The notes below the pieces were generated by a model that saw only the letters and a list, made by a program, of their open reading frames with translations, searched no databases and had not been told where the DNA came from. Below, piece by piece: positions 1 to 64,000 of a stretch of DNA of 64,000 bases (position 1 is the first letter of the stretch; each line of letters opens with the position of its first letter). The DNA comes from Hahella sp. HN01 (GTDB lineage Bacteria; Pseudomonadota; Gammaproteobacteria; Pseudomonadales; Oleiphilaceae). Both the position numbers and the translations under genes were made by a program. Location: the NCBI RefSeq assembly GCF_018986435.1, contig NZ_JAHMIN010000002.1, forward strand, positions 84,301-148,300, read 5' to 3'.

Positions 1-45
1 CGGGCGCGCGCCGCCACCACAAATAGTTTTAGATCAGGGTGTCAG

Positions 46-1653
46 ATGATCAGATTCGTATCTCGTGTTTTGCATGCCGGTTTGACTTCCAGAAGCGCCA
101 TTCTCGTGGGCTCATGCATTGTGTCGCAGTCATTGTGGGCGACTCCTCCCAGCGCGGTGGATGACTCACGCACTATGGCCTCTGACAGCAGGCTCACCAT
201 CAATGTAATGGCGAATGACTTTGACTCCGATGGCGACGCTATTAGACTGGTCAGCGTTGGTTCGCCAGATAACGGCTCCACCACCGCCAATGCGGACGGC
301 AGCGTGCGTTATATCCCCAATTCAGGCTTTATCGGCTCTGATACTTTCACATATGTCATTGAAGACGACGCGGAGCCCGCTACCCGCTCTACCGCCACTG
401 TTACCGTCACCGTCGTCGACAGCTCCGTGACGCCGCTGGCGGATGGAGACAACGATCGCAAGGTCGCGCAAGCCTTTGAGAGCGCCTGTGGCAGCTTGAA
501 CTCCCAGACGGATGATGAAATTTCCGCTGGCGGCAGCCTGTTGTTGGCCCGTTGTGAAGGGCTTTCCCAGTTAGGCATCAATAACCCTGAATTGGTGGCG
601 GAAGCGCTGAATAAGATCGCGCCGGAAGAGACCTCTTCGCAAATGCGGAACTCCGCATCCTCCAGCCGTTCGCAAAGCAGCGCAGTCAGCCAGCGTCAAA
701 AATTGCTGCAGAATGGCGCTACAGGCTTCTCTTTAAACGGGGTTGCCTGGAATGGCGCCGCCAGCGGCGGCGCAGCGGGTGAAGAATCCAGCCCCTGGTC
801 GCGAGTGGGCGTCTTCGCCAACATCCAAAGAGAAGGCGGTGAATACGATAAAACTGGCCTGGAAAGCGGTTACGACTATTCCGGCGTGGTGCTGACTCTG
901 GGCGCCGACTACGCGTTGCGTCGTGATCTGTTTGTCGGCGGCGCTTTCGGTTGGACTCACACTGGCGTCGATTACGCCAACCAGGGCGGCGAACTTGACA
1001 CGGACATCTATACCTTCCTTGGCTACGCCAGCTATTTTGTAGGCGATTTCAGTTTTGACGTGCAGATGGGGTACGGCGAGACCCGTTTTGACTCCAAACG
1101 TCGCATCGCCTACACCGATCCTACCGGCGATGTAGACGTCACTGCTGTTGGCGACACCAGCGGCGACCAGTTCCTCTTCAATACCCGCGCGGAATGGCAG
1201 TGGTCGCGCAATGCGCTGACCCTGAGCCCCTATGTGCGTTTAGATTATCTGAACAGCAATATCGACGGTTACGGCGAGAATGGCGCAGGCGGTCTCAATA
1301 TGACCCTCAGCGAGCAACGCATTGATCAGTTGACGCTGGCGGCGGGTGTACAGGGAACCTACGCCATCAGCCGTGACTGGGGTGTATTGATTCCTTCTTT
1401 CCAGCTTAGCGCTCTGAGTGAAATTCATTCTGATCGCGATGCGGTGACGGGACGTTTTTCCTACGACCCAGATCCGAACAATCGCTTTGATCTGCAAGCG
1501 GACTCTGAGGAGTCGCTGTTTTATCAGGCCGGCGTAGGAACCACTGCTGTGTTGCCTCATGGCCTGTCAGTGTTTTTGGAATATCAGCAGATATTCGGAT
1601 ACGAGCATCTCACCGCCTATCAGGTGCAGACCGGCGTGAGATACGAGCTATAA
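46..1653 (+). CDS. Autotransporter-like outer-membrane protein with Ig-like N-terminal domain
   Basis: 535 residues. An N-terminal signal peptide ends near residue 32 (SLWA/TPPS). Residues about 35-125 form an Ig/cadherin-like domain of the kind found in large adhesins (NDFDSDGD, then TFTYVIED). A Ser/Gln-rich linker follows at about 130-240. From about 250 to the end the alternating hydrophobic/aromatic pattern (GVFANIQ, YTFLGYASY, FLEYQQIFGY, final GVRYEL) matches an autotransporter-type beta-barrel. Family knowledge: such barrels sit in the outer membrane and expose the N-terminal part. The passenger is unusually short, so it may act as a small adhesin or porin-like protein. It lies 13 bases before the next gene, suggesting one transcript. 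The barrel call is good; the function is unknown. Confidence 0.75.
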   Translation: MIRFVSRVLHAGLTSRSAILVGSCIVSQSLWATPPSAVDDSRTMASDSRLTINVMANDFDSDGDAIRLVSVGSPDNGSTTANADGSVRYIPNSGFIGSDTFTYVIEDDAEPATRSTATVTVTVVDSSVTPLADGDNDRKVAQAFESACGSLNSQTDDEISAGGSLLLARCEGLSQLGINNPELVAEALNKIAPEETSSQMRNSASSSRSQSSAVSQRQKLLQNGATGFSLNGVAWNGAASGGAAGEESSPWSRVGVFANIQREGGEYDKTGLESGYDYSGVVLTLGADYALRRDLFVGGAFGWTHTGVDYANQGGELDTDIYTFLGYASYFVGDFSFDVQMGYGETRFDSKRRIAYTDPTGDVDVTAVGDTSGDQFLFNTRAEWQWSRNALTLSPYVRLDYLNSNIDGYGENGAGGLNMTLSEQRIDQLTLAAGVQGTYAISRDWGVLIPSFQLSALSEIHSDRDAVTGRFSYDPDPNNRFDLQADSEESLFYQAGVGTTAVLPHGLSVFLEYQQIFGYEHLTAYQVQTGVRYEL

Positions 1654-1666
1654 CAGGGAGTCAGTC

Positions 1667-4600
1667 ATGCTTAAGAAATGCCTATCCTTTTTCTCATTAT
1701 TGATATTACTGCTGTCGCTGTCCGCCTGCGGCGGCTCTTCCAGCTCGACGGACGACGCGCCGGCGACGACGGATGGCGGCGCGACGCCGACAGAACCGAC
1801 AGACCCTACTGATCCCGGCTCGCCCACACCGGGCGGCGATTCGGGCGCAGCGCCTAAAGTCAGCGCCGGCGGCAACCAGTATGCCGACCCCAATGTCGTG
1901 CTGTCTCTCGCGGGAACGGCGGAAGCGCTGGAAGGCGCTGAAATCGTAAGCACTACCTGGACTCAGGTGTCCGGGCCGACGGTTTATCTGTCTACGCCTG
2001 GCAGCCTGAGCAATATGATTCTGGCCCCTGACGTCACTAAAACCCAGACCTTGAGCTTTAAGCTGACAGCAAAAGACACCAAGGGCAAAGAAAGTTCGGA
2101 TACCGCCAGTATTGTGGTGGAGCCGCTCGCCAGTTTCGTGCGAGTGACTGGCTCCAGCGTTGATGAGGCGGCGGGTCAGGCGACTTTGAAACTGATCCTG
2201 AACCGAGCCTCCAATGCGCCGGTCACGGTGCAATACATGACCCAGGATGGCGCCGCCACCAGTGGCGAGGACTATGTCGCCGCTTCCGGCTCGGTCACCT
2301 TTGAGCCCGGCGAAACCGAGAAGACGATCGCCATTGAAATCATTGATGACGAAGATGAAGAAGCGGACGAGCCCTTTACCGTTCGTATTACCGCAACGGA
2401 AAACGGCGTGGTCGCCTCAGCCGTGGGCACAGTGGTCATTCGTAATGGAATGGATACCGCGCCGGAACTGAAAGAGCAGAATATCGCCTTTGTTACCGCC
2501 GGCCCCTTGAACGGTTTGGTTGGCGGCAGCCTCACTAATGTGATCGACGAGGAGGCGGCGCCAGGTTCGGGCGCCGTTTCTTATGCGACCGCTGACGAAA
2601 GTATCGCGACCGTGGATATTTCCTCTGGCGTGGTGCAACTAAAGTCCGCAGGCTCCACCGTGATTACCGCCGTCAAGGCGGCGGATTCTGAATACAAAGC
2701 CGCGCAGGCGACTTATACCGTTGTCGTGGAAAAGCGCCCTGGAGAGGTCACTTTCGCGACATCTGGGCCATACGCCGTCGCCTATGAGGATACCTTCACC
2801 AATATCGCTACAGGTATTGGCTCTGGCGAAGTACGCTATGCTTCCAGCAATCCGTCCGTCGCCAGCGTCACCTCTGGCGGCGTTGTGACGATTGTGGGCG
2901 TGGGCAGCGCCGTCATTACCTCCACGCAGCTGGCGGATGACGTCTATCTGGAGGCGACCGCCACCTACGCTATCGAAGCGGACAGAAAAAACCTGAGCCT
3001 GTCTTTCAAAGATGTTGGCCCTGTAGCGGGCGTCATTGGCGGAACCTATACCAACACTTTGTTGGGTAATAAAGGCTCTGGAGCGCTGAGCTATCTCAGC
3101 AACAATACCGAGGTCGCGACCGTGAACGCTGAGACCGGCCTTGTATCCTTCGTTGGCGAGGGCAATACGCATATTTCGGTAATCAGAGCGGACGACGGCC
3201 TCTACAAAGCGTCCACGGCTACTTACTCTGTTTCTGTAGGTAGAAAAATCCAGAGTATTGCCTTTGTAAATCCCGGGCCAGTGGAAGGCGTTTATGGGGA
3301 AACGGTTAGTAACCCCATCGAGGAAGGCGCTCCCGGCAGCGGCTCCGTAACCTATTCCTCCAGCAATACCTCTGTGGCGTCCGTTAATGTTGAAAGCGGC
3401 GTCGTACGACTCGTTGGCGCAGGCTCCGCTGTGATCACGGCGGAAAAGGCGGGCGATTCCGTCTACAGCAGCGCAATCGCCAAGTACACCCTGACTGTCA
3501 ACAAGAAGGCTCAGACGCTTTCGTTAAGAAACCCAGGGCCTATCGAAACCAATGTTGGCAACATCGTGACCAATGGCGTGACTGTTGTTGAGGGCGGCTC
3601 CGGCGCCTTGTCCTATAGCGCTGATGCGGAAACGGCTATTGAACTGGACAGGGAAACCGGTGAAGTGCACGCCGTCAGCGTAGGCGAAGCCCAGATCACC
3701 GTCACCAAAGCCGGCGACGCTAACTATAACGCGGCTTCCGTTAGCTATAAGGTCATCGTTGGCAAAGGCGTGCAGACCATCGCCTTTACGACGCCAGGCC
3801 CTGTCGCGTCCACCTTTGGCGACACCTACACTAACGTCATTACCAGCGGGGCCCCAGGGTCTGGCGCTTTGACTTATGCTTCCAGCAATGAAGGCATTGC
3901 GACAATAAACAGCGCTACCGGCGAAGTGACAATGGTCGGCGTCGGCAGTGTAGTAATTACCGCCACCAAGGCGGCGGATGCGAATTATGAAAGCGCAGAG
4001 GCCAGCTACACCATCAATGTGGCGAAGAAGACGCCTGCCCTTACTTTTGGCAGCGCAGGTCCATTGAGCCTGACTATCGGAGAGACCCTGACCAATGCAG
4101 CCACCAGTACGTCTACTGGTGCAGTGACCTATAGCGTTGGTGATTCCGCCATTGCGTCAGTCGATGCGGAAAGCGGTCTTGTGACGGCGCTAGGTGTTGG
4201 AAGCACCTCTATTATGGCGACACAGGCGGGAGATACGAATCACAACGCCGCCAGCGCCAAATATTCGCTGAATGTCAGCAAGAAAACGCAAACTATCGTC
4301 TTCACGCAGCCAGGCCCTCTGGACGGCGTTTATGGCGATACGCTGACCAACGCCATTACAGAAGGCGCGCCAGGAACCGGCGCTCTTCTCTACGCTTCCA
4401 ACAATACCAGCGTCGCGACGGTAAATAGCGAAACGGCTGTGGTGCAATTGGTAGGTGTTGGTACGGCGACGATCACCGCCACGAAGGAAGCGGACGCGAC
4501 CTATGAAGCCGCCACCGCCAGCTATACGATTACCGTGGCTAAGAAGGACCAGGTTATTACGTTTGAAAACCCAGGGCCAATCTACACGATTGTTGGTGAT

Positions 4601-6022
4601 GCGATAAATAACCCCGCTGGCACAGTTGAGGGGGGCGTGGGAGTTATTACATACAGCGTGGATAAGCCCAGCGTACTCGAACCTGGCTCCACCGCTGGCG
4701 TCTATAACGTGGTGGGAATGGGAGAGGCTGTAGTAACCGCGACCAAAGCTGGTGACGCTAATCATAATCCCGTCTCGCTGAAGTACTCTGTCTCCGCAAT
4801 AAGCGGCACGGTGAAATTCGTAGCATTTTTAGGCGAAGTGGAAACGGAAGTAAGAGTGAGCTCTGATGTCCTTGACGCTTCCATTGGTGAACTCTCCCTC
4901 TTTAGCTCGACTGAAGCTGGATGCGATATTACTAATCCTAGTTTATGTGAAAACGCAACAACGACTTCTATCGCTGGCGTTAGTATCACAGAGCCGGTCG
5001 CCAGACTTGATAGGACTGCGTATTACTGGTTAATGAATGGAACGAGCCCCAGCTCCAGCGTAAAAATTGCTCAGGGTGAAGGCGAAACCGCGAGTGAATT
5101 TGAAACGGTGAATAGTGTTCTTCCTCAACGATTTAATCATCAAATTGTCGAGTTCAAAAACAAACTATGGCTGATTGGTGGGATGCAACCAGCAGGGGAG
5201 GTCAGCGAGCCTCAAAATGATGTTTGGAACTCTTCTGATGGCGTTTACTGGAGTAAAGTGGCGACGATTGGATCGGAAGGCCTAAGCGAGCACGATGTGG
5301 TAGTTTTTAACGACCAGATCATCGTCTACAACAACGCCAATATATGGTTCTCCACAGATGGCGTGACATGGAATAAGCGCGATACTGATGCGGAGTATGG
5401 AGTTAGAAAAGATCAGGGATATGTGGTGTTTCAGGGCGCGGTTTGGAGTGTCGGTCATGCTTCTGGAGATGATTTCCCTTCCATATGGAAAAGTATTGAC
5501 GGCATAAACTGGCTCAATCAGGCCGATTTGGAGGGCATGTCATTACGGGGAGATTACAAGCTTGCCGTGATGAATGACAAGATCTGGATGGTAGCGGACG
5601 CTGCGGAGGGCAGTGTTCTCAAAAGCGATGTTTGGGAGACTCCCGACGGCGTTAATTGGACGCAAGTTTTGCCGGAAGGTGAAACGGCGTTCGGAGGCCG
5701 AATTTCCCACACATTGTTTGCCTATGATGGAAAACTCTGGGTGATTGGAGGTAGTGGGTCTGGGGTCATCTTTAACGACGTCTGGACATCTACGGACGGC
5801 AAGACATGGGTGTCTGACCCCAAGGCATCCGACTTTGATGCAAGATATGGGCATCAGTCACTACCTTTCGGAGGGCATTTATGGATATTCGGTGGGACTG
5901 TTGATTCTCTTAGCTTTTCCTCTCGTGTCGGCACTTGGCGCTCAGTAGATGCATTGGATTGGCGTCGTGTAGTGCGAGGCGCTTTCTCCTACCTGTCAGA
6001 AGGCGAACCCACGCCCATGTAA
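1667..6022 (+). CDS. Large surface lipoprotein: Calx-beta, nine Ig-like repeats, kelch-like C-terminus
   Basis: 1451 residues. A lipobox (LSAC-GG, Cys about 21) marks a lipoprotein and is followed by a Ser/Thr/Pro/Asp-rich spacer. Residues about 70-150 resemble a PKD/Ig fold, about 155-260 a Calx-beta domain (GEDYVAASGSVTFEPGE). Nine tandem repeats of about 87 residues follow (about 267-1047), each with a PGP-TN start, an SVATV-type core and an ITATKAGD-NY end, like bacterial Ig-like (Big_2) domains. The C-terminal 330 residues contain repeated NDVWxSxDGxxW motifs typical of kelch-like beta-propellers. The layout suggests a long stalk holding a propeller head away from the cell. It is probably co-transcribed with the upstream barrel protein. 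The ligand is unknown. Confidence 0.85.
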   Translation: MLKKCLSFFSLLILLLSLSACGGSSSSTDDAPATTDGGATPTEPTDPTDPGSPTPGGDSGAAPKVSAGGNQYADPNVVLSLAGTAEALEGAEIVSTTWTQVSGPTVYLSTPGSLSNMILAPDVTKTQTLSFKLTAKDTKGKESSDTASIVVEPLASFVRVTGSSVDEAAGQATLKLILNRASNAPVTVQYMTQDGAATSGEDYVAASGSVTFEPGETEKTIAIEIIDDEDEEADEPFTVRITATENGVVASAVGTVVIRNGMDTAPELKEQNIAFVTAGPLNGLVGGSLTNVIDEEAAPGSGAVSYATADESIATVDISSGVVQLKSAGSTVITAVKAADSEYKAAQATYTVVVEKRPGEVTFATSGPYAVAYEDTFTNIATGIGSGEVRYASSNPSVASVTSGGVVTIVGVGSAVITSTQLADDVYLEATATYAIEADRKNLSLSFKDVGPVAGVIGGTYTNTLLGNKGSGALSYLSNNTEVATVNAETGLVSFVGEGNTHISVIRADDGLYKASTATYSVSVGRKIQSIAFVNPGPVEGVYGETVSNPIEEGAPGSGSVTYSSSNTSVASVNVESGVVRLVGAGSAVITAEKAGDSVYSSAIAKYTLTVNKKAQTLSLRNPGPIETNVGNIVTNGVTVVEGGSGALSYSADAETAIELDRETGEVHAVSVGEAQITVTKAGDANYNAASVSYKVIVGKGVQTIAFTTPGPVASTFGDTYTNVITSGAPGSGALTYASSNEGIATINSATGEVTMVGVGSVVITATKAADANYESAEASYTINVAKKTPALTFGSAGPLSLTIGETLTNAATSTSTGAVTYSVGDSAIASVDAESGLVTALGVGSTSIMATQAGDTNHNAASAKYSLNVSKKTQTIVFTQPGPLDGVYGDTLTNAITEGAPGTGALLYASNNTSVATVNSETAVVQLVGVGTATITATKEADATYEAATASYTITVAKKDQVITFENPGPIYTIVGDAINNPAGTVEGGVGVITYSVDKPSVLEPGSTAGVYNVVGMGEAVVTATKAGDANHNPVSLKYSVSAISGTVKFVAFLGEVETEVRVSSDVLDASIGELSLFSSTEAGCDITNPSLCENATTTSIAGVSITEPVARLDRTAYYWLMNGTSPSSSVKIAQGEGETASEFETVNSVLPQRFNHQIVEFKNKLWLIGGMQPAGEVSEPQNDVWNSSDGVYWSKVATIGSEGLSEHDVVVFNDQIIVYNNANIWFSTDGVTWNKRDTDAEYGVRKDQGYVVFQGAVWSVGHASGDDFPSIWKSIDGINWLNQADLEGMSLRGDYKLAVMNDKIWMVADAAEGSVLKSDVWETPDGVNWTQVLPEGETAFGGRISHTLFAYDGKLWVIGGSGSGVIFNDVWTSTDGKTWVSDPKASDFDARYGHQSLPFGGHLWIFGGTVDSLSFSSRVGTWRSVDALDWRRVVRGAFSYLSEGEPTPM
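2464..4806 (+). repeat. Nine tandem Ig-like coding repeats (about 261 bp each)
   Basis: The translated units align end to end with conserved PGP, TN, GSGAxxYxSxNxSVATV, GVGSAxITATKAxDxxY and YTxxVxKK positions. Units 4, 6 and 8 are closest to each other (shared APGSG/APGTG and YASSN/YASNN segments), while units 2, 3, 5, 7 and 9 have diverged. Such an array can gain or lose units by recombination. Confidence 0.85.
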
Positions 6023-6045
6023 TCCAAAGGATTGTCATGTTCAAG

Positions 6046-6075
6046 AAACGCCGGCCTCGCGCCGGCGTTTTCATT
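6046..6075 (+). terminator. Perfect 10-bp hairpin terminator between convergent genes
   Basis: AAACGCCGGC and GCCGGCGTTT pair perfectly around a CTCGC loop, followed by TCATTT on the plus strand. On the minus strand the flanking AAATGA gives a short T stretch as well, so it probably serves both the lipoprotein gene and the minus-strand gene ending at 6075. Confidence 0.75.
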
Positions 6076-6818
6076 TAAACCAGACGCAAGGCCCGCTCGG
6101 AGACCAGCCTTTCCACCACACGAATTTTATGTGGGCCATTCTCTAACAGGCGATCAAGAGGCTGTGGCGCTGCGCATTGTTGTAGAACGTCTCTTTCCGT
6201 TGCGGTAGCGGCTCGCCAGTACTTTCTGACGCCGGGGGCCACCAGTACTGGATGGCTTCCTTCTGCGGCGGGCAGAGGCTGGTTCAACATCAGGGCGCAG
6301 AGTAGTTTTTCCGGCGCTGCGGGAAACTCGATTAATTGCGACATAGGCGCAATGACCACGGAAAAATTACGACAGCGATTACTGTTCGGCTCCATCGTGC
6401 TGACGGGGGAAAGTCGATACTCGTGAATCGCCTTCAGTGCGCTCTCGAACGTGGCCAGGGCCTGGAGCAGGGGATCCGCCGTATGCTCGCAGATGAAAGT
6501 TTTGAACGACATCGCCTCCGGTACAAAATAGAGCGAACGGCAGGGCGTCGCCCGCATATATTCCTCCACCAGCGCTTGTAACTGTAAACGTTCCAGCAGA
6601 CGTAAGGTCAGTGGCGCTGCGATTTGCAGTCTGGCTTTACGCCACCATTTTTGTACATCGCAGGTTACCCGAAACCCTTTGGACAGACTGAGTTCATGCA
6701 GCCAGACGCGTTCCGCCTCATTTAAGTTCAGATGACTTAGATCGACCTCGCCAGAGCATGCGGAAGTGTGGGAATGAATCATCTCCACCATTGCAATTTG
6801 CAGATCATGTAACGGCAT
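6075..6818 (-). CDS. Partner protein of a DUF692 enzyme (MbnC/HvfC-like), putative peptide-binding
   Basis: 247 residues, no signal peptide, so cytoplasmic. It overlaps the DUF692 gene by 14 bases, so the two are translationally coupled. The middle (about 85-135, YMRATPCRSLYFVPEAMSF then DPLLQALATFESAL) resembles the helical partner proteins that accompany DUF692 oxygenases, as MbnC does MbnB. The last 55 residues (RAATATERDVLQQC ... RLVSERALRLV) have the hydrophobic spacing of a small winged-helix domain, reminiscent of PqqD-type leader-binding domains. By analogy it would present the 7801-8163 precursor to the enzyme. I cannot assign a named family with certainty; the role rests mainly on gene order and overlap. 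Confidence 0.6.
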   Translation of the reverse strand: MPLHDLQIAMVEMIHSHTSACSGEVDLSHLNLNEAERVWLHELSLSKGFRVTCDVQKWWRKARLQIAAPLTLRLLERLQLQALVEEYMRATPCRSLYFVPEAMSFKTFICEHTADPLLQALATFESALKAIHEYRLSPVSTMEPNSNRCRNFSVVIAPMSQLIEFPAAPEKLLCALMLNQPLPAAEGSHPVLVAPGVRKYWRAATATERDVLQQCAAPQPLDRLLENGPHKIRVVERLVSERALRLV

Positions 6819-7737
6819 AGCGGCGCTCCTCTTTTACAGGCTGGCGATGACGCAACCAGATTTCCCGGGCTGTTTGCAGTTGTTGCTGAACGCCTCGTTC
6901 GCTGACGATATCCAACGCCTGCTCCAGCAACTCGTAAGTGATTGCATTGGCGTTAGGCGCACGCGGCAGAGTCCAGTCCAGCAACTCCCACACTGGCTGC
7001 GGCGTTTTGTCACTGTGTACGTCCAGTTGCAGGCCCTCATGGACAGCGCCGCCCGCTACGTGAATCTCGACCACCCGGCTCATGTCCAGGCGACTTAATG
7101 CTTCATAGACATCAAACCCAAAATTGATCGCGTTGCAGTAAAGGTTGTAGAGATCCAGCAAGAGACCGCAGGAGGTTCGTTCAGTGATGCGATTAAGGAA
7201 TTCAATCTCGTCCATGCCGGCGTCATGGGGCATATTCGGGAGGTAATAAGTCGTGTTCTCCAATAGAAACGGGACCTGATAACGCTGCTGTATCGCTTCT
7301 ATTCGCGGACAAATGATATTCAATGCTTCCTCCGTGAACGGCACGGGTAATTGCACGCCAGCGTGTAAGCCTGCGCCTTCAGCGGTGCGTATTTGCAGAA
7401 ATCCCAGGTGTTCGCTGTGCCAGTGAAATGGCTGCACGTCCGCAAAGTCATCCAGAATACGGATGTAGTCTTGGTTCCAACCGCTGGCGGAGCCTATCGA
7501 CAGACCGAGGCCATGCACGACGACAGGATACAGTCGACACCACTCGATGGCTGCGCTGAGCCGATCAGGGCTGAAGCCAGTGCGCCGTTGCGCGCCGTCC
7601 CAGTACTCCTGGCACAGAATGTCCGGACTGACTTCAATAAAGTCGATCACGTCCTCACAGCCGCGTAGAAGAGGAATAAACTCCGGCTGATAGTTAATGC
7701 CGACGCCCAACTTGGGCAAGGAAGGTAAAGCGTTCAT
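6805..7737 (-). CDS. DUF692 family multinuclear iron enzyme (MbnB/TglH/BufB-like)
   Basis: 310 residues, a usual length for a TIM-barrel DUF692 protein, cytoplasmic. Family metal-ligand motifs are visible in order: VHGLGLSIG, HWHSEHLGF, LLENTTYY, LLLDLYNLY(C)NA, EIHVAGG and DVHSDKTPQPVW. Known members (MbnB in methanobactin, TglH in 3-thiaglutamate, bufferin enzymes) use two or three irons and O2 to remodel cysteine or asparagine in ribosomal peptides. Here the enzyme lies 63 bases downstream of a small Cys-containing Tat-signal protein and overlaps its partner gene, an arrangement typical of precursor, enzyme and partner. The substrate and product are not known. Assignment to DUF692 is secure; a peptide-modifying role is a strong inference. 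Confidence 0.88.
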   Translation of the reverse strand: MNALPSLPKLGVGINYQPEFIPLLRGCEDVIDFIEVSPDILCQEYWDGAQRRTGFSPDRLSAAIEWCRLYPVVVHGLGLSIGSASGWNQDYIRILDDFADVQPFHWHSEHLGFLQIRTAEGAGLHAGVQLPVPFTEEALNIICPRIEAIQQRYQVPFLLENTTYYLPNMPHDAGMDEIEFLNRITERTSCGLLLDLYNLYCNAINFGFDVYEALSRLDMSRVVEIHVAGGAVHEGLQLDVHSDKTPQPVWELLDWTLPRAPNANAITYELLEQALDIVSERGVQQQLQTAREIWLRHRQPVKEERRYAVT

Positions 7738-7762
7738 GGCAAAGGCTCCGGCTGCTGTCCCG

Positions 7763-7784
7763 CCGGTCCGGCAGACCGGACCGG
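7763..7784 (-). promoter_or_regulatory. Perfect 9-bp hairpin between precursor and enzyme genes
   Basis: CCGGTCCGG and CCGGACCGG pair around a 4-base loop in the 63-base gap between the precursor stop and the DUF692 start. No T tract follows on the minus strand. It may stabilise the precursor mRNA or reduce read-through so that precursor exceeds enzyme. Confidence 0.5.
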
Positions 7785-7800
7785 TTGAGTTAATTGGCGC

Positions 7801-8163
7801 TTATCCGCCGTAAAGAGTGACGTTGACAGGAATCTTGGACTGGATTTTGACAACAGGGTCCAGTCCCAGGCGCAGATCGAGACCGACCAACCCGCAGGTA
7901 GGGCAGCCTGACTGGTTCAGAATCTGTTCCAGAATATTCTGCAAGTCCCAGATGCTGACTTCGTACTGCGGATCGAATGAAGCGCTGACAGTTTTACGGT
8001 CGCGGGATACGCCACTGTCGTCCGCGGCGGAAGCGACGCCGGAAAGACTGGTGATAGAGGCTGCGCCAGTTACCAACGCGGCGTTACGAAGAAAGGTGCG
8101 GCGATCGCTTTCGCTGGCTTGTGGACGAGTGCTTGCGGATACGTCGTTAGTTGTGTCGGACAT
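7801..8163 (-). CDS. Small Tat-signal protein with CPTC motif, putative DUF692 substrate
   Basis: 120 residues. Residues 20-27 read DRRTFLRN, a clear twin-arginine motif, followed by a mild hydrophobic stretch (about 28-44) and an ASA/AD cleavage site after residue 46. The mature part is about 74 residues, with a predicted helix (about 70-84, IWDLQNILEQIL), then SGCPTCG (Cys87 and Cys90, the only cysteines), a Leu/Gly/Asp segment and a beta-like C-terminus ending in GG. A strong AAGGAGAG ribosome site lies upstream. As first gene of the DUF692 cluster it is the natural candidate precursor. DUF692 substrates I know of carry Sec-type or no signals; a Tat signal would fit export after cytoplasmic modification or metal loading. 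No family name can be given. Confidence 0.7.
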   Translation of the reverse strand: MSDTTNDVSASTRPQASESDRRTFLRNAALVTGAASITSLSGVASAADDSGVSRDRKTVSASFDPQYEVSIWDLQNILEQILNQSGCPTCGLVGLDLRLGLDPVVKIQSKIPVNVTLYGG

Positions 8164-8346
8164 CGTGTCTCTCCTTTGCGGTTGTGTTGTCTGGCGGGGT
8201 CGGGCGAAAAACGGAAATTCCCGTTTAACAACCCCTGAAGACAGAGCTTAAATCCAGAGAGATGACTGAGCAGCGCAATGTGGCGCAAAGGAATTGTGAA
8301 ATACTCACGTTTGAGACTTGCGAGAGGAAGACAAGTTTGGCGTTAG

Positions 8347-8379
8347 GACCCGTTGTCATCGTCAATGCAACAACGGGTC
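8347..8379 (-). terminator. Hairpin downstream of udk
   Basis: GACCCGTTG and CAACGGGTC form a 9-bp stem around a 15-base loop directly after the udk stop. The T run is weak on both strands, so termination efficiency is uncertain. Confidence 0.45.
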
Positions 8380-8387
8380 TTTGAAAA

Positions 8388-9014
8388 TCAGGCGAGTAGC
8401 TGCTTGATGCGGGCCTTCAGCATCTCGATGGCGACGCGGTTTTTGCCGCCTTTGGGGACGATGATGTCAGCGTATTGTTTGGTGGGCTCTACAAACTCGA
8501 GAAACATGGGGCGGACAGTGGATTTGTACTGTTTGATGACCGATTCCATGGTTCTGCCACGCTCTTCTATATCACGCTGTAAACGTCTCAGCAGACAGAT
8601 ATCCAGGGGCGTGTCGACGAAAATACTGGTGTCCAGGCGACTGCGGATATTTTTATCCGACAGCAGCAGAATGCCTTCAATGATGATGACCCGACGCGGC
8701 TCCATGGAGATCGAGTCTTTGGCTCTGTTGTGCTCTTTGTAGTCATAGACCGGTACATCAATGGCGCGCTTTTCCTTGAGCTGGTCCATGTGACGCACCA
8801 ACAGACCGTGGTCGAATGCGGAGGGATGATCGTAATTGGTCTTCAGCCTTTCCTCCATGGAAAGGTGAGTTTGGTCCTTGTAGTAAGAGTCTTCTTTGAT
8901 AATGCCGATATGGTGGGCGCCAACTTCTTCTTTCAGTTCGTCATAGATTGTGACGGATAAAAGGCTCTTGCCGGATGCGGAGGCTCCGGTGATGCCAATA
9001 AAAATGGGAGACAT
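8388..9014 (-). CDS. udk: Uridine kinase
   Basis: 208 residues from the ATG at 9014; an in-frame TTG fifteen bases upstream is less likely because the protein family begins right before the P-loop. The Walker A motif GASASGKS lies at residues 9-16, followed by DSYYKD and NYDHPSAFD (nucleoside-binding loop), [11 protein letters not shown] (about 100) and the lid segment [12 protein letters not shown]. The enzyme phosphorylates uridine and cytidine with ATP or GTP in pyrimidine salvage, in the cytoplasm. It stands alone on the minus strand and has a hairpin behind it. Assignment is secure. Confidence 0.93.
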
Positions 9015-10044
9015 GCAGGAAATATCCAAATGTGGTCAGACCCGCCTAGTTTAATGCGTTGCTCCTGAACTGTCATGAACAGGGTCAATATTCCTGCCAG
9101 ATTCCTTGTTCTCTGGTCTATATGGCTTCTTGGCCTCCAGTAACTCCGCATCTTTTAAGTATTGGCCTAGCTCAAGACTAGAACTCTTGCTCGCATGTCC
9201 CGCCACCCTGGGCCAAATAACAACGATTTGGGGCGTAAATGGCCATAATTATCATTCAATTGAACTCCCTTACAATATCACTCCAAATACAGTTATCGAA
9301 TTTGATTGTTCGAGCGATGTTGAAGCTGAGATATATGAAAAGGAAACTTCTAGTCAATAATATGCGCAAATACGCGGTGTAATTATCTCAATGACATTTA
9401 TTTTTAATCATCGACGGCGATAATCAGCGTTAGCCATACATAAACAAAATCGCCTCTGATGTTGGGGGTTAGCCTGCGTCAGAGGCGCTTTTTTATTGTT
9501 GGGAATAAAGTGGGAAATTGATGAAAAACAGGCAGTAATGTAAAGAAATGTTTCAGAATTGATTTAAATGTTACTTAACAGCGTTAATCTCAATAAATTC
9601 TGTTATTTCAGTTGATCTGCACGCATCAATTGTTTTATTAATGTTCGCCACGAAGTATCACGTTAGATGACGCGGCTTCGCTTCTCTGCAATCATAACGG
9701 ACGCGTGCAGCTCTGTGAGCGGCGCGCTTTTTATTAATGGAAAACGAGGATATAGATGGATTTGCCCATGGACAGAATACTCTCGACCTTGCCCCTGACC
9801 TGTTTCGCTCACTCAAGCTTCTCCAAATTGACCATTTAGTCCGTAAGGCTGTCTTGGACTCACTGCGGTTCGGATAATTTTCGGCGTTTTTGCTGTGCAG
9901 ACGCAGAGTCTGCGCGGGTATTGCTACGCATGTGCGCCGCACCAACGCTTTGAGGAAAGCAAGCCTGACGATTCGCCTGTTCGCGCTTGATGTTTGCAAA
10001 CATAAGTTCGGTATAAACAGCTTTATAACAAAGGACGTCATAAG
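9015..10044 (+). other. Gene-poor, AT-richer stretch with an orphan terminator
   Basis: About 1 kb without a convincing gene. The best open frame runs 9106-9360 on the plus strand (84 codons, TTG start, no obvious ribosome site); its second half reads like a genuine protein (WGVNGHNYHS, PYNITPNTVIEFDCSS) but I recognise no family, so it may be the tail of a decayed gene. A strong plus-strand terminator follows at 9451-9495. Base composition drops around 9500-9660. The 12-mer ATGTTCGCCACG occurs near 9641 and again at the start of the next gene near 10053, possibly by chance. The region just before 10045 holds the promoter and AAAGGA ribosome site of the rhodanese gene. Confidence 0.5.
9451..9495 (+). 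terminator. Strong rho-independent terminator
   Basis: CGCCTCTGA and TCAGAGGCG form a 9-bp stem, followed by CTTTTTTATT. It ends a plus-strand transcript that has no obvious gene, either the 9106-9360 remnant or a small RNA. Confidence 0.8.
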
Positions 10045-10848
10045 ATGTTTACATGTTCGCCACGCAATCTGGCATATATTGTATTTCTTCTTTTCACCCT
10101 CTCGGCCCATGCGGAAGAAGACGAGTTTCCCGGTCGTCGCCAATATCCGGCCGTAGATTTCATTGAACTCCAGGAGTTTTATCAGCAGCTGGCTGCTGGC
10201 GAAATTGTCGCCGTCGACGTAAGGACGGACTATGAGTACAACACGCTGCACATAAAGGGCGCTTTCAACGTCTCATACACATCCCATAACTTCGCGGAGG
10301 AAATGCAGGCGTTGCAGAAGCAGCATCCCGGCAAGAAGCTGGCGTTGTATTGCAACGGTAAAACCTGTCTCAAATCCTATAAAGCCGCCAGCAAATGCCG
10401 TAAATACGGCATTGAGAACGTCATCGTCTACGACGCAGGAGTGTTTGATTACGCCAAAGCGTACCCGCAAGACACCAACCTGTTTGGCGAAATCCTGGGC
10501 GATCCCGCTCGCCTCATCGGCAAGGACAAACTCAAGGCGCACACGATTACGGTGGCGGAGTTTGAAGATAAAATCGTCAAAACCGATGGCATTGTTCTGG
10601 ATGTGCGCGACAAACAGCAAAGAGAAGGCATCGCCATCTTTTTCATGCGTGAAAAACGCGCGCCTTTGGATCGTCCGGATTTGATCGACCGTTACATCAA
10701 TCAGGCGAAGAAACGCAACGTGCCTTTGTTGATCTACGATCAAGCGGGCAAGCAGATCCGATGGCTGCAGTACTATCTGGAGAAGCAGAACGTATCTTCC
10801 TACTACTTCATGGCCGGAGGAATCGACGAATACTATAAAACGCTTTAG
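10045..10848 (+). CDS. Periplasmic tandem rhodanese-domain protein
   Basis: 267 residues with a signal peptide ending AHA/EE near residue 23. The first rhodanese domain (about 35-140) has the DVRTDYEY segment and an active-site loop with Cys103 (YCNGKTC). The second (about 165-265, LDVRDKQQREG) has IYDQAG where the cysteine should be and is probably inactive. Rhodaneses move sulfane sulfur between carriers. The next genes encode a sulfite dehydrogenase and its cytochrome, so this protein may deliver or consume sulfur in the same periplasmic pathway. A gap of about 125 bases with a hairpin separates it from sorA; same-operon status is likely but unproven. Confidence 0.82.
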   Translation: MFTCSPRNLAYIVFLLFTLSAHAEEDEFPGRRQYPAVDFIELQEFYQQLAAGEIVAVDVRTDYEYNTLHIKGAFNVSYTSHNFAEEMQALQKQHPGKKLALYCNGKTCLKSYKAASKCRKYGIENVIVYDAGVFDYAKAYPQDTNLFGEILGDPARLIGKDKLKAHTITVAEFEDKIVKTDGIVLDVRDKQQREGIAIFFMREKRAPLDRPDLIDRYINQAKKRNVPLLIYDQAGKQIRWLQYYLEKQNVSSYYFMAGGIDEYYKTL

Positions 10849-10866
10849 GCGGACCAGACCGGCCGT

Positions 10867-10893
10867 GCGGAAAAGCCTGTCAGGCGCTTTCCG
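10867..10893 (+). other. Imperfect hairpin between rhodanese and sorA
   Basis: GCGGAAA and TTTCCGC, with an inner GCCT/AGGC, can fold between the two genes. There is no T tract, so it is more likely a processing or attenuation element than a full terminator. Confidence 0.35.
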
Positions 10894-10974
10894 CGCCGCC
10901 TGAGCGTAAATGAGCGTCGTTTCCAATTTATAAAACCACCCTAGGCAAGGGACATAAAAAAGTGAGGAACCACC

Positions 10975-12291
10975 ATGACGGATGATAAGAAAGAACGGGG
11001 GCTGTATGAGTTGTACGCGGATGATCCAGAGCGCGCGGACTATCTGGTGTTTGGGCGCCGCGCCCACTCTGATCGACGCGGCTTTCTGAAAGGCGCCGGC
11101 CTGGGCGCCATGGGGGCGATGCTGGGAATGGCGATTCCTTTTCATCGCAATTTCCCCTCCGGTCTGATACCGGCTGCGATGGCGGAAGACACGGAAATCG
11201 CCTTATTTGGCGGTAAAGACGGACTGACCTTGCTGAACGACCGTCCTATCAACGCGGAAACCCCCGCTCACCTGCTTGATGACGCTGTCACTCCCACCAG
11301 CCGGCATTTCGTCCGTAATAACGGCGTTGTGCCGGAGATCGCGCATCGCATGGATGCGTCTGACTGGAAGCTGACCATCGACGGTGAAGTTGAGAAAGTG
11401 CTGGAGCTGTCGTTGGATGAACTCAAGTCCAAGTTCAAACCGGTCACGCTGAAGCTGCAGTTGGAGTGTGGCGGTAATGGACGCGCGGCGTTCAATCCTC
11501 CGGCGAAGGGCAATCAGTGGACAGTGGGCGCTATCGGCAACGCCGAGTGGACAGGGGTGCGTTACGCGGATTTATTGAAGGCGGCGGGCGTCAAACCGTC
11601 AGCGATTTATACTGCGCATCACAGTCTGGACGGACACTTGTCCGGCGATCCCAGCAAAACCCCGATCTCCAGAGGCGTGCCTATTTCCAAGGCGATGGAC
11701 CCTCACTCCATTATCGCCTATGCGATGAACGGCGAGCCTCTGCCGGCGCTGCATGGCTTTCCAGTGCGCACCATCTGTCCGGGTTGGCCGGGCTCCACCT
11801 CGCAAAAATGGCTGAGCCGAATTCAGTTGCGGGATGTGGTGCATGACGGCCCCAAAATGACTGGATCTTCCTATCGCGTGCCCAAATTCCCGGTGGCGCC
11901 CGGAACGCATGTTGCGGACGAGGACTACAAAATCATTGAGTCCATGCCGGTCAAGTCCCTGATCACCACGCCACAGACAAACCAGACCATCAAGACGCGC
12001 ACTCTGAAAGTGCACGGCCATGCCTGGGCGGGGGATAACGTGGTCAAGCGCATGGATATCTCTTATGACTTCGGCGTCACCTGGGTGCAGGCGGATCTGA
12101 AAGCGCCACCCAATCCTTACTCCTGGCAGGAGTGGTATGCGGAAGTGACTTTCCCCACTCGCGGCTACTATGAAATCTGGGCCAGAGCCACGGATGACAA
12201 AGGCAACATGCAGCCTTTCGCTGTGAACTGGAATCCAAAAGGGTACCTGAACAACAGCATGCACCGTATTGCGGTGATCGTGGACGCTTGA
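10975..12291 (+). CDS. sorA: Sulfite dehydrogenase, molybdopterin subunit (SorA/SoxC-like)
   Basis: 438 residues. A late twin-arginine motif, SDRRGFLK at residues 32-39, precedes a hydrophobic stretch and AMA/ED near 70, so the folded cofactor enzyme is exported by Tat. The molybdopterin domain holds the Mo-ligand cysteine (Cys165, LECGGNGR) and the GFPVRTICPGWPG segment. The C-terminal quarter is the Mo-co dimerisation domain (VHGHAWAGDNVVKRMDISYDFGVTW). Family role: oxidation of sulfite to sulfate with electrons passed to a cytochrome c. The cytochrome gene 156 bases downstream supports SorAB over SoxCD; no other sox genes are visible. SoxC-like activity cannot be excluded from sequence alone. 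Confidence 0.85.
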   Translation: MTDDKKERGLYELYADDPERADYLVFGRRAHSDRRGFLKGAGLGAMGAMLGMAIPFHRNFPSGLIPAAMAEDTEIALFGGKDGLTLLNDRPINAETPAHLLDDAVTPTSRHFVRNNGVVPEIAHRMDASDWKLTIDGEVEKVLELSLDELKSKFKPVTLKLQLECGGNGRAAFNPPAKGNQWTVGAIGNAEWTGVRYADLLKAAGVKPSAIYTAHHSLDGHLSGDPSKTPISRGVPISKAMDPHSIIAYAMNGEPLPALHGFPVRTICPGWPGSTSQKWLSRIQLRDVVHDGPKMTGSSYRVPKFPVAPGTHVADEDYKIIESMPVKSLITTPQTNQTIKTRTLKVHGHAWAGDNVVKRMDISYDFGVTWVQADLKAPPNPYSWQEWYAEVTFPTRGYYEIWARATDDKGNMQPFAVNWNPKGYLNNSMHRIAVIVDA

Positions 12292-12446
12292 TCCGGGATA
12301 GTGGTTAGCGCCCAATCATGTTGGGATGCTGACGGAAGCGCCCTGGCTTTTCTCTCATTGGAAAGAAGAGCCAGCGGCGTGCTTGTGTAACCCTGGCTAA
12401 CCCAGATATTTACGTCTTTAATCCTCCCTTAAAAAGAGGAAAAACC

Positions 12447-12776
12447 ATGACAATAAAAACTCTGACTCCTCTCGTGTTCGCCAGCGCATTGAGCCTGACG
12501 ACTTTTACAAGCGGCGCGGAGTCCCCATTCGGCGCCGACTGGCCGGAAGGCCCTGGATCGCAGGAAGCCGGCGCGTTGTGCGGCGCCTGTCATTCCCTGG
12601 CGCTGGTGAAACAGCAGGGGCTCAGCAAAGAAAGCTGGGATGAAGTGCTTACCTGGATGCAGGAAGAACAGGGAATGCCAGAACTCAATGCGGAATTACG
12701 CAGTCTGATTCTGGAGTACCTGTCGACGAACTTTAATCCGGAGACGCACGCCCAGCGTCGCAATAACGCGCCATGA
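12447..12776 (+). CDS. sorB: Mono-haem cytochrome c, probable SorB
   Basis: 109 residues with a signal peptide ending near residue 24 (SGA/ES). One haem c site, CGACH, at residues 45-49, and a likely distal methionine in EQGMPEL (about 76). The length and single haem fit the SorB subunit that accepts electrons from SorA. An AAGAGGAAAAACC ribosome site lies upstream. It is convergent with hypA, with only 28 bases between stop codons and no clear terminator. Confidence 0.8.
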   Translation: MTIKTLTPLVFASALSLTTFTSGAESPFGADWPEGPGSQEAGALCGACHSLALVKQQGLSKESWDEVLTWMQEEQGMPELNAELRSLILEYLSTNFNPETHAQRRNNAP

Positions 12777-12804
12777 CGGCGCCCGTACAACGCCGGATTC
12801 AGGC

Positions 12805-13146
12805 TTATTCCACCTCTACGCCACGCACGCGTACTTCCATGCCGGCGGTGACTTGTACGCCAAACTTCCCGCAATGAACGCAGGGATCGTAGAGTTGGTG
12901 GAGTGGGGTGGCTTGGCGGCAGTGCGGGCATTGGCCTGCGCCGGGTATAGAGAGGTATTCCAGTGTGGCGTTTTCAACAACCGTGCCTTTGGCGACGGCG
13001 CTGAAGCAGAAGTCCATGGCGCTGGTCTCGACGTGCGATAGTTCGCCGATTTCCAGCACGATTTTGACGGCCCGCTGAAAGCCTTCCTTTGCCGCGCTGT
13101 CCTCAATCAGTTGCACGACGTTCTCCATGATCGACAACTCATGCAT
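12805..13146 (-). CDS. hypA: Hydrogenase nickel-insertion protein HypA
   Basis: 113 residues from the ATG at 13146, which restores the invariant MHE N-terminus whose His2 binds nickel; upstream in-frame codons belong to hoxW. Two zinc-binding CxxC pairs are present (CPHC and CVHC, about 73-93). HypA delivers nickel to the large hydrogenase subunit together with HypB. The start overlaps the hoxW stop by eight bases, so it is the last gene of the hox operon. No hypB, C, D, E or F lies in this window; they must be elsewhere. Confidence 0.93.
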   Translation of the reverse strand: MHELSIMENVVQLIEDSAAKEGFQRAVKIVLEIGELSHVETSAMDFCFSAVAKGTVVENATLEYLSIPGAGQCPHCRQATPLHQLYDPCVHCGKFGVQVTAGMEVRVRGVEVE

Positions 13147-13618
13147 GACCGGGATGTTTCTCTTTGCTCTGCAACCAGCTCGCCAGATAGTCGAAAGCCT
13201 GATTGAGGTTGTGTTGCGCTTCTGGCGACAGCGCTTCTTCGAAGCGATCGAAAGCATACCCGCGAATGCCCATCAGGAAAGCTTCCGTGTCGGCGCTAAA
13301 CAAGGTGCGGGACAAGGTCACTACTGCTTGCGGCGACAACACATGGCTGCTCATGGGGCACTCGTCGTCGGCTTCTATTTGCTGAAGAAAAAAAGGTTTG
13401 CCGCCGCGCAGGCTGGCGTCGATAAAGACGACCTGCTGATAACGACTTAGTTCCAAAGCGTCTTCCACCGTGAGCTGGTAGTTGGTTTCCACCGTCACGC
13501 CAGCAAGATTAAGTTCCGCAATGCGGTCCGCGCAGGCGGGTCCGAGCCCGTCATCCTGGCGGCCAGGATTGCCGTAACCAATCACCAGGGTGGATAGATT
13601 GATGTCCTTGGTCATCAT
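13139..13618 (-). CDS. hoxW: Hydrogenase maturation endopeptidase
   Basis: 159 residues. The N-terminal GYGNPGRQDDGLGP motif carries the acidic nickel-sensing residue of the HyaD/HycI/HoxW family, and FIDASLRGG and SSHVLSP follow at expected positions. This protease removes the C-terminal tail of the large subunit once nickel is inserted. It lies directly behind hoxH (18 bases), whose tail it should cut. The first two codons are both ATG; either may be used. Confidence 0.92.
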   Translation of the reverse strand: MMTKDINLSTLVIGYGNPGRQDDGLGPACADRIAELNLAGVTVETNYQLTVEDALELSRYQQVVFIDASLRGGKPFFLQQIEADDECPMSSHVLSPQAVVTLSRTLFSADTEAFLMGIRGYAFDRFEEALSPEAQHNLNQAFDYLASWLQSKEKHPGHA

Positions 13619-13636
13619 TGTTGGGCTCCTTTGAAC

Positions 13637-15109
13637 TCAGTCCGGGGGAATGCCCTGTCCCATATGCTGGCTGTTGCTGTGAACGAGCGTTCCGTCAGCA
13701 TCGAACAGCTCCACGGTCAGGGGCATTTGCCCCAGAGCGTGGGTGGCGCAGGACAGGCAGGGGTCATAGGCGCGTACGGCGACTTCCACATGGTTCAGCA
13801 TGCCCTCCGTGATGCGTTTCTTACCGCTCAGATATTTTTTCGCTACATCCGTAACGGCCCGGTTCATGCCGTTGTTGTTGTGAGTAGTGGAAACAATCAG
13901 GTTGCAGTAAGTGATCTGATCGTTTTTGTCGACTTTGTAGTGGTGGAATAAAGAGCCGCGCGGCGCTTCGATAACGCCGACGCCCTCTTCCCGGCGTTCT
14001 CCAGTGACTCGGAGATCAGCGCCTTGCAGGTCCGGGTCCAGCAGCAGCTCGTGAATCTTCTCCACGCAGTGCAGCACTTCGATCATCCGCGCCCAGTGAT
14101 AGGCCAGGCTCATATGGTTGGGCTTATTGTGGGTCAACGCCCGGAATTCCTTATGCTCCGCGTTCGCCATGGGCGTATCGATAAAGGCGACATTATTCAG
14201 GCGGGACAAAGGGCCGACGCGATACCAGCCATCCAGCGCGCCGCGACTTTTTATGAAGGGAAATTTCATGTACGACCAGGGCCGCACTTCCTCCATGATG
14301 TAGTCATTAAAGTCCTGATAATTCACGTGATCGAAAATAATATTGCCAGCGGCGTCAGTGGCGCGCAGGCCGCCGTGATACAGGTCCAGCGCGCCGTCTT
14401 CGCGCACCAGGGACAAATGACTGGAGTTAAAGTTGGCGAACTGCTCCACCTGAGATAGGTGTTCAAGCGTGTACCGTTTGGCGACGTCCACCGCGCCTTT
14501 GGCCCAGACTTTCATCTGCTCAATGTCCTGCAACAACAGATCTCTTTCCTGCAGAGACAGATTTTTATTGATGCCGCCGGGGATTGCGCCGGTGCCGTGA
14601 ATTTTCTTGCCGGCGGTATGCAGAATCACCTCTTGGCCGTATTTGCGCATCAGCACGCCCTGTTTGGCCAGATCGGGAAACTCTTTGATGACGTTGAAGA
14701 TATTACGCTTGCCGCGAGGCGCGTCGAAACCAAATAACAGATCCGGCGAACTCAGGTGAAAGAAATGCAGCACGTTGCTTTGCATCACCTGACCGTAGTG
14801 CATCAAACGACGCATTTTCTCCGCTGTCGGCGGCAGTACGTCGGCGCCGACGATCACATCCATCGCCTTGGCGGCGGCGATGTGGTGGCTGACCGGGCAG
14901 ATGCCGCAGAGACGCTGTACAATCACCGGCGCCTCCCATAACAGGCGTCCGCGAATGAAACGCTCAAAACCGCGAAACTCCACAATATGTAGGCGGGCCT
15001 CCGCCACATTGTTATCGTCATCCAGATGAATGGTGACCTTGCCGTGACCTTCCACGCGGGTGACAGGTTCTATTTCCACAATGCGGGTTTTGGGCTTATC
15101 AATATTCAT
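13637..15109 (-). CDS. hoxH: NAD-reducing [NiFe]-hydrogenase large subunit
   Basis: 490 residues from the ATG at 15109 (MNIDKPKTR); the open frame extends upstream into hoxY and is not coding there. The two nickel-binding motifs are intact: RLCGICPVSHH (Cys68, Cys71) and DPCLSCATH (Cys451, Cys454, His457). A tail of about 33 residues follows His457 and should be removed by HoxW. The RVEGHGKV motif near residue 19 is typical. The subunit holds the Ni-Fe(CN)2CO site and works in the cytoplasm with HoxY. Similarity points to group 3d bidirectional enzymes. Confidence 0.95.
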   Translation of the reverse strand: MNIDKPKTRIVEIEPVTRVEGHGKVTIHLDDDNNVAEARLHIVEFRGFERFIRGRLLWEAPVIVQRLCGICPVSHHIAAAKAMDVIVGADVLPPTAEKMRRLMHYGQVMQSNVLHFFHLSSPDLLFGFDAPRGKRNIFNVIKEFPDLAKQGVLMRKYGQEVILHTAGKKIHGTGAIPGGINKNLSLQERDLLLQDIEQMKVWAKGAVDVAKRYTLEHLSQVEQFANFNSSHLSLVREDGALDLYHGGLRATDAAGNIIFDHVNYQDFNDYIMEEVRPWSYMKFPFIKSRGALDGWYRVGPLSRLNNVAFIDTPMANAEHKEFRALTHNKPNHMSLAYHWARMIEVLHCVEKIHELLLDPDLQGADLRVTGERREEGVGVIEAPRGSLFHHYKVDKNDQITYCNLIVSTTHNNNGMNRAVTDVAKKYLSGKKRITEGMLNHVEVAVRAYDPCLSCATHALGQMPLTVELFDADGTLVHSNSQHMGQGIPPD

Positions 15110-15120
15110 CAGCGCCAGTC

Positions 15121-15684
15121 CTAATCGTATTTGATCATGTGGTATTCCTGCGGCGCCGGCTCGCCTTTGATTAGCGCCGCCAATGTGGCCCAAAGCACTT
15201 CTCCAGTCGGCGGGCAGCCGGGAATCTGGTAGTCGATTTTGACGACTTCCGCGCAGGTGTATACCTTGTCCAGCAACAACGGCAGCGCTGCGTCATTGGG
15301 AATCTGATTGTTGGGGTTATATACCTTGGCGCTGCTGGAATAGGCTTCTTCCAGGCATTCCCGCAATGGGTCTTCCGAATGCATGATGGCGTTGCGCATC
15401 ACCGGCAGGCCGCCCATGATGGCGCATTGCCCCACCGCCACCAGCACGTCGCAGTGCTTGCGGAACTCCTGCAGGGTGTGGACGTTTTCTTCATTGCAGC
15501 AACCGCCCTCGATTACGCCGATATCGCAGCGGCGGGAAAAGGTTTTGAAGTCGGTCAGCGGGGAACGGTCAAATTCCGCCAGCTCCATCAATTCCAGGAT
15601 GTGCTCGTCCATGTCCAATAAGGACATATGGCACCCGAAACAGCCCGCCAGAGAAACCGTGGCGATGCGCTTTTTACGTTTCAT
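15121..15684 (-). CDS. hoxY: NAD-reducing [NiFe]-hydrogenase small subunit
   Basis: 187 residues, short as expected for group 3d because the C-terminal Fe-S domain of other small subunits is absent. Ligands of the single proximal [4Fe-4S] cluster are visible: Cys15/Cys18 (AGCFGCH), a cysteine in GGCCNEEN, GQCAIMGG and IPGCPPTGE. No Tat signal, so the enzyme is cytoplasmic. Its start overlaps the hoxU stop by four bases (ATGA). Confidence 0.95.
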   Translation of the reverse strand: MKRKKRIATVSLAGCFGCHMSLLDMDEHILELMELAEFDRSPLTDFKTFSRRCDIGVIEGGCCNEENVHTLQEFRKHCDVLVAVGQCAIMGGLPVMRNAIMHSEDPLRECLEEAYSSSAKVYNPNNQIPNDAALPLLLDKVYTCAEVVKIDYQIPGCPPTGEVLWATLAALIKGEPAPQEYHMIKYD

Positions 15685-16439
15685 GACTGTTCCTCGGACG
15701 GATCTATCTGATGCACGGCGATACGGTTTTTATGGCGGGCTTCAATTTCCCAGCCGATGGGTTTGTTGTCGAACTGGCGTTGGCCTATCGGGGCGAAAAA
15801 ACCCTCTCTTTTACGGATGATGCAGCCGACCGGACAGACCTCCAGAGACATGGCGTAGTCGTCAATGGAGGCGTCGCTGGCGGCCAGGTTCTCCGCATTG
15901 ACGCCAATTCGCTTATGAATGCCGCGCCCCACATATTCAAAGATATTCTTGCCGTCCACATCCCGGGAGGCGCGAATACAGCGCCCGCATAAGATGCAGC
16001 GGTTGGTGTCCAGGGCGATATCCGGGTGGGAGGCGTCCACCGGGCGCACCGGTTGCAGATAGGGATACAGGCTGTCCTGGGAAATGCCCAGGCGATAAGC
16101 CATGGCCTGTAGCTCGCAGCGACCGCTGGCCTCGCAGATCGGACACAGATGATTGCCTTCGTGAAACAGCATGCGCACCAGATCGCGGCGGTAACCCTGG
16201 ACTTGCGGCGTATCGTTTTCCACCACAACGCCAGGTTCCGCAGGCTGTGTGCAGGCGGCGGCAGTGCGGCCGTTGACCTTCACGGTACAGACGCGACAAC
16301 TGCCTTGCGGAACCAGTCCCTCCACGTCGCACAGACGGGGAATGTAAACGCCGGCGTCGTCGCAGGCGTCCATGATGGTCTGGCCGGGCTTGGCGACGAC
16401 GGTTTCTCCATCTACGGTGAATTCGAACTCTGTGCTCAT
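15681..16439 (-). CDS. hoxU: NAD-reducing hydrogenase diaphorase subunit HoxU (NuoG N-terminal type)
   Basis: 252 residues. An N-terminal [2Fe-2S] ferredoxin domain (Cys37, 48, 51, 63), a His/Cys-ligated cluster region (EGNHLCPICEASGRC, about 94-108) and a bacterial ferredoxin-type region (CILCGRC near 147-153 and CPVGC near 210) occur in the normal order. It wires electrons between HoxF and HoxY. It overlaps its neighbours hoxF and hoxY by four bases each, so the diaphorase subunits are translationally coupled. Confidence 0.95.
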   Translation of the reverse strand: MSTEFEFTVDGETVVAKPGQTIMDACDDAGVYIPRLCDVEGLVPQGSCRVCTVKVNGRTAAACTQPAEPGVVVENDTPQVQGYRRDLVRMLFHEGNHLCPICEASGRCELQAMAYRLGISQDSLYPYLQPVRPVDASHPDIALDTNRCILCGRCIRASRDVDGKNIFEYVGRGIHKRIGVNAENLAASDASIDDYAMSLEVCPVGCIIRKREGFFAPIGQRQFDNKPIGWEIEARHKNRIAVHQIDPSEEQS

Positions 16440-18271
16440 TCCCTGTCTCCATAAGCCGGGTCATAGATGAGCGAGCGCCGCTTGGCGATGATTCTGGCCT
16501 CGTCCAGCGCCTTTTGAATATTGAAACCCGCCTGCATGCCTCCGGGTCGCTCTTTCACCATGGCGGAATAGACCAGGGGGAAATATTCCATGGTGGAGAG
16601 AATGGGGTTAGGGGAGGTGTGCCCGAGTCCACATCTGCTGGTGGCGATGATGGTGTCGCTCAGGTTGCGCAGATAATCGAGATCCTCCGGTTCGCCCTCT
16701 CCGTGCATGATTTTTTCCAGACCCTTTTTCAGGAAAACGTTGCCCACGCGACAAGGCGTACAGTAGCCGCAGCTTTCCTCGATGAAAAAGTCCATGTAGT
16801 AGGCGGCGGCTTCAAGAATGTTGCGGGAGCTGTTGAAGCAGACAATGGCGCCGGCGGAGGCGAGATCTTCAAAACACAGGCGGCGGTGAAATTCGGTGCG
16901 CCCCACTATCTGGCCGCTGGCGCCGCCCACAACGATAGCGGCGGCGTCCTGGGCGCCGGCCTGCTCCAGAATCTCTGCGAGAGTGACGCCAAAGGCGACT
17001 TCATAGATGCCGGGACGCGCACAGTCTCCGCTGACGCTGAGCAATTTGGTTCCGGAACTGCCTGTGGTTCCCATGCCGCGAAACCAGGTTGCGCCTTGCG
17101 CCATGATGCGTGGAACGCAGCTCAGGGTTTCCACATTATTGACCACGGTGGGATAGCCCAGATACCCAGATTGCACGGGAAACGGCGGGCGATTTTTGGG
17201 TTCGCCGCGCTTGCCTTCGCAGGAGCTGATCAGCGAGCTTTCTTCCCCGCAAATATACGCGCCGGCGCCCATCTGAATCCGAATATCGAAAGCAAAATCC
17301 TTTCGTCCGAGAATGCCCGAGCCCAGTAAATTCTGTTCCCGGCGACGTTGCAGTGTTTCTTCCAGATAGGCGCGCAGATAGCGGTATTCGCCGCGCAGAT
17401 AGAGAATGCCGTGGCGGGCGCCTACCGCGTAGGCGGCGATTGTCATGCCGGAGAACAGCAAATCAGGTTTTTCGGTCAGCAACACGCGATCCTTGAACGT
17501 GCCGGGTTCGCCTTCATCCGCGTTACAGATGACATAACGCTCTTCGGCGGGAGTGTTCGCCGCCAGCCGCCATTTTCTGCCAGTAGGAAACCCGGCGCCG
17601 CCGCGTCCGCGCAGCAGCGACTCTTCGATGTGGGAGATCACCTCTTGCGGCGATAACTGCAAAGCGGCGCGCAGACCCTGTTCTGGATCGACGTCGGTCA
17701 AGAGGACCGGCCCGGGCTGGCGAATATTATTGCGCACCATGGCCTGGACCAAAGGGTCGCTGTTAGCGCCATCGCCGGTCTTACCGATCAGCGTTTGCGG
17801 GTCTTTGGTCTTGCGCAGAGTTCGCAGGATGCTTTTGACTTTGGCTGGCGTCAGACGGGTGACGACCACATCATTGATCAATGCTGCAGGGGCCTGATCG
17901 CACATGCCGATGCAGGGCGTGAACTCCAGGGAAAATGCGCCATCGGTGCTGGTTTCGCCCGGCTGGATTCCGAGAGCGCCGGAAAACGCCTCGGCCACCG
18001 CCTGCGCGCCGGCATGACGGTCAATGATGTCATCGCACAAGCGAATCGTGATATCGCCTTTGCGTTTGTCGGAAAAAAAGGCATAGAAACTGACGACGCC
18101 TTCCACTTCAACCCGATAGGTTCCGGTAAGCGAGGCGATCAGCGACATCGCCTCGCCATCGATGCAGCGCAGCTTATCCTGCACCTGCCACAGGATGTCC
18201 ATCATCCGGCGCGGATCGTTGTCATAGTCGGCGCAGGCTTGCTTGATGAGAGTTGCGTTATCGTTATCCAT
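16436..18271 (-). CDS. hoxF: NAD-reducing hydrogenase diaphorase subunit HoxF with HoxE-like N-terminus
   Basis: 611 residues. Residues 1-150 form a NuoE/HoxE-like domain, then the NuoF-like core with the FMN/NAD loop GRGGAGFPTGRKW (222-234), AGAYICGEESSL (about 336-347), and the [4Fe-4S] ligands Cys501, 504, 507 and 547. The N-terminal [2Fe-2S] site shows Cys79, Cys120 and Cys124; the usual partner of Cys79 four residues on is an isoleucine/aspartate region, so that cluster may be altered, a point also to weigh in other HoxF proteins with fused HoxE domains. The subunit exchanges electrons with NAD(H). It is the first gene of the operon, and an inverted repeat lies 46 bases upstream. Confidence 0.95.
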   Translation of the reverse strand: MDNDNATLIKQACADYDNDPRRMMDILWQVQDKLRCIDGEAMSLIASLTGTYRVEVEGVVSFYAFFSDKRKGDITIRLCDDIIDRHAGAQAVAEAFSGALGIQPGETSTDGAFSLEFTPCIGMCDQAPAALINDVVVTRLTPAKVKSILRTLRKTKDPQTLIGKTGDGANSDPLVQAMVRNNIRQPGPVLLTDVDPEQGLRAALQLSPQEVISHIEESLLRGRGGAGFPTGRKWRLAANTPAEERYVICNADEGEPGTFKDRVLLTEKPDLLFSGMTIAAYAVGARHGILYLRGEYRYLRAYLEETLQRRREQNLLGSGILGRKDFAFDIRIQMGAGAYICGEESSLISSCEGKRGEPKNRPPFPVQSGYLGYPTVVNNVETLSCVPRIMAQGATWFRGMGTTGSSGTKLLSVSGDCARPGIYEVAFGVTLAEILEQAGAQDAAAIVVGGASGQIVGRTEFHRRLCFEDLASAGAIVCFNSSRNILEAAAYYMDFFIEESCGYCTPCRVGNVFLKKGLEKIMHGEGEPEDLDYLRNLSDTIIATSRCGLGHTSPNPILSTMEYFPLVYSAMVKERPGGMQAGFNIQKALDEARIIAKRRSLIYDPAYGDRE

Positions 18272-18316
18272 GCTTCGTCCCGTCGGCGCGTGCGAGATTT
18301 CCCGATTGGGTTGATG

Positions 18317-18356
18317 ACGCTGGGCGGCGAATGCAGGTCACATCACCGCCCAGCGT
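18317..18356 (-). promoter_or_regulatory. 11-bp perfect inverted repeat upstream of hoxF
   Basis: ACGCTGGGCGG and CCGCCCAGCGT flank an 18-base loop between the sirtuin stop and the hoxF start. Without a T tract it is not a classic terminator for the sirtuin gene; it could be an operator or a leader hairpin of the hox mRNA. Confidence 0.5.
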
Positions 18357-18418
18357 ATTCCATAGTATCGTCAGTCAGGGAAGGTATTTTGACGTGCGTC
18401 TGTTTTTCCCTGAAAAAT

Positions 18419-19096
18419 CTATAGCTTAAGAGATGTGATCCATTCAGGCACACCGGCGCAGGCGGTTTTACGGATAATCGTGGCGCCTTTGACTTTCACA
18501 TCTTCGCCGGGATCGATCACCGTTATTGGACAACTGGGCGGCGCGGCGTATGCCAATCCTGCGGCGGGATAGACCTGCAGAGAGGTGCCCACCACCAATA
18601 GAACGTCCGCCGTGGCGACGATATCCGCAGCGGCCTCCAGCATCGGGACCATTTCTCCGAACCAGACCACATGCGGTCGCATTTGTTTGCCTTGAGGACA
18701 TAGATCGCCCAGCGCAATATCCCGGTCATCCAGATCAACCAGATAACGTTCATCAACACTGCTGCGCGCTTTCATGATTTCACCGTGCAGGTGGACGACG
18801 TTGCTGGACCCTGCGCGCTCGTGCAAGTCGTCGATGTTTTGCGTAATGATGGTGACGCGATGTTGCGGTTCCAGCGCGGCGAGGGCCATGTGCGCGGCAT
18901 TGGGCTGGGCTTCCCGGGCCTGTTGGCGACGGGTGTTGTAAAACTCCAGCACCAATTGCGGGTCGCGTTCCCAACCGCCGGGGGACGCCAGATCATGTAC
19001 GCTGTATTGTTTCCATAGTCCGCCCACGTCCCGGAACGTAGGCAGGCCGCTTTCGGCGCTTATGCCAGCGCCGCTGAGCACGACGATATGAGCCAC
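18419..19096 (-). CDS. NAD-dependent protein deacylase, sirtuin class III, zinc ligands missing
   Basis: 225 residues. NAD-binding motifs GAGISAESGLPTFRD (9-23) and TQNIDDLHERAG (85-96) and the catalytic His104 (VHLHGE) are intact. Tyr53 and Arg56 form the YxxR pair that binds negatively charged acyl groups in CobB/SIRT5 enzymes, pointing to desuccinylase activity. The region that normally holds two CxxC zinc pairs (about 112-138) has only one cysteine (Cys133), so the zinc site is lost. Such zinc-free sirtuins are known in bacteria. The gene precedes hoxF on the same strand but is separated by about 150 bases. Confidence 0.88.
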   Translation of the reverse strand: MAHIVVLSGAGISAESGLPTFRDVGGLWKQYSVHDLASPGGWERDPQLVLEFYNTRRQQAREAQPNAAHMALAALEPQHRVTIITQNIDDLHERAGSSNVVHLHGEIMKARSSVDERYLVDLDDRDIALGDLCPQGKQMRPHVVWFGEMVPMLEAAADIVATADVLLVVGTSLQVYPAAGLAYAAPPSCPITVIDPGEDVKVKGATIIRKTACAGVPEWITSLKL

Positions 19097-19234
19097 GAAC
19101 TTTCCTCAGAGTATGATTAGCTGTGCATTCGCCGGCATGTACGCCGGCCCGAACAGGACCGCTGACGTTAAGCGGCCCAACAAGGCTAAACATAGCCCGG
19201 CGCGGCGCCGGGGTAAAGCTCGGACGAATCGGGC

Positions 19235-19777
19235 TTAGAGAACGCTCTCCACGGCGGCGATGAAGTCCGGGTCTTCCGGCGTAGTGCGACTGGGAAATGC
19301 GGCGACAACGCGGCCTTCTTTGTCTACCACATATTTATGAAAGTTCCATTGCGGAGGCTTCCCGGTCTGCTCCGCCAGATTACGGAACAAGGGATGCGCG
19401 TTGGGTCCTTTGACGGGGTGGGCCTCTGTCATGGTGAAGGTAACGCCGTAATTAACGAAACACACTGCCGCAGTTTTTCCTGCATCGCTGTCTTCCTGAT
19501 TAAAATCGTCCGAGGGCATGCCGATGACTTCCAGGCCTTGTTCCCGATAGCGCTTATACATCGCCTCCAGCCCTTTGAACTGAGGGGTAAAACCGCAGTA
19601 GCTCGCCGTATTAACGATCACCAGCGGCTTGCCGGCGAAGCGTTCGCATAAATTGATGGATTGACTGGAGTGCAGCTTTTTGACGTCGCCGTCCAGCAAG
19701 GCGGGACAGGCCGCCAGCGCTGACGCGCTTTGACACAGTAAAAGGCTTAGTAAGGCTGTTTTGATGAATCTGGGCAT
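19235..19777 (-). CDS. Exported glutathione-peroxidase-family thiol peroxidase
   Basis: 180 residues. The N-terminal 23 residues are a signal sequence; LAAC (Cys24) could be a lipobox, otherwise signal peptidase I cuts nearby. The thioredoxin-fold core has the peroxidatic Cys61 in [11 protein letters not shown] and the PQWNFHKY motif that holds the catalytic Trp and Asn. Family role: reduction of peroxides, here in the periplasm or on a membrane surface, probably with thioredoxin-like partners rather than glutathione. A perfect palindrome just upstream of the start may be an operator. Confidence 0.88.
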
Positions 19778-19793
19778 GACCGTTTTCCTTGTT

Positions 19794-19807
19794 AGTCAGT
19801 ACTGACT
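19794..19807 (-). promoter_or_regulatory. Perfect 14-bp palindrome upstream of the peroxidase gene
   Basis: AGTCAGTACTGACT is its own reverse complement and sits 16 bases from the start codon. Position and symmetry suit a repressor site of the TetR type; the regulator is not identifiable here. Confidence 0.4.
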
Positions 19808-19985
19808 GATTGTGCGGCAGGGCGCTGGCGAAAGTCTATGATGACCGAGTGCGCGCAGGTAGCCGTCCTCAATAAATACGGAGCCGGTCTTACTATAGAT
19901 TGCGAGTTGTTTGCTCGCGCCACTTGAACCGGTGAAAAAAGCCGGCCTAGAATAATTGACCTTTGGTCATTATGAGGCGTTAGCC

Positions 19986-20756
19986 ATGTTCAACTCCCAC
20001 AATTTTGATGTGCTTGGCTCCACGTTGGCGTCCACCCTGCGACGTTGGCGGGGCACGATGGGTAGCCGCAAAACGGCGCAACCCGAAAAAGCGCCAGAAC
20101 TTTTTGATCGCGAAGGCTGTCCGCATTGCCGTCTGGTGCGGGAAGCGCTGACGGAGTTGAACCTCGACGCCATGATTTATCCGGTTCCGCAAGGCGGCGT
20201 GAGGCATGGTCAGCGTTTGCAGGAACTTTCCGGTGGCGACGCGGTCCCATTTCTGTACGATCCAAATACGAATGAAAAAATCGCGGGCGCGCAGGCTATC
20301 ATCACTTACCTGTTTCGCCAGTATCGCGCCAAACAGCCGCCTGCGGCGTTGAGGGAATCCTTCATCAATCTGATGGGCTCCAGGCTGGCGACATTGGTGC
20401 GTGGAGGGAAAGGCCTGAAGGCGGCGCCCTCCAATGCGCCGAAGAAACCGTTGGCGCTGTACAGTTTTGAATCCAGTCCCTTCTCGCGGCTGGTGCGTGA
20501 ACGCTTATGCGAATTGGAAATACCCTATCTTCTCGTCAACCTGAGTAAACAACAGTTGGCGGACTTGGGGCCGGCGGCGCAACGGCTGCATTTGGGCGAA
20601 TACAAACCTTTGCCGGGAAGTAAAAGAGAGGCTTTTCTCAAGGAGCATGGACGCGTACAGGCGCCGTTTCTGGTCGACCCGAATCGCGGTGAAGGCGCAG
20701 GACTGTTTGAATCCGCGGAAATTCTCAAGTATCTGAACGCCGCCTACGCTGCCTGA
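19986..20756 (+). CDS. Protein with two glutaredoxin/GST-N-like thioredoxin folds
   Basis: 256 residues from the ATG at 19986, preceded by a GAGG ribosome site; an earlier TTG at 19956 is less likely. The first domain (about 38-112) has an active-site CPHC (Cys45, Cys48) and the conserved VPFLYDP cis-proline. The second (about 155-255) has SPFS where the cysteines would be and keeps APFLVDP. This is the pattern of a duplicated GST N-terminal domain without the helical GST C-domain. The likely role is thiol-disulfide or glutathione-linked reduction; the partner is unknown. Confidence 0.75.
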   Translation: MFNSHNFDVLGSTLASTLRRWRGTMGSRKTAQPEKAPELFDREGCPHCRLVREALTELNLDAMIYPVPQGGVRHGQRLQELSGGDAVPFLYDPNTNEKIAGAQAIITYLFRQYRAKQPPAALRESFINLMGSRLATLVRGGKGLKAAPSNAPKKPLALYSFESSPFSRLVRERLCELEIPYLLVNLSKQQLADLGPAAQRLHLGEYKPLPGSKREAFLKEHGRVQAPFLVDPNRGEGAGLFESAEILKYLNAAYAA

Positions 20757-21074
20757 GTATGCGGATTGTGCTGATAATTACTTGAAAGCATTCATATTCC
20801 CGCCGCGCTATACTGTCGCTCCTTAACCTATCGCGCGTCCCTGTAACCTGGTGAACGCGCGCCGCGTGTTCTATCAGGGAGAGTCCTTTCTTTGGGAGTG
20901 GGTGAAATGAGGAGGGCGTTTCGCAACAAACTCTCATGACTATACAAAATAGGCATTGAAGCCAACGCGGGCAATTGCCATGATTAGCAGCTCGGCCTGC
21001 GCCGCTTATCGCGGTCGGATGCGCCAATTATGGAATCTCGAACAACTATCTGGATGAATGTGCTAGGGCTAGAA
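20757..21074 (+). other. Intergenic region with a hairpin
   Basis: No gene seen. CGCGCGT (20832-20838) and ACGCGCG (20855-20861) can pair, without a T tract. TATACT at about 20811 could be a -10 element for the next gene, but no convincing -35 is spaced correctly. Confidence 0.35.
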
Positions 21075-22088
21075 ATGAAAAATAAGTTGTCTGCGAAGGA
21101 CTTGTGCTTCTCTATACCGCGTAATCTGCTGCTGGTGGGGGCGGTTGCTCTCAGCGGTTGTAACATGTCTTCAATCAAACCCTCGACGGACTCCGGCGCC
21201 AAGACGGAAGACAAGCAGTACGCCACTCCCTCTACTACTGAAACGACAAATGCGACGACTTCGCAAGAAGCGGCGACGTCAACCACGCCAGGCATGACGG
21301 ACGCAACCTCGGAAGCGGGATCTGCGACGATGGAAAGCGCCGATGGCGCTGATCAGACAAACGCTGGCAAGACGACGCAGAAGACCACATCGACTGCAAA
21401 ACAGAAAGCCAATACGCCCGCCGCTAAAAAGACCGTAAAGGAAAAAACGGCGACCAAGAAAACCGCCAGCTCCTCAAACGGCGCTTCTGCGAAAAAGAAA
21501 GAAGCGGAGAAGTCGCAAACCAAGCCGGCGGCGACTAAAGAAAGCGTAAAGAAAGACACTGCGAAAAAAGAGACAGCGGATACCAGCGCAGAGACAAAAC
21601 CTGTCGTTGAGACCGCTATGCTGTCGCAACCAAAAGAAACATCAGGACTACAGATTACCGGTAGCATGCTGCCCTATGATTTCGGCGGCTGGATGCTGGA
21701 GAAGGATTGGGATAGCGCGCACATCGGCGTATGTCGACTGCGTTCGGAGCGTCATCCGATATTCGACGGCTATGAAAATTCCAATGTATGGATTGAGGTG
21801 TTGGCCAAGGAGATCAACGTATACACCAGATCGAACCTTGACCTGACCTATCCCGGCGTCGGCCTGCAATTAGCGGAACAAACCGTTCTGGACTTTAATG
21901 AAGTGTTTCAGGAGACAAACGCGCGGATAAAAGGAGACCATAGCCGCGCGCTGCAAAACGCCAACAAACTGACGGTTAAATTAGGTTTCTGGCCCAGCTG
22001 GCCGCAAACTCAGACCCAGCAGGCGGTGATACCGGCGACGGTGTTGAAGCAGGCGATACCGGTTTTTCTCAACTGCAAAAACCTGTAA
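21075..22088 (+). CDS. Lipoprotein with Lys/Ala/Thr-rich linker and unknown C-terminal domain
   Basis: 337 residues from the ATG at 21075, chosen because it puts a normal signal peptide and lipobox (LSGC, Cys about 29) at the N-terminus; in-frame ATG codons at 21030 and 21054 would give over-long signals. Residues about 30-190 are low-complexity, first Ser/Thr/Ala-rich and acidic, then strongly basic with histone H1-like KKTA and KKEA runs. The folded part is the last 140 residues (GSMLPYDFGGWMLEKDWDSAHIGVC ... FLNCKNL), with two cysteines that may bond. I do not recognise this domain. The basic linker could thread peptidoglycan or bind acidic envelope polymers. Confidence 0.65.
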   Translation: MKNKLSAKDLCFSIPRNLLLVGAVALSGCNMSSIKPSTDSGAKTEDKQYATPSTTETTNATTSQEAATSTTPGMTDATSEAGSATMESADGADQTNAGKTTQKTTSTAKQKANTPAAKKTVKEKTATKKTASSSNGASAKKKEAEKSQTKPAATKESVKKDTAKKETADTSAETKPVVETAMLSQPKETSGLQITGSMLPYDFGGWMLEKDWDSAHIGVCRLRSERHPIFDGYENSNVWIEVLAKEINVYTRSNLDLTYPGVGLQLAEQTVLDFNEVFQETNARIKGDHSRALQNANKLTVKLGFWPSWPQTQTQQAVIPATVLKQAIPVFLNCKNL

Positions 22089-22191
22089 TCACGCATTAGA
22101 CACGGAACGAATGGCGGCGGCGTCAAAGGTAATTGTTACGACCGCCCAGCCGAACGAAAAAAGTAAATCATAGCTGAAGGATGTTTCGGGG

Positions 22192-23076
22192 ATGACCTTA
22201 AGACTTAAATTTAACCTTGTATTGGGTTTGGCTTCTTGCGCCGGCATCGCTCTGGCGGCCTTTCTGGTTTATGAACTGTTGCAGAAAAACGCGCGGGAAG
22301 AGGTGCTCGACAGCGCCCGGATCATGATGCAGAGCGCGTTCGCCGTACGCGGTTACACCGTTGATGAAGTGCGTCCATTGCTGGCGTTGCAGCAGAAGCG
22401 CCAGTTTTTACCGCAGACCGTGCCGGCTTATGCGGCGCACCGCTATATTGGCAAGCTGCAGAAGGAATATCCTGAATACAGCTACCGGGAAGCCACGCTG
22501 AATCCAACCAATCCAGCGGACCGCGCTTCAGATTGGGAAGCGGACATTATCAACCATTTCCGCAACAACGATGGCGCGCCGGAACTGGTCGGCACCCGGG
22601 AAACGCCGACAGGTCCCTCTCTCTATATGAGCCGCCCAATCAAGATCACTGACCCGAAATGTCTGGCCTGTCACAGCACCCCCAGCGCGGCGCCGCAGAC
22701 CATGATCGACATGTACGGCAGCTCTAACGGTTTCGGTTGGAAGCAGGATGAAGTGGTCGGCGCCCAGATCGTATCGGTGCCTATGTCGCTGCCGCTGCAA
22801 CGGGCGGATGAAACCTTCAAACTGTTTATCGGCTTGCTGGTAGGCGTTTTCCTGGTGATTGCGGTGCTGCTCAACGTCATGCTGGACTTTGTGGTTATCC
22901 GTCCGGTCAAGAAATTGTCCGATAAAGCTAATGAAGTCAGCCTGGGCGCGTTGGAAGCGGAGGAAATGCCGGTGAAAGGCAACGATGAGATTTCCTCTCT
23001 GACTCAGTCCTTTAACCGTATGCACCGCAGTTTGGCTAACGCTGTCAGATTGTTGGACGAAACTGGCGAGCCTTGA
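22192..23076 (+). CDS. Membrane haem-c sensor: DUF3365 (Tll0287-like) domain plus HAMP
   Basis: 294 residues. Transmembrane helix 1 at about 8-28, a periplasmic domain at about 30-205 with one haem c site CLACH (157-161), helix 2 at about 209-236, then a HAMP linker (IRPVKKLSDKANEVSLG) and a short helical end. There is no kinase, cyclase or methyl-accepting domain of its own. Family members are thought to sense redox or gas ligands through the haem. The Ser/Thr kinase gene 347 bases downstream on the same strand is a plausible output partner. Confidence 0.85.
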   Translation: MTLRLKFNLVLGLASCAGIALAAFLVYELLQKNAREEVLDSARIMMQSAFAVRGYTVDEVRPLLALQQKRQFLPQTVPAYAAHRYIGKLQKEYPEYSYREATLNPTNPADRASDWEADIINHFRNNDGAPELVGTRETPTGPSLYMSRPIKITDPKCLACHSTPSAAPQTMIDMYGSSNGFGWKQDEVVGAQIVSVPMSLPLQRADETFKLFIGLLVGVFLVIAVLLNVMLDFVVIRPVKKLSDKANEVSLGALEAEEMPVKGNDEISSLTQSFNRMHRSLANAVRLLDETGEP

Positions 23077-23423
23077 GCATAAATTAGCCAGTTTGCGCGA
23101 GACGTCGATGCGCCCGCCGACCATGTCGGGCGCGTCTGCATTACAACCTTTTAAGTGGCCGCTATGGCGATGACGTGAAGGTTCGCGCTATATTGGCCGC
23201 ATTGTAAGTCAAGTCCGGGACCTCTTCTCAAACTTACAAAAATCAACGAATTGGTTTGTATGGTTCAAGTAAGCGTAGAGTAAGCTTACCTATACTGAAG
23301 GACTTTTGGGGATACGCCGCACTGCTCTGTGCGCAGGCGGGTTAAATCGGATGTTACACGGAAGACGGCTGTCGGCGCCCGCTTAGCGGCGTGGCGGTTT
23401 GCTTTGCTCAGTACGTAAGAACT
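23077..23423 (+). other. Intergenic region upstream of the Ser/Thr kinase
   Basis: No gene seen. GCGCCCG (23110-23116) and CGGGCGC (23127-23133) form a hairpin soon after the sensor stop; the T run is poor. The rest probably contains the kinase promoter, but no clear -35/-10 pair stands out. Confidence 0.35.
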
Positions 23424-24857
23424 ATGTCGACGAAACCACCATTTGACGTAATCGGAAAATATAGCGTTGAGTCCACCATCGGCCAGGGCGCAATGGGCGT
23501 GGTGTACAAAGGCCATGACCCGGACATCGATCGCCCGGTCGCTATCAAGATGCTGCACGCCCACCTGATGGTGGACCAGACTGACGGAGGCCTGCTGGCC
23601 CGTTTCCGTCAGGAAGCCCAGGCGGCGGCCCGCTGTCTGCACACTAATATCGTTACCGTCTTTGATTTCGGCGTCTTCAAGAACTCGCCCTATATGGTGA
23701 TGGAGTTCGTCGACGGCATCGATCTGCGTTCTTTCCTGCGGGAAAACATGCAGCTTTCCGTACGTCAGATTGGCGACTTGGTCATTCAGGTGCTGGAAGC
23801 TCTGGATTACGCTCACCTGAAAGGGGTGGTGCACCGCGACGTTAAACCCGCCAATATTCTTTTGCTGGAATCCGGTCATGTGAAAGTGACGGATTTCGGC
23901 GTCGCAAAACTGGATACCTCCGAGCTGACCAATGTCGGCGACGTGATCGGCACGCCCAGTTACATGTCCCCGGAAGCGCTGCGCGGCGACCGGGTTGATG
24001 GACGTAGCGACCTGTTTTCCGCCGGCATCGTATTGCTGGAGTTGATCGCCGGTAAACGTCCGCAAAAGGGCGGCTTGCCCTGGACGGAGAAAGAAATTCT
24101 GCAATTCATCGCCGACAGCCCCACGCTGCCGGTGCAATTGGATCGCGCCTTCTCTGGTCTATTGGCGAAGGCATTGACCGCAGAACCGAAAGACCGTTAT
24201 GAAACCGGACAGGAATTCGCCATCGCCTTGAAGACGCTGCTGGCGCCTAATCAGGTGTATGTGCCGGATCTCAACGATCTCGCCGCGACGGTGATTCAAA
24301 GCAAGGTTACTTTCGCTGGTCGTCAGACGGATCAACCTTCCACCTACAGCTCCGCGTCAAGTTCCCAGATCGCGCTGTCGCCGGAAGTGTCCCTGATATT
24401 GAGCCAGACGCTGGCGCCGTTCCTGGGGCCGGTGGCGCACCATATGATTCGCAATGCCGCCGCCTCCTCGACGACCCTGCAGGAGATGATCGAGAAACTT
24501 TCCCGTCATATTCCCAATGAAGTCGAGCGGCGTAATTTCCTCAACACGTTGAATCGCACAGGGATTCGCTCCATGCCCAGCGAAACCACTGGCAGTGGCG
24601 CATCGCGCATCACCACCATTGGTACGCGTTCGTCCATCAGGCCAGGACAGTCTGGCCCGTTGACGTTAAGTGGAGAAACTTTGCAGAAGCTAACCCAGTT
24701 ATTGGCGCATCATGTCGGCCCACTGGCTTCGCGGCTGGTGCGTAAATCGGTGAAAAGCTCATCGGATATGGAAACGCTGTTCAAGGACTTGGCCAACAGC
24801 ATTCCAGATGAATCGGAACGCACCCAGTTTATCTCCAAGGCGCGTAAATCGATCTAA
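23424..24857 (+). CDS. Ser/Thr protein kinase with duplicated C-terminal domain
   Basis: 477 residues from the ATG at 23424 (the frame opens 33 bases earlier). The Hanks-type kinase domain (about 12-280) is complete: glycine loop GQGAMGVV (20-28), Lys42, HRD at 137-139, DFG at 157-159, and APE-like SPEALRG. No transmembrane helix, so it is soluble. The C-terminal half holds two copies of a helical module of about 60 residues (SLILSQTLAPFLGPVAHHMI ... and QKLTQLLAHHVGPLASRLV ...), both ending in IPxExER; this module probably mediates oligomerisation or target binding. Targets are unknown. The haem sensor upstream is a candidate input. Confidence 0.9.
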   Translation: MSTKPPFDVIGKYSVESTIGQGAMGVVYKGHDPDIDRPVAIKMLHAHLMVDQTDGGLLARFRQEAQAAARCLHTNIVTVFDFGVFKNSPYMVMEFVDGIDLRSFLRENMQLSVRQIGDLVIQVLEALDYAHLKGVVHRDVKPANILLLESGHVKVTDFGVAKLDTSELTNVGDVIGTPSYMSPEALRGDRVDGRSDLFSAGIVLLELIAGKRPQKGGLPWTEKEILQFIADSPTLPVQLDRAFSGLLAKALTAEPKDRYETGQEFAIALKTLLAPNQVYVPDLNDLAATVIQSKVTFAGRQTDQPSTYSSASSSQIALSPEVSLILSQTLAPFLGPVAHHMIRNAAASSTTLQEMIEKLSRHIPNEVERRNFLNTLNRTGIRSMPSETTGSGASRITTIGTRSSIRPGQSGPLTLSGETLQKLTQLLAHHVGPLASRLVRKSVKSSSDMETLFKDLANSIPDESERTQFISKARKSI

Positions 24858-24877
24858 AAAGAATCTAAAAGGGCAGG

Positions 24878-24904
24878 ATCGCCGCTAGGGAATCCAGCGG
24901 CGAT
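24878..24904 (-). terminator. Hairpin between convergent kinase and PstS-OmpA genes
   Basis: ATCGCCGCT and AGCGGCGAT form a 9-bp stem with a 9-base loop. T runs are short on both sides (TCTAAAAAG upstream gives some T on the minus strand), so it may end both transcripts. Confidence 0.5.
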
Positions 24905-24910
24905 TGGCTA

Positions 24911-26293
24911 TTACTTCGCGTCTTTGCGCACCCAGACTTCCACTCGTCCGTTACGGCTTGCGCCATGCTCGCCGCCGCTGGCGCCGACAGACATGTACTG
25001 GCCATAGCCGGTTACCGCCTTGACCTCTGCGCCGCGCTCTTTCAATGCACGGTTGACTGCATTGGCGCGCAGCTCGGACACCATTTGCGAGCGTAGCTCA
25101 TCTCCGCTTTTGTCTGCGAAACCAATCAGCATCAGATCCGTTGACGAGCGACCGCTTTCGCGTAAGTACTCCAACAAACGCTCCAGATCGCGTTGGGCTT
25201 TGTTATCAAGCTTGCTGCGTCCGGCGGCGAAGCGGAAGTTCACCGTCAGGCGATTGTAATTGCGGGTTAGCTGGCGGAAAGATTCCGGGACGCTGTTATC
25301 CAGTTTGGGATCGACTTCCACAATATTCTGAGAAACAAAGCCGCTGTCCGCGACAATGTCCTGGCCCATGGCGGAGTGTGTGAAGTGGATAAACCCGTCA
25401 ATGGCGGCTTTATCCGGGCGCCCGCTGGTGTAGAAGAACAAGCGACGCGCCAGGGGATAGTCTTCCGTCGCCAGACTGAGTTGATCCGGCGCAATGGCGG
25501 GGCTGTTCGCCTCGGCGATGGCCAATGCTTTGCTGCTGCGCACAGAAGCGAAGCCGCTGAAACCAATAGCGCCGCGGTCTTTGCTTACATCGTCGGACAA
25601 CTGATCGTTGGATTCATAACGTTTGGCGGTTTTCACCAGTTTATAGGCATCGCCGAGCACTAAACTGGAGAAGGTATCCCAGGTGCCTGAGCTTTCGTCT
25701 CGGGCGTAAACGGTCACCGCCATATCCGGGCCGCCGACCTGCTTCCAGTTGTTGATTTTGCCGGAAAACAGCTCCGCTACCTGAGTGGTGGTTAGGGACT
25801 TCACCGGATTGCGCGGATGCACCAGTATGGCCAGACCATCAACGGCGATGACGTGCTCTGAATCCAGCGCCTTCAGGTCAGCGCGTTTCTGATGCTCTTT
25901 CGCTTCGGAGTCTCTGACAGGGCGGGATGAGGCCCACACGTCTGCTTCTCCGGATTTTAATGCTTTATAACCGGTGCTGGAGCCATGAGCTGCGACTCTG
26001 ACGGCGATGGATTTGCCTTGCACGGTTCCGCTTACGACGGCTTCATTTTCTTTGCCGGCGCTTTTCACAGTGACATTCTGCGCCCCGCGCTCCTCTAAGT
26101 AGCGTTTTATCAGAGCTGGGGCCAGAGCGGCGCCAATGGTGTTGGAGCCATGAACTTCGAATAAATATCCTTTTGTGGGAACGTCTTCCTGACTGAATGG
26201 GGTTAACGCATAGACACGCAGGCTGGCGAAGATTAGCGCCAGGCTTATGAAAGCGGTGAACCGACGTGCGCGCACAATTTTTATATCTCTCAT
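24911..26293 (-). CDS. PstS-like phosphate-binding domain fused to OmpA peptidoglycan-binding domain
   Basis: 460 residues. After a signal peptide (about 1-29) a PstS-type periplasmic binding domain spans about 43-330 (HGSNTIGAALAPAL, ELFSGKINNWKQVGG, YARDESSGTWDTF, the last matching the phosphate-binding SGT loop). An OmpA-like domain at about 350-457 (FRFAAGRSKLDNKAQRDLERLL, NGRVEVWV) should bind peptidoglycan. Soluble PstS donates phosphate to PstCAB; a cell-wall-anchored version may instead capture phosphate or tether it near the outer membrane. A near-perfect Pho box lies upstream. No pstCAB genes are in the window. Confidence 0.85.
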   Translation of the reverse strand: MRDIKIVRARRFTAFISLALIFASLRVYALTPFSQEDVPTKGYLFEVHGSNTIGAALAPALIKRYLEERGAQNVTVKSAGKENEAVVSGTVQGKSIAVRVAAHGSSTGYKALKSGEADVWASSRPVRDSEAKEHQKRADLKALDSEHVIAVDGLAILVHPRNPVKSLTTTQVAELFSGKINNWKQVGGPDMAVTVYARDESSGTWDTFSSLVLGDAYKLVKTAKRYESNDQLSDDVSKDRGAIGFSGFASVRSSKALAIAEANSPAIAPDQLSLATEDYPLARRLFFYTSGRPDKAAIDGFIHFTHSAMGQDIVADSGFVSQNIVEVDPKLDNSVPESFRQLTRNYNRLTVNFRFAAGRSKLDNKAQRDLERLLEYLRESGRSSTDLMLIGFADKSGDELRSQMVSELRANAVNRALKERGAEVKAVTGYGQYMSVGASGGEHGASRNGRVEVWVRKDAK

Positions 26294-26347
26294 TTGAAAA
26301 GAACAGTGTGTCAGGTTGGAAAGGAGCGTTGATGCTATTAAGTATTT

Positions 26348-26376
26348 ATGACAGAAATATGACAGAACTGTAACAA
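26348..26376 (-). promoter_or_regulatory. Pho box (PhoB site) upstream of the PstS-OmpA gene
   Basis: Read on the minus strand, CTGTCAT-ATTT-CTGTCAT gives two perfect 7-bp repeats at an 11-bp period, the consensus PhoB target; a weaker third unit (TTGTTAC) precedes them. TAATAG about 8 bases downstream is a suitable -10, with the Pho box replacing the -35 as in known PhoB promoters. The gene starts about 55 bases from the box. Confidence 0.85.
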
Positions 26377-26561
26377 AAGGTTCCGATTAGGAGGCCGCAT
26401 TGTTTCAGCTTCGTCATGCATGTATGACGAAGTATAGTTCAAATAAATGAATAAAATATGTTGGGTAACAAGCGTACTTTCTCTGAGAGTCCATACTAAT
26501 TTGGGTATAGGTTATGCTCAGGGACGAATCTCCTGCTTGCTGAATATGAGTTGAGCCTGAT

Positions 26562-27317
26562 ATGCGTCGATCTGTTGCTTGGGCCACGTTCCTGGAAGTG
26601 GTGTGCGCGATTCTGCTGTTGGCGGCGCTGATCGCCGCGTTGTTGTATATCTTCAACACCCCTGAAGCCTCTCTGCAGGATGCGGCGGTGGCGCTTGATC
26701 AGAAAAATCCGGAACTACCCAATACTGTAAATGGTTCGGGCGAACAGGAGCAGACTCCTGCTGGCGCGGATGAGGGTCCTCGATTCGTTAAAATAGACGC
26801 CGGCGGCGCAGAGCTGTCGCCAGAGGCGGGGGAGTGGTCCTGTGTATTTGATCGCAGTACCGGGCTTTTGTGGGAAGTTAAGCGGACTGACGGTGGTCTG
26901 CAGGACGCTGAGCACACCTACTCGTGGGCGCGGGAAGGCGACTTGCCGGACGCGGATGCGGAGCCAGACGCGCCGCCGCCGGGAGGCAGCGTCTATAATC
27001 GCGGCCTGTGCCTGTATTCTGAATGCGATACCGCCGCCTATGTGAGGGAGGTGCGGGAAATAAGTCTGTGCGGCGCTTCCAACTGGCGTCTGCCTGAGGC
27101 GGCGGAGCTGCGGACCTTGGAGCACCCCACCCGTTATTATCCGGATATCGATACGGACTTCTTTCCCAACACCATCTCCGGCAATTACTGGACCTCGACG
27201 GAAGTGGAAAAGGCGAGGACGCTGGCCTGGTCCGTGGACTTTAATAATGGCTTTCCCTACATCGCGGAAAAGCGCTTGGCGCATCACCTCCGGCTCACCT
27301 CCGGACCCGTTCGCTAG
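26562..27317 (+). CDS. Membrane-anchored DUF1566 (Lcl-like) domain protein
   Basis: 251 residues. One N-terminal transmembrane helix (about 8-31) with the bulk outside the cytoplasm, a charged spacer to about 85, then a DUF1566/Lcl C-type-lectin-like domain: FDRSTGLLWEVK, CGASNWRLPEAAELRTL, YWTSTEV and AWSVDFNNG motifs occur in normal order. Cysteine pairs (about 94, 150, 155, 170) could form disulfides. Such domains are found in collagen-like adhesins and many exported proteins of unknown function. Divergent from the PstS-OmpA gene. Confidence 0.75.
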   Translation: MRRSVAWATFLEVVCAILLLAALIAALLYIFNTPEASLQDAAVALDQKNPELPNTVNGSGEQEQTPAGADEGPRFVKIDAGGAELSPEAGEWSCVFDRSTGLLWEVKRTDGGLQDAEHTYSWAREGDLPDADAEPDAPPPGGSVYNRGLCLYSECDTAAYVREVREISLCGASNWRLPEAAELRTLEHPTRYYPDIDTDFFPNTISGNYWTSTEVEKARTLAWSVDFNNGFPYIAEKRLAHHLRLTSGPVR

Positions 27318-27410
27318 AGGCGCTAACGCGATTCCATGTGGGTAAGGTTCACTATCGCTGAACCGGTTCAGATCTGATATGTTGGGCGCACTTGGATACA
27401 GGATCTCAAC

Positions 27411-28415
27411 ATGACTGCGCCGAACACACATCCTTTCGATGCTTTAACCCCCGAATTTATCATGGACGCCGTCGAGAGCCAGGGCTATTTATGCGACGGA
27501 CGTATCTTCGCCCTCAATAGCTACGAAAACCGCGTTTATCAGGTAGGCGTAGAAGGCGCCGATCCCCTGATCGCTAAGTTCTACCGGCCGAATCGCTGGA
27601 GCCGGGAACAAATCCTCGAAGAACATGAGTTCTGTTATGAACTGGTGGAGGCGGAGCTGCCCGTGGTGGCGCCGCTACGCCTGGACGATGGCGGAACGCT
27701 GCCGCAGGCGGGAGAGTTTCACTTCTCTCTGTTTCCCCGCAAAGGCGGCCATGCGCCGGAATTGGATAATTTCGACAGCCTGCTGACCTTGGGCCGCCTG
27801 TTGGCCCGTATTCACGCGGTGGGGGCGGTCAAGCCCTTCCAGCACCGTCCGCGCATCGATACGCAAAGTTTTGGCCGCGATGCGGTGGCGTTGGTGCAGG
27901 AACAATTCGTTCCCAGTGAATTACGCGCTTCCTATGATTCATTGACGCGTGATTTATTGCAGGCGCTGGAAGAAATCATTGGTGATGGCGGCGACTATGT
28001 TTATATCCGCACTCATGGCGACTGCCACGTAGGCAACATGCTGTGGCGCGATGACGCCGCTCATTTCGTGGATTTCGACGACACCCGCATGGCGCCGGCC
28101 ATACAGGATCTATGGATGTTGCTGTCTGGCGATCGCGCCAACCGGACGGCGCAGCTGGTGGAAATCATTGAAGGGTATAACGAATTCTATGATTTCCGTC
28201 CTTCTGAACTGAGACTGGTTGAAGCGTTGCGGACGCTGCGCATGTTGAACTACTGCGCCTGGCTGGCCAGCCGTTGGAGCGATCCCGCGTTTCCGCGCAA
28301 CTTTCCCTGGTTCAATTCCGCGCGTTATTGGGGAGATCATATACTGGAGCTGCGTGAGCAACTTGCGGCGTTAAACGAAGAGCCACTACGACTCCCTTCC
28401 TATCAGGTTCGCTAA
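27411..28415 (+). CDS. srkA: Stress-response kinase SrkA (RdoA/YihE)
   Basis: 334 residues. The APH-like kinase fold is evident: N-terminal FALNSYENRVYQVGVE with the conserved YENRVY segment, catalytic THGDCHVGNMLW (about 199-210) and metal-binding FVDFDDTRMAP (about 221-231). SrkA phosphorylates Ser/Thr and protects against stress-induced death in E. coli; in many genomes dsbA lies next to it, but not here. Full length and start with a nearby AGGATC ribosome site. Secure family call. Confidence 0.92.
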   Translation: MTAPNTHPFDALTPEFIMDAVESQGYLCDGRIFALNSYENRVYQVGVEGADPLIAKFYRPNRWSREQILEEHEFCYELVEAELPVVAPLRLDDGGTLPQAGEFHFSLFPRKGGHAPELDNFDSLLTLGRLLARIHAVGAVKPFQHRPRIDTQSFGRDAVALVQEQFVPSELRASYDSLTRDLLQALEEIIGDGGDYVYIRTHGDCHVGNMLWRDDAAHFVDFDDTRMAPAIQDLWMLLSGDRANRTAQLVEIIEGYNEFYDFRPSELRLVEALRTLRMLNYCAWLASRWSDPAFPRNFPWFNSARYWGDHILELREQLAALNEEPLRLPSYQVR

Positions 28416-28439
28416 AGCGCGATCCAGTCAGATTGTATC

Positions 28440-28475
28440 GCCATGTAGGTATTGAAACCCGATACCTCGCATGGC
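28440..28475 (+). terminator. Bulged hairpin downstream of srkA
   Basis: GCCATG/CATGGC and inner AGGTAT/ATACCT form a long stem-loop just behind the srkA stop. There is no T tract, so it may be a 3-prime stabilising hairpin rather than an intrinsic terminator. Confidence 0.4.
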
Positions 28476-28687
28476 GGATTCCGACACTTTCCGGTTTCAG
28501 CTTCCGCTTTTTTCAACGCTCCTACATGTTGAGAGATGGCTGAAATCAGCTCTACCGTTAATAATTGATGTAAAAGAAAAAAACGTTGCTTTGCGCTATT
28601 TGCCGGCGTAGATGCGGCGCGCGGATGGTGAGTTCAAATAGGCGATTTCAGCTTTGCTCGTAAAACTATTCAAGGTGCGTGGTCAGC

Positions 28688-31600
28688 ATGGACATTCTTA
28701 TTCTTCTGATAGTCGGCGCGGTGGTCGGTGGAGCCGCTTTGCAATCCTTCGGCGGCGCGTTGATGGGCGCTGCGTTGGGCGCTTTGGCGGCCAGCTTTCA
28801 TCGCCTGCAGATGAAAGTGCAAAAGCTGGAGAAAAAAGTCAGCGCATTTGAAAAGGCGCGTTCAGAGTCTATCGCCGCACCGCCGCCAACGGTGGATGTC
28901 CCTCTTGCCTCAAACATGGAAACAGCGGTCTTATCGCAGCCTGTGGCGACGGCCTCGACCACTGTGACGCAAAACGTGAAGACGTTGGATGAGGCCAAAG
29001 AAAAAGAGGAAGATGTTTCCCTTGATATCAGCGACCTGCAACTGGATTTAGAACCGTCTCCAACCCCGGCAGTCGCGATGGAGCAGGCGTCCGTTACCTC
29101 TTCACCAGTGACTGAGACAGAATCGGCGTCGGAAGAACCTGTCGTCGCGTCAGAGCCGCCCGTTGCAGTTGCTCAACCTGAACGTCTACGCCCCACACCT
29201 TCTGAGCCGGCGCCTCCCAATGTGGCGGATAAGCTGGTTGCCTGGGTGACTAACTATTTCACCGGCGGCAATATTGTCGTGCGGGTGGGCGTCATTATTC
29301 TGTTTTTCGGCGTGGCCTTTCTATTGAAGTATGCGTCGCAAAAAGTGGTTATTCCTCTGGAGCTGCGTTATCTGGGCGTGGCGGCGGGAGCCGCCGCCAT
29401 GTTCGCCATCGGCTGGCGTTTGCGCCGCAAAAATCAGGGCTATGGCCTCATTATGCAAGGCGGCGCGATTGGCCTTTTGTACATCACTATCTTCGCCGCT
29501 TTCCGCCTGCATGGCTTACTGTCTTCGCTGACCAGCTTTTCTTTGATGGTGGCGGTAGTTTGTTGCGGCGTATTGATCGCCGTCTTGCAAAACGCGCCGG
29601 CGCTGGCGGCGGTCAGCGTCATTGGCGGTTTCGCGGCGCCTATTCTTGCTTCCACCGGGCAGGGCTCGCATGTGGAGCTGTTTACTTACTATTTGCTTCT
29701 CAATCTGGGCGTTACCGCCATCGCCTGGTTTAAGTCCTGGCGCACGTTGAACTGGCTGGGGTTTGTTTTCACCTTCGGCATTGGCATGGTGTGGGGGGCG
29801 CAGTATTACACCCCTATGTTCTTCCATTCCACCGAGCCTTTCCTGATCGCTTTTGCGGTGATGTATAGCTTGATCGCCCTGCTGTTCGCCTCGCGTCAGC
29901 CCCCCAATTTGAAGGGGCTGGTGGATGGAACCCTGGTGTTCGGTACGCCTACGGTATTTATCGCCCTGCAATCGTTGATGGTTAAAGACACGCAATACGC
30001 CATGGCCTGGAGCAGCGCAGGCGTGGGTATTTTTTATCTGGCCTTGAGTTTGCTGGTGCGCGTGCGTCCTCAGATGCGCTTGTTGTATGAATGCTACCTG
30101 GCGTTGACGATTGCGTTTCTCACTCTGGCGATTCCACTCGCCTTTGACGGGCGCGTTACGTCTGCGCTGTGGGCGGTAGAGGGTGTGGCCCTGTTTTGGG
30201 TGGGGGCGCGCCAGCAGCGGCTGTTGCCGCGCTTTTCCGGACTGGGATTGATGCTGTTTGGCGGCGCGATGTATCTCACTGAGCCGCCATCCCAGGAACC
30301 ACAGTGGTTTGCGTTGAACGCTGACTTTATTGGTACTCTGCTGGTGACCATCGCAGGCGGTCTCGCCGCCCGCATCGCGACGCGTTATCAGGATCGTCTG
30401 TTGCGTCAGGAAGTGCAGTGGGCGCCGATTATTCTGTCTCTGTGGGCTTATGCATGGTGGATGGCGGGCGGTTTATTTGAGATTCATCGCCACATCGCTG
30501 ATACGCACCTGCCGATAGCTGGCAGTCTGTTCACGGTGTTGACGGCGATGGCCTGTCAGTTTTTTGCGGGAAGATGGCGTTCGCCGCATTTGCCCTGGTT
30601 GGCGATGGCGAGTTTTGTCATTGGCGTGGTTTATCTCTTTACTCACTATCAAGTAGACGCACGCGCTATCGCGTGGCTGAACGCGGACTTCCTGGCGCCC
30701 ATGGCGTTGGTGGCGTATGCGTTATGGGCGGGGATATTCGCCTGGCGCGGGGAGCAGAGCCGGTATTTTGCGCCGGCGGAAATGGTCAATGCGCTGGTGT
30801 TGGGCGTGGCGGTGGCGTTAGGGTCGCTGGCGGGCGGAACCGAGGCCATTGAGCAATATCCGTCAGCGCTGGAGCCTGCGGCGTTTCTGCTGTTCTATAC
30901 GCTTTTCATCGGCGTTTTTGCGCTTTCTTTCATGCGTTTTAAATGGGCGATGGCGGCGTATCCGGCGTTACTGCTGGCGCCGGCGATACTGTATGTTTTG
31001 TTCGTCTACGTGGTGGAATACCAGGCGCTGTACGCCAATGTCGGTTGGCTGGCGTTCCCAGTGGCCTGGGCGGCGCATTTCGGATATCTGCGTTTGATGC
31101 AGGATCGTGTCCACGCGCCAATTGGCCTCTTTCACTGCGTGATGCTATTCGCTCTGGTGTTTGCGGTCACCTGGCAGATTCATTTTGAAATCACTGGCGC
31201 ATTTGACCCTGAAACCATGGCCGGGCAGGCGGTGTGGGGATTGATTCCGGCCCTTGCGCTGTTGCTTTTGCGGCGCGCATTGACCGCTATCTGGCCCTTC
31301 GCGCGCTATCCGCGTGAGCTGTTGCAATGGCTGCCACGCGCCTTGCTGGCGAGTGTTGGTTTGTGGCTGCTGTGGAGCAATATGGTTGCGCCGGCGAACA
31401 AGGGCCTGGCGTTGTTGAATCCGCTTGATCTGGTCAACCTGCTGGCGTTGTGGGTGCTCTGGTCGGAAGTGCGCCGCTATGGCGCGCTGAATGCGTTGCA
31501 ACAGAGAGTGGCTGCTTATGGCGTGGTGGCGGCGTTTTGCTTCCTGTGGCTCAATGCGGCCCTGTTCCGCGCTTTCCATTTCAGTCTGGCGATACCTTAC

Positions 31601-31918
31601 CGCTTCGATGATATGGTGTCGTCCATTGTGGTGCAGAGCGGCATGAGTCTGCTGTGGAGCATTGCGGGCATGCTGTGCATGCTGGTCGGCGCGCGCAGGG
31701 CGCATCGCTCGGTGTGGATGGTCGGCGGCGGCTTGATGGTGGCGGTAGTCGCCAAACTGTTCCTGTTTGATCTTTCCGGCACGGGCACCGTGGCCCGTAT
31801 CGTCGCCTTTATCAGCGTTGGCGTAGTGTTGTTGCTGGTGGGCTATTTCGCTCCGGTTCCGCCTCGGGAAGGCGCTGAGAAAGCGCCTGCGTCGGAAGCG
31901 GAAAGTGGCGTGGAGTAA
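28688..31918 (+). CDS. DUF2339 multi-pass membrane protein
   Basis: 1076 residues from the ATG at 28688, with AAGGTG ten bases upstream; a GTG at 28679 lies too close to that site. A short N-terminal helix and coiled-coil segment (about 20-55), a Pro/Glu/Val-rich linker to about 180, then more than twenty hydrophobic helices to the C-terminus, beginning with the conserved NWFTGGN-like NYFTGGNIVVRVGVIILFFG. Family function is unknown; it resembles a transporter or envelope-assembly factor. Ends four bases from the stop of the convergent hydrolase gene, with no terminator between them. Confidence 0.88.
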   Translation: MDILILLIVGAVVGGAALQSFGGALMGAALGALAASFHRLQMKVQKLEKKVSAFEKARSESIAAPPPTVDVPLASNMETAVLSQPVATASTTVTQNVKTLDEAKEKEEDVSLDISDLQLDLEPSPTPAVAMEQASVTSSPVTETESASEEPVVASEPPVAVAQPERLRPTPSEPAPPNVADKLVAWVTNYFTGGNIVVRVGVIILFFGVAFLLKYASQKVVIPLELRYLGVAAGAAAMFAIGWRLRRKNQGYGLIMQGGAIGLLYITIFAAFRLHGLLSSLTSFSLMVAVVCCGVLIAVLQNAPALAAVSVIGGFAAPILASTGQGSHVELFTYYLLLNLGVTAIAWFKSWRTLNWLGFVFTFGIGMVWGAQYYTPMFFHSTEPFLIAFAVMYSLIALLFASRQPPNLKGLVDGTLVFGTPTVFIALQSLMVKDTQYAMAWSSAGVGIFYLALSLLVRVRPQMRLLYECYLALTIAFLTLAIPLAFDGRVTSALWAVEGVALFWVGARQQRLLPRFSGLGLMLFGGAMYLTEPPSQEPQWFALNADFIGTLLVTIAGGLAARIATRYQDRLLRQEVQWAPIILSLWAYAWWMAGGLFEIHRHIADTHLPIAGSLFTVLTAMACQFFAGRWRSPHLPWLAMASFVIGVVYLFTHYQVDARAIAWLNADFLAPMALVAYALWAGIFAWRGEQSRYFAPAEMVNALVLGVAVALGSLAGGTEAIEQYPSALEPAAFLLFYTLFIGVFALSFMRFKWAMAAYPALLLAPAILYVLFVYVVEYQALYANVGWLAFPVAWAAHFGYLRLMQDRVHAPIGLFHCVMLFALVFAVTWQIHFEITGAFDPETMAGQAVWGLIPALALLLLRRALTAIWPFARYPRELLQWLPRALLASVGLWLLWSNMVAPANKGLALLNPLDLVNLLALWVLWSEVRRYGALNALQQRVAAYGVVAAFCFLWLNAALFRAFHFSLAIPYRFDDMVSSIVVQSGMSLLWSIAGMLCMLVGARRAHRSVWMVGGGLMVAVVAKLFLFDLSGTGTVARIVAFISVGVVLLLVGYFAPVPPREGAEKAPASEAESGVE

Positions 31919-31921
31919 GCG

Positions 31922-32782
31922 TCAGGCTAATGCCTGTTTAAGGAAAGCGATGGTGCGCTCCCAGGCTAACTGAGCGGCTTTTGCGTCATAGCGGGCGGCG
32001 TTGGCGTCATTATGAAAGGCATGATTGACGCCCTCGTACATGTGCAGCTCATAGCGCGCGCCAGCGGCGTCCAGGGCTTCACGATAGTCGGGAATGCCCT
32101 GGTTAATACGGTCATCCAGACCCGCATAATGCAGTTGCAGCGGGATTTTGATCCTGGCGGCGTCAGCGGCGCTCACCTGCCTGCCGTAAAAGGCGACGGC
32201 GGCGCCGAGATCCTGAGAGTGAGCCGCCAACTGGTTGGCCAAAGCGCCGCCCCAGCAGAAACCGATGCAGCCGACCTTACCGTTACAATCCTTGTGCTTT
32301 TTGACGTAAGCCACTGCCGCCTCGAAATCCATACGGGTTTTTTCTCCATCCAGCTGCGCGATCATACCTCGGGCCTTTTCCTGATCGTCCGGCGTGCCGC
32401 CCAACGGGGTTAAGGCGTCTGGGGCCAGGGCGACGAAACCCGCCAGAGCCGCGCGTCTGGCCACATCTTCGATATGCGGATGCAGGCCTTTATTCTCATG
32501 GATGATGACTACGCCGGGCAGCGGTCCGGATGAGGTGTTGGGCTTGGCGAGATAAGCGCGGATTGCGCTGGCGCCGCCTGGGTATTCGACATATTCGCTG
32601 CTGATGCGCGCGTCGTCTTTGGCGATAGTTTCCGCTCGCGCGTAGTTGTTTTCCAGCAGGGGCAGAAGCGCCATGGCCGCAGTGGTTCCGCCAGCCAGTC
32701 TGGTCAGACGGTCAATGAAGGTTCTGCGGCTCATGGTGGAGTGCGTGTATTCGTCGTAAAGCTGGATGAACTTTTGTTCCAT
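31922..32782 (-). CDS. Tat-exported dienelactone hydrolase family protein
   Basis: 286 residues. MSRRTFID at residues 17-24 followed by a hydrophobic stretch and ARA/ET near 50 is a twin-arginine signal, unusual placement ahead of an alpha/beta hydrolase. The mature domain has HENKGLHPHIEDVARR, the nucleophile elbow GFCWGG (Cys about 175), a later Asp (LDDRIN) and the catalytic His in NHAFHND. Family members hydrolyse lactones or esters; the natural substrate here is unknown. Secure at family level. Confidence 0.88.
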   Translation of the reverse strand: MEQKFIQLYDEYTHSTMSRRTFIDRLTRLAGGTTAAMALLPLLENNYARAETIAKDDARISSEYVEYPGGASAIRAYLAKPNTSSGPLPGVVIIHENKGLHPHIEDVARRAALAGFVALAPDALTPLGGTPDDQEKARGMIAQLDGEKTRMDFEAAVAYVKKHKDCNGKVGCIGFCWGGALANQLAAHSQDLGAAVAFYGRQVSAADAARIKIPLQLHYAGLDDRINQGIPDYREALDAAGARYELHMYEGVNHAFHNDANAARYDAKAAQLAWERTIAFLKQALA

Positions 32783-32907
32783 GGAAAGCTCCTTTTCTTG
32801 TTGATCAGCTGTTGATCCGCGACTTGTCGCCGCGCAGGCGCATGCGTGTTTTTGGGTACTGCTTTCCTAACGAAAATCTTTAGCCGGAACAGGCGTGGTT
32901 CACGAAA

Positions 32908-32925
32908 CTGTCATTTACTTGCAGT
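32908..32925 (+). promoter_or_regulatory. Weak Pho-box candidate upstream of phoX
   Basis: One perfect CTGTCAT half-site followed eleven bases later by TTGCAGT (three of seven matches). The distance to the phoX start (about 40-55 bases) is right, and phoX is a typical PhoB target, but the second half-site is poor. Confidence 0.35.
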
Positions 32926-32963
32926 AAAAGTGCTGTCGGATCAACGCTGTTAAGGTATAAAAA

Positions 32964-34880
32964 ATGACTGTACAACATCCTCAATATGGTTGGGAAATAA
33001 AAGACTCTGATGACATTCCCTCCAGTCCTGAGCAGGGTCGGAGCTTCTTTGACATCCTGCAGGCTCGGACTTCCCGTCGTAGCGTACTGCGCGGTTTCGC
33101 TGCAGGCGCGGCGGCTTCAGGCGTTTCTCTGACTGGTTGCAGCGCAATCATGGCCGGCTCGGACAAGGGTGAGCTGACTTTCACAGAGCTGCCTCACGGA
33201 CAGGACGAAACATTCCATGTGGCGCCCGGTTATGAACACGACGTCCTGATCAGCTGGGGCGATAAAGTGTTAGCGGATGCGCCGGCGTTTGATCCCCGTA
33301 ACCAGAGCGCGCAAGCGCAATCCAAGCAGTTTGGTTACAACAACGACTTCGTTGGTTTCCTGTCATTGCCGTTGGGTTCCGACAATTCGGATCACGGCCT
33401 GCTGGCTGTGAACCACGAATATACTATTTCTGAGCTAATGTTCCCCGGCTCGCCGAAGATCGACCAGATGAGCAAGGCGCAGGCGGATATCGACATGATG
33501 GCGCATGGCCTCAGCATCATTGAAATCAAGAAAACCGACGGCAAGTGGGCGGTGGTTCAAGGCTCAAAATACAACCGTCGCATTACTCCGGTAACGGAAA
33601 TGCGTATGACAGGTCCCGCCGCCGGCAGCGACCGTTTGCGCACCGCGATTTCCCAGGATGGCGCGAGAACCCTGGGCACCTACGGCAACTGCGCTGGGGG
33701 CGTGACGCCATGGGGCACGGTATTGACCGCCGAAGAAAACGTGCAGAACTATTTCAAAGGCGATCCGACCAAAACCAAAGAAGCGGAAAACTACAAGCGA
33801 TTCGGCCTGTCCGGCGAACATGAATACGCCTGGGCTAACTTTTATGATCGCTGGAATCTGGCCAAAAGCCCCAACGAGCCGCTGCATGTGGGCTGGGTGG
33901 TGGAGATCGATCCGTTCGATCCTGACTCCAAGCCGCAAAAGCGCACCGCTTTGGGCCGTTGCAAACATGAAGGCTGCAATGTCTTTGTGAACAAGGACAA
34001 TCGAGTGGTGGCCTACACCGGCGACGATCAACGCTTCGAGTATGTCTACAAGTTTGTGAGTAAGAACAAATACGACCCCAGCAATCGCGCCGCCAATATG
34101 CGCCTGCTGGAGGAAGGAACCCTTTACGTGGCGGAGTTCACCGACGGCGGTCTGGTGACCTGGCGTCCGCTGGTGTTCGGCCAGGGCCCGCTGACGGCAG
34201 CCAACGGTTTCCGTAATCAGGGCGACGTGTTGATCGATATGCGTAAGGCGGCGGATTTACTCGGCGCGACGCGCATGGACCGCCCTGAAGATGTGGAAGT
34301 GAATCCGCAGACAGGCTCGGTGTTCGTCATGCTGACCAACAATAGCAAGCGTAAGGAAGGCGACACCAACGCCGCCAATCCGCGCGCCAAGAACCAGTCC
34401 GGCCATATCATCGAAATGACGCCGCCGGACGGCGACCATACTGCTGATCGCTTTATGTGGGATATGTTCATTGTCGCGGGCAATCCGCAGACGGAAGGCG
34501 CTAAATATCACCCGGATATTTCCGCCAACGGCTGGTTCGCCGACCCGGACAACTGCGCTTTCGACAATCACGGCAACCTTTGGATCGCCACTGACGGCGC
34601 CTACAAAGACGGCGTCGCTGACGGCGTATGGGCCTGTGCGGTGTCCGGCGAAGCGCGCGCGCTGACCAAACACTTCCTGCGTACGCCCTTACAGGCGGAG
34701 CTGTGCGGGCCGTTCTTCACTCCAGACAATCAGTCTTTCTTCTGTTCGGTGCAACACCCCGGGGAAGAAGGTACTTACGATCAGCCCACCACCCGTTGGC
34801 CTGACTTCCGCAACGATCTTCCGCCGCGTCCTTCCGTGGTGGCGATCAATAAGTCCGGCGGCGGCCGCATCGGTAGCTGA
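32964..34880 (+). CDS. phoX: PhoX-family alkaline phosphatase (DUF839), Tat lipoprotein
   Basis: 638 residues. SRRSVLRGF at residues 37-45 is a twin-arginine motif and SLTGC (Cys59) a lipobox, so the protein is probably exported folded and then lipidated. The DUF839 beta-propeller has AVNHEYT, TYGNCAGGVTPWGTVLTAEEN, the calcium/iron-ligand-type segments HGNLWIATDG and RPEDVEVNPQTG in order. PhoX enzymes hydrolyse phosphomonoesters using Fe and Ca. Followed by a strong terminator, so monocistronic. The family call is secure. Confidence 0.9.
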   Translation: MTVQHPQYGWEIKDSDDIPSSPEQGRSFFDILQARTSRRSVLRGFAAGAAASGVSLTGCSAIMAGSDKGELTFTELPHGQDETFHVAPGYEHDVLISWGDKVLADAPAFDPRNQSAQAQSKQFGYNNDFVGFLSLPLGSDNSDHGLLAVNHEYTISELMFPGSPKIDQMSKAQADIDMMAHGLSIIEIKKTDGKWAVVQGSKYNRRITPVTEMRMTGPAAGSDRLRTAISQDGARTLGTYGNCAGGVTPWGTVLTAEENVQNYFKGDPTKTKEAENYKRFGLSGEHEYAWANFYDRWNLAKSPNEPLHVGWVVEIDPFDPDSKPQKRTALGRCKHEGCNVFVNKDNRVVAYTGDDQRFEYVYKFVSKNKYDPSNRAANMRLLEEGTLYVAEFTDGGLVTWRPLVFGQGPLTAANGFRNQGDVLIDMRKAADLLGATRMDRPEDVEVNPQTGSVFVMLTNNSKRKEGDTNAANPRAKNQSGHIIEMTPPDGDHTADRFMWDMFIVAGNPQTEGAKYHPDISANGWFADPDNCAFDNHGNLWIATDGAYKDGVADGVWACAVSGEARALTKHFLRTPLQAELCGPFFTPDNQSFFCSVQHPGEEGTYDQPTTRWPDFRNDLPPRPSVVAINKSGGGRIGS

Positions 34881-34911
34881 CGCATCGATCACATCATCTG
34901 AAAGTAATGAG

Positions 34912-34944
34912 AAAACCGGCGCTGGAAACAGCGCCGGTTTTTTT
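34912..34944 (+). terminator. Rho-independent terminator of phoX
   Basis: AAAACCGGCGCT and AGCGCCGGTTTT form a 12-bp stem around GGAAAC, followed by T residues. Confidence 0.88.
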
Positions 34945-35055
34945 ATGGATGAGTATTTATTGAGCGTTTTCGCCAATGGTTTGGAAGATTACGCCATTCT
35001 CCGGCGTCGGTAATCTTAATAGTATGAATCTGCGTTCACACTTTAGACGACAGCT

Positions 35056-36015
35056 ATGAAACTCGACAGCTATCTCACCAAACAAGAACAACAAGAATTA
35101 AGACAGGGCTCCAATTTTCGGGGCATGATGGGCTTCGTGACTACTTGGGGGCTGATCGTCGGTGTGAGCGCGCTTTTTGCCCTCTATCCTAATGTTTTCA
35201 CTCTGATTCTGGCGCTTGTCGTGCTCGCCAACCGGCAATTGGCGCTGGGCATTCTGCTGCATGATTGTTCGCACCGATCCTGGTTTCGCAGTCAGTGGCT
35301 GAATGATCAGTTGGGCCATTGGCTGGCTGGCGCGCCGGTGCTGGTGCCATTGCCTTTCTATCGTAAATATCACTTTATCCATCACGTTAAGACCGGAACG
35401 GATGATGATCCGGACGTAGGCAATATCCGCAGCTATCCGGTCACAAAAACCAGTATGCGACGTAAGATTTTTCGTGACTTCACTGGGCAGTCCGGGCTGA
35501 AGAATGCATTGGCGCTGTTGTTGTATGTGAATACCGGCAGACCCGGCAATGCGGTATCCATGGGCGTGCAGACACGTCAGGCGGATAAGGCGGAGGTGCG
35601 TCGCACCACGCTGCGTAATTTCAGTCATCTGCTATTGGTTCACGGCGGCTTCTTGGGCTTGTGTGTGGCGTTGGGCCATTGGGAAGTCTATCTGCTGTGG
35701 TGGGTCGCCTATATATTCACGTACCCCTTTATCATTCGCGTGCGTCAGGTCGCCGAGCATGGGGCCATGCCGGCGTTGTCCTCCGATGATGTGCGCGACA
35801 CCACGCGCACCACGCTGGCGCGTTGGTGGGAGCGTCTCTTGTTTGCGCCGCATTATGTGAATTATCACTGCGAGCATCACGCGTTGCCCACTGTCCCTGG
35901 TTATAACCTGCCTCGCATGCATCAGATGCTGCGTGAGCGCGGCTTCTATCAGGATAAGCCCGAAGCATTGGTCGTCGGTTATCCTGAGATCATCCGTAAA
36001 GCGGCTTCCGCCTAA
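35056..36015 (+). CDS. Membrane fatty-acid desaturase family protein
   Basis: 319 residues, with hydrophobic helices at about 28-65, 85-100, 193-225. The three di-iron histidine boxes are present: HDCSH (69-73), HFIHH (106-110) and HCEHH (271-275). The family inserts double bonds or hydroxyl groups in acyl chains or carotenoids using O2 in the inner membrane. The substrate cannot be read from the sequence; the HDCSH/HxxHH/HCEHH pattern resembles the bacterial acyl-lipid desaturase and hydroxylase group. Monocistronic, with upstream and downstream non-coding gaps. Confidence 0.88.
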   Translation: MKLDSYLTKQEQQELRQGSNFRGMMGFVTTWGLIVGVSALFALYPNVFTLILALVVLANRQLALGILLHDCSHRSWFRSQWLNDQLGHWLAGAPVLVPLPFYRKYHFIHHVKTGTDDDPDVGNIRSYPVTKTSMRRKIFRDFTGQSGLKNALALLLYVNTGRPGNAVSMGVQTRQADKAEVRRTTLRNFSHLLLVHGGFLGLCVALGHWEVYLLWWVAYIFTYPFIIRVRQVAEHGAMPALSSDDVRDTTRTTLARWWERLLFAPHYVNYHCEHHALPTVPGYNLPRMHQMLRERGFYQDKPEALVVGYPEIIRKAASA

Positions 36016-36290
36016 CTCTCTCTTTCCTTCATATCCGACTTTTCTGCCTTTTTTGTTTTTTCTGGTTTAGCGCACCCCTGCGCGCTTTTTGCGTGCGCGT
36101 AAGCTGTCCGTAACTCTCTGTCTTAGCAGTCTTAGTCCATATAACGTCTACCATTTCACCTGTACGGCCTATTCTTTGCTGCCCAGAAACCGGCTATCAA
36201 TATCGTCACAAAAATAACCATAAGCTGTCATAGCGGCCACGTAGGGTATTCCAGTTGTACGCCCGGCATTACTAACCTGGAGCCAGTTAA

Positions 36291-37910
36291 ATGAATAAGA
36301 ACGTATGGATGATCCTGCTGGGGGCGATGGGGCAAATGATTTGCCCGTCTTCTCATGGGGAATTGTTGATCAGTGAAGTGTTGTACGACGCGCCTGATAA
36401 TGATGCGTCGCAAGAGTGGGTGGAGATATTCAATCCGTCCTGCCAGAACGTCAATCTGGCGGACTACAGCTTGCAGGACAACGGCGGCGCTTATCCGTTG
36501 AGTGGCGTGATTGGCGCCGGCGCCTACGTCAGCGTGGCGAAGAACTCTACTGGATTCCAGGGCCTGTTCGGGATGAATCCGACGCTTTCCGGGATGTCTC
36601 TGAGCCTGGGCAATTCCGGGGACTTCGTCAAACTGATGAAAGGCTCCCAGGAAGTGGACATGGTGGCCTGGGAAGGGGCGGTGTCCCAGTGGTATTTGAA
36701 TGCGCAGAATGTGTCTCTGATGCGTTTCGCCAGCGCTGACACGGACACTCAGCAGGACTGGGTCGCCGCGGCCACAGTGGGCGCCCCGGGCGTGGGCGAT
36801 CTTGACGCCGGATGCGATGGATCTGATCAAGGCCCCGGCGATGACTCTTCCTCGACTGGGACGCTCGTCAATGGCGTGGCTAAAACAGGACTGGCGGGCG
36901 CGGCGGGCTCGAAGACGTTCTATGTCGGCAGCGTTCCCGCCGGCGCCGTCAGCCTCAAATTCGAACAGTCCGGCGGTAAAGGCGATGCGGATTTGTTCGT
37001 GCGTTTCGGCGCGGCGCCGACCTCCTCCGTTTATGACTGTCGCCCCTATGCGGGCGGCAACAACGAAACCTGTGAATTCAAAGGCCCCGCCGCAGGGGAT
37101 TATCACGTGATGGTGAGCGGTTACAGTGATTACAGCGGGCTCAGCCTGCGTATGAGCTACAGCGCCGACAGCGGTGGCGATGATGGAAATGACGATGTCG
37201 ACGGTTATTACTCTTCCGCGATGGGGAAAACCGGGGCGGCGCTGAAATCCGCGCTTAATGGGATTTTGCGTAACCATACGGCGATGAGTTACTCCCAGGT
37301 TTGGGACGCTCTTAAGTACACCGATGAAGACCCTGACGACAGCAGCCATGTCATGCTGCTCTATTCCGGTCGCTCCATCGACAAGGACGACAATGCCGGC
37401 CAGTCCAATTCCGGCGACGCCTGGAATCGGGAGCACGTATGGCCGAAGAGTCATGGTTTCAGCAGCAGTAGCCAATACGCGCATACGGACATCCATCATC
37501 TGCGGCCGGCGGATGTTTCCATAAACAGCGCACGCGGCAACAAAGACTTTGACCTGGGAGGCAGCGCGATTGGCGAAGCCCCGGAGAACAAGACCGACGC
37601 CGACAGCTTTGAGCCCAGAGATGCAGTAAAAGGCGATGTGGCGCGCATGATTTTCTACATGGACGTGCGTTATGAAGGTGGTGATGAGAGCGGTACGCCG
37701 AATCTGCAGCTCGTCAATTATTCTGGTACGGGGACCAACGATCCCAAACTGGGCAAGCTGTGTCAGCTGTTGCAATGGCACAACCAGGACCCGGTGGACG
37801 CCTGGGAGAAACGCCGCAACCAGCGTATTTATGAACGCCAGGGCAACCGCAACCCGTTCATTGATAACCCGGGATGGGCGCAGGAAATCTACGCGGCTTC
37901 TTGCCAGTAA
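36291..37910 (+). CDS. Secreted endonuclease I with lamin-tail and PPC domains
   Basis: 539 residues. Signal peptide to about 23, a lamin-tail domain at about 24-150 (LLISEVLYDAPDNDASQEWVEIFNP), a PPC domain at about 195-290 (GSKTFYVGSVPAGA ... YHVMVSGY), then endonuclease I at about 300-539 with the catalytic WNREHVWPKSHGF and TDIHHLRPAD. It should degrade extracellular DNA or RNA, giving nucleotides and phosphate. Domain set and length match exported nucleases of marine bacteria. A single CTGTCAT at 36225 upstream hints at PhoB control but is not a full box. Confidence 0.92.
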   Translation: MNKNVWMILLGAMGQMICPSSHGELLISEVLYDAPDNDASQEWVEIFNPSCQNVNLADYSLQDNGGAYPLSGVIGAGAYVSVAKNSTGFQGLFGMNPTLSGMSLSLGNSGDFVKLMKGSQEVDMVAWEGAVSQWYLNAQNVSLMRFASADTDTQQDWVAAATVGAPGVGDLDAGCDGSDQGPGDDSSSTGTLVNGVAKTGLAGAAGSKTFYVGSVPAGAVSLKFEQSGGKGDADLFVRFGAAPTSSVYDCRPYAGGNNETCEFKGPAAGDYHVMVSGYSDYSGLSLRMSYSADSGGDDGNDDVDGYYSSAMGKTGAALKSALNGILRNHTAMSYSQVWDALKYTDEDPDDSSHVMLLYSGRSIDKDDNAGQSNSGDAWNREHVWPKSHGFSSSSQYAHTDIHHLRPADVSINSARGNKDFDLGGSAIGEAPENKTDADSFEPRDAVKGDVARMIFYMDVRYEGGDESGTPNLQLVNYSGTGTNDPKLGKLCQLLQWHNQDPVDAWEKRRNQRIYERQGNRNPFIDNPGWAQEIYAASCQ

Positions 37911-37933
37911 CGCTTATCAAAAGTGTAAAGGCG

Positions 37934-37962
37934 CGCCGCGGTCGTGGGGATCGCGGCGATTT
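37934..37962 (+). terminator. GC-rich hairpin behind the nuclease gene
   Basis: CGCCGCG and CGCGGCG pair around an 11-base loop, followed by ATTTAT. Weak T run. Confidence 0.4.
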
Positions 37963-38078
37963 ATCCACTTGCTATATTCGTCATAGTCGAAGCGGGAACT
38001 TTCCTGCTATAAACATGGGTTTATGCTTTTGTACTTCGAATTCAGGCGAGCACTCGCAAAGAAGGAGGCGGCGTTACC

Positions 38079-38771
38079 ATGGCGGAATTTTCTGGATTTT
38101 CACCGGACTTTTTTAAGTTTTTTCAGCAGTTGCAGGCAAATAACAACAAGGAATGGTTTGAAGAGAACAAAGCGCGCTTCAAACAGGAGGTGCAGCAGCC
38201 GCTAGTGCGCTTTATTGAGGCCATGGCGCCGGAGTTGATGAAAGTCTCTCCCTATTTTGTAGCGGACCCGCGATTGAACGGCGGCTCGATCTTTCGTATC
38301 TACCGGGACACCCGTTTCTCCAAAGACAAGACGCCCTACAAAACCCACGCCGCTGCGCAATTCCGGCATCAACAATACAAGAATGTGCATACGCCTGGTT
38401 TTTATGTGCATCTGGCGACAGACGAAATTTTCTTCGGCGGCGGTATCTGGATGCCGGAGTCGCAGGAGCTGTTGAAGATTCGCGAGCGTATTCGCGATAA
38501 GCCGAGCGCCTGGGAAAAGGTGTTGGCGGACAAGAAACTGAAGAAAGTGCATGGCGGCGTAACCGGAGATGGGCTCACGCGGCCGCCGAAAGGCTTTGAC
38601 GCCGACGCTCCCCATATTGAGGACATCAAGCGCAAGAGCTTTTTCGCCATGACGCAATGCCCTGTGGATGCGGCTATGGAGAAAGACTTCCATAAACAGG
38701 TCGCCGCCGGTTTTGCGGCGGCGGGACCTTTGGTGGAGTTTTTATGCGGCGCGATGAACGTGCAGTTCTAG
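38079..38771 (+). CDS. DUF2461 family protein
   Basis: 230 residues, cytoplasmic. The conserved opening FSPDFFKFFQQLQANNNKEWFEENK, the central RIYRDTRFSKDKTPYKTH and the FYVHLATDEIFFGGG segment identify the family. Its biochemical role is unknown. AAGGAGG lies 12 bases upstream. Convergent with the following reductase gene, with a short AGACGCT/AGCGTCT hairpin at the junction. Confidence 0.9.
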   Translation: MAEFSGFSPDFFKFFQQLQANNNKEWFEENKARFKQEVQQPLVRFIEAMAPELMKVSPYFVADPRLNGGSIFRIYRDTRFSKDKTPYKTHAAAQFRHQQYKNVHTPGFYVHLATDEIFFGGGIWMPESQELLKIRERIRDKPSAWEKVLADKKLKKVHGGVTGDGLTRPPKGFDADAPHIEDIKRKSFFAMTQCPVDAAMEKDFHKQVAAGFAAAGPLVEFLCGAMNVQF

Positions 38772-38791
38772 CCGCCGCTTCATGAGAGACG

Positions 38792-39583
38792 CTAGAACAG
38801 CGTCTTCATGGTTCCACCGTCCACGACCAATGACGCCCCGGTGATGTAGCTGGCGGCGTCGGACAGCAGAAATACCGCTGCATTGGCGAATTCCTCCGGG
38901 CTGCCGTAACGGCCCAGGGGGATGCTGGAGGCGGAAGCGTCGCGCTGTTGTTCCACCGATACGCCTTTTTTCGCCGCGGCGGTGGCGTCCAGGGATTGCA
39001 CCCGAGGCGTATCGATGCGGCCGGGAATCAGATTATTGACGCGAATGCCTTCGCTCGCGAGGCTACGGGATAAACTCTTCATCAGGCTGGTCACCCCGGA
39101 GCGCATGACGTTGGACAACAACAGCATGTCGATGGGCTCTTTCACTGAAGATGAGGTGATGCTGAGAATGCTGCCTTTGCCCTGTCCGCGCATGGCGGGC
39201 AGAACCGCGCGCACCATACGCACGCTGCTCATCAGGGTCAGTTCAAAAGCGTCGCTCCAGGCGACGTCGTCAAAATCGTCGAATTGCCCCGCCGGCGGGC
39301 CGCCGGCGTTTACCACCAATCCCTGTGGGGCTCCCAGTTCATCGGCGGTGCGTTGCGCCCAGGCGCTGATGGCGGAGGCATCTTTGGCGTTCACGGACAT
39401 CGCCAGCACCTTGGCGCCGGTGGCGGCGCGGATTTTTTCCGCCGCCGCGTCTATGCCTTCCTGTGATCGACTCATAATGGATAAGCGAGCGCCCTGACGC
39501 GCGCATTCCATGGCGATCGCGAAGCCCAGGCCGGAGCTGGCGGCGGCCACCATGACGGTCTTGTCCTGCAAACCAAATTCCAT
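38792..39583 (-). CDS. Short-chain dehydrogenase/reductase-like protein lacking the catalytic Tyr and Lys
   Basis: 263 residues with a full Rossmann fold: AAASSGLGFAIA glycine motif (about 13-24), VNAGG (91-95) and NNLIPGRIDTPRV. The active-site segment reads SSS ... LLLSNVMRSG, so the YxxxK pair is Ser157 and Arg161. A subgroup of SDR proteins shares this SNxxR signature; whether they are active, or bind NAD(P) as regulators, is unclear to me. C-terminal GASLVVDGG is normal. It lies next to a LysE gene, 38 bases apart on the same strand, so possibly one operon. Confidence 0.85.
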   Translation of the reverse strand: MEFGLQDKTVMVAAASSGLGFAIAMECARQGARLSIMSRSQEGIDAAAEKIRAATGAKVLAMSVNAKDASAISAWAQRTADELGAPQGLVVNAGGPPAGQFDDFDDVAWSDAFELTLMSSVRMVRAVLPAMRGQGKGSILSITSSSVKEPIDMLLLSNVMRSGVTSLMKSLSRSLASEGIRVNNLIPGRIDTPRVQSLDATAAAKKGVSVEQQRDASASSIPLGRYGSPEEFANAAVFLLSDAASYITGASLVVDGGTMKTLF

Positions 39584-39621
39584 CGTCGGTTACCTCTTTA
39601 ATTGATAAGGATTGGCTGGCT

Positions 39622-40245
39622 TTAGCGGCTGGAGCCAGCCATCACCAGGCCGAAACTGATGAATACGCCACCGGTGATTTTGTTGAAGCGATTCATGATT
39701 TTTTCTTTGCGCAAATAGGCGCGGAGCCGGGTGGATAAGGCGGCGTAAAAAGACAGGAAACCGAATGAACACACGGCGAAAGTCAGCGCCAGGGGCGGGA
39801 ACTGTTGAATAAAGGGCTTGGATACATCAATGAATTGGGGAAACAGCGCGGTGAAAAATGCGATGGCCTTGGGATTGCTGATGCCTGTCAAAAAGCCTTC
39901 TCGATACAGCTCCCAGCGGCTGTATGTCAGGGTTGAGACTTCGCCGTCCGCGTCGATGGGCAAAGCGCCTGTGCTGCGCCAGGCTTTTACGCCAAGGTAG
40001 ATCAAATAGAGTCCGCCGAGAACCTTGATGATAGTGAACAGGGTGGCGGAAGCCAGTATCGCGGACCCCAGCCCCAGGGCGGAGACCGCCGCCAGCAACA
40101 ATACGGCGGTGACGTTGCCAGTGATGCTGACGCTGGCGCCTTTAAGGCCGTATTTGGCGCCGTTTTTCACCGCCAGAAATACCGCCGGCCCAGGGCTGGC
40201 GATAGCGGTGGCGACAATGGCCAGGAATATCAGGTATTCCGTCAT
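39622..40245 (-). CDS. LysE/RhtB family amino-acid exporter
   Basis: 207 residues with six hydrophobic segments. The N-terminal ASPGPAVFLAVKNGAKYGLKGA motif region is the family hallmark, with GISNPKAIAFFTALFPQF at about 130-147. It exports an amino acid or a related compound across the inner membrane; the substrate is not predictable. Same strand and just upstream of the SDR-like gene. Confidence 0.9.
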   Translation of the reverse strand: MTEYLIFLAIVATAIASPGPAVFLAVKNGAKYGLKGASVSITGNVTAVLLLAAVSALGLGSAILASATLFTIIKVLGGLYLIYLGVKAWRSTGALPIDADGEVSTLTYSRWELYREGFLTGISNPKAIAFFTALFPQFIDVSKPFIQQFPPLALTFAVCSFGFLSFYAALSTRLRAYLRKEKIMNRFNKITGGVFISFGLVMAGSSR

Positions 40246-40381
40246 GCTTTATTCTCCTTGTTATCTATAGCGCGCCAGCGTTTATCTGTGGTTGCTTCGT
40301 TTTTTCCGTCCTGTTGTCGCGCTCACCCCAGGCAGGGCAACTATACTGAGAGGGTCTGACGGCAATTAAAGGCGGCCGGAA

Positions 40382-41122
40382 ATGGAACCCATCAAAATCG
40401 GATATCGGTTCAAGCTCGATAAGTCGCGCAGCGAAAATTTTGAAATCACGCTCGATGAGAACAATGTAGAAGTTCTTGATCGAAATATAAAAGACTTTCC
40501 AGAGTGGACTCAACTGGATTGTCATAAATGCCCCCATTGTCCACTCGACTCCATGTACCATCCTCACTGTCCGGCGGCTTTAAGCCTAGTGGAGGTGGTG
40601 CAGCGCTGCCAGGATATTATGTCTTACGAGCAGGTGGATCTTGAGGTGGCGATAGGGGACAAGAAAATCAGCCAGCATACCTCGGCGCAGAAAGGCTTGA
40701 GCGCTCTGATTGGCCTGCTGATGTCCACCAGCGGCTGTCCGCATCTGGACTTCTTCCGACCCATGGCGCGCCTGCATCTGCCGATGGCGACGGAGCAGGA
40801 CACCGTGTTTCGCGCCGCGGGCATGTATCTGCTGGCGCAGTATTTCCGGTCTGCGGAAGGTCGGGATGTGGATTTGACTCTGCGCGGACTGAAGACAATT
40901 TACCGCAATCTGCACCAATTGAATCTATGCATATCCAAACGCCTGCGTGCTGCGTCGGAAGCGGATTCTTCCGTGAACGCCGTAATTCTGCTGGATCTGT
41001 TCAGCACCGTGATTCCCATCATCATCGAAGATAATCTGGAAGACATCCGCGAGTGGTTCGACCCCTATATGTCGGAGCTGTTCGACAGAGTGTTGGAGCA
41101 GGCGGGTAAAGAGCCGGATTAG
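40382..41122 (+). CDS. Conserved hypothetical protein with N-terminal Cys/His cluster
   Basis: 246 residues, soluble. An N-terminal beta-rich segment (about 1-45) leads to CHKCPHCP ... YHPHCP (about 47-63), with four Cys and two or three His that could hold a metal. The rest is helical (about 70-240), with conserved-looking [24 protein letters not shown] and [13 protein letters not shown] believe similar proteins occur widely in marine gammaproteobacteria but cannot name a function. It overlaps the convergent kptA stop by four bases. Confidence 0.65.
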
Positions 41123-41679
41123 CCTTGCGGTGAAGCGTTGAGCAGGCTCAGAAACTGTGGCGGCACTGCGTCGGTGAGCCAGACTTGGTTGGCGGAGAGG
41201 TAGAACCCATGCCCCGCCTGAGACAACGCTCTGGCGTCGATGCGAAAAATCACGGGTTTGCCGTGTCGGCTTCCCACTTTATGTGCTGTCTCCACGTCTG
41301 CGCTCAAATGCACATGACGACGCTGGCCGGGCTGTAATCCCGTCGCCAGGATAGCGTCTGCGAATCGCGTGGCGGAGCCGTGATACAACACATCCGGCGG
41401 CGCCACGGGCGTCAACTGCAAATCCACGTCGATGGAATGCCCCTGACTGGCGCGAATGCGTCGTTTGTCCTCGGACAGGGCGAAGCGCTGTTTGTCATTG
41501 GTGACGACGATTTCCAGCACGTCCTGAAAACTGATATGCACGCCCTGACGGGCGGCGCCCGCCAGTAAAACCGCTATATCCGCCCAGCCATTGGCGTCCA
41601 GAGGAAGCTGGATCAGTTCCGGCTGATGCCGCAACACCAAGCTGAGGAATTTGCTTTTCGACTTCAACGCTTTATCCAT
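41119..41679 (-). CDS. kptA: RNA 2'-phosphotransferase KptA/Tpt1
   Basis: 186 residues from the ATG at 41679; an upstream in-frame start would overlap pdxJ. The N-terminal winged-helix part has [13 protein letters not shown], with the conserved Arg-His, and the ADP-ribosyltransferase part has [21 protein letters not shown] and VWLTDAVPP. In eukaryotes the enzyme removes a splice-junction 2'-phosphate from tRNA using NAD; the bacterial substrate is unclear. It sits 20 bases behind pdxJ on the same strand, so it is probably co-transcribed. Confidence 0.92.
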
Positions 41680-41698
41680 GGACGCCAGACCTGTGGGG

Positions 41699-42427
41699 TT
41701 AGGAAAGAATATCGACGTATTTCTGAATAACCTGATCAAAGCCCATTTCCAGCGCTTCCACCGTTAACGCATGGCCGATGGACACCTCCGCAATCGTGCC
41801 TTGCGCCACCAGCGGCGCCAGATTTTCCAGATTAAGGTCATGTCCGGCGTTCACCGTCAGCCCCAGTGACACGGCGTACTGAGCGCAGGCCAGATACTTG
41901 GCGGCGACGGCTTCGAATTGCGGCGCGCCATAAGCGTGGGCGTATTCTTCGGTGTATAGCTCAATGCGCTTGGCGCCGGTGGCGTGGGCCAGTTTGATCT
42001 GCTCTTCGTCAGGGTCCATGAAGAGGCTGACGCGTACGCCGGCCGCCTGCACTCTGTTAACGATATCCGTGACAAACGCATTGTCCTGGCGCAGATCCCA
42101 GCCGTGATCGGAAGTGATTTGATCAGGCTTGTCCGGGACTAAGGTAAATTGGTGCGGCTTGTAGCGCAGCACATACTCAATCAGCTCTTCTTCCGGGTAA
42201 CCTTCAATGTTCAGTTCTGCTTCTCCGAACTCCTTCACCAGCTCGCTCAGTTCAGCGATATCGCTGTAGCGGGCGTGACGTTGATCCGGTCGTGGATGAA
42301 TGGTGACCCCACCGGCGCCCGCCTGCAACGCGCGGCGTCCGAACGCCTTCACGCTGGGATAATCGCGCCCTCTGGAATTGCGGATCAGGGCGATCTTGTT
42401 GAGGTTTACGCTCAGAACGGTCTTCAT
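41699..42427 (-). CDS. pdxJ: Pyridoxine 5'-phosphate synthase
   Basis: 242 residues. [16 protein letters not shown] at the start, [16 protein letters not shown] (His and Arg of the active site) and [12 protein letters not shown] toward the end are family hallmarks; TLVPDKP and SLFMDPD lie at expected positions. It condenses 1-deoxyxylulose 5-phosphate with 3-amino-2-oxopropyl phosphate in the DXP-dependent vitamin B6 pathway. Usual neighbours acpS or recO are absent here. Secure. Confidence 0.95.
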
Positions 42428-42605
42428 ATCTGCTGGGTCCTTATAAAACTGTCACGCGATGTTGCTGGATCATAGCACCCCGCCGCGGACAAACCCACTG
42501 CGACGCCCTTTACGCCCCGCCACCAAGGGTTTCCCCCAGAAGTTTGTAAGTACTTATTATGCTTCAATAAAGCACCCAATAACCGCTACTGAGGACGCCC
42601 ATCTA

Positions 42606-44370
42606 ATGAAACCTCGACTCCTCCCGCGATGGATATTGCGCATCGCCAGACGCAGCGCCGTAATGCTCGCATTCCTGCTCTCCCTTTCCGCTCTGGCGGC
42701 GCCGGATGGATGGAACGTGCTAGTGGAAAACGGCGAAGAGCTGTTCATTCCTGGCGATCTGAAAGCGGACGAAGAATACCGCCTGTTTATTTCCGTGGCG
42801 GAAGATGTGCCGCAAAGTAAATATCGGGGTTGGTTCGAACGTGTGCTGAAAGAAGACGGCGGCAAGCTGGGCGAGGTTATCGACACGTTGGCGGTCAAAG
42901 AAAGTAAAGGCGGCGTACTTAGCTCTACCGTGATGATGCAGACTGAGGGTAAGGCGCGATTCGTCCACTATATGGCGTTTTACGGTAAGGGGAAGGCGGT
43001 ATACATGCGCATTTTCGCTTCAGACGGCGCTAAATTAGTTTCCCGCTACAGCGCAGGCATGCAGCAGGTAATGAAGGAAAATCTGCCGCTACGGCTCAAG
43101 GGCGTCGCCAGTCAGTCAGGCGCTGCGACTCCGGCTCAGCCTGTGACCACGCAGAAGTCTGCCCAGAGCCTTCCTGCATCAACTAAAAGTACGGATGTAA
43201 CCCCAAAAACGAATATTCAAAAAGTCGATAACGGCGCGTTGCCTCGCTACTCTTTGCCCAATACCTACGAGGCGCTGGTGTGTGATTACACAACGGGCAT
43301 CTCCAACTCCAACTACAAAGTGGATAACTTTGTTTATCTGTTATTTAAGGATGGTAGCGCTTACAAGCGTTTGACGGTTCCACCGGAAGATTTCGGCGTC
43401 GCCAAAGCGCGCAAAGAAGATCCGAAAAACTGGGGCGTATGGAAGAAGAGCGGCGATGGTTACAAGGTTAAGGTCGGCGGCGACTGGCGCGAGCTTAAGC
43501 GCAGCGCTCTTCTGGAGCCGGCGCGGATTGGGGAACGACTGAACCGTTACATCTACATCATGAACGCGCATGGTATGGCGGGTATCTCCCCCACCAGCAG
43601 CGTGTACACCAACAGTTGGACCTTTCACGGCTCAGGGCGCTTCACCAAAGGTTCATCCAGCCTGCATGGCTCGGGGGGGAGCGGCGTCAGCCTTGACCGG
43701 CACGAGTGTATACGCCTCCAGCAAAAGCGACGAGCATGGCGATAGCTCTGTGGCCGGCGGGATCGCGCTGGGGATGGTGACTTCTACAACCAGAGGCAAC
43801 AAAGACGGCGCTAAAAACCGGGGCGCCTATCAACTGAACGGCTACGCCATGAATCTGAGTTTCGATAACGGCGAAAAACAACGCATGCTGTTTGGATTTT
43901 GCCACGGCGACCGTACCGATCCGTTCCTGGGGGGGACGATGTATTGGATGAAGGAGTCTGAAGCCGAGCGTGATTTGCCAGTCGACTGGAAAATGGTGAT
44001 CACTGAAAATGAGGACCAGTTTTATGTCCCCGGCGATCTCAAGGAAGGAGAAGTTTTCCGTCTGGTGATCTCTCCGAAAGTGGAATTAAACGGGCGCTCG
44101 ATGGAGGACTGGTTCAAAGAGACCGTGACGGAAAACCTCTCGTATCTCGGTGATCCGCTACTCGCGTCTAATTGGAAAAGCCAACAGGGACTTCACCAGT
44201 ACTACAACGCGTTTAAGGAAAATGGCGGAGATCTTTATGTGTTGTATTACGGCATGAAGACTCGCAGTCGATTCGGGCGTTTCGTCCGCCTCGTAGTCTC
44301 TGACGCCGCCATGGCGGAACGTTATGCCAAGGAACTGCAGCCAGCTCTCAAGGAAGCTTTTCGCCAATAG
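42606..44370 (+). pseudogene. Exported two-module protein of unknown family, broken by a +1 shift in a G7 tract
   Basis: From the ATG at 42606 (GAGGA upstream) the frame is open to 43745; the rest of the protein continues in another frame to 44370. The switch falls at seven G residues, 43673-43679. Removing one G gives a product that aligns without gaps to the paralog next door (44389-46161) across SSL...TGTSVYASS. The restored protein has a signal peptide ending ALA/AP, an N-terminal module (WNVLVENGEELFIPGDL ... GWFERVL), a Pro/Thr/Gln-rich linker, a middle domain (YEALVCDYT ... NRYIYIM) and a C-terminal copy of the module (WKMVITENEDQFYVPGDL ... DWFKETV). It may be a true pseudogene, a slippage-controlled gene or a sequence error. 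Confidence 0.8.
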
Positions 44371-44388
44371 TCGCCAGAGGTTAGAAAA

Positions 44389-46161
44389 TTGCAATCATCA
44401 TGCTTCGTCGAAACTGTACGTAGGTTGCTGGTGTTTGTCTTTGCGCTGTCGTTCATGCCTCTCGCATCTATCGGCCATGCCGCTCCAGACGGTTGGTCTG
44501 TCCTGGTCGAAGACGGGGAAGAGATATTTATACCCGGTGATTTAACTGCTGAGGAAGACTACCGGATGTTTGTCGCCCTGGCGGAAACGCTCCCACAAAG
44601 CGAATATCCGCAGTGGTTCAAAAAGCGCATCGATCTGGACGCCAGCAAGTGGGGCGAAGTATTGGCGGCGCCGGAACCCAGGCGGAATAATGGCGGCGTA
44701 TTGACGGCGACCTATGCGCTGCAAAGGCAGGATGGCGTACTCCGTTATGCGCATTACATGGGGTTCTTTGGACAAGGCAAAGCAGTGTATCTGCGCATCT
44801 TATCTTCAGACGTGACGACGCTGGTGTCCCGTTACGCCAGTGGTATGCAGCAGGTAATCAAAGAGACGCTGCCGCAGCGCCTGAAGGGCGTTGCGATCTC
44901 GCAGGCGGCGCCTAACGCGCCGGTTGAAACAACAACATCTGGTGTAACCCCCATGGCTCCTCCAGCCAAACCCGCTACCCAAGCCGCCCCACCGGAAATA
45001 AAACGCATCGATAACGCCGCCGCGCCAGAGTATTCGCTGCCTGACAAATATGAGGCGTTGGTATGCGACTTCACTGAAAACAGAATTGATGACACCTACG
45101 ACGACTACGTGATTCTGTTACTCAAAGATGGCACTGCCTATAAAGGGCTGACCGTGCCGCCGGAAGATCTGGACGTCGCCAAGTCTCGCGAGGAATACTC
45201 CAATAGCTGGGGGATTTGGAAGGATGACGGCGGAGAGAGCTATAAAGTGAAAATTCCCGCCAGCAAGAAGGAGTGGAGTTCATTATCTAAGGGGCGACAT
45301 TTGGCGCCGGCGCGAATGGGCGAACGTCTGAATCGCTATATTTCGAAAACCACGATGGTGAATATGGGCATGATTGGGGGAGGTAGCTCCTATACCAACA
45401 GTTGGACTTTTCTCGGCGCCGGCGGCTTCTCGAAAGGTTACTCCAGTCTGTTCTCAAGCGGGATGATGTCTTCCATGACGACAGGAACCAGTGTTTACGC
45501 CGCATCATACAGTGACGACACCGGAGATAGTTCAATTGTCAGTGGCAACTCTCCTGGCGTTGGCGTCACATCTCAGAAAAAACGCAATGATGGTTCCAAT
45601 AACCGTGGTCGATACAGCTTGAATGGGTACGCCATGGAACTGACCTACGATAATGGCGAAACGAACAGAAGCCTTTTCGGCTTTTGTTATGACGACCGCA
45701 CGCAGCCTTTCTTGGGGGGAACGCTGTTTCCGATGCGTAAATCAGGCCCGGCGGAGAAGTTACCCTATGAATGGCGTATGCAGATCAGTCTCAACGAAGA
45801 GCGTTACTATGTTCCGAAGGAACTAAAAGAGGGTGAAATCTTCAGAGTGGTCTTCTCGCCCATGGTGGAGCTAGAAGGCGCCGCGATAGAAGATTGGTTC
45901 AAAGAGGCGGTCAGTCAGAATTTCACCTATTTGGGCAAGCCTGTTATGGAAGGAGAGTGGGGTAACGATAGAGACACGGTCTATTCCTACTACAATGCAT
46001 ACAATGACGAGGATGACGCGCCTTTGGTCGTGTTTTATTACGGTGCGAAAGTGGAAGAAAAATATGGGCGTTTCATGCGGATTATCACATCAGATTTGAA
46101 GCTTAATAAGCGCTTTAAGGAAGAAATGAAGCCCGCTTTGCTACGCGCCTTTATGCCTTAA
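44389..46161 (+). CDS. Exported two-module protein of unknown family (intact paralog)
   Basis: 590 residues. Start TTG at 44389, supported by AGAGG eight bases upstream; no in-frame ATG fits the signal peptide. Signal peptide to about 31 (GHA/AP). N-terminal module at about 32-160 (WSVLVEDGEEIFIPGDLTAEEDYRMFVALAE ... WFKKRI), Thr/Pro/Ala-rich linker to about 205, middle domain at about 210-450 with two cysteines (VCDFT, GFCYDD) and Gly/Ser-rich turns, C-terminal module at about 465-590 (WRMQISLNEERYYVPKELKEGEIFRVVFSP ... DWFKEAV). It is about half identical by eye to the broken copy 18 bases upstream. No known family recognised; periplasmic or secreted. Confidence 0.75.
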   Translation: MQSSCFVETVRRLLVFVFALSFMPLASIGHAAPDGWSVLVEDGEEIFIPGDLTAEEDYRMFVALAETLPQSEYPQWFKKRIDLDASKWGEVLAAPEPRRNNGGVLTATYALQRQDGVLRYAHYMGFFGQGKAVYLRILSSDVTTLVSRYASGMQQVIKETLPQRLKGVAISQAAPNAPVETTTSGVTPMAPPAKPATQAAPPEIKRIDNAAAPEYSLPDKYEALVCDFTENRIDDTYDDYVILLLKDGTAYKGLTVPPEDLDVAKSREEYSNSWGIWKDDGGESYKVKIPASKKEWSSLSKGRHLAPARMGERLNRYISKTTMVNMGMIGGGSSYTNSWTFLGAGGFSKGYSSLFSSGMMSSMTTGTSVYAASYSDDTGDSSIVSGNSPGVGVTSQKKRNDGSNNRGRYSLNGYAMELTYDNGETNRSLFGFCYDDRTQPFLGGTLFPMRKSGPAEKLPYEWRMQISLNEERYYVPKELKEGEIFRVVFSPMVELEGAAIEDWFKEAVSQNFTYLGKPVMEGEWGNDRDTVYSYYNAYNDEDDAPLVVFYYGAKVEEKYGRFMRIITSDLKLNKRFKEEMKPALLRAFMP

Positions 46162-46309
46162 ACTTTAACAGGGCGTCGAATTCCGATTCGTCTCCCCGAG
46201 GATGAAGTAGCGGCGCCATAATTCGCCATAATCCCACCTCTCGAAAGTCAGTATTGCTGTGTATGCTGGCGCTTTATCCTGATTCAGATTTTATTTGGCC
46301 GTGGACATT

Positions 46310-48082
46310 ATGACCCCTCAAGAAACTCGTTTTCCCTTTTACTCCACTTTGTTCGCTGGTATAGCGACGGGCGTGGCCGCCTGGCTGGGCGCCGAGCATT
46401 GGCCGGACGGTCTTATGGCCCAGAAGGCCGTGGCTGTCGCGATAACCTTCGTTTTTGTCTTCGCCGGCGCATTTTTGTTTACCGCCAGAACACGCAGGAG
46501 CGCCCCGAATTGGGCGCTGGCGGCGGGCATTGCTGTCGCTATCGGGTTGTCCGCAATCTGGTTAATCGCCAACACCTTCAAACCAGAGGGCGGTAGCTAC
46601 GAGGGCTCCTCAGGTTTGGTGACCTCATGGTGGGTGACAATCGTGCCGCTGCTATTTGCGCTGCTGCCCTTTGTTCAATGTGATTTTCAGAAGAATCAGA
46701 GCTTTATGAGCGATATTCTCAGTGTGGAGCTGTATCGCAAGTATTGGGAAAACCTGTTTATTCTGGCGTTTGCTGGGCTATTGGTGGGCATCTACTGGTT
46801 GGTTGCAATGCTGGGCGCTTCTTTGTTCGATATCCTGGGAATTAGGGGGCCGGGCCGCTTTGTTGAGTCTCCTCCAGTGGGATGGACCGCCTCGGCGATC
46901 ATTTTCGCCTTGGGCATCAGTCTGGGGTGTCGCTACCCAAATTTATTGAGCATGCTGAGCGGGCTGATCGCCACCGTATGTCGCGCGATTCTGCCGCCAG
47001 TGGCGGCGTTCATGATCGCCTTCGCTGTCACCCTGCCGATTGTGGGTCTGGAGTTGATCTGGAGTACTGGCCGTTCCACACCCATGCTGCTGGCGATGAT
47101 TCTGGTGGCGGTGGTGTCATTGAATGGAGCGGCGCTCTGCGGCGGTGAACGTAATCCGTATCCACAATGGCTACGGGCGGGGATTTATGTATTGGTGGGC
47201 TTGTTGCCTATATTCGCGCTGTTGGCCGGGTACTCGCTCTATCAGCGTATCGAACAATATGGTCTGACTCCAGACCGTTACTATTCCGCGTTGTTTGTGG
47301 TGTTCGCTTTGGCCCTGACGCTAAGTTATAGCGTTATCTTTTTGGCGAAACGCACCTCCTGGCGGGCGATGCTGAACTCGGTGAATACCCCGATCATTCT
47401 CTCCGCAGTGTGGGTGGCGCTGCTTACGCTGACGCCCTGGCTGAACCCTCAGGAAGTGAGCGCCAGCAATCAGTTCGCCAGACTGAAAGCCGGTGAAATC
47501 TCTGTGGAAGACATCGATCTTGGATTGTTTCGCTATCATCTGGGCCGATCAGGCGAAGAGAAGCTGGCGCAAATCAGGGCGTTGACGGAAAAGGAAGGGG
47601 CGTTGTCAGAGGCGGAAGCGACAGTCTTGGCGCAACGGTTGGACGTGCTTGAGAGCGCCCAGTATTACTATGACTGGGAGCAAAAACAGCGCCTGGCGGA
47701 ACTTTACTCGAAGCAGGCTGGTGTGGAATGGCTTAACGAAGGCGTAGCCGATAAGGCGGCGTTTGAGCGTAGCATAGAGCCAGAGTTGTGCCGGGAACAA
47801 TTGTGTTTCGCCTTAACTGTGGACCTGGACGACGATGGTGAAGAGGAAGTATTGATCGCCGATAGTCCCGAGTATATTTACGATCTTAAAGTTTATGATT
47901 TGGATGAAGCGGGCGCATGGAATAAAGTGGGTCGGTTGATCATGCCCAGCTCCTCGTATTATTACAACGAAGATTTACTTGGCGTACTCAAGAGAGGCCA
48001 GTACCGCCTGGAGTTGCCGCGTTATATGTCAATTCATTTTGGCGGTACGGTAATGTCTTTTTCGCCAATGCGCTCTGAATAG
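46310..48082 (+). CDS. DUF4153 membrane protein with soluble C-terminal domain
   Basis: 590 residues from the ATG at 46310. About ten transmembrane helices in residues 1-390 with the family segment YWENLFILAFAGLLVGIYWLVAML; then a soluble part at about 395-590 (DLGLFRYHLGRSGEEKLAQI, LTVDLDDDGEEEVLI with an acidic calcium-loop-like stretch). The family has no established function. It is not obviously linked to the preceding paralog pair; a 148-base gap separates them. Confidence 0.8.
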   Translation: MTPQETRFPFYSTLFAGIATGVAAWLGAEHWPDGLMAQKAVAVAITFVFVFAGAFLFTARTRRSAPNWALAAGIAVAIGLSAIWLIANTFKPEGGSYEGSSGLVTSWWVTIVPLLFALLPFVQCDFQKNQSFMSDILSVELYRKYWENLFILAFAGLLVGIYWLVAMLGASLFDILGIRGPGRFVESPPVGWTASAIIFALGISLGCRYPNLLSMLSGLIATVCRAILPPVAAFMIAFAVTLPIVGLELIWSTGRSTPMLLAMILVAVVSLNGAALCGGERNPYPQWLRAGIYVLVGLLPIFALLAGYSLYQRIEQYGLTPDRYYSALFVVFALALTLSYSVIFLAKRTSWRAMLNSVNTPIILSAVWVALLTLTPWLNPQEVSASNQFARLKAGEISVEDIDLGLFRYHLGRSGEEKLAQIRALTEKEGALSEAEATVLAQRLDVLESAQYYYDWEQKQRLAELYSKQAGVEWLNEGVADKAAFERSIEPELCREQLCFALTVDLDDDGEEEVLIADSPEYIYDLKVYDLDEAGAWNKVGRLIMPSSSYYYNEDLLGVLKRGQYRLELPRYMSIHFGGTVMSFSPMRSE

Positions 48083-48099
48083 AATACGGAGCTGCGACT

Positions 48100-48129
48100 G
48101 GCCTCTCCGTTTTAAAAACGAGAGAGGCC
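48100..48129 (+). terminator. Hairpin between convergent genes
   Basis: GGCCTCTC and GAGAGGCC pair around an inner CGTTTT/AAAACG. No T run outside the stem, but the convergent position suits a shared terminator. Confidence 0.45.
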
Positions 48130-48152
48130 GTTAGTCAGGCGATAAAAACAGA

Positions 48153-48593
48153 CTATTTCTTCACATTAACGCGGGTTTCCTCAGGGCATTTGGCGGTAGC
48201 GCCGAATGCCTGTTCCGGCTCAAGAAACACCACATTCACGTCATCAATCAGCCACTCGGCGCCTTCCTGCACATAAGCCAGATAAAACGTTAACGGCTCT
48301 CCGCCGATGCCGTAGCCATTGACCGTCAGGCAGCCGCTATCCTCTCCAACCGCGGCGGAATGGGAGTGCTCCCGCAGCATGTAGGCTTTGAATCCTAACT
48401 GTGCGAACGCCGCCTGATCGCCCGCCACCTGGTCCACGACCCGCCGGGAAAAGTACAGCGGATAGTCTGCGCTCAGCGCGTTGGCGTCGACGGCCTCCGC
48501 GTACAGGCGATAATTCGGATACAAGGGATCGAGCTCACCAACGGATGCGCATCCTGTTGCCAGCAGACATAGAATCAGTCCCCAGATTTTCAT
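48153..48593 (-). CDS. Small lipoprotein, unknown function
   Basis: 146 residues. Signal peptide with lipobox LATGC (Cys15). The mature part has LYFSRRVVDQVAGD, two cysteines (about 87 and 136) that may bond, and GEPLTFYLAYVQEGAEWLIDDV, reminiscent of NTF2-like or DUF4864-type folds. No motif gives a function. It starts two bases after the stop of the next gene upstream (48596-49024), so the two form an operon. Confidence 0.6.
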   Translation of the reverse strand: MKIWGLILCLLATGCASVGELDPLYPNYRLYAEAVDANALSADYPLYFSRRVVDQVAGDQAAFAQLGFKAYMLREHSHSAAVGEDSGCLTVNGYGIGGEPLTFYLAYVQEGAEWLIDDVNVVFLEPEQAFGATAKCPEETRVNVKK

Positions 48594-48595
48594 GC

Positions 48596-49024
48596 TCAGT
48601 TCCCCATGATGTTCCGTAGTTGTTCGTCGTAGGCGTGATTACGTTGCTGCATGGCTTTGGCGGCGCGGCACAACAGACCTGAGCAGGAAGTAATTAACGC
48701 CTCAAGGTCAAAACTGCCGCCTACGGTGATACTGATAAGTCCTATCGAGAATGTGGCGTTGTACTTGATCAGATTCCCTTCGCCATTGGCGAACGCAATG
48801 CTCACCCATTTCACCTTGGCGCCAATCGCCTTCAATGCTGGGTCTCCGCTGAAGGTTAACACTCCCGCCGAACCAGACAGCGTCGCCTTGCCATCCTGAT
48901 CCACCGCCAGCTTGAACGGCCCCTGACTGCGCACAATCTTCGCCGTCAGTCCCTTGTCCGTCGAATAAGCCGTTTCAATCAATTTGGCGACAGAAATTTT
49001 CAACTCAGCCCGCGTCGGATTCAT
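48596..49024 (-). CDS. Hypothetical protein
   Basis: 142 residues from the ATG at 49024, preceded by GAGGAAAC. No signal peptide. The central part (about 55-110) is beta-rich (ATLSGSAGVLTFSGDPALKAIGAKVKWVSIAFANGEGNLIKYNATFSIGL), then a hydrophobic stretch with two close cysteines (ITSCSGLLCRAAKAM, about 113-127). I recognise no family. It is co-transcribed with the lipoprotein gene at 48153. Confidence 0.55.
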   Translation of the reverse strand: MNPTRAELKISVAKLIETAYSTDKGLTAKIVRSQGPFKLAVDQDGKATLSGSAGVLTFSGDPALKAIGAKVKWVSIAFANGEGNLIKYNATFSIGLISITVGGSFDLEALITSCSGLLCRAAKAMQQRNHAYDEQLRNIMGN

Positions 49025-49343
49025 CTCATGTTTCCTCAAAAGCCTGTTAAATTCAATTTTTATTGGCAATAAACATTGCTTTTAAGAAAATAAAGCAGGA
49101 AAAAGCACAAGAGAATCGGTGTTTTGGTTTAAGGAAAAGCGACTAACCGGAAATGCCGAAAAGCGGGCTTGGTAAGCCTGATTGGCCGATAAAATGCATC
49201 TTTAAATCAATGAATTAACTAAACATATACAAAGCTGATGCTTAAAGGTGAGAACTTAACCTATTCCCCAAAAAGCAAGTTATGTATACTGCCCGCCCCT
49301 TTTAAATGGGGTTAGGAAAAAGAAAAGTTTTAGAGGAATTAAA
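49025..49343 (+). other. AT-rich divergent intergenic region
   Basis: No gene seen. It must hold promoters for both flanking units. TATACT at about 49284 is a likely -10 for the plus-strand lipoprotein gene; no well-spaced -35 is evident. AGAGGAATTAAA provides the ribosome site just before 49344. The composition is clearly more AT-rich than the regions on either side of 48-52 kb. Confidence 0.4.
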
Positions 49344-49709
49344 ATGTTAGTTAAGGCAGTAAAGGCAATCGCTCTTACCTCAATGGTTTTCTCAGCAGGT
49401 TGCGCATCTATCCTGAACGAAGACACTCAGAAAGTTAATGTATTGTCCACGAGCGGAGAGAAGTTCTCCGGTACTATCGACGGCGTTCCTTTTGAAGGTC
49501 CTGGCGTTGTTGAAGTAAAGCGTGCGAACAGAGACAAAGTCATCGTTGTGGACTCATCTGATTGCGCCAAAGAAACCGTGATGACTAAAAGTGTAGATCC
49601 GGTATTTTTCGTGAATGTTCTGTCTGGCGGCGCTTTTGGTTCCACCACTGACTACTCAACTGAGAAAATGTGGAAATACCAAGACTCAATCACTGTTAGC
49701 TGTAAATAA
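49344..49709 (+). CDS. Small lipoprotein, unknown function
   Basis: 121 residues. Signal peptide with lipobox FSAGC (Cys20). The mature part begins ASILNEDTQKVNVLSTSGEKFSG, resembling small envelope lipoproteins of unknown role, and ends with a beta-rich segment with two cysteines (about 74 and 120). The hydrophobic FFVNVLSGGAFGSTTDYST segment could insert in a membrane. Twelve bases separate it from the DUF4105 gene, so they are likely one operon. Confidence 0.7.
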   Translation: MLVKAVKAIALTSMVFSAGCASILNEDTQKVNVLSTSGEKFSGTIDGVPFEGPGVVEVKRANRDKVIVVDSSDCAKETVMTKSVDPVFFVNVLSGGAFGSTTDYSTEKMWKYQDSITVSCK

Positions 49710-49721
49710 TTATTTTTCGCG

Positions 49722-51548
49722 ATGAAAAATACTTTTAAGGGAGGCTTAATCGCTTCCCTTTTTTTAGCATCATCTGTATTCGCCGCGTCTGTTAAAGAGG
49801 TGGTTGACCTCGCCTTAGAAAAAGAGCTTTATCAGGACCCTGCCTGGAAGTCGCTAATCCACTTTCAAGATGATAATACGAAAGTTCATGATCAATCTTT
49901 CATCTTGTCTGGATCAGACTTTAATCCTAAGAACGAGCTTGTACTTACAATAAACTATTTATTGAATAGTTCAGGAGATAGTCAGGCAATATGCCGCTTT
50001 CCTGCTCGCTACTATTGGCTTGGCGAGAAACTGTCGATAGATACTGCTAATTTAGAAAATTGTTTTGACCTGAAAGAATATATTAGTCGCGCTCCAATTG
50101 ATGATATAGATCTGGTCTATTCATCTGAAAATCTGTCGCAGCCATCAAGTATGATGGGACATATATTGCTAAAGATTTCCGGAAAGAATGAAGAAGGGCG
50201 CATAGTCGAGCATGGCGTTTCCTTTTTTACTGAAGTGAAAGGCGTTAACGTTCCTAAAATAATGTTTGATAGCCTGGTGGTGGGTAAACCTGGTTATTTT
50301 GCGCTGACGCCATACTCTGACAAGCTGGATCAGTATCTCAGGCGTGAACAGAGAAATGTCTGGGAGTATCGCCTGGATTCAACTGAGTTCCAAAGGAAAT
50401 TAATTCAGTACCACATATGGGAATTAAAGCAGACAAAACTGGATTACTTTTTTCACGACTATAACTGCGCAACGCTAACCAGTTTTATGGTTTCTTTTAT
50501 TGATCCCAGCGTATTGAACATGGATGGTCTATGGATGACGCCGCTTGATGTAGTGAAGCAGGCGCATCAGGCGGGAATTATTGACCACGTTTCAGTATTG
50601 CCGTCAAACCGATGGAAAATTCGCATGCTGGAGGAGAGTCTTCCTCGTAGCGTGGCCGATAGCGTCAAGAAGTCAGTTGAGCATAATGAAATTAATGACC
50701 TTCCTGATTCGGATAACCCAGAGCAAGATTTTCTTATGCTTCAGCTTGCTGGTTATTACACTGATTACCTGCATGAAACAGACCTAATTGATGCGCGCTC
50801 TTGGCGTAATCTAACGGATAAAGTGGAGCAGAGAAAAGCGAGGCAAGAGGAAGTCTACGAAATAGATATTTCGGAATATAAGAACCCTGTAAAAACGCCA
50901 AAGGACAGCCAGTTGTATAGCGGTTTAGCGTTAATCGATGATGAGGCATTCATTAGAGTAGGCTTTTTGCCTGCATCTCATGGCATCGAAGACGATAATC
51001 GGCAGTTTTTCAGTGAAAATGAACTGAAGCTCGGGGATCTTTCTTTCCTGGTCTCGCCTGAAGATGGGAAAGTTAAACTGGATAGGTTTCAGTTATATTC
51101 AGTCTCATCTCTGATCCCTTGGGATAGCTTCACGGGAGGCCTGTCTGGCCGCCTGGAAGTTGGGCTGGAGCAGCATTATGACGAACATATACGTCGACAT
51201 AGCGCAGCCAATATCAGCGGAGGTCTCGGAATGACCTTTGCCTTAGACAGAGATATGAGCGTTTACTTCCTTGCGATGGGCGGGTACGGGTTTGGAGATG
51301 GAACTTCTTATTTGTACCTCAATCCAGAAGCAGGAATGATCATCAATGAAGTATACGACATGAAATCCATCATCTCTTATCAGACAGTATGGAATCAGCT
51401 TGACTCAGGCGAGGCCTACCACTCTTTCAATCTGAAGCAGTCAAAGTTCATTGGCGATGACTATGCAATCATTCTTGACTATGAGCGGCGTTGGAGCAGT
51501 TCTTATTCCAGTGATGGCGTAGAAGCCGTATTTAAATATTATTTTTAG
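49722..51548 (+). CDS. DUF4105 protein with C-terminal beta-barrel-like domain
   Basis: 608 residues. Signal peptide to about 21 (VFA/AS). Residues about 100-330 match the DUF4105 papain-like fold: PSSMMGHILLKI with a conserved His, and DYNCATL with the candidate nucleophile Cys (about 250). The C-terminal 230 residues are rich in alternating aromatic/hydrophobic residues and end in KYYF, typical of outer-membrane strands. Family activity is unproven; a cell-envelope amidase or peptidase is possible. Codon and base composition are more AT-rich than surrounding genes, which hints at horizontal transfer together with the lipoprotein upstream. Confidence 0.78.
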   Translation: MKNTFKGGLIASLFLASSVFAASVKEVVDLALEKELYQDPAWKSLIHFQDDNTKVHDQSFILSGSDFNPKNELVLTINYLLNSSGDSQAICRFPARYYWLGEKLSIDTANLENCFDLKEYISRAPIDDIDLVYSSENLSQPSSMMGHILLKISGKNEEGRIVEHGVSFFTEVKGVNVPKIMFDSLVVGKPGYFALTPYSDKLDQYLRREQRNVWEYRLDSTEFQRKLIQYHIWELKQTKLDYFFHDYNCATLTSFMVSFIDPSVLNMDGLWMTPLDVVKQAHQAGIIDHVSVLPSNRWKIRMLEESLPRSVADSVKKSVEHNEINDLPDSDNPEQDFLMLQLAGYYTDYLHETDLIDARSWRNLTDKVEQRKARQEEVYEIDISEYKNPVKTPKDSQLYSGLALIDDEAFIRVGFLPASHGIEDDNRQFFSENELKLGDLSFLVSPEDGKVKLDRFQLYSVSSLIPWDSFTGGLSGRLEVGLEQHYDEHIRRHSAANISGGLGMTFALDRDMSVYFLAMGGYGFGDGTSYLYLNPEAGMIINEVYDMKSIISYQTVWNQLDSGEAYHSFNLKQSKFIGDDYAIILDYERRWSSSYSSDGVEAVFKYYF

Positions 51549-51594
51549 TCGATGGAACGACTTCTCTCCCTAACGCGTGTTGGGTCACGTCCAC

Positions 51595-51624
51595 TTGCCA
51601 TCCACCCGCCACCAAGCCTAAACT
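51595..51624 (+). promoter_or_regulatory. Predicted promoter of the thiamine operon
   Basis: TTGCCA (51595-51600) and TAAACT (51619-51624) with an 18-base spacer. Transcription would start near 51631, just before the riboswitch aptamer, which supports the prediction. Confidence 0.55.
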
Positions 51625-51634
51625 AATCGGCACA

Positions 51635-51725
51635 TCTTGTCGGGGTGCCTGGAGTAACAGGCTGAGACCACAACAGTGGGGCCCGTAGAACCTGATCTGG
51701 TTAGTACCAGCGTAGGAAACAAGTA
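51635..51725 (+). promoter_or_regulatory. TPP riboswitch (THI element)
   Basis: The conserved core is clear: GGGGTGCC, GGCTGAGA, GCCCGTAGAACCTGATCTGG, then TTAGTACCAGCGTAGGAAACAAG. It lies in the leader of thiC. Binding of thiamine pyrophosphate should shut down expression of the operon. Confidence 0.95.
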
Positions 51726-51799
51726 GTTCATCAAAAGTTCTTAGCGGCGCTCCATCATTGTGACGCGGGCCCGATTGCAGACCAAGACGTTGATGCCCT

Positions 51800-54804
<3,005 letters not shown>

Positions 54805-54815
<11 letters not shown>

Positions 54816-55014
54816 AATCGAAATTACGTTGAATGGCGAACCTACCCAGGTGCGCGACGACGCCCTATCTGAAGTGCTACAGGCATGCGGCTACGCGGGC
54901 GTAGGTTTCGCCGTCGCCATCAATGGCGAGTTCGTGCCGCGCTCCGCTTACGCGCAAACCAAAGTGAGCGCAGGGGATCTGGTGGATGTGGTGGCCCCGG
55001 TGGCGGGTGGCTGA
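54805..55014 (+). CDS. thiS: Sulfur carrier protein ThiS
   Basis: 69 residues from the ATG at 54805, overlapping thiO. Ubiquitin-like: begins EIEITLNGEPTQV, ends DLVDVVAPVAGG with the required Gly-Gly tail. The tail is adenylated and thiocarboxylated to feed sulfur to ThiG. No thiF is in the window, so the activating enzyme (ThiF or MoeB) must be elsewhere. Confidence 0.95.
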
Positions 55015-55061
55015 CGCGCCTTGAAACAAGTACAGGTGGCCATCGCCACCGGAGGTAAATC

Positions 55062-55853
55062 GTGGATAAGCTGTCTCTGTATGGAGAAACTTTTGCGAGT
55101 CGTCTGCTGATCGGTTCGGCGTTGTACCCGTCGCCGGCCATCATGCTGGAGGCGGTGCGCGCCAGCGGCGCCGAGATCATTACATTGTCCCTGCGGCGAC
55201 AGAATCCGGCGCACCAGGACGGCAAAGTCATTTGGGACTACATCCGCTCCAGCGGCTGTAAACTGCTGCCCAATACCGCAGGCTGTAAGTCGGCGAAAGA
55301 GGCGGTGACGCTGGCGGAAATGTCCCGGGAAATCTTTCAGACGGACTGGCTGAAACTGGAGGTTATTGGCGACGATTACAGCCTGCAGCCGGACCCTTAT
55401 GGACTGGTGGACGCCGCGAAAGAATTGAGCAAACGGGGCTTCAAAGTGCTGCCCTACTGCACGGAAGATCTGGTGTTGTGTCGCCGCTTGCTGGATGCAG
55501 GCTGTGAGGCGCTGATGCCCTGGGGCGCGCCGATAGGCACCGGTCAGGGATTGCTGAACAAATACAACCTGCGCATGTTGCGGGAACGTTTGCCGGATAC
55601 CCCGATGATTATCGATGCGGGTCTGGGTGCGCCCTCCCATGCGGCGGAAGCGATGGAGATGGGCTTTGACGCCGTGCTGCTGAACACGGCGGTCGCTAAA
55701 GCCCATGACCCAGTTGCTATGGGCGGCGCATTCAAAATGGCGGTGGAAGCTGGCCGCGCCGGCTACAACGCCGGCCTGATGCTGGCGCGGCAGACCGCCA
55801 GCCCCAGCACGCCCACCATAGGCATGCCTTTTTGGCGGCGGCAGTCGCAATGA
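55062..55853 (+). CDS. thiG: Thiazole synthase ThiG
   Basis: 263 residues, GTG start behind a GGAGGT site. [25 protein letters not shown] with the Schiff-base lysine, [14 protein letters not shown] and [29 protein letters not shown] identify the enzyme. It builds the thiazole phosphate from DXP, dehydroglycine and ThiS thiocarboxylate. Third to fourth gene of the operon. Confidence 0.97.
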
Positions 55854-55904
55854 GCCTTCCCTTACGCCACTTTTGCTTGATCGCTTTGAGAGATAACCGC
55901 CACT

Positions 55905-57368
55905 ATGACTGACCCGAAGTCGAAAGTATGGATCATCGCCGCTTCAGACAGTGCGGGCGCCTCCGGAGTGCAGGCGGATCTCGCCACCTTACACGGACTG
56001 GATGTCCATGGCGGCGCTGCAATCACCGCCGTTACCGCACAAAATTCGCAGGAGGTTGTCAGCATTAATCCGATTTCCGCGTCAGCGTTACGGGACCAGT
56101 TGCAGGCCCTGCGTGCGGACGGAGATGCGGCGGCGATTAAGGTGGGGCTGCTGGCCGATGCGGAGCAGGTAGAGGTTCTACAGGAGTTTTTGTGCGACTT
56201 CTCCGGGTTGGTGGTGCTTGACCCGGTGTTAAGCAGCACGACAGGCTCCCATTTCGGCCTTGCGGTGGCGGCCTTGAAAACGCTGCTTCCTCATGTCGAT
56301 GTGGTGACGCCGAATATTCCCGAGGCGGAGCAGTTAGTGGATATGCGCATCAGCGGGCCGCCGGATATGCTGTCCGCCGCTGGTCGGCTGCGTGAGCTGG
56401 GCGCTAAAGGCGTCTGGCTCAAAGGCGGTCATTCGGCGCAAGACGGACCCTGTCTGGATTTGGTGTGGCTGTCGGAGCAACCCTGCTGGTTTGCGCAACC
56501 GCGCCTGTCTGTGCGTCATAGCCGCGGTACGGGCTGCACGCTCGCCAGCGCGCTGGCGGCTTTTGTCGCCAGAGGAGAAAGCCTGCTGGATGCGGCGGCG
56601 CTGGCCAGCGCTTATGTGAGACAGGGGCTGCGTCAGGGATACGCTATCGGCCCTGGACCTGGCCCCATTGCGCGCCTGGGCTGGCCGACACAGATGACGG
56701 ACTTTCCCAGAATTGTCGATCGCCTGGATTGGCTGGACTATTCCGCTTTTCCCGATTGCGGCGAATCGCCTTTGGGATTGTATCCGGTGGTGGACTCGGT
56801 GGAGTGGCTGCGTAAGTTATTGCCGCTAGGGATTGATACCTGTCAGTTGCGCATTAAAAGCGATGACCTGAGGTTGTTGGATACGGCTATCAAGGACGCG
56901 GCGGAACTAGGTCGGCAATATAGCTGTCGCCTGTTTATCAACGACCACTGGCGTCTTGCGATCAAACATGGCGCATATGGCGTACACTTGGGCCAGGAGG
57001 ATATTGCTGACGCTGATCTGGACGCTATCCGCGGTGCCGGTTTGCGCCTGGGCGTGAGTACGCATGGCGACTTCGAGTGGGCCCGCGCGGCGTCGATAAA
57101 GCCCAGCTACATCGCCATAGGAGCGATCTTTCCGACGCAAACCAAGGAAGTGCGCATTGTCGGTCTGGAGAAGCTGTCCCGCTGGGTTAGGTTACTCAAC
57201 CATCACTATCCACTCACCGCCATCGGCGGCATAAATCTTGGTAATATCGAAGCGGTCCTGAGCACCGGCGTCAGCTCTGTAGCGGTAGTGTCCGCGATTA
57301 CCCAGGCGCAGGATTTTCGTGAAGCCGTGGCGAACCTGAACCGCAAACTTTTGAAAGGAGCGGAATAA
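55905..57368 (+). CDS. thiDE: Bifunctional HMP-P kinase / thiamine-phosphate synthase
   Basis: 487 residues. N-terminal ThiD domain at about 1-260 ([47 protein letters not shown]) and C-terminal ThiE domain at about 285-485 ([60 protein letters not shown]-like [11 protein letters not shown]). It phosphorylates HMP-P to the diphosphate and couples it with the thiazole. The TKxV segment of ThiE is TKEVRIVG here, a slight variation. Fusion saves a separate gene and completes the operon. Fifty-one bases behind thiG. Confidence 0.95.
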
Positions 57369-57435
57369 CGCGGCATTATGCTGACCCAGTGCGACACAGG
57401 TCGATGGAAGCCTATGATTTAATGGAGAAAAAACG

Positions 57436-57843
57436 ATGGCCTCGATTAATCCTGACTGGGAAGAACTTGCCGAATTGATAGCCCGGATGCCAGCGGATCA
57501 GCCCGTTGTAATGCTGAACCTGCTGAAGTTTCATGAGGTCGCCGCCTATGCGGACGCCTCCGTCCATTGCAGTGGTAGAGAAGCCTACGCCACCTACTCA
57601 CAAACCGCGCTGCAGAAAGTGCGCGAAGTCGGCGGCGAGTTGCTGTGGATGGGACGGGCCCAGGCGTCTGTGATCGCGCCAGCGGGAGAGACATGGGATG
57701 AGGTTCTGTTGGTGCGTTATCCCTCCATCCAGGCATTTCGCCGCATGTTGTCCATGCCTGACTATCAAGCCTGCGTCATTCACCGCACCGCCGCGTTGGC
57801 TGACTCCCGTCTGATCGCCACCACGGAGCATGATCCACAATGA
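57436..57843 (+). CDS. DUF1330 family protein
   Basis: 135 residues, cytoplasmic. The dimeric alpha/beta-barrel pattern is visible: PVVMLNLLKFHE, YSQTALQKVREVGGELLWMG, WDEVLLVRYPSIQAFRRMLSMPDYQ. Some relatives act on small aromatic or dihydroxy compounds but most have no known role. It follows thiDE by 68 bases; co-transcription is possible, a link to thiamine is not shown. Confidence 0.8.
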   Translation: MASINPDWEELAELIARMPADQPVVMLNLLKFHEVAAYADASVHCSGREAYATYSQTALQKVREVGGELLWMGRAQASVIAPAGETWDEVLLVRYPSIQAFRRMLSMPDYQACVIHRTAALADSRLIATTEHDPQ

Positions 57844-57942
57844 AAATGCGGAGGTCGTCGGGAGATAAATTGAACAATTTGTGTTCAGGGTCAATACTAA
57901 AAACGCCTGAAATGGAAAATCACAGTATTCGGGATCAATGCA

Positions 57943-58740
57943 ATGACCCTTTCTAGCGGCGAATACAGTCGGAGAACTGGCGTTCTGGGTATACTGCTAT
58001 GCTTGGCGCTCACCAGTGCGGCGCTCGCTGATTGTGATCGTCCACTATCCGTTGGCTGGGAGTCCTGGCGTCCCTACATGTACAAGAACGAGGAAGGGCG
58101 CCTGAGCGGTCTGGACATTGAGCTGATTCAGGCGGTGGCGGATCGAATGGGGTGTCAGCTGGAGTTTTCCGAAATCCCCTTCAAGCGGCATCTGCTGCAA
58201 TTACGTCAGGGTAAAATTGATCTCGCCACCTCGGTGCAGAAGACGGCGGCGCGTGAAGAATATGCATGGTTCTCAAAGACCTATCGCACCTCCGCCTCCA
58301 ATCTGATTATCCGCCGCGAAGACGCCGACCGTTACCACTTCAAATCCTTCAAGGAAATGACTCAGAGCCGTTTCAGGCTGGGCGTGACGCGGGGTTATTT
58401 CTACGGCGATGACGTCAACAAGTACATCGAGAAAGACGATGGACCGCTACATGTCGAAGACGTGGTGTCTGACGAACTGAACTTGATGAAGCTGCTGGCC
58501 AGGCGGGTGGACGGCATCTTCGCCGACCCCATCGTGATCTACAGTCTGGCCAGAGATATCGGCAGGAAAGACGAGATTGCGGTGCACCCTCTGGGTCTGG
58601 TTTCCGACACGTTTTACATCATGGGGAGTAAGGCTTCGGTATCGCCGAAAACCATGGAAAACCTGAATCAGGCATTGCAGAGCTTGCAACAGAGCGGCGA
58701 ATTCGACGCTATCGTTAATCGCTATCTGGAGGGAAGCTAA
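57943..58740 (+). CDS. Periplasmic amino-acid-type solute-binding protein
   Basis: 265 residues. Signal peptide to about 29 (ALA/DC). The SBP_bac_3 fold is evident: WRPYMYKNEEGRLSGLDIELIQAVADRMGCQLEF, KIDLATSVQKTAAREEYAWFSKTY, LARRVDGIFADPIVIYSLA. No ABC permease or ATPase gene lies beside it, so it may serve a remote transporter or act as a sensor-like orphan binder, common in marine gammaproteobacteria. Closed by a strong terminator. Confidence 0.88.
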   Translation: MTLSSGEYSRRTGVLGILLCLALTSAALADCDRPLSVGWESWRPYMYKNEEGRLSGLDIELIQAVADRMGCQLEFSEIPFKRHLLQLRQGKIDLATSVQKTAAREEYAWFSKTYRTSASNLIIRREDADRYHFKSFKEMTQSRFRLGVTRGYFYGDDVNKYIEKDDGPLHVEDVVSDELNLMKLLARRVDGIFADPIVIYSLARDIGRKDEIAVHPLGLVSDTFYIMGSKASVSPKTMENLNQALQSLQQSGEFDAIVNRYLEGS

Positions 58741-58771
58741 GGCGTCTCAGCATGGACGCCTTAGCTTTTTG
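58735..58771 (+). terminator. Strong rho-independent terminator
   Basis: AGCTAAGGCGTC and GACGCCTTAGCT form a 12-bp stem (containing the TAA stop of the binding-protein gene) followed by TTTT. Confidence 0.88.
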
Positions 58772-58780
58772 CGGCTTCCC

Positions 58781-60586
58781 TCAGGAAAACACCGTCTCCA
58801 CTTCTGCTTCGCCGCCGGTCTGCACTTGCCATTGCGACCAGTACATACCCTTGCGCTCCAGCAACTGGCGATGGCCGCCTTGCTCCACCACCTTGCCGTG
58901 ATCGACCACTACGATATTGTCCGCGTGGACAATCGTTGAAAGACGGTGAGCGATCATCACCACCGTGCGGCCATGGGCGATGTGTTTCAGCGAGCGCTGA
59001 ATCGCCGCTTCGGTCTCGTTATCAACGGCGCTGGTGGCCTCATCAAGCACCAGAATCGGTGGATCTTTCAACAGCGCGCGCGCCAAAGACAAGCGCTGGC
59101 GTTGGCCGCCGGACAGTTTGACGCCGCGTTCGCCGACAGGCGTATCCAGACCTTCAGGCAGACGCGCGATGAACTCCCAGGCTTCCGCCGTTTTGGCTGC
59201 GGAGATGATCTCCTCTTCGCTGGCGGTAGGACGGCCATAGGCGATGTTGTCGCGAATGCTGCCTTCGAACAGGAACACATCCTGACTGACCAGGCCAATG
59301 GCGCCGCGAAGCTCCTTGAGAGGCAGCTGTTCGATAGGCACGCCGTCCACCAGAATCGAGCCCTGCTTGGGTCTGTAAAAGCGCAGCAACAATTTGATCA
59401 GCGTTGACTTGCCGGACCCGGTGGCGCCGACCAACGCCAGGGTGGCCCCGGCTTTGACCTGCAAGTTGACGTTTTCCACGCCGCCCGCGCCAGCGGAGTA
59501 TTCGAAGCTGACATTCTGGAAGTCCACTTCGCCGCGCACAGGCTGCGGCAAGGAGCGCGAACCTTCATCGCGTACGTCGATGGGGGTTTCAATCACGCCC
59601 AGGATGCGTCGGGTGCTGGCCATGGCGCGTTCAAACAGATCCACGGTTTGCGCCAGATTGGTCAACGGCCACAGCAGACGCTGGGTCAGAAACACCAGCA
59701 CGCCATAAGCACCGGCGTTGAGTTCACCGGAAAGGGCCTGCATACCGCCCACGGTGAAGGTGGCGAGAAAGCCCGCCAGAATCGCCATCCGAATAACCGG
59801 AATGAAAGCGGAGCTGACTGCGATCGCCTTGCGGTTGGCCTGAACATAGGCGTCGCTGGCTTCGCGCAGGCGTTCGGATTCCTGCGCTTCCGCGGTAAAA
59901 CTCTTGATCGTGGCGATGCCGCCAATGTTATTAGCCAGACGGGACGCCAGCCCGCCCACTTTTTCACGCACGTCCGCGTACAGAGGATTGGCCCGTTTCA
60001 GGAAGAAGAAGGCGCCCCAGATAATGATAGGAATCGGGGTAAAGGCCAGCATGGCGATAAAGGGAGATATCGCCAGGAAGACGCCGCCGACGGCCACTAC
60101 CGTGACGAAAACCTGAATCAGGTTATTGGCGCCGCCATCGAGGAAGCGCTCCAACTGGTTGACGTCGTCATTGATGATGGAGACGAGCTGCCCGGAGCTG
60201 CGCGACTCGAAGAACGCCATATCCAGACGCTGGACATGGTCATAGGCGTCCTGTCTGAGATCCGCCTGCAATACCTGACCCAGGTTACGCCACATGATCA
60301 AGTGGAGGTATTCGAAAATGGACTCGCCGGCCCAAATGAAAAACGTCAAAACCCCTAACGCAAGAATTTGCTGCTGTGGGGTGTTGAATCCCATCGCGGC
60401 GACGAAACTCTGCTCTTTGTTCACCACGACGTCGATGGCGATACCGATGAGGATTTCTGGAGCGATGTCGAAGAGCTTGTTGATGATTGAACACGAACCG
60501 GCGGCGATGATGCGTCGCCGGTAGCCACGAGCGTAGCGCAGCAGGCTCAGCAGCGCCTGAAAGCTGGACTGGGATTGCGAGGCCAT
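58781..60586 (-). CDS. ABC exporter half-transporter (MsbA/LmrA type)
   Basis: 601 residues from the ATG at 60586 (AAGGA upstream); a further in-frame ATG at 60643 adds 19 basic residues and cannot be excluded. Six transmembrane helices at about 30-320, then an ATPase domain: Walker A GATGSGKST, LSGGQRQR signature, Walker B ILVLDEATSAVD and IAHRLSTI switch. It works as a homodimer exporting lipid, peptide or drug; the substrate is unknown. Single gene. Confidence 0.9.
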   Translation of the reverse strand: MASQSQSSFQALLSLLRYARGYRRRIIAAGSCSIINKLFDIAPEILIGIAIDVVVNKEQSFVAAMGFNTPQQQILALGVLTFFIWAGESIFEYLHLIMWRNLGQVLQADLRQDAYDHVQRLDMAFFESRSSGQLVSIINDDVNQLERFLDGGANNLIQVFVTVVAVGGVFLAISPFIAMLAFTPIPIIIWGAFFFLKRANPLYADVREKVGGLASRLANNIGGIATIKSFTAEAQESERLREASDAYVQANRKAIAVSSAFIPVIRMAILAGFLATFTVGGMQALSGELNAGAYGVLVFLTQRLLWPLTNLAQTVDLFERAMASTRRILGVIETPIDVRDEGSRSLPQPVRGEVDFQNVSFEYSAGAGGVENVNLQVKAGATLALVGATGSGKSTLIKLLLRFYRPKQGSILVDGVPIEQLPLKELRGAIGLVSQDVFLFEGSIRDNIAYGRPTASEEEIISAAKTAEAWEFIARLPEGLDTPVGERGVKLSGGQRQRLSLARALLKDPPILVLDEATSAVDNETEAAIQRSLKHIAHGRTVVMIAHRLSTIVHADNIVVVDHGKVVEQGGHRQLLERKGMYWSQWQVQTGGEAEVETVFS

Positions 60587-60735
60587 AGGATTCCTTGTGT
60601 ACAGACTGGAAGGGACGCGCCGCGCGCGGCGCGACAGACTCATCAGCCTATCCTGTGCCGGCGTAAATGCAAGTGGTAATTATTCTAATGAAGACAAGAA
60701 GATGGCGCTTAACGCCGGAGGGCATATTCAGGACG

Positions 60736-60765
60736 AAAAAAAACCGGAGACCATGCTCCGGTTTT
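60736..60765 (-). terminator. Terminator of the PEP-CTERM-like gene
   Basis: AAAACCGGAG and CTCCGGTTTT form a 10-bp stem around ACCATG; the adjoining A run reads as T on the minus strand. Confidence 0.85.
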
Positions 60766-60783
60766 CGTACGCCGCGGTAGGGA

Positions 60784-61458
60784 TCAGGCTTTGTTGGTTG
60801 CGCTTTTGCGGTTCAGTAAGAAGGCGCAGAAAGCAATCGCCAGCAGCGCTGGTACGCCGGGTTCGCTGACCGGTACGGACTCAGTTTCCAGCTTCAGTTT
60901 GATGTTGCCGCCGTTATAGCCCTTGTTGGAGTAGCCGAACAGGAAGTCAATGCCGTCATTGGCGGTGATCAGGCTACCGCCCAGAGCGAACAGGTCGTTG
61001 GCTGCGTTCAATGCAGTCAGCGCAGCGCCGTTCAGTACGATGTCGATGTAGCTGTAGTTGCTGCTCCAGGATACGCGGGTAGCGCCGAACAACTCACCGG
61101 AACCCAGGTCATTGTATGCGTTAACGCCGCCAAAGCCGGACAGCAAGGTGCTGATATCGGTGTTCACGTCAAACAGGGCGAACCACTCGGAATAATCGTT
61201 GGATTCGTAACCGTTGCATGGGTTGAAAATGCTCAAAGTGGCGGACACGATGGAGCCTTCCACTTCGCTCATGTCAAAGGCGAAGAAGTTGTTGTGCTTC
61301 TTGTCCGTGTAATAGTTGGTGTTGCTTGGCGAATGATAACCGTTGGACTTATACCAGCCGGAGTCATAAGCGTTTAAAACAACAGGCGTCGCCTGAGCGG
61401 CGCTGCTCAGGAAAGCGGTCAGCAGAAGCGAACAGATTGCGGCGTACAACTTTGACAT
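60784..61458 (-). CDS. Exported protein with PEP-CTERM-like sorting tail
   Basis: 224 residues. Signal peptide ending AQA/TP near 23. A beta-sandwich-like body (FFAFDMSEVEGSIVSATLSIFNP, YIDIVLNGAALTAL) resembles the DNRLRE/lectin-like ectodomains of exosortase targets. The tail reads SEPGVPALLAIAFCAFLLNRKSATN: a variant of the Pro-Glu-Pro motif (Ser in place of the first Pro), a hydrophobic helix and basic end. Family knowledge: such tails are cut by exosortase EpsH and go with exopolysaccharide production. No exosortase gene is in the window. Own terminator downstream. Confidence 0.75.
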   Translation of the reverse strand: MSKLYAAICSLLLTAFLSSAAQATPVVLNAYDSGWYKSNGYHSPSNTNYYTDKKHNNFFAFDMSEVEGSIVSATLSIFNPCNGYESNDYSEWFALFDVNTDISTLLSGFGGVNAYNDLGSGELFGATRVSWSSNYSYIDIVLNGAALTALNAANDLFALGGSLITANDGIDFLFGYSNKGYNGGNIKLKLETESVPVSEPGVPALLAIAFCAFLLNRKSATNKA

Positions 61459-61553
61459 GCGTTACCTTTACAAAAGCAGTTAGAAAGTCACGTTATAAAA
61501 CTGGCGGCAATTGTACGCGTTAGTTATTTAAATGTAGGTTAAACAATGTCAAA

Positions 61554-61576
61554 CGCAGTTACTGAGTGTAACTGCG
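61554..61576 (-). terminator. Hairpin behind the secreted nuclease/phosphatase gene
   Basis: CGCAGTTAC and GTAACTGCG form a 9-bp stem around TGAGT, with TTT following on the minus strand and CTTTT on the plus strand. Confidence 0.6.
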
Positions 61577-61620
61577 CTTTTAAGAAGAAAATCAGAGAGA
61601 AATCAGGAGAGGGCGCCTGC

Positions 61621-62877
61621 TCAGCGCAGACGGATATCCACCCAGACCAGGCGGTGATCGGAGCTGACGGCGCCGCCTTCGCCAACCAGACGATACAGCT
61701 CATCGTCAGTACTGGGCCAGAATACGCCGGAGTTGACGATCGTCAGGTCGGTGGAGGGCAATACATAGTCCGTGCGCAGGTTGCCCGGATTGGCGTCGGT
61801 AAAGTCTCCGGTGTCCTGCGCGCGGTTGCCGATCTGCAGGGCGTTGGCCTCTCCCTGCCTGAACGCGGCGTCCGCCGAGCCCGCGCTTAGAGGCGTATGT
61901 TTAACATTCACCCGTGGGTGCTCCAGCAATTGCGCCATGGGATTCTGGGTGGCGTCGCCGTCAAACGGGTCTGCGTTTTCGTCGCCCATGATCACAAAGC
62001 TTTCCCTATCGCTCAGCCCGCCGCGTCGACCTTCGTCATCCACAATGTAACGGCTGATGCGACGACCGGAAATGTAGTCCGCCCAAAAACGGATTTCATC
62101 ATGATTGCGGGTTCCGTTGCGGTCTTCCGGACCATCGAAAACAGGAGGCGTGGGGTGGCTGACCAGCGCGTGAATACGACGTCCACGAATATTGATCGGC
62201 GCGTCCCAATGACTCTTGGAAGACAAGCGCACCACTTCCAGCTCCTCGGGACTGAACCAGTCCGCAGGCGCGTCTGTGTCGGGATTGTCCGGCAGCAAGG
62301 CGTTGGGCATGTCCCGCCAGAGAAAATGCTGAAACGTGCGTGCCCGTTGCTCCTGAATGGGGTATTTGGATAACAGCAACATCCCGTACTGGCCTTCGAA
62401 GACGCCAAAGCCGAAAGCGTCGTTGGCCAGCTCGAATCCAGACTCGCCGACGACGCCGTCGTTATTGAGGTCAAAACCGGACGCCACGCCGGTGTTGGAT
62501 GGCGCAGAGTAAACGTAAGGGTAGATTGCCGGCGCAGCGCCATTCTGGCTGATCGACAGGTAATTCTGCTGGAACAGACGAGCGGCTTCTCCCGCGGCGT
62601 CGTAGTCAAATTCATTGATCAGCAGCACGTCCGGCTGAGTGCGCTGAATAATCTCCGCCACCGCCTGTATCTGGGCGTTGTCGCCGCTGTTCAGATCTGC
62701 GATGAGCTCTCCCGGCGCGGAACGGTTCAACGAAGCATTGAACGTGGCGAATCTCACTGTTTCCGTGGCGTGACGGTCACGCCAATGAGATTCAGCGGAA
62801 GCCAGGAAGGGATGAGCCGCCAGTGCGCCGCCCAATAAAAAGCGGGCTGCTGTCCCAAGCAGTTTGGACGCATTCAT
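61621..62877 (-). CDS. Exported endonuclease/exonuclease/phosphatase-fold protein
   Basis: 418 residues from the ATG at 62877 (GAGG site upstream); the open frame continues further upstream without support. Signal peptide to about 28 (ASA/ES). Catalytic-type motifs of the EEP superfamily occur in order: FATFNASL, LLINEFDYD, LVSHPTPP, IMGDENADP and SSDHRLVWVDIRL. DLNNDGVVGESGFE (about 120-133) looks like a calcium-binding dockerin-type loop. It may hydrolyse DNA, phosphoesters or lipids outside the cell; the substrate is not clear. Single gene. Confidence 0.85.
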   Translation of the reverse strand: MNASKLLGTAARFLLGGALAAHPFLASAESHWRDRHATETVRFATFNASLNRSAPGELIADLNSGDNAQIQAVAEIIQRTQPDVLLINEFDYDAAGEAARLFQQNYLSISQNGAAPAIYPYVYSAPSNTGVASGFDLNNDGVVGESGFELANDAFGFGVFEGQYGMLLLSKYPIQEQRARTFQHFLWRDMPNALLPDNPDTDAPADWFSPEELEVVRLSSKSHWDAPINIRGRRIHALVSHPTPPVFDGPEDRNGTRNHDEIRFWADYISGRRISRYIVDDEGRRGGLSDRESFVIMGDENADPFDGDATQNPMAQLLEHPRVNVKHTPLSAGSADAAFRQGEANALQIGNRAQDTGDFTDANPGNLRTDYVLPSTDLTIVNSGVFWPSTDDELYRLVGEGGAVSSDHRLVWVDIRLR

Positions 62878-63144
62878 GATAATCCTCTTTATGCAGCAAT
62901 ATTTGACATGTACGAAATGTGAACGGCGCGTCGCACTCTGGTCTTGCCAGATGAGAGCGGGGTTGGAATCGAGCCGTTGCGGGAAGACAACCAATGTCAA
63001 AGAGCCGCCGGGCCTGCTTACAGCTCGAATGGCAGGCCGGCGTTCGTTTCTAAGGGGCGTCGTCTCCAGTTATAGAGACGCATTATTAAGAAAAGATGAT
63101 AGCCGCAGGGCTACCGCTTCATTTTCTAAATAACGGTTACGCCC

Positions 63145-63567
63145 TTACTTTACGGTGATGGTGACTTTGTCAGACACCACAGGATGCGCGTGGGGCTGGT
63201 GCAAATGATCGCCCAGGATCAATTGCAGGGTGTGCTGTCCAGGCGGCAGTTCCAGTGTGGTTTCAGTCTGGCCGCCGCCAAAGTGTTTGACGTCCGCGCC
63301 CAGGGGCATATTCATGTCCGGCATCTTTTCGCCGTCGATGAGCAGGTGATGATGTCCGGTGTTTTCGCGCTCAACGCCAGCCGGCGCCACGCCCATGCCT
63401 TCCAGACCGAAGCGCACCACGAATTTGCTGGATACGGTTTCGCCGTCGGTTGGCGAGATAATATAGGCTTTGGCGTTTTCAGGGTTGGCGGTTTTGGGAA
63501 GGCCTGCGGCCATTGCAACGCTGCTGAGGCCAAGCAAGGATACGGAAAGTAAATGACGAATTTTCAC
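63145..63567 (-). CDS. Exported DUF4399 protein
   Basis: 140 residues. Signal peptide to about 20 (AMA/AG). The domain has AYIISPTDGETVSSKFVVRFGLEGMGVAPAG, ENTGHHHLLIDG and LGDHLHQPHAHPVVSDKVTITV: a small immunoglobulin-like fold with a cluster of histidines that could bind copper or another metal. Function is unknown in this family. A palindrome lies in the divergent upstream region. Confidence 0.9.
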   Translation of the reverse strand: MKIRHLLSVSLLGLSSVAMAAGLPKTANPENAKAYIISPTDGETVSSKFVVRFGLEGMGVAPAGVERENTGHHHLLIDGEKMPDMNMPLGADVKHFGGGQTETTLELPPGQHTLQLILGDHLHQPHAHPVVSDKVTITVK

Positions 63568-63658
63568 GGATTATCTCCATTATGTATGGTTGAGGTTGTT
63601 GCAGAAACTGTCGCCGGCCTGGTTATGGTTATAAATGCGTGGCCGATCTTCTTTGTGT

Positions 63659-63674
63659 CGCGCGTTAACGCGCG
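63659..63674. promoter_or_regulatory. 16-bp perfect palindrome in a divergent intergenic region
   Basis: CGCGCGTTAACGCGCG is fully self-complementary. It sits between the divergent DUF4399 and DUF2959 genes and could be a shared operator, or a chance GC-rich palindrome. Confidence 0.35.
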
Positions 63675-63841
63675 GGCTTTACTCCGAAGCGACATAATAT
63701 CGTTTTCCCCGTCAGGGTGGGTATAAATAGTTTAGGCCGCAGAGCGCGGGCTTCCGCGGTAGGCGGCTGATTTGCAGCGCCAGAGGTCAGGGCCTACAAT
63801 CCCCGGGCGCACTGTTATGAAATCAGGATAAGGAACTTGCC

Positions 63842-64000
63842 ATGTCTTCTCTGTTAGTCCGTCTACCACTGCTGATCTGTCTGTTGCTGGGACTGTCCGC
63901 GTGTCAGAGCGCCTATTACAGCGCCATGGAAAAAGTGGGCGTGCATAAGCGCGACATTATGGTGGATCGCGTCGGCGCGGCCCGTGACGCTCAGGAGGAG
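63842..64000 (+). CDS. DUF2959 lipoprotein, 5' part only
   Basis: The first 53 codons are in the window; the gene runs off the end. Signal peptide with lipobox LSAC (Cys21), then QSAYYSAMEKVGVHKRDIMVDRVGAARDAQEE, the conserved opening of the DUF2959 family of coiled-coil lipoproteins. ATAAGGAAC gives the ribosome site. Function of the family is unknown. Confidence 0.85.
   Translation, partial: MSSLLVRLPLLICLLLGLSACQSAYYSAMEKVGVHKRDIMVDRVGAARDAQEE

Follow-up and report, generated by a model that had tools for sequence, protein, structure and literature searches.

A three-gene MNIO (DUF692) operon in Hahella, very probably adjamnio-2, with a Tat-type signal on its putative precursor

Does a compact gene cluster in Hahella sp. 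HN01 make a small cysteine-bearing protein that is modified in the cytoplasm and then exported by the Tat route? This question is raised by one locus in the window, by which we mean the whole 64,000-nucleotide stretch of DNA that was analysed. Our answer, which rests on sequence comparison and to which we give a probability of about 0.6, is that the locus is an MNIO (DUF692) modification operon of minimal gene content, very probably adjamnio-2, whose precursor would be modified on its cysteines in the cytoplasm and whose product would be Tat-exported, probably with a metal bound. The three minus-strand genes claimed in an earlier note on this DNA were found as ORFs where that note had placed them, and the features of the locus are the following.

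7801..8163, minus strand: putative MNIO substrate (precursor), 120 aa; an ORF with orthologues in other genomes
8083..8106, minus strand: twin-arginine motif DRRTFLRN, residues 20-27 of the precursor; RRxFLRN conservation and TIGR01409
7894..7905, minus strand: CPTC, Cys87-Cys90 of the precursor, probable modification site; GCxxCG in 10/10 homologues
7804..8004, minus strand: precursor core domain, residues 54-120; amino-acid identity in four genomes, dS
7763..7784, minus strand: 9-bp stem-loop in the gap between precursor and enzyme genes; hairpin in 9/9 gammaproteobacterial operons
6805..7737, minus strand: DUF692/MNIO enzyme, 310 aa; PF05114 E 5.6e-57
7015..7023, minus strand: Asp239-x-His241 of the enzyme, aligning with HvfB Asp242/His244; D and H in 10/12 clade enzymes
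6075..6818, minus strand: partner protein (PME-type 2), 247 aa, distantly similar to DUF2063 proteins; sub-cut-off DUF2063 score and profile-profile match
6043..6070, minus strand: terminator-like hairpin 3' of the partner gene; 10-11-bp stem in 4/4 genomes of the genus

The enzyme, its partner and the identity of the operon

The enzyme matches PF05114 with 193.4 bits against a gathering score of 25, and it falls below the cut-off of all five NCBIfam equivalogs matched, including BufB (151.6 bits vs 310), HvfB (149.2 vs 360) and ChrH (81.4 vs 600). By sequence, its nearest solved structures are TglH (8HCI, E 4.3e-26) and the HvfB-like MNIO 3BWW (E 2.8e-25). The intact iron-ligand motifs described earlier were borne out at all 12 positions checked (H75, H107, E109, H110, E160, N161, D195, N198, H226, D239, H241 and E269); which of these would be ligands is judged partly from the 3BWW alignment and the HvfB residues. 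In a tree with 32 other MNIOs, the window-type enzymes form one clade (12/12 rows, 100/100). Asp239 and His241 are kept in 10 of these 12 enzymes and are replaced by N and R (D239N, H241R) in two, L009 and L010, from genomes that have no precursor; HvfB Asp242/His244, judged equivalent to this pair, are reported to be essential (PMC13419390).

The partner ORF overlaps the enzyme ORF by 14 nt, and no recognisable metal gene lies within the operon. The partner scores 16 bits with DUF2063 (cut-off 27.2) and 19.6 bits with HvfC (cut-off 142), and Pfam searches with the partners of loci L062 and L063 gave zero matches. When the profile of the partner family (9 rows) was compared with one built from ten DUF2063 partners, the two matched at a probability of 79% (E 1.6e-5). 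The partner's sole match among solved structures is complement C4 (E 1.4-1.6), which we take as chance. The AlphaFold models, three sequences each, have a mean pLDDT of 40 for the precursor and 46 for the partner, so that these folds give no evidence on either protein.

The earlier note regarded the cluster as the strongest candidate in the window for an undescribed system. This view is not supported, since Antoine et al. (2025, PMC12452194) already list adjamnio-2, a putative precursor family with a representative from Hahella sp. KA22, no predicted Sec signal and a PME-type 2 partner; the name 'adjamnio' was found in this one paper. The window cluster and adjamnio-2 share the host Hahella, a Cys motif and the partner type. 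The window precursor lies directly upstream of a non-bufferin MNIO, its partner is DUF2063-related without a Pfam signature, and by TIGR01409 its signal is of the Tat type. The other two MNIO operons of the window genome are of the bufferin type, one (L002) with a DUF2282 precursor, Buf1, and the other (L001) with a six-Cys precursor. The window precursor is thus very probably adjamnio-2 by elimination among the MNIO operons of the window genome alone, rather than by direct comparison with WP_127967852.1 or MNIO SSN cluster 2.

The bufferins (Buf1/Buf2, BufB/BufC) likewise have a precursor-MNIO-partner operon and a Cys-bearing exported precursor, but they differ in their Sec-type signals, more numerous cysteines and partners that score above the DUF2063 cut-off. 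The window MNIO reaches half the BufB cut-off score and belongs to a different clade, and a Pfam search of the precursor gave zero matches. Substrates of the ChrH/DybH type likewise have a CPxCG-like motif and include precursors with other export signals (lipoprotein, signal peptidase I), but there the motif is C-terminal and goes with another MNIO subfamily (PMC12636315). The target of TglH is a C-terminal Cys attached to a scaffold peptide, a substrate unlike the window precursor.

Conservation of the precursor and its pairing with the enzyme

The lone CPTC motif claimed earlier contains both cysteines of the precursor, C87 and C90, in SGCPTCGLVG. GCxxCG is conserved in 10/10 precursor homologues, six of which are just 25-36% identical to the window protein, and residues 54-120 show zero amino-acid differences across four genomes at pairwise dS values of 0.24 to 0.81. 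By these figures the core is under strong purifying selection, and the conservation of motif and core exceeds chance. The precursor does end in GG, as had been pointed out, in the window's genus, but this is not conserved in the Cellvibrionaceae precursors, which end in QR, PR, MG or NR, and we therefore reject this GG as a site of processing. The precursor profile matched two arsenite-oxidase subunits among solved structures (E 0.21 and 0.36, at profile positions 20-70, the part with the Tat signal) and did not match the partner profile.

Precursor orthologues occur in three other genomes of the genus, five Cellvibrionaceae genomes and one Acidimicrobiia MAG. A precursor-based search of the seven genomes of the window's genus found precursor and enzyme both present in four and both missing in three. 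Among 144 Cellvibrionaceae genomes, five have precursor and enzyme, two have enzyme and partner without the precursor, and none has a true precursor without the enzyme. Searching these 144 genomes with the precursor instead returned the same five and one false match (G057), which by eye is a Tat iron-sulfur oxidoreductase subunit and was dropped from the tally; repeated copies of one locus were counted once. Homologues mostly without DUF692 neighbours, the pattern named earlier as speaking against the idea, were not seen: all 10 lie directly upstream of the enzyme gene, although six of them were first reached via the enzyme. On this co-occurrence, the precursor and the DUF692 enzyme appear to work as a pair. 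The enzymes without a precursor lack D239/H241 as if they had decayed after loss of the substrate, in one lineage only, and such genomes offer a natural comparison.

It is nevertheless conceivable that the precursor is not a substrate, its unmodified GCxxCG binding metal or forming a disulfide while the MNIO and its partner act elsewhere. A pair of spaced cysteines often serves as an unmodified metal site, there is no known product, and two Cellvibrionaceae genomes retain enzyme and partner without the precursor. The invariable position of the precursor directly upstream of the enzyme and the loss of D239/H241 in the precursor-less enzymes argue against this explanation, which we consider unlikely.

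If the cysteines are the target, their chemistry could also be chryseobasin-like, with a macrocycle or heterocycle formed on CPxCG, as CPTCGLVG resembles the CPxCGxG of ChrH-type substrates (PMC12636315). The proline, however, varies among the precursors (CLNCG, CLACG, CLTCG, CVPCG), the motif is internal rather than C-terminal, and the enzyme scores about 150 bits with BufB and HvfB against 81 bits with ChrH, all of which makes such chemistry improbable here.

The Acidimicrobiia relative has 80 residues and keeps GCxxCG without a Tat signal; its homology is modest, with 20.8 bits and E 8.7e-7 in its own locus, but among all 3,188 ORFs three non-homologous Tat-signal matches outscore it (25.1, 22.7 and 21.9 bits). 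At E<=1e-60 the MNIO subfamily was found in the window genome alone in a phylum sample of 398, and in the MAG itself alone in an Acidimicrobiia sample of 198. Viral contigs gave 65 pattern matches, none of which encodes a relative. Plasmids gave zero matches to the C. mixtus precursor, and the other MNIOs on plasmids (353 records) were each below 60% identity.

With the window genome excluded, extra weak precursor matches numbered three among 293 genomes of the order and eight among 369 of the class, with two further places in genome G293. Seven of the 13 were inspected, leaving out L006, L007, L041, L042, L064 and L070, and by eye they were rejected as other Tat proteins, Tat peptides of formate-dehydrogenase regions, a MerR-like and a DUF59-like protein, and one large oxidoreductase. 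L068 and L069, both among these seven, have CxxCG in a different context.

The export signal

The twin-arginine motif DRRTFLRN noted earlier lies at precursor residues 20-27, and the NCBIfam Tat-signal domain model TIGR01409 scores the window precursor at 17.2 against a cut-off of 16.7. The precursor has the twin-arginine motif, h-region and AxA site expected in the sequence of a Tat substrate, with AxA, after which cleavage would occur, at residues 44-46. The suggested check for co-occurrence of Tat motif and CxxCG found them together in 9/9 gammaproteobacterial precursors.

Most MNIO precursors carry Sec signals (PMC12452194), which raises the alternative of a bufferin-like, Sec-exported precursor whose double arginine is incidental. 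Peak hydrophobicity fails to separate Tat from Sec among the nine Tat-type signals, three of which (1.5, 1.8 and 2.3) overlap the values for the pair of bufferin-type signals from the window genome (2.0 and 2.4). Against Sec export, RRxFLRN is retained in all nine gammaproteobacterial precursors while the remainder of the signal diverges, TIGR01409 matches 8/10 family members at E<=0.05, and adjamnio-2, the most likely identity, is recorded without a predicted Sec signal (PMC12452194). We thus regard an incidental double arginine as quite doubtful.

No link between Tat and MNIO products was found in the literature among the matches listed. In the text available to us, PMC12509749 and PMC10304878 name Tat solely for other proteins or in references, 'Tat pathway' is absent from PMC12636315, and the main text of PMC12452194 nowhere mentions Tat or arginine. 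The family is very probably catalogued already, and what looks unusual among such peptides is a Tat-type tag, typical of finished folded cargo. The CxxCG of the Acidimicrobiia homologue, which has no Tat signal, indicates that the chemistry does not inherently depend on Tat; tentatively, the family may have gained (or lost) this signal as a separable unit attached to a conserved GCxxCG core.

Antoine et al. discuss that some mechanism must hold back the signal-bearing precursor until it is modified (PMC12452194). We speculate that with putative Tat export the preference of this route for finished, folded cargo may stand in for the masking of the signal that has been attributed to bufferin partners, and would let none but modified precursor out of the cell, a possibility that we put forward tentatively. 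If true, MNIO products would extend to the folded-protein export route. With no more than three genes and one two-cysteine site in its Tat-type precursor, the operon would offer a clean test of a block on export before modification.

Proposed mechanism and the inter-gene hairpin

In the modification-and-export scheme that we favour, the precursor would be synthesised in the cytoplasm bearing its Tat signal, and the MNIO with its DUF2063-like partner would oxidise one or both cysteines of GCxxCG, most likely to a group of the thiooxazole or oxazolone-thioamide type. A conserved non-Cys residue is very unlikely as the target, although D73 shows no variation and D96 almost none and non-Cys MNIO chemistry is on record, because GCxxCG lies at the centre of the invariant block and the introduction of PMC12452194 names as non-Cys targets Asp or Asn at the C-terminus, or Phe. 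We infer that modification precedes export: the finished protein would leave by Tat and be cut after AxA, and the mature periplasmic protein of about 74 residues would probably bind a soft metal such as copper.

The stem-loop between precursor and enzyme genes is present in 9/9 gammaproteobacterial operons. Its stability against shuffles corresponds to z of -2.4 to -4.8 in the five Cellvibrionaceae and of only -0.7 to -1.3, barely more stable than shuffles and without a U-run, in the four genomes of the window's genus, and such a hairpin fits surplus synthesis of the precursor.

The cluster and its relation to described families

The earlier note described a compact group of three minus-strand genes around a DUF692 (MNIO) enzyme, and this observation is correct.

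7801-8163, minus strand: putative precursor, an ORF of 120 residues
6805-7737, minus strand: DUF692/MNIO enzyme, with a PF05114 match
6075-6818, minus strand: partner, overlapping the enzyme gene by 14 nt

The precursor passes the NCBIfam Tat-signal model (17.2 against a cut-off of 16.7), has no Pfam family match and contains exactly two cysteines, both inside GCPTCG. The enzyme matches PF05114 with an E-value of 5.6e-57 and scores far under every cut-off of the NCBIfam BufB, HvfB, ApyH, ChrH and MbnB models. In a tree with 32 further MNIOs drawn from the order and the genus, the window kind, 12 enzymes in all, is set apart by a branch of 100/100 support; the tree tool flagged long branches, including that of the Acidimicrobiia enzyme (L063) and the join of L009 and L010, the loci of G209 and G288. 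The partner reaches 16 bits against DUF2063, under the cut-off of 27.2, and is missed by that model; it has a weak HvfC match, and the partners of Cellvibrio mixtus J3-8 and of the Acidimicrobiia MAG match no Pfam family. A 9-row profile of the partner family matches one built from ten partners of other MNIOs, all of which match DUF2063, with 79% probability (E 1.6e-5), a result that fits the PME-type 2 partner class. The AlphaFold model of the partner is too weak for judging the fold.

Antoine et al. 2025 (PMC12452194) describe putative precursor families that adjoin small MNIO clusters. One of these, adjamnio-2, is represented by Hahella sp. KA22, has no predicted Sec signal and is accompanied by a PME-type 2 partner. 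The window genome carries two other MNIO operons outside the window, L002 with a DUF2282 (Buf1) precursor and L001 with a six-Cys precursor that has no Pfam match and that, on visual inspection, resembles Buf2. Judged in the same way, the signals of both precursors are Sec-like; the partners in both operons exceed the DUF2063 cut-off. Because these two operons are bufferin-type, the cluster put forward in the earlier note as a candidate for an undescribed system is by elimination very probably (about 85%) adjamnio-2, a putative family already catalogued; the elimination covers the operons of this genome. The words "Tat" and "arginine" are absent from the main text of PMC12452194, and no literature joining Tat with MNIO products appears among the matches listed. 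The Tat-type signal is thus an export feature for which no report was found among these matches. ChrH-type substrates with lipoprotein and signal-peptidase-I signals are already in print (PMC12636315).

Pairing of precursor and enzyme

In the genus Hahella the precursor is present in 4/7 genomes, the window genome and three mates, and the orthologous enzyme in the same four, with 92-98% identity of the mates' enzymes to that of the window; the other three genomes have one distant MNIO apiece. Querying the named genomes with the window enzyme gave no match, and an alignment query revealed relatives in Cellvibrio mixtus J3-8 and in an Acidimicrobiia MAG, both with precursor, enzyme and partner in the gene order of the window. 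Among 144 genomes of Cellvibrionaceae, C. mixtus J3-8 included, seven have the MNIO subfamily and six a precursor-profile match; the two occur together, in the expected order, in five genomes, which belong to a single genus. The sixth match, in genome G057, was rejected as by eye a Tat iron-sulfur protein. The proposal that the small protein is paired with the DUF692 enzyme is well supported.

An MNIO of some kind occurs in 196 of the 293 genomes of the order, but one near the window kind only in the window genome and in G209 and G288, both members of Cellvibrionaceae (identity 47%, E at most 1e-80); the next-best MNIO has an E-value of 5e-36. The subfamily is patchy further afield (1/398 in a phylum sample, 1/198 in an Acidimicrobiia sample), these single positives being the query genomes themselves. 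Precursor queries built from this genus alone revealed no clear further precursor in 293 genomes of the order and 369 of the class, with weak matches inspected in part. Among 3,188 ORFs, such queries recover all five precursors of Cellvibrionaceae with E-values from 1e-12 to 1e-16, so precursors as close as these should have shown; relatives as distant as the Acidimicrobiia protein would be missed.

G209 and G288, the other two of the seven Cellvibrionaceae enzyme carriers, have an orphan MNIO of the window subfamily with a partner gene and without a precursor: no precursor-like ORF of at least 20 residues lies in the 500-600 bases upstream of the enzyme, and precursor-profile searches of both whole genomes found none. 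D239 and H241, present in the 10 other clade members, are replaced by N and R in these two enzymes. By alignment to 3BWW, we infer that these positions are equivalent to D242 and H244 of HvfB, whose replacement abolished activity according to PMC13419390. Altered residues where the precursor is missing fit an enzyme-precursor pairing but are suggestive only, because the two genomes represent one lineage. A block of genes that look pilin-like by eye lies upstream of both orphan MNIOs.

Conserved motif, Tat signal and a proposed route

The columns without variation in the 10 precursor homologues are M1, D73, G86, C87, C90, G91, P103 and V104. All nine gammaproteobacterial precursors contain RRxFLRN, the rest of their N-termini being divergent. 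Residues 54-120 are identical in the four genus genomes at pairwise dS of 0.24-0.81, with an estimated dN of 0 in 5/6 pairs and of 0.007 in the sixth, an effect of the method's path counting as no residue differs; all amino-acid changes fall within residues 1-53. An additional cysteine common to all five precursors of Cellvibrionaceae lies a few residues past the predicted Tat cleavage site (AQTCYDA), in a setting that is not lipobox-like.

The Acidimicrobiia protein (L063:3693-3935) has 80 residues, GCVPCG and no export signal by eye, and its gene, in a three-gene arrangement like that of the window, ends 5 nt before the enzyme start. A profile that excludes this protein still recovers it with 20.8 bits (E 8.7e-7) when only the ORFs of its locus are searched; against 3,188 ORFs its E-value is 4.8e-5, and it ranks under three false matches (25.1, 22.7 and 21.9 bits) that match via their Tat signal or are unrelated. 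We accept it as a precursor homologue because it lies beside the enzyme and has GCxxCG, but the sequence similarity is modest. The co-occurrence of Tat signal and CxxCG that the earlier note proposed to check thus holds in the nine gammaproteobacterial precursors but not in this protein, suggesting that GCxxCG travels with the enzyme and the Tat signal with the gammaproteobacterial lineage.

Three observations, the shared inheritance of precursor and enzyme, the invariant motif and the altered enzyme of genomes that lack the precursor, suggest that the enzyme and partner most likely act in the cytoplasm to oxidise the cysteines of GCxxCG; the conserved RRxFLRN signal suggests that Tat would then export the product. 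The chemistry, the metal involved and the sequence of steps are inferred by analogy with bufferins, oxazolins and methanobactins. The discussion of PMC12452194 asks how export ahead of modification is avoided, and the Tat reading, if true, would answer this question.

Operon layout and surroundings

A stem-loop is present in the precursor-enzyme gap of all nine gammaproteobacterial operons, the Acidimicrobiia gap being just 5 nt. Measured against shuffles, the five Cellvibrionaceae stem-loops are more stable (z -2.4 to -4.8), and that of C. mixtus resembles an intrinsic terminator. The four in the window genus are GC-rich, 9-11 bp long and barely stabler than shuffles (z -0.7 to -1.3), with no U-run. 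We read the stem-loop as a possible device yielding precursor in excess over enzyme, with reservation because the window-genus stems lack a U-run and are near shuffle stability. The L001 operon also has a hairpin between its precursor and MNIO genes.

In G294 and G295, where the cluster is absent, different genes adjoin uridine kinase (L093 and L092), so no clean empty site emerged and the region differs between species; G297 yielded no uridine kinase. A gene for a surface-type protein of 1451 residues that matches Big_2, Calx-beta and kelch (1667-6022) is convergent with the cluster, and at 10045-12291 a rhodanese-domain protein adjoins a molybdopterin oxidoreductase that has a Tat-like SDRRGFLKG motif. 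Downstream of the partner gene, all four genus genomes have a terminator-like hairpin.
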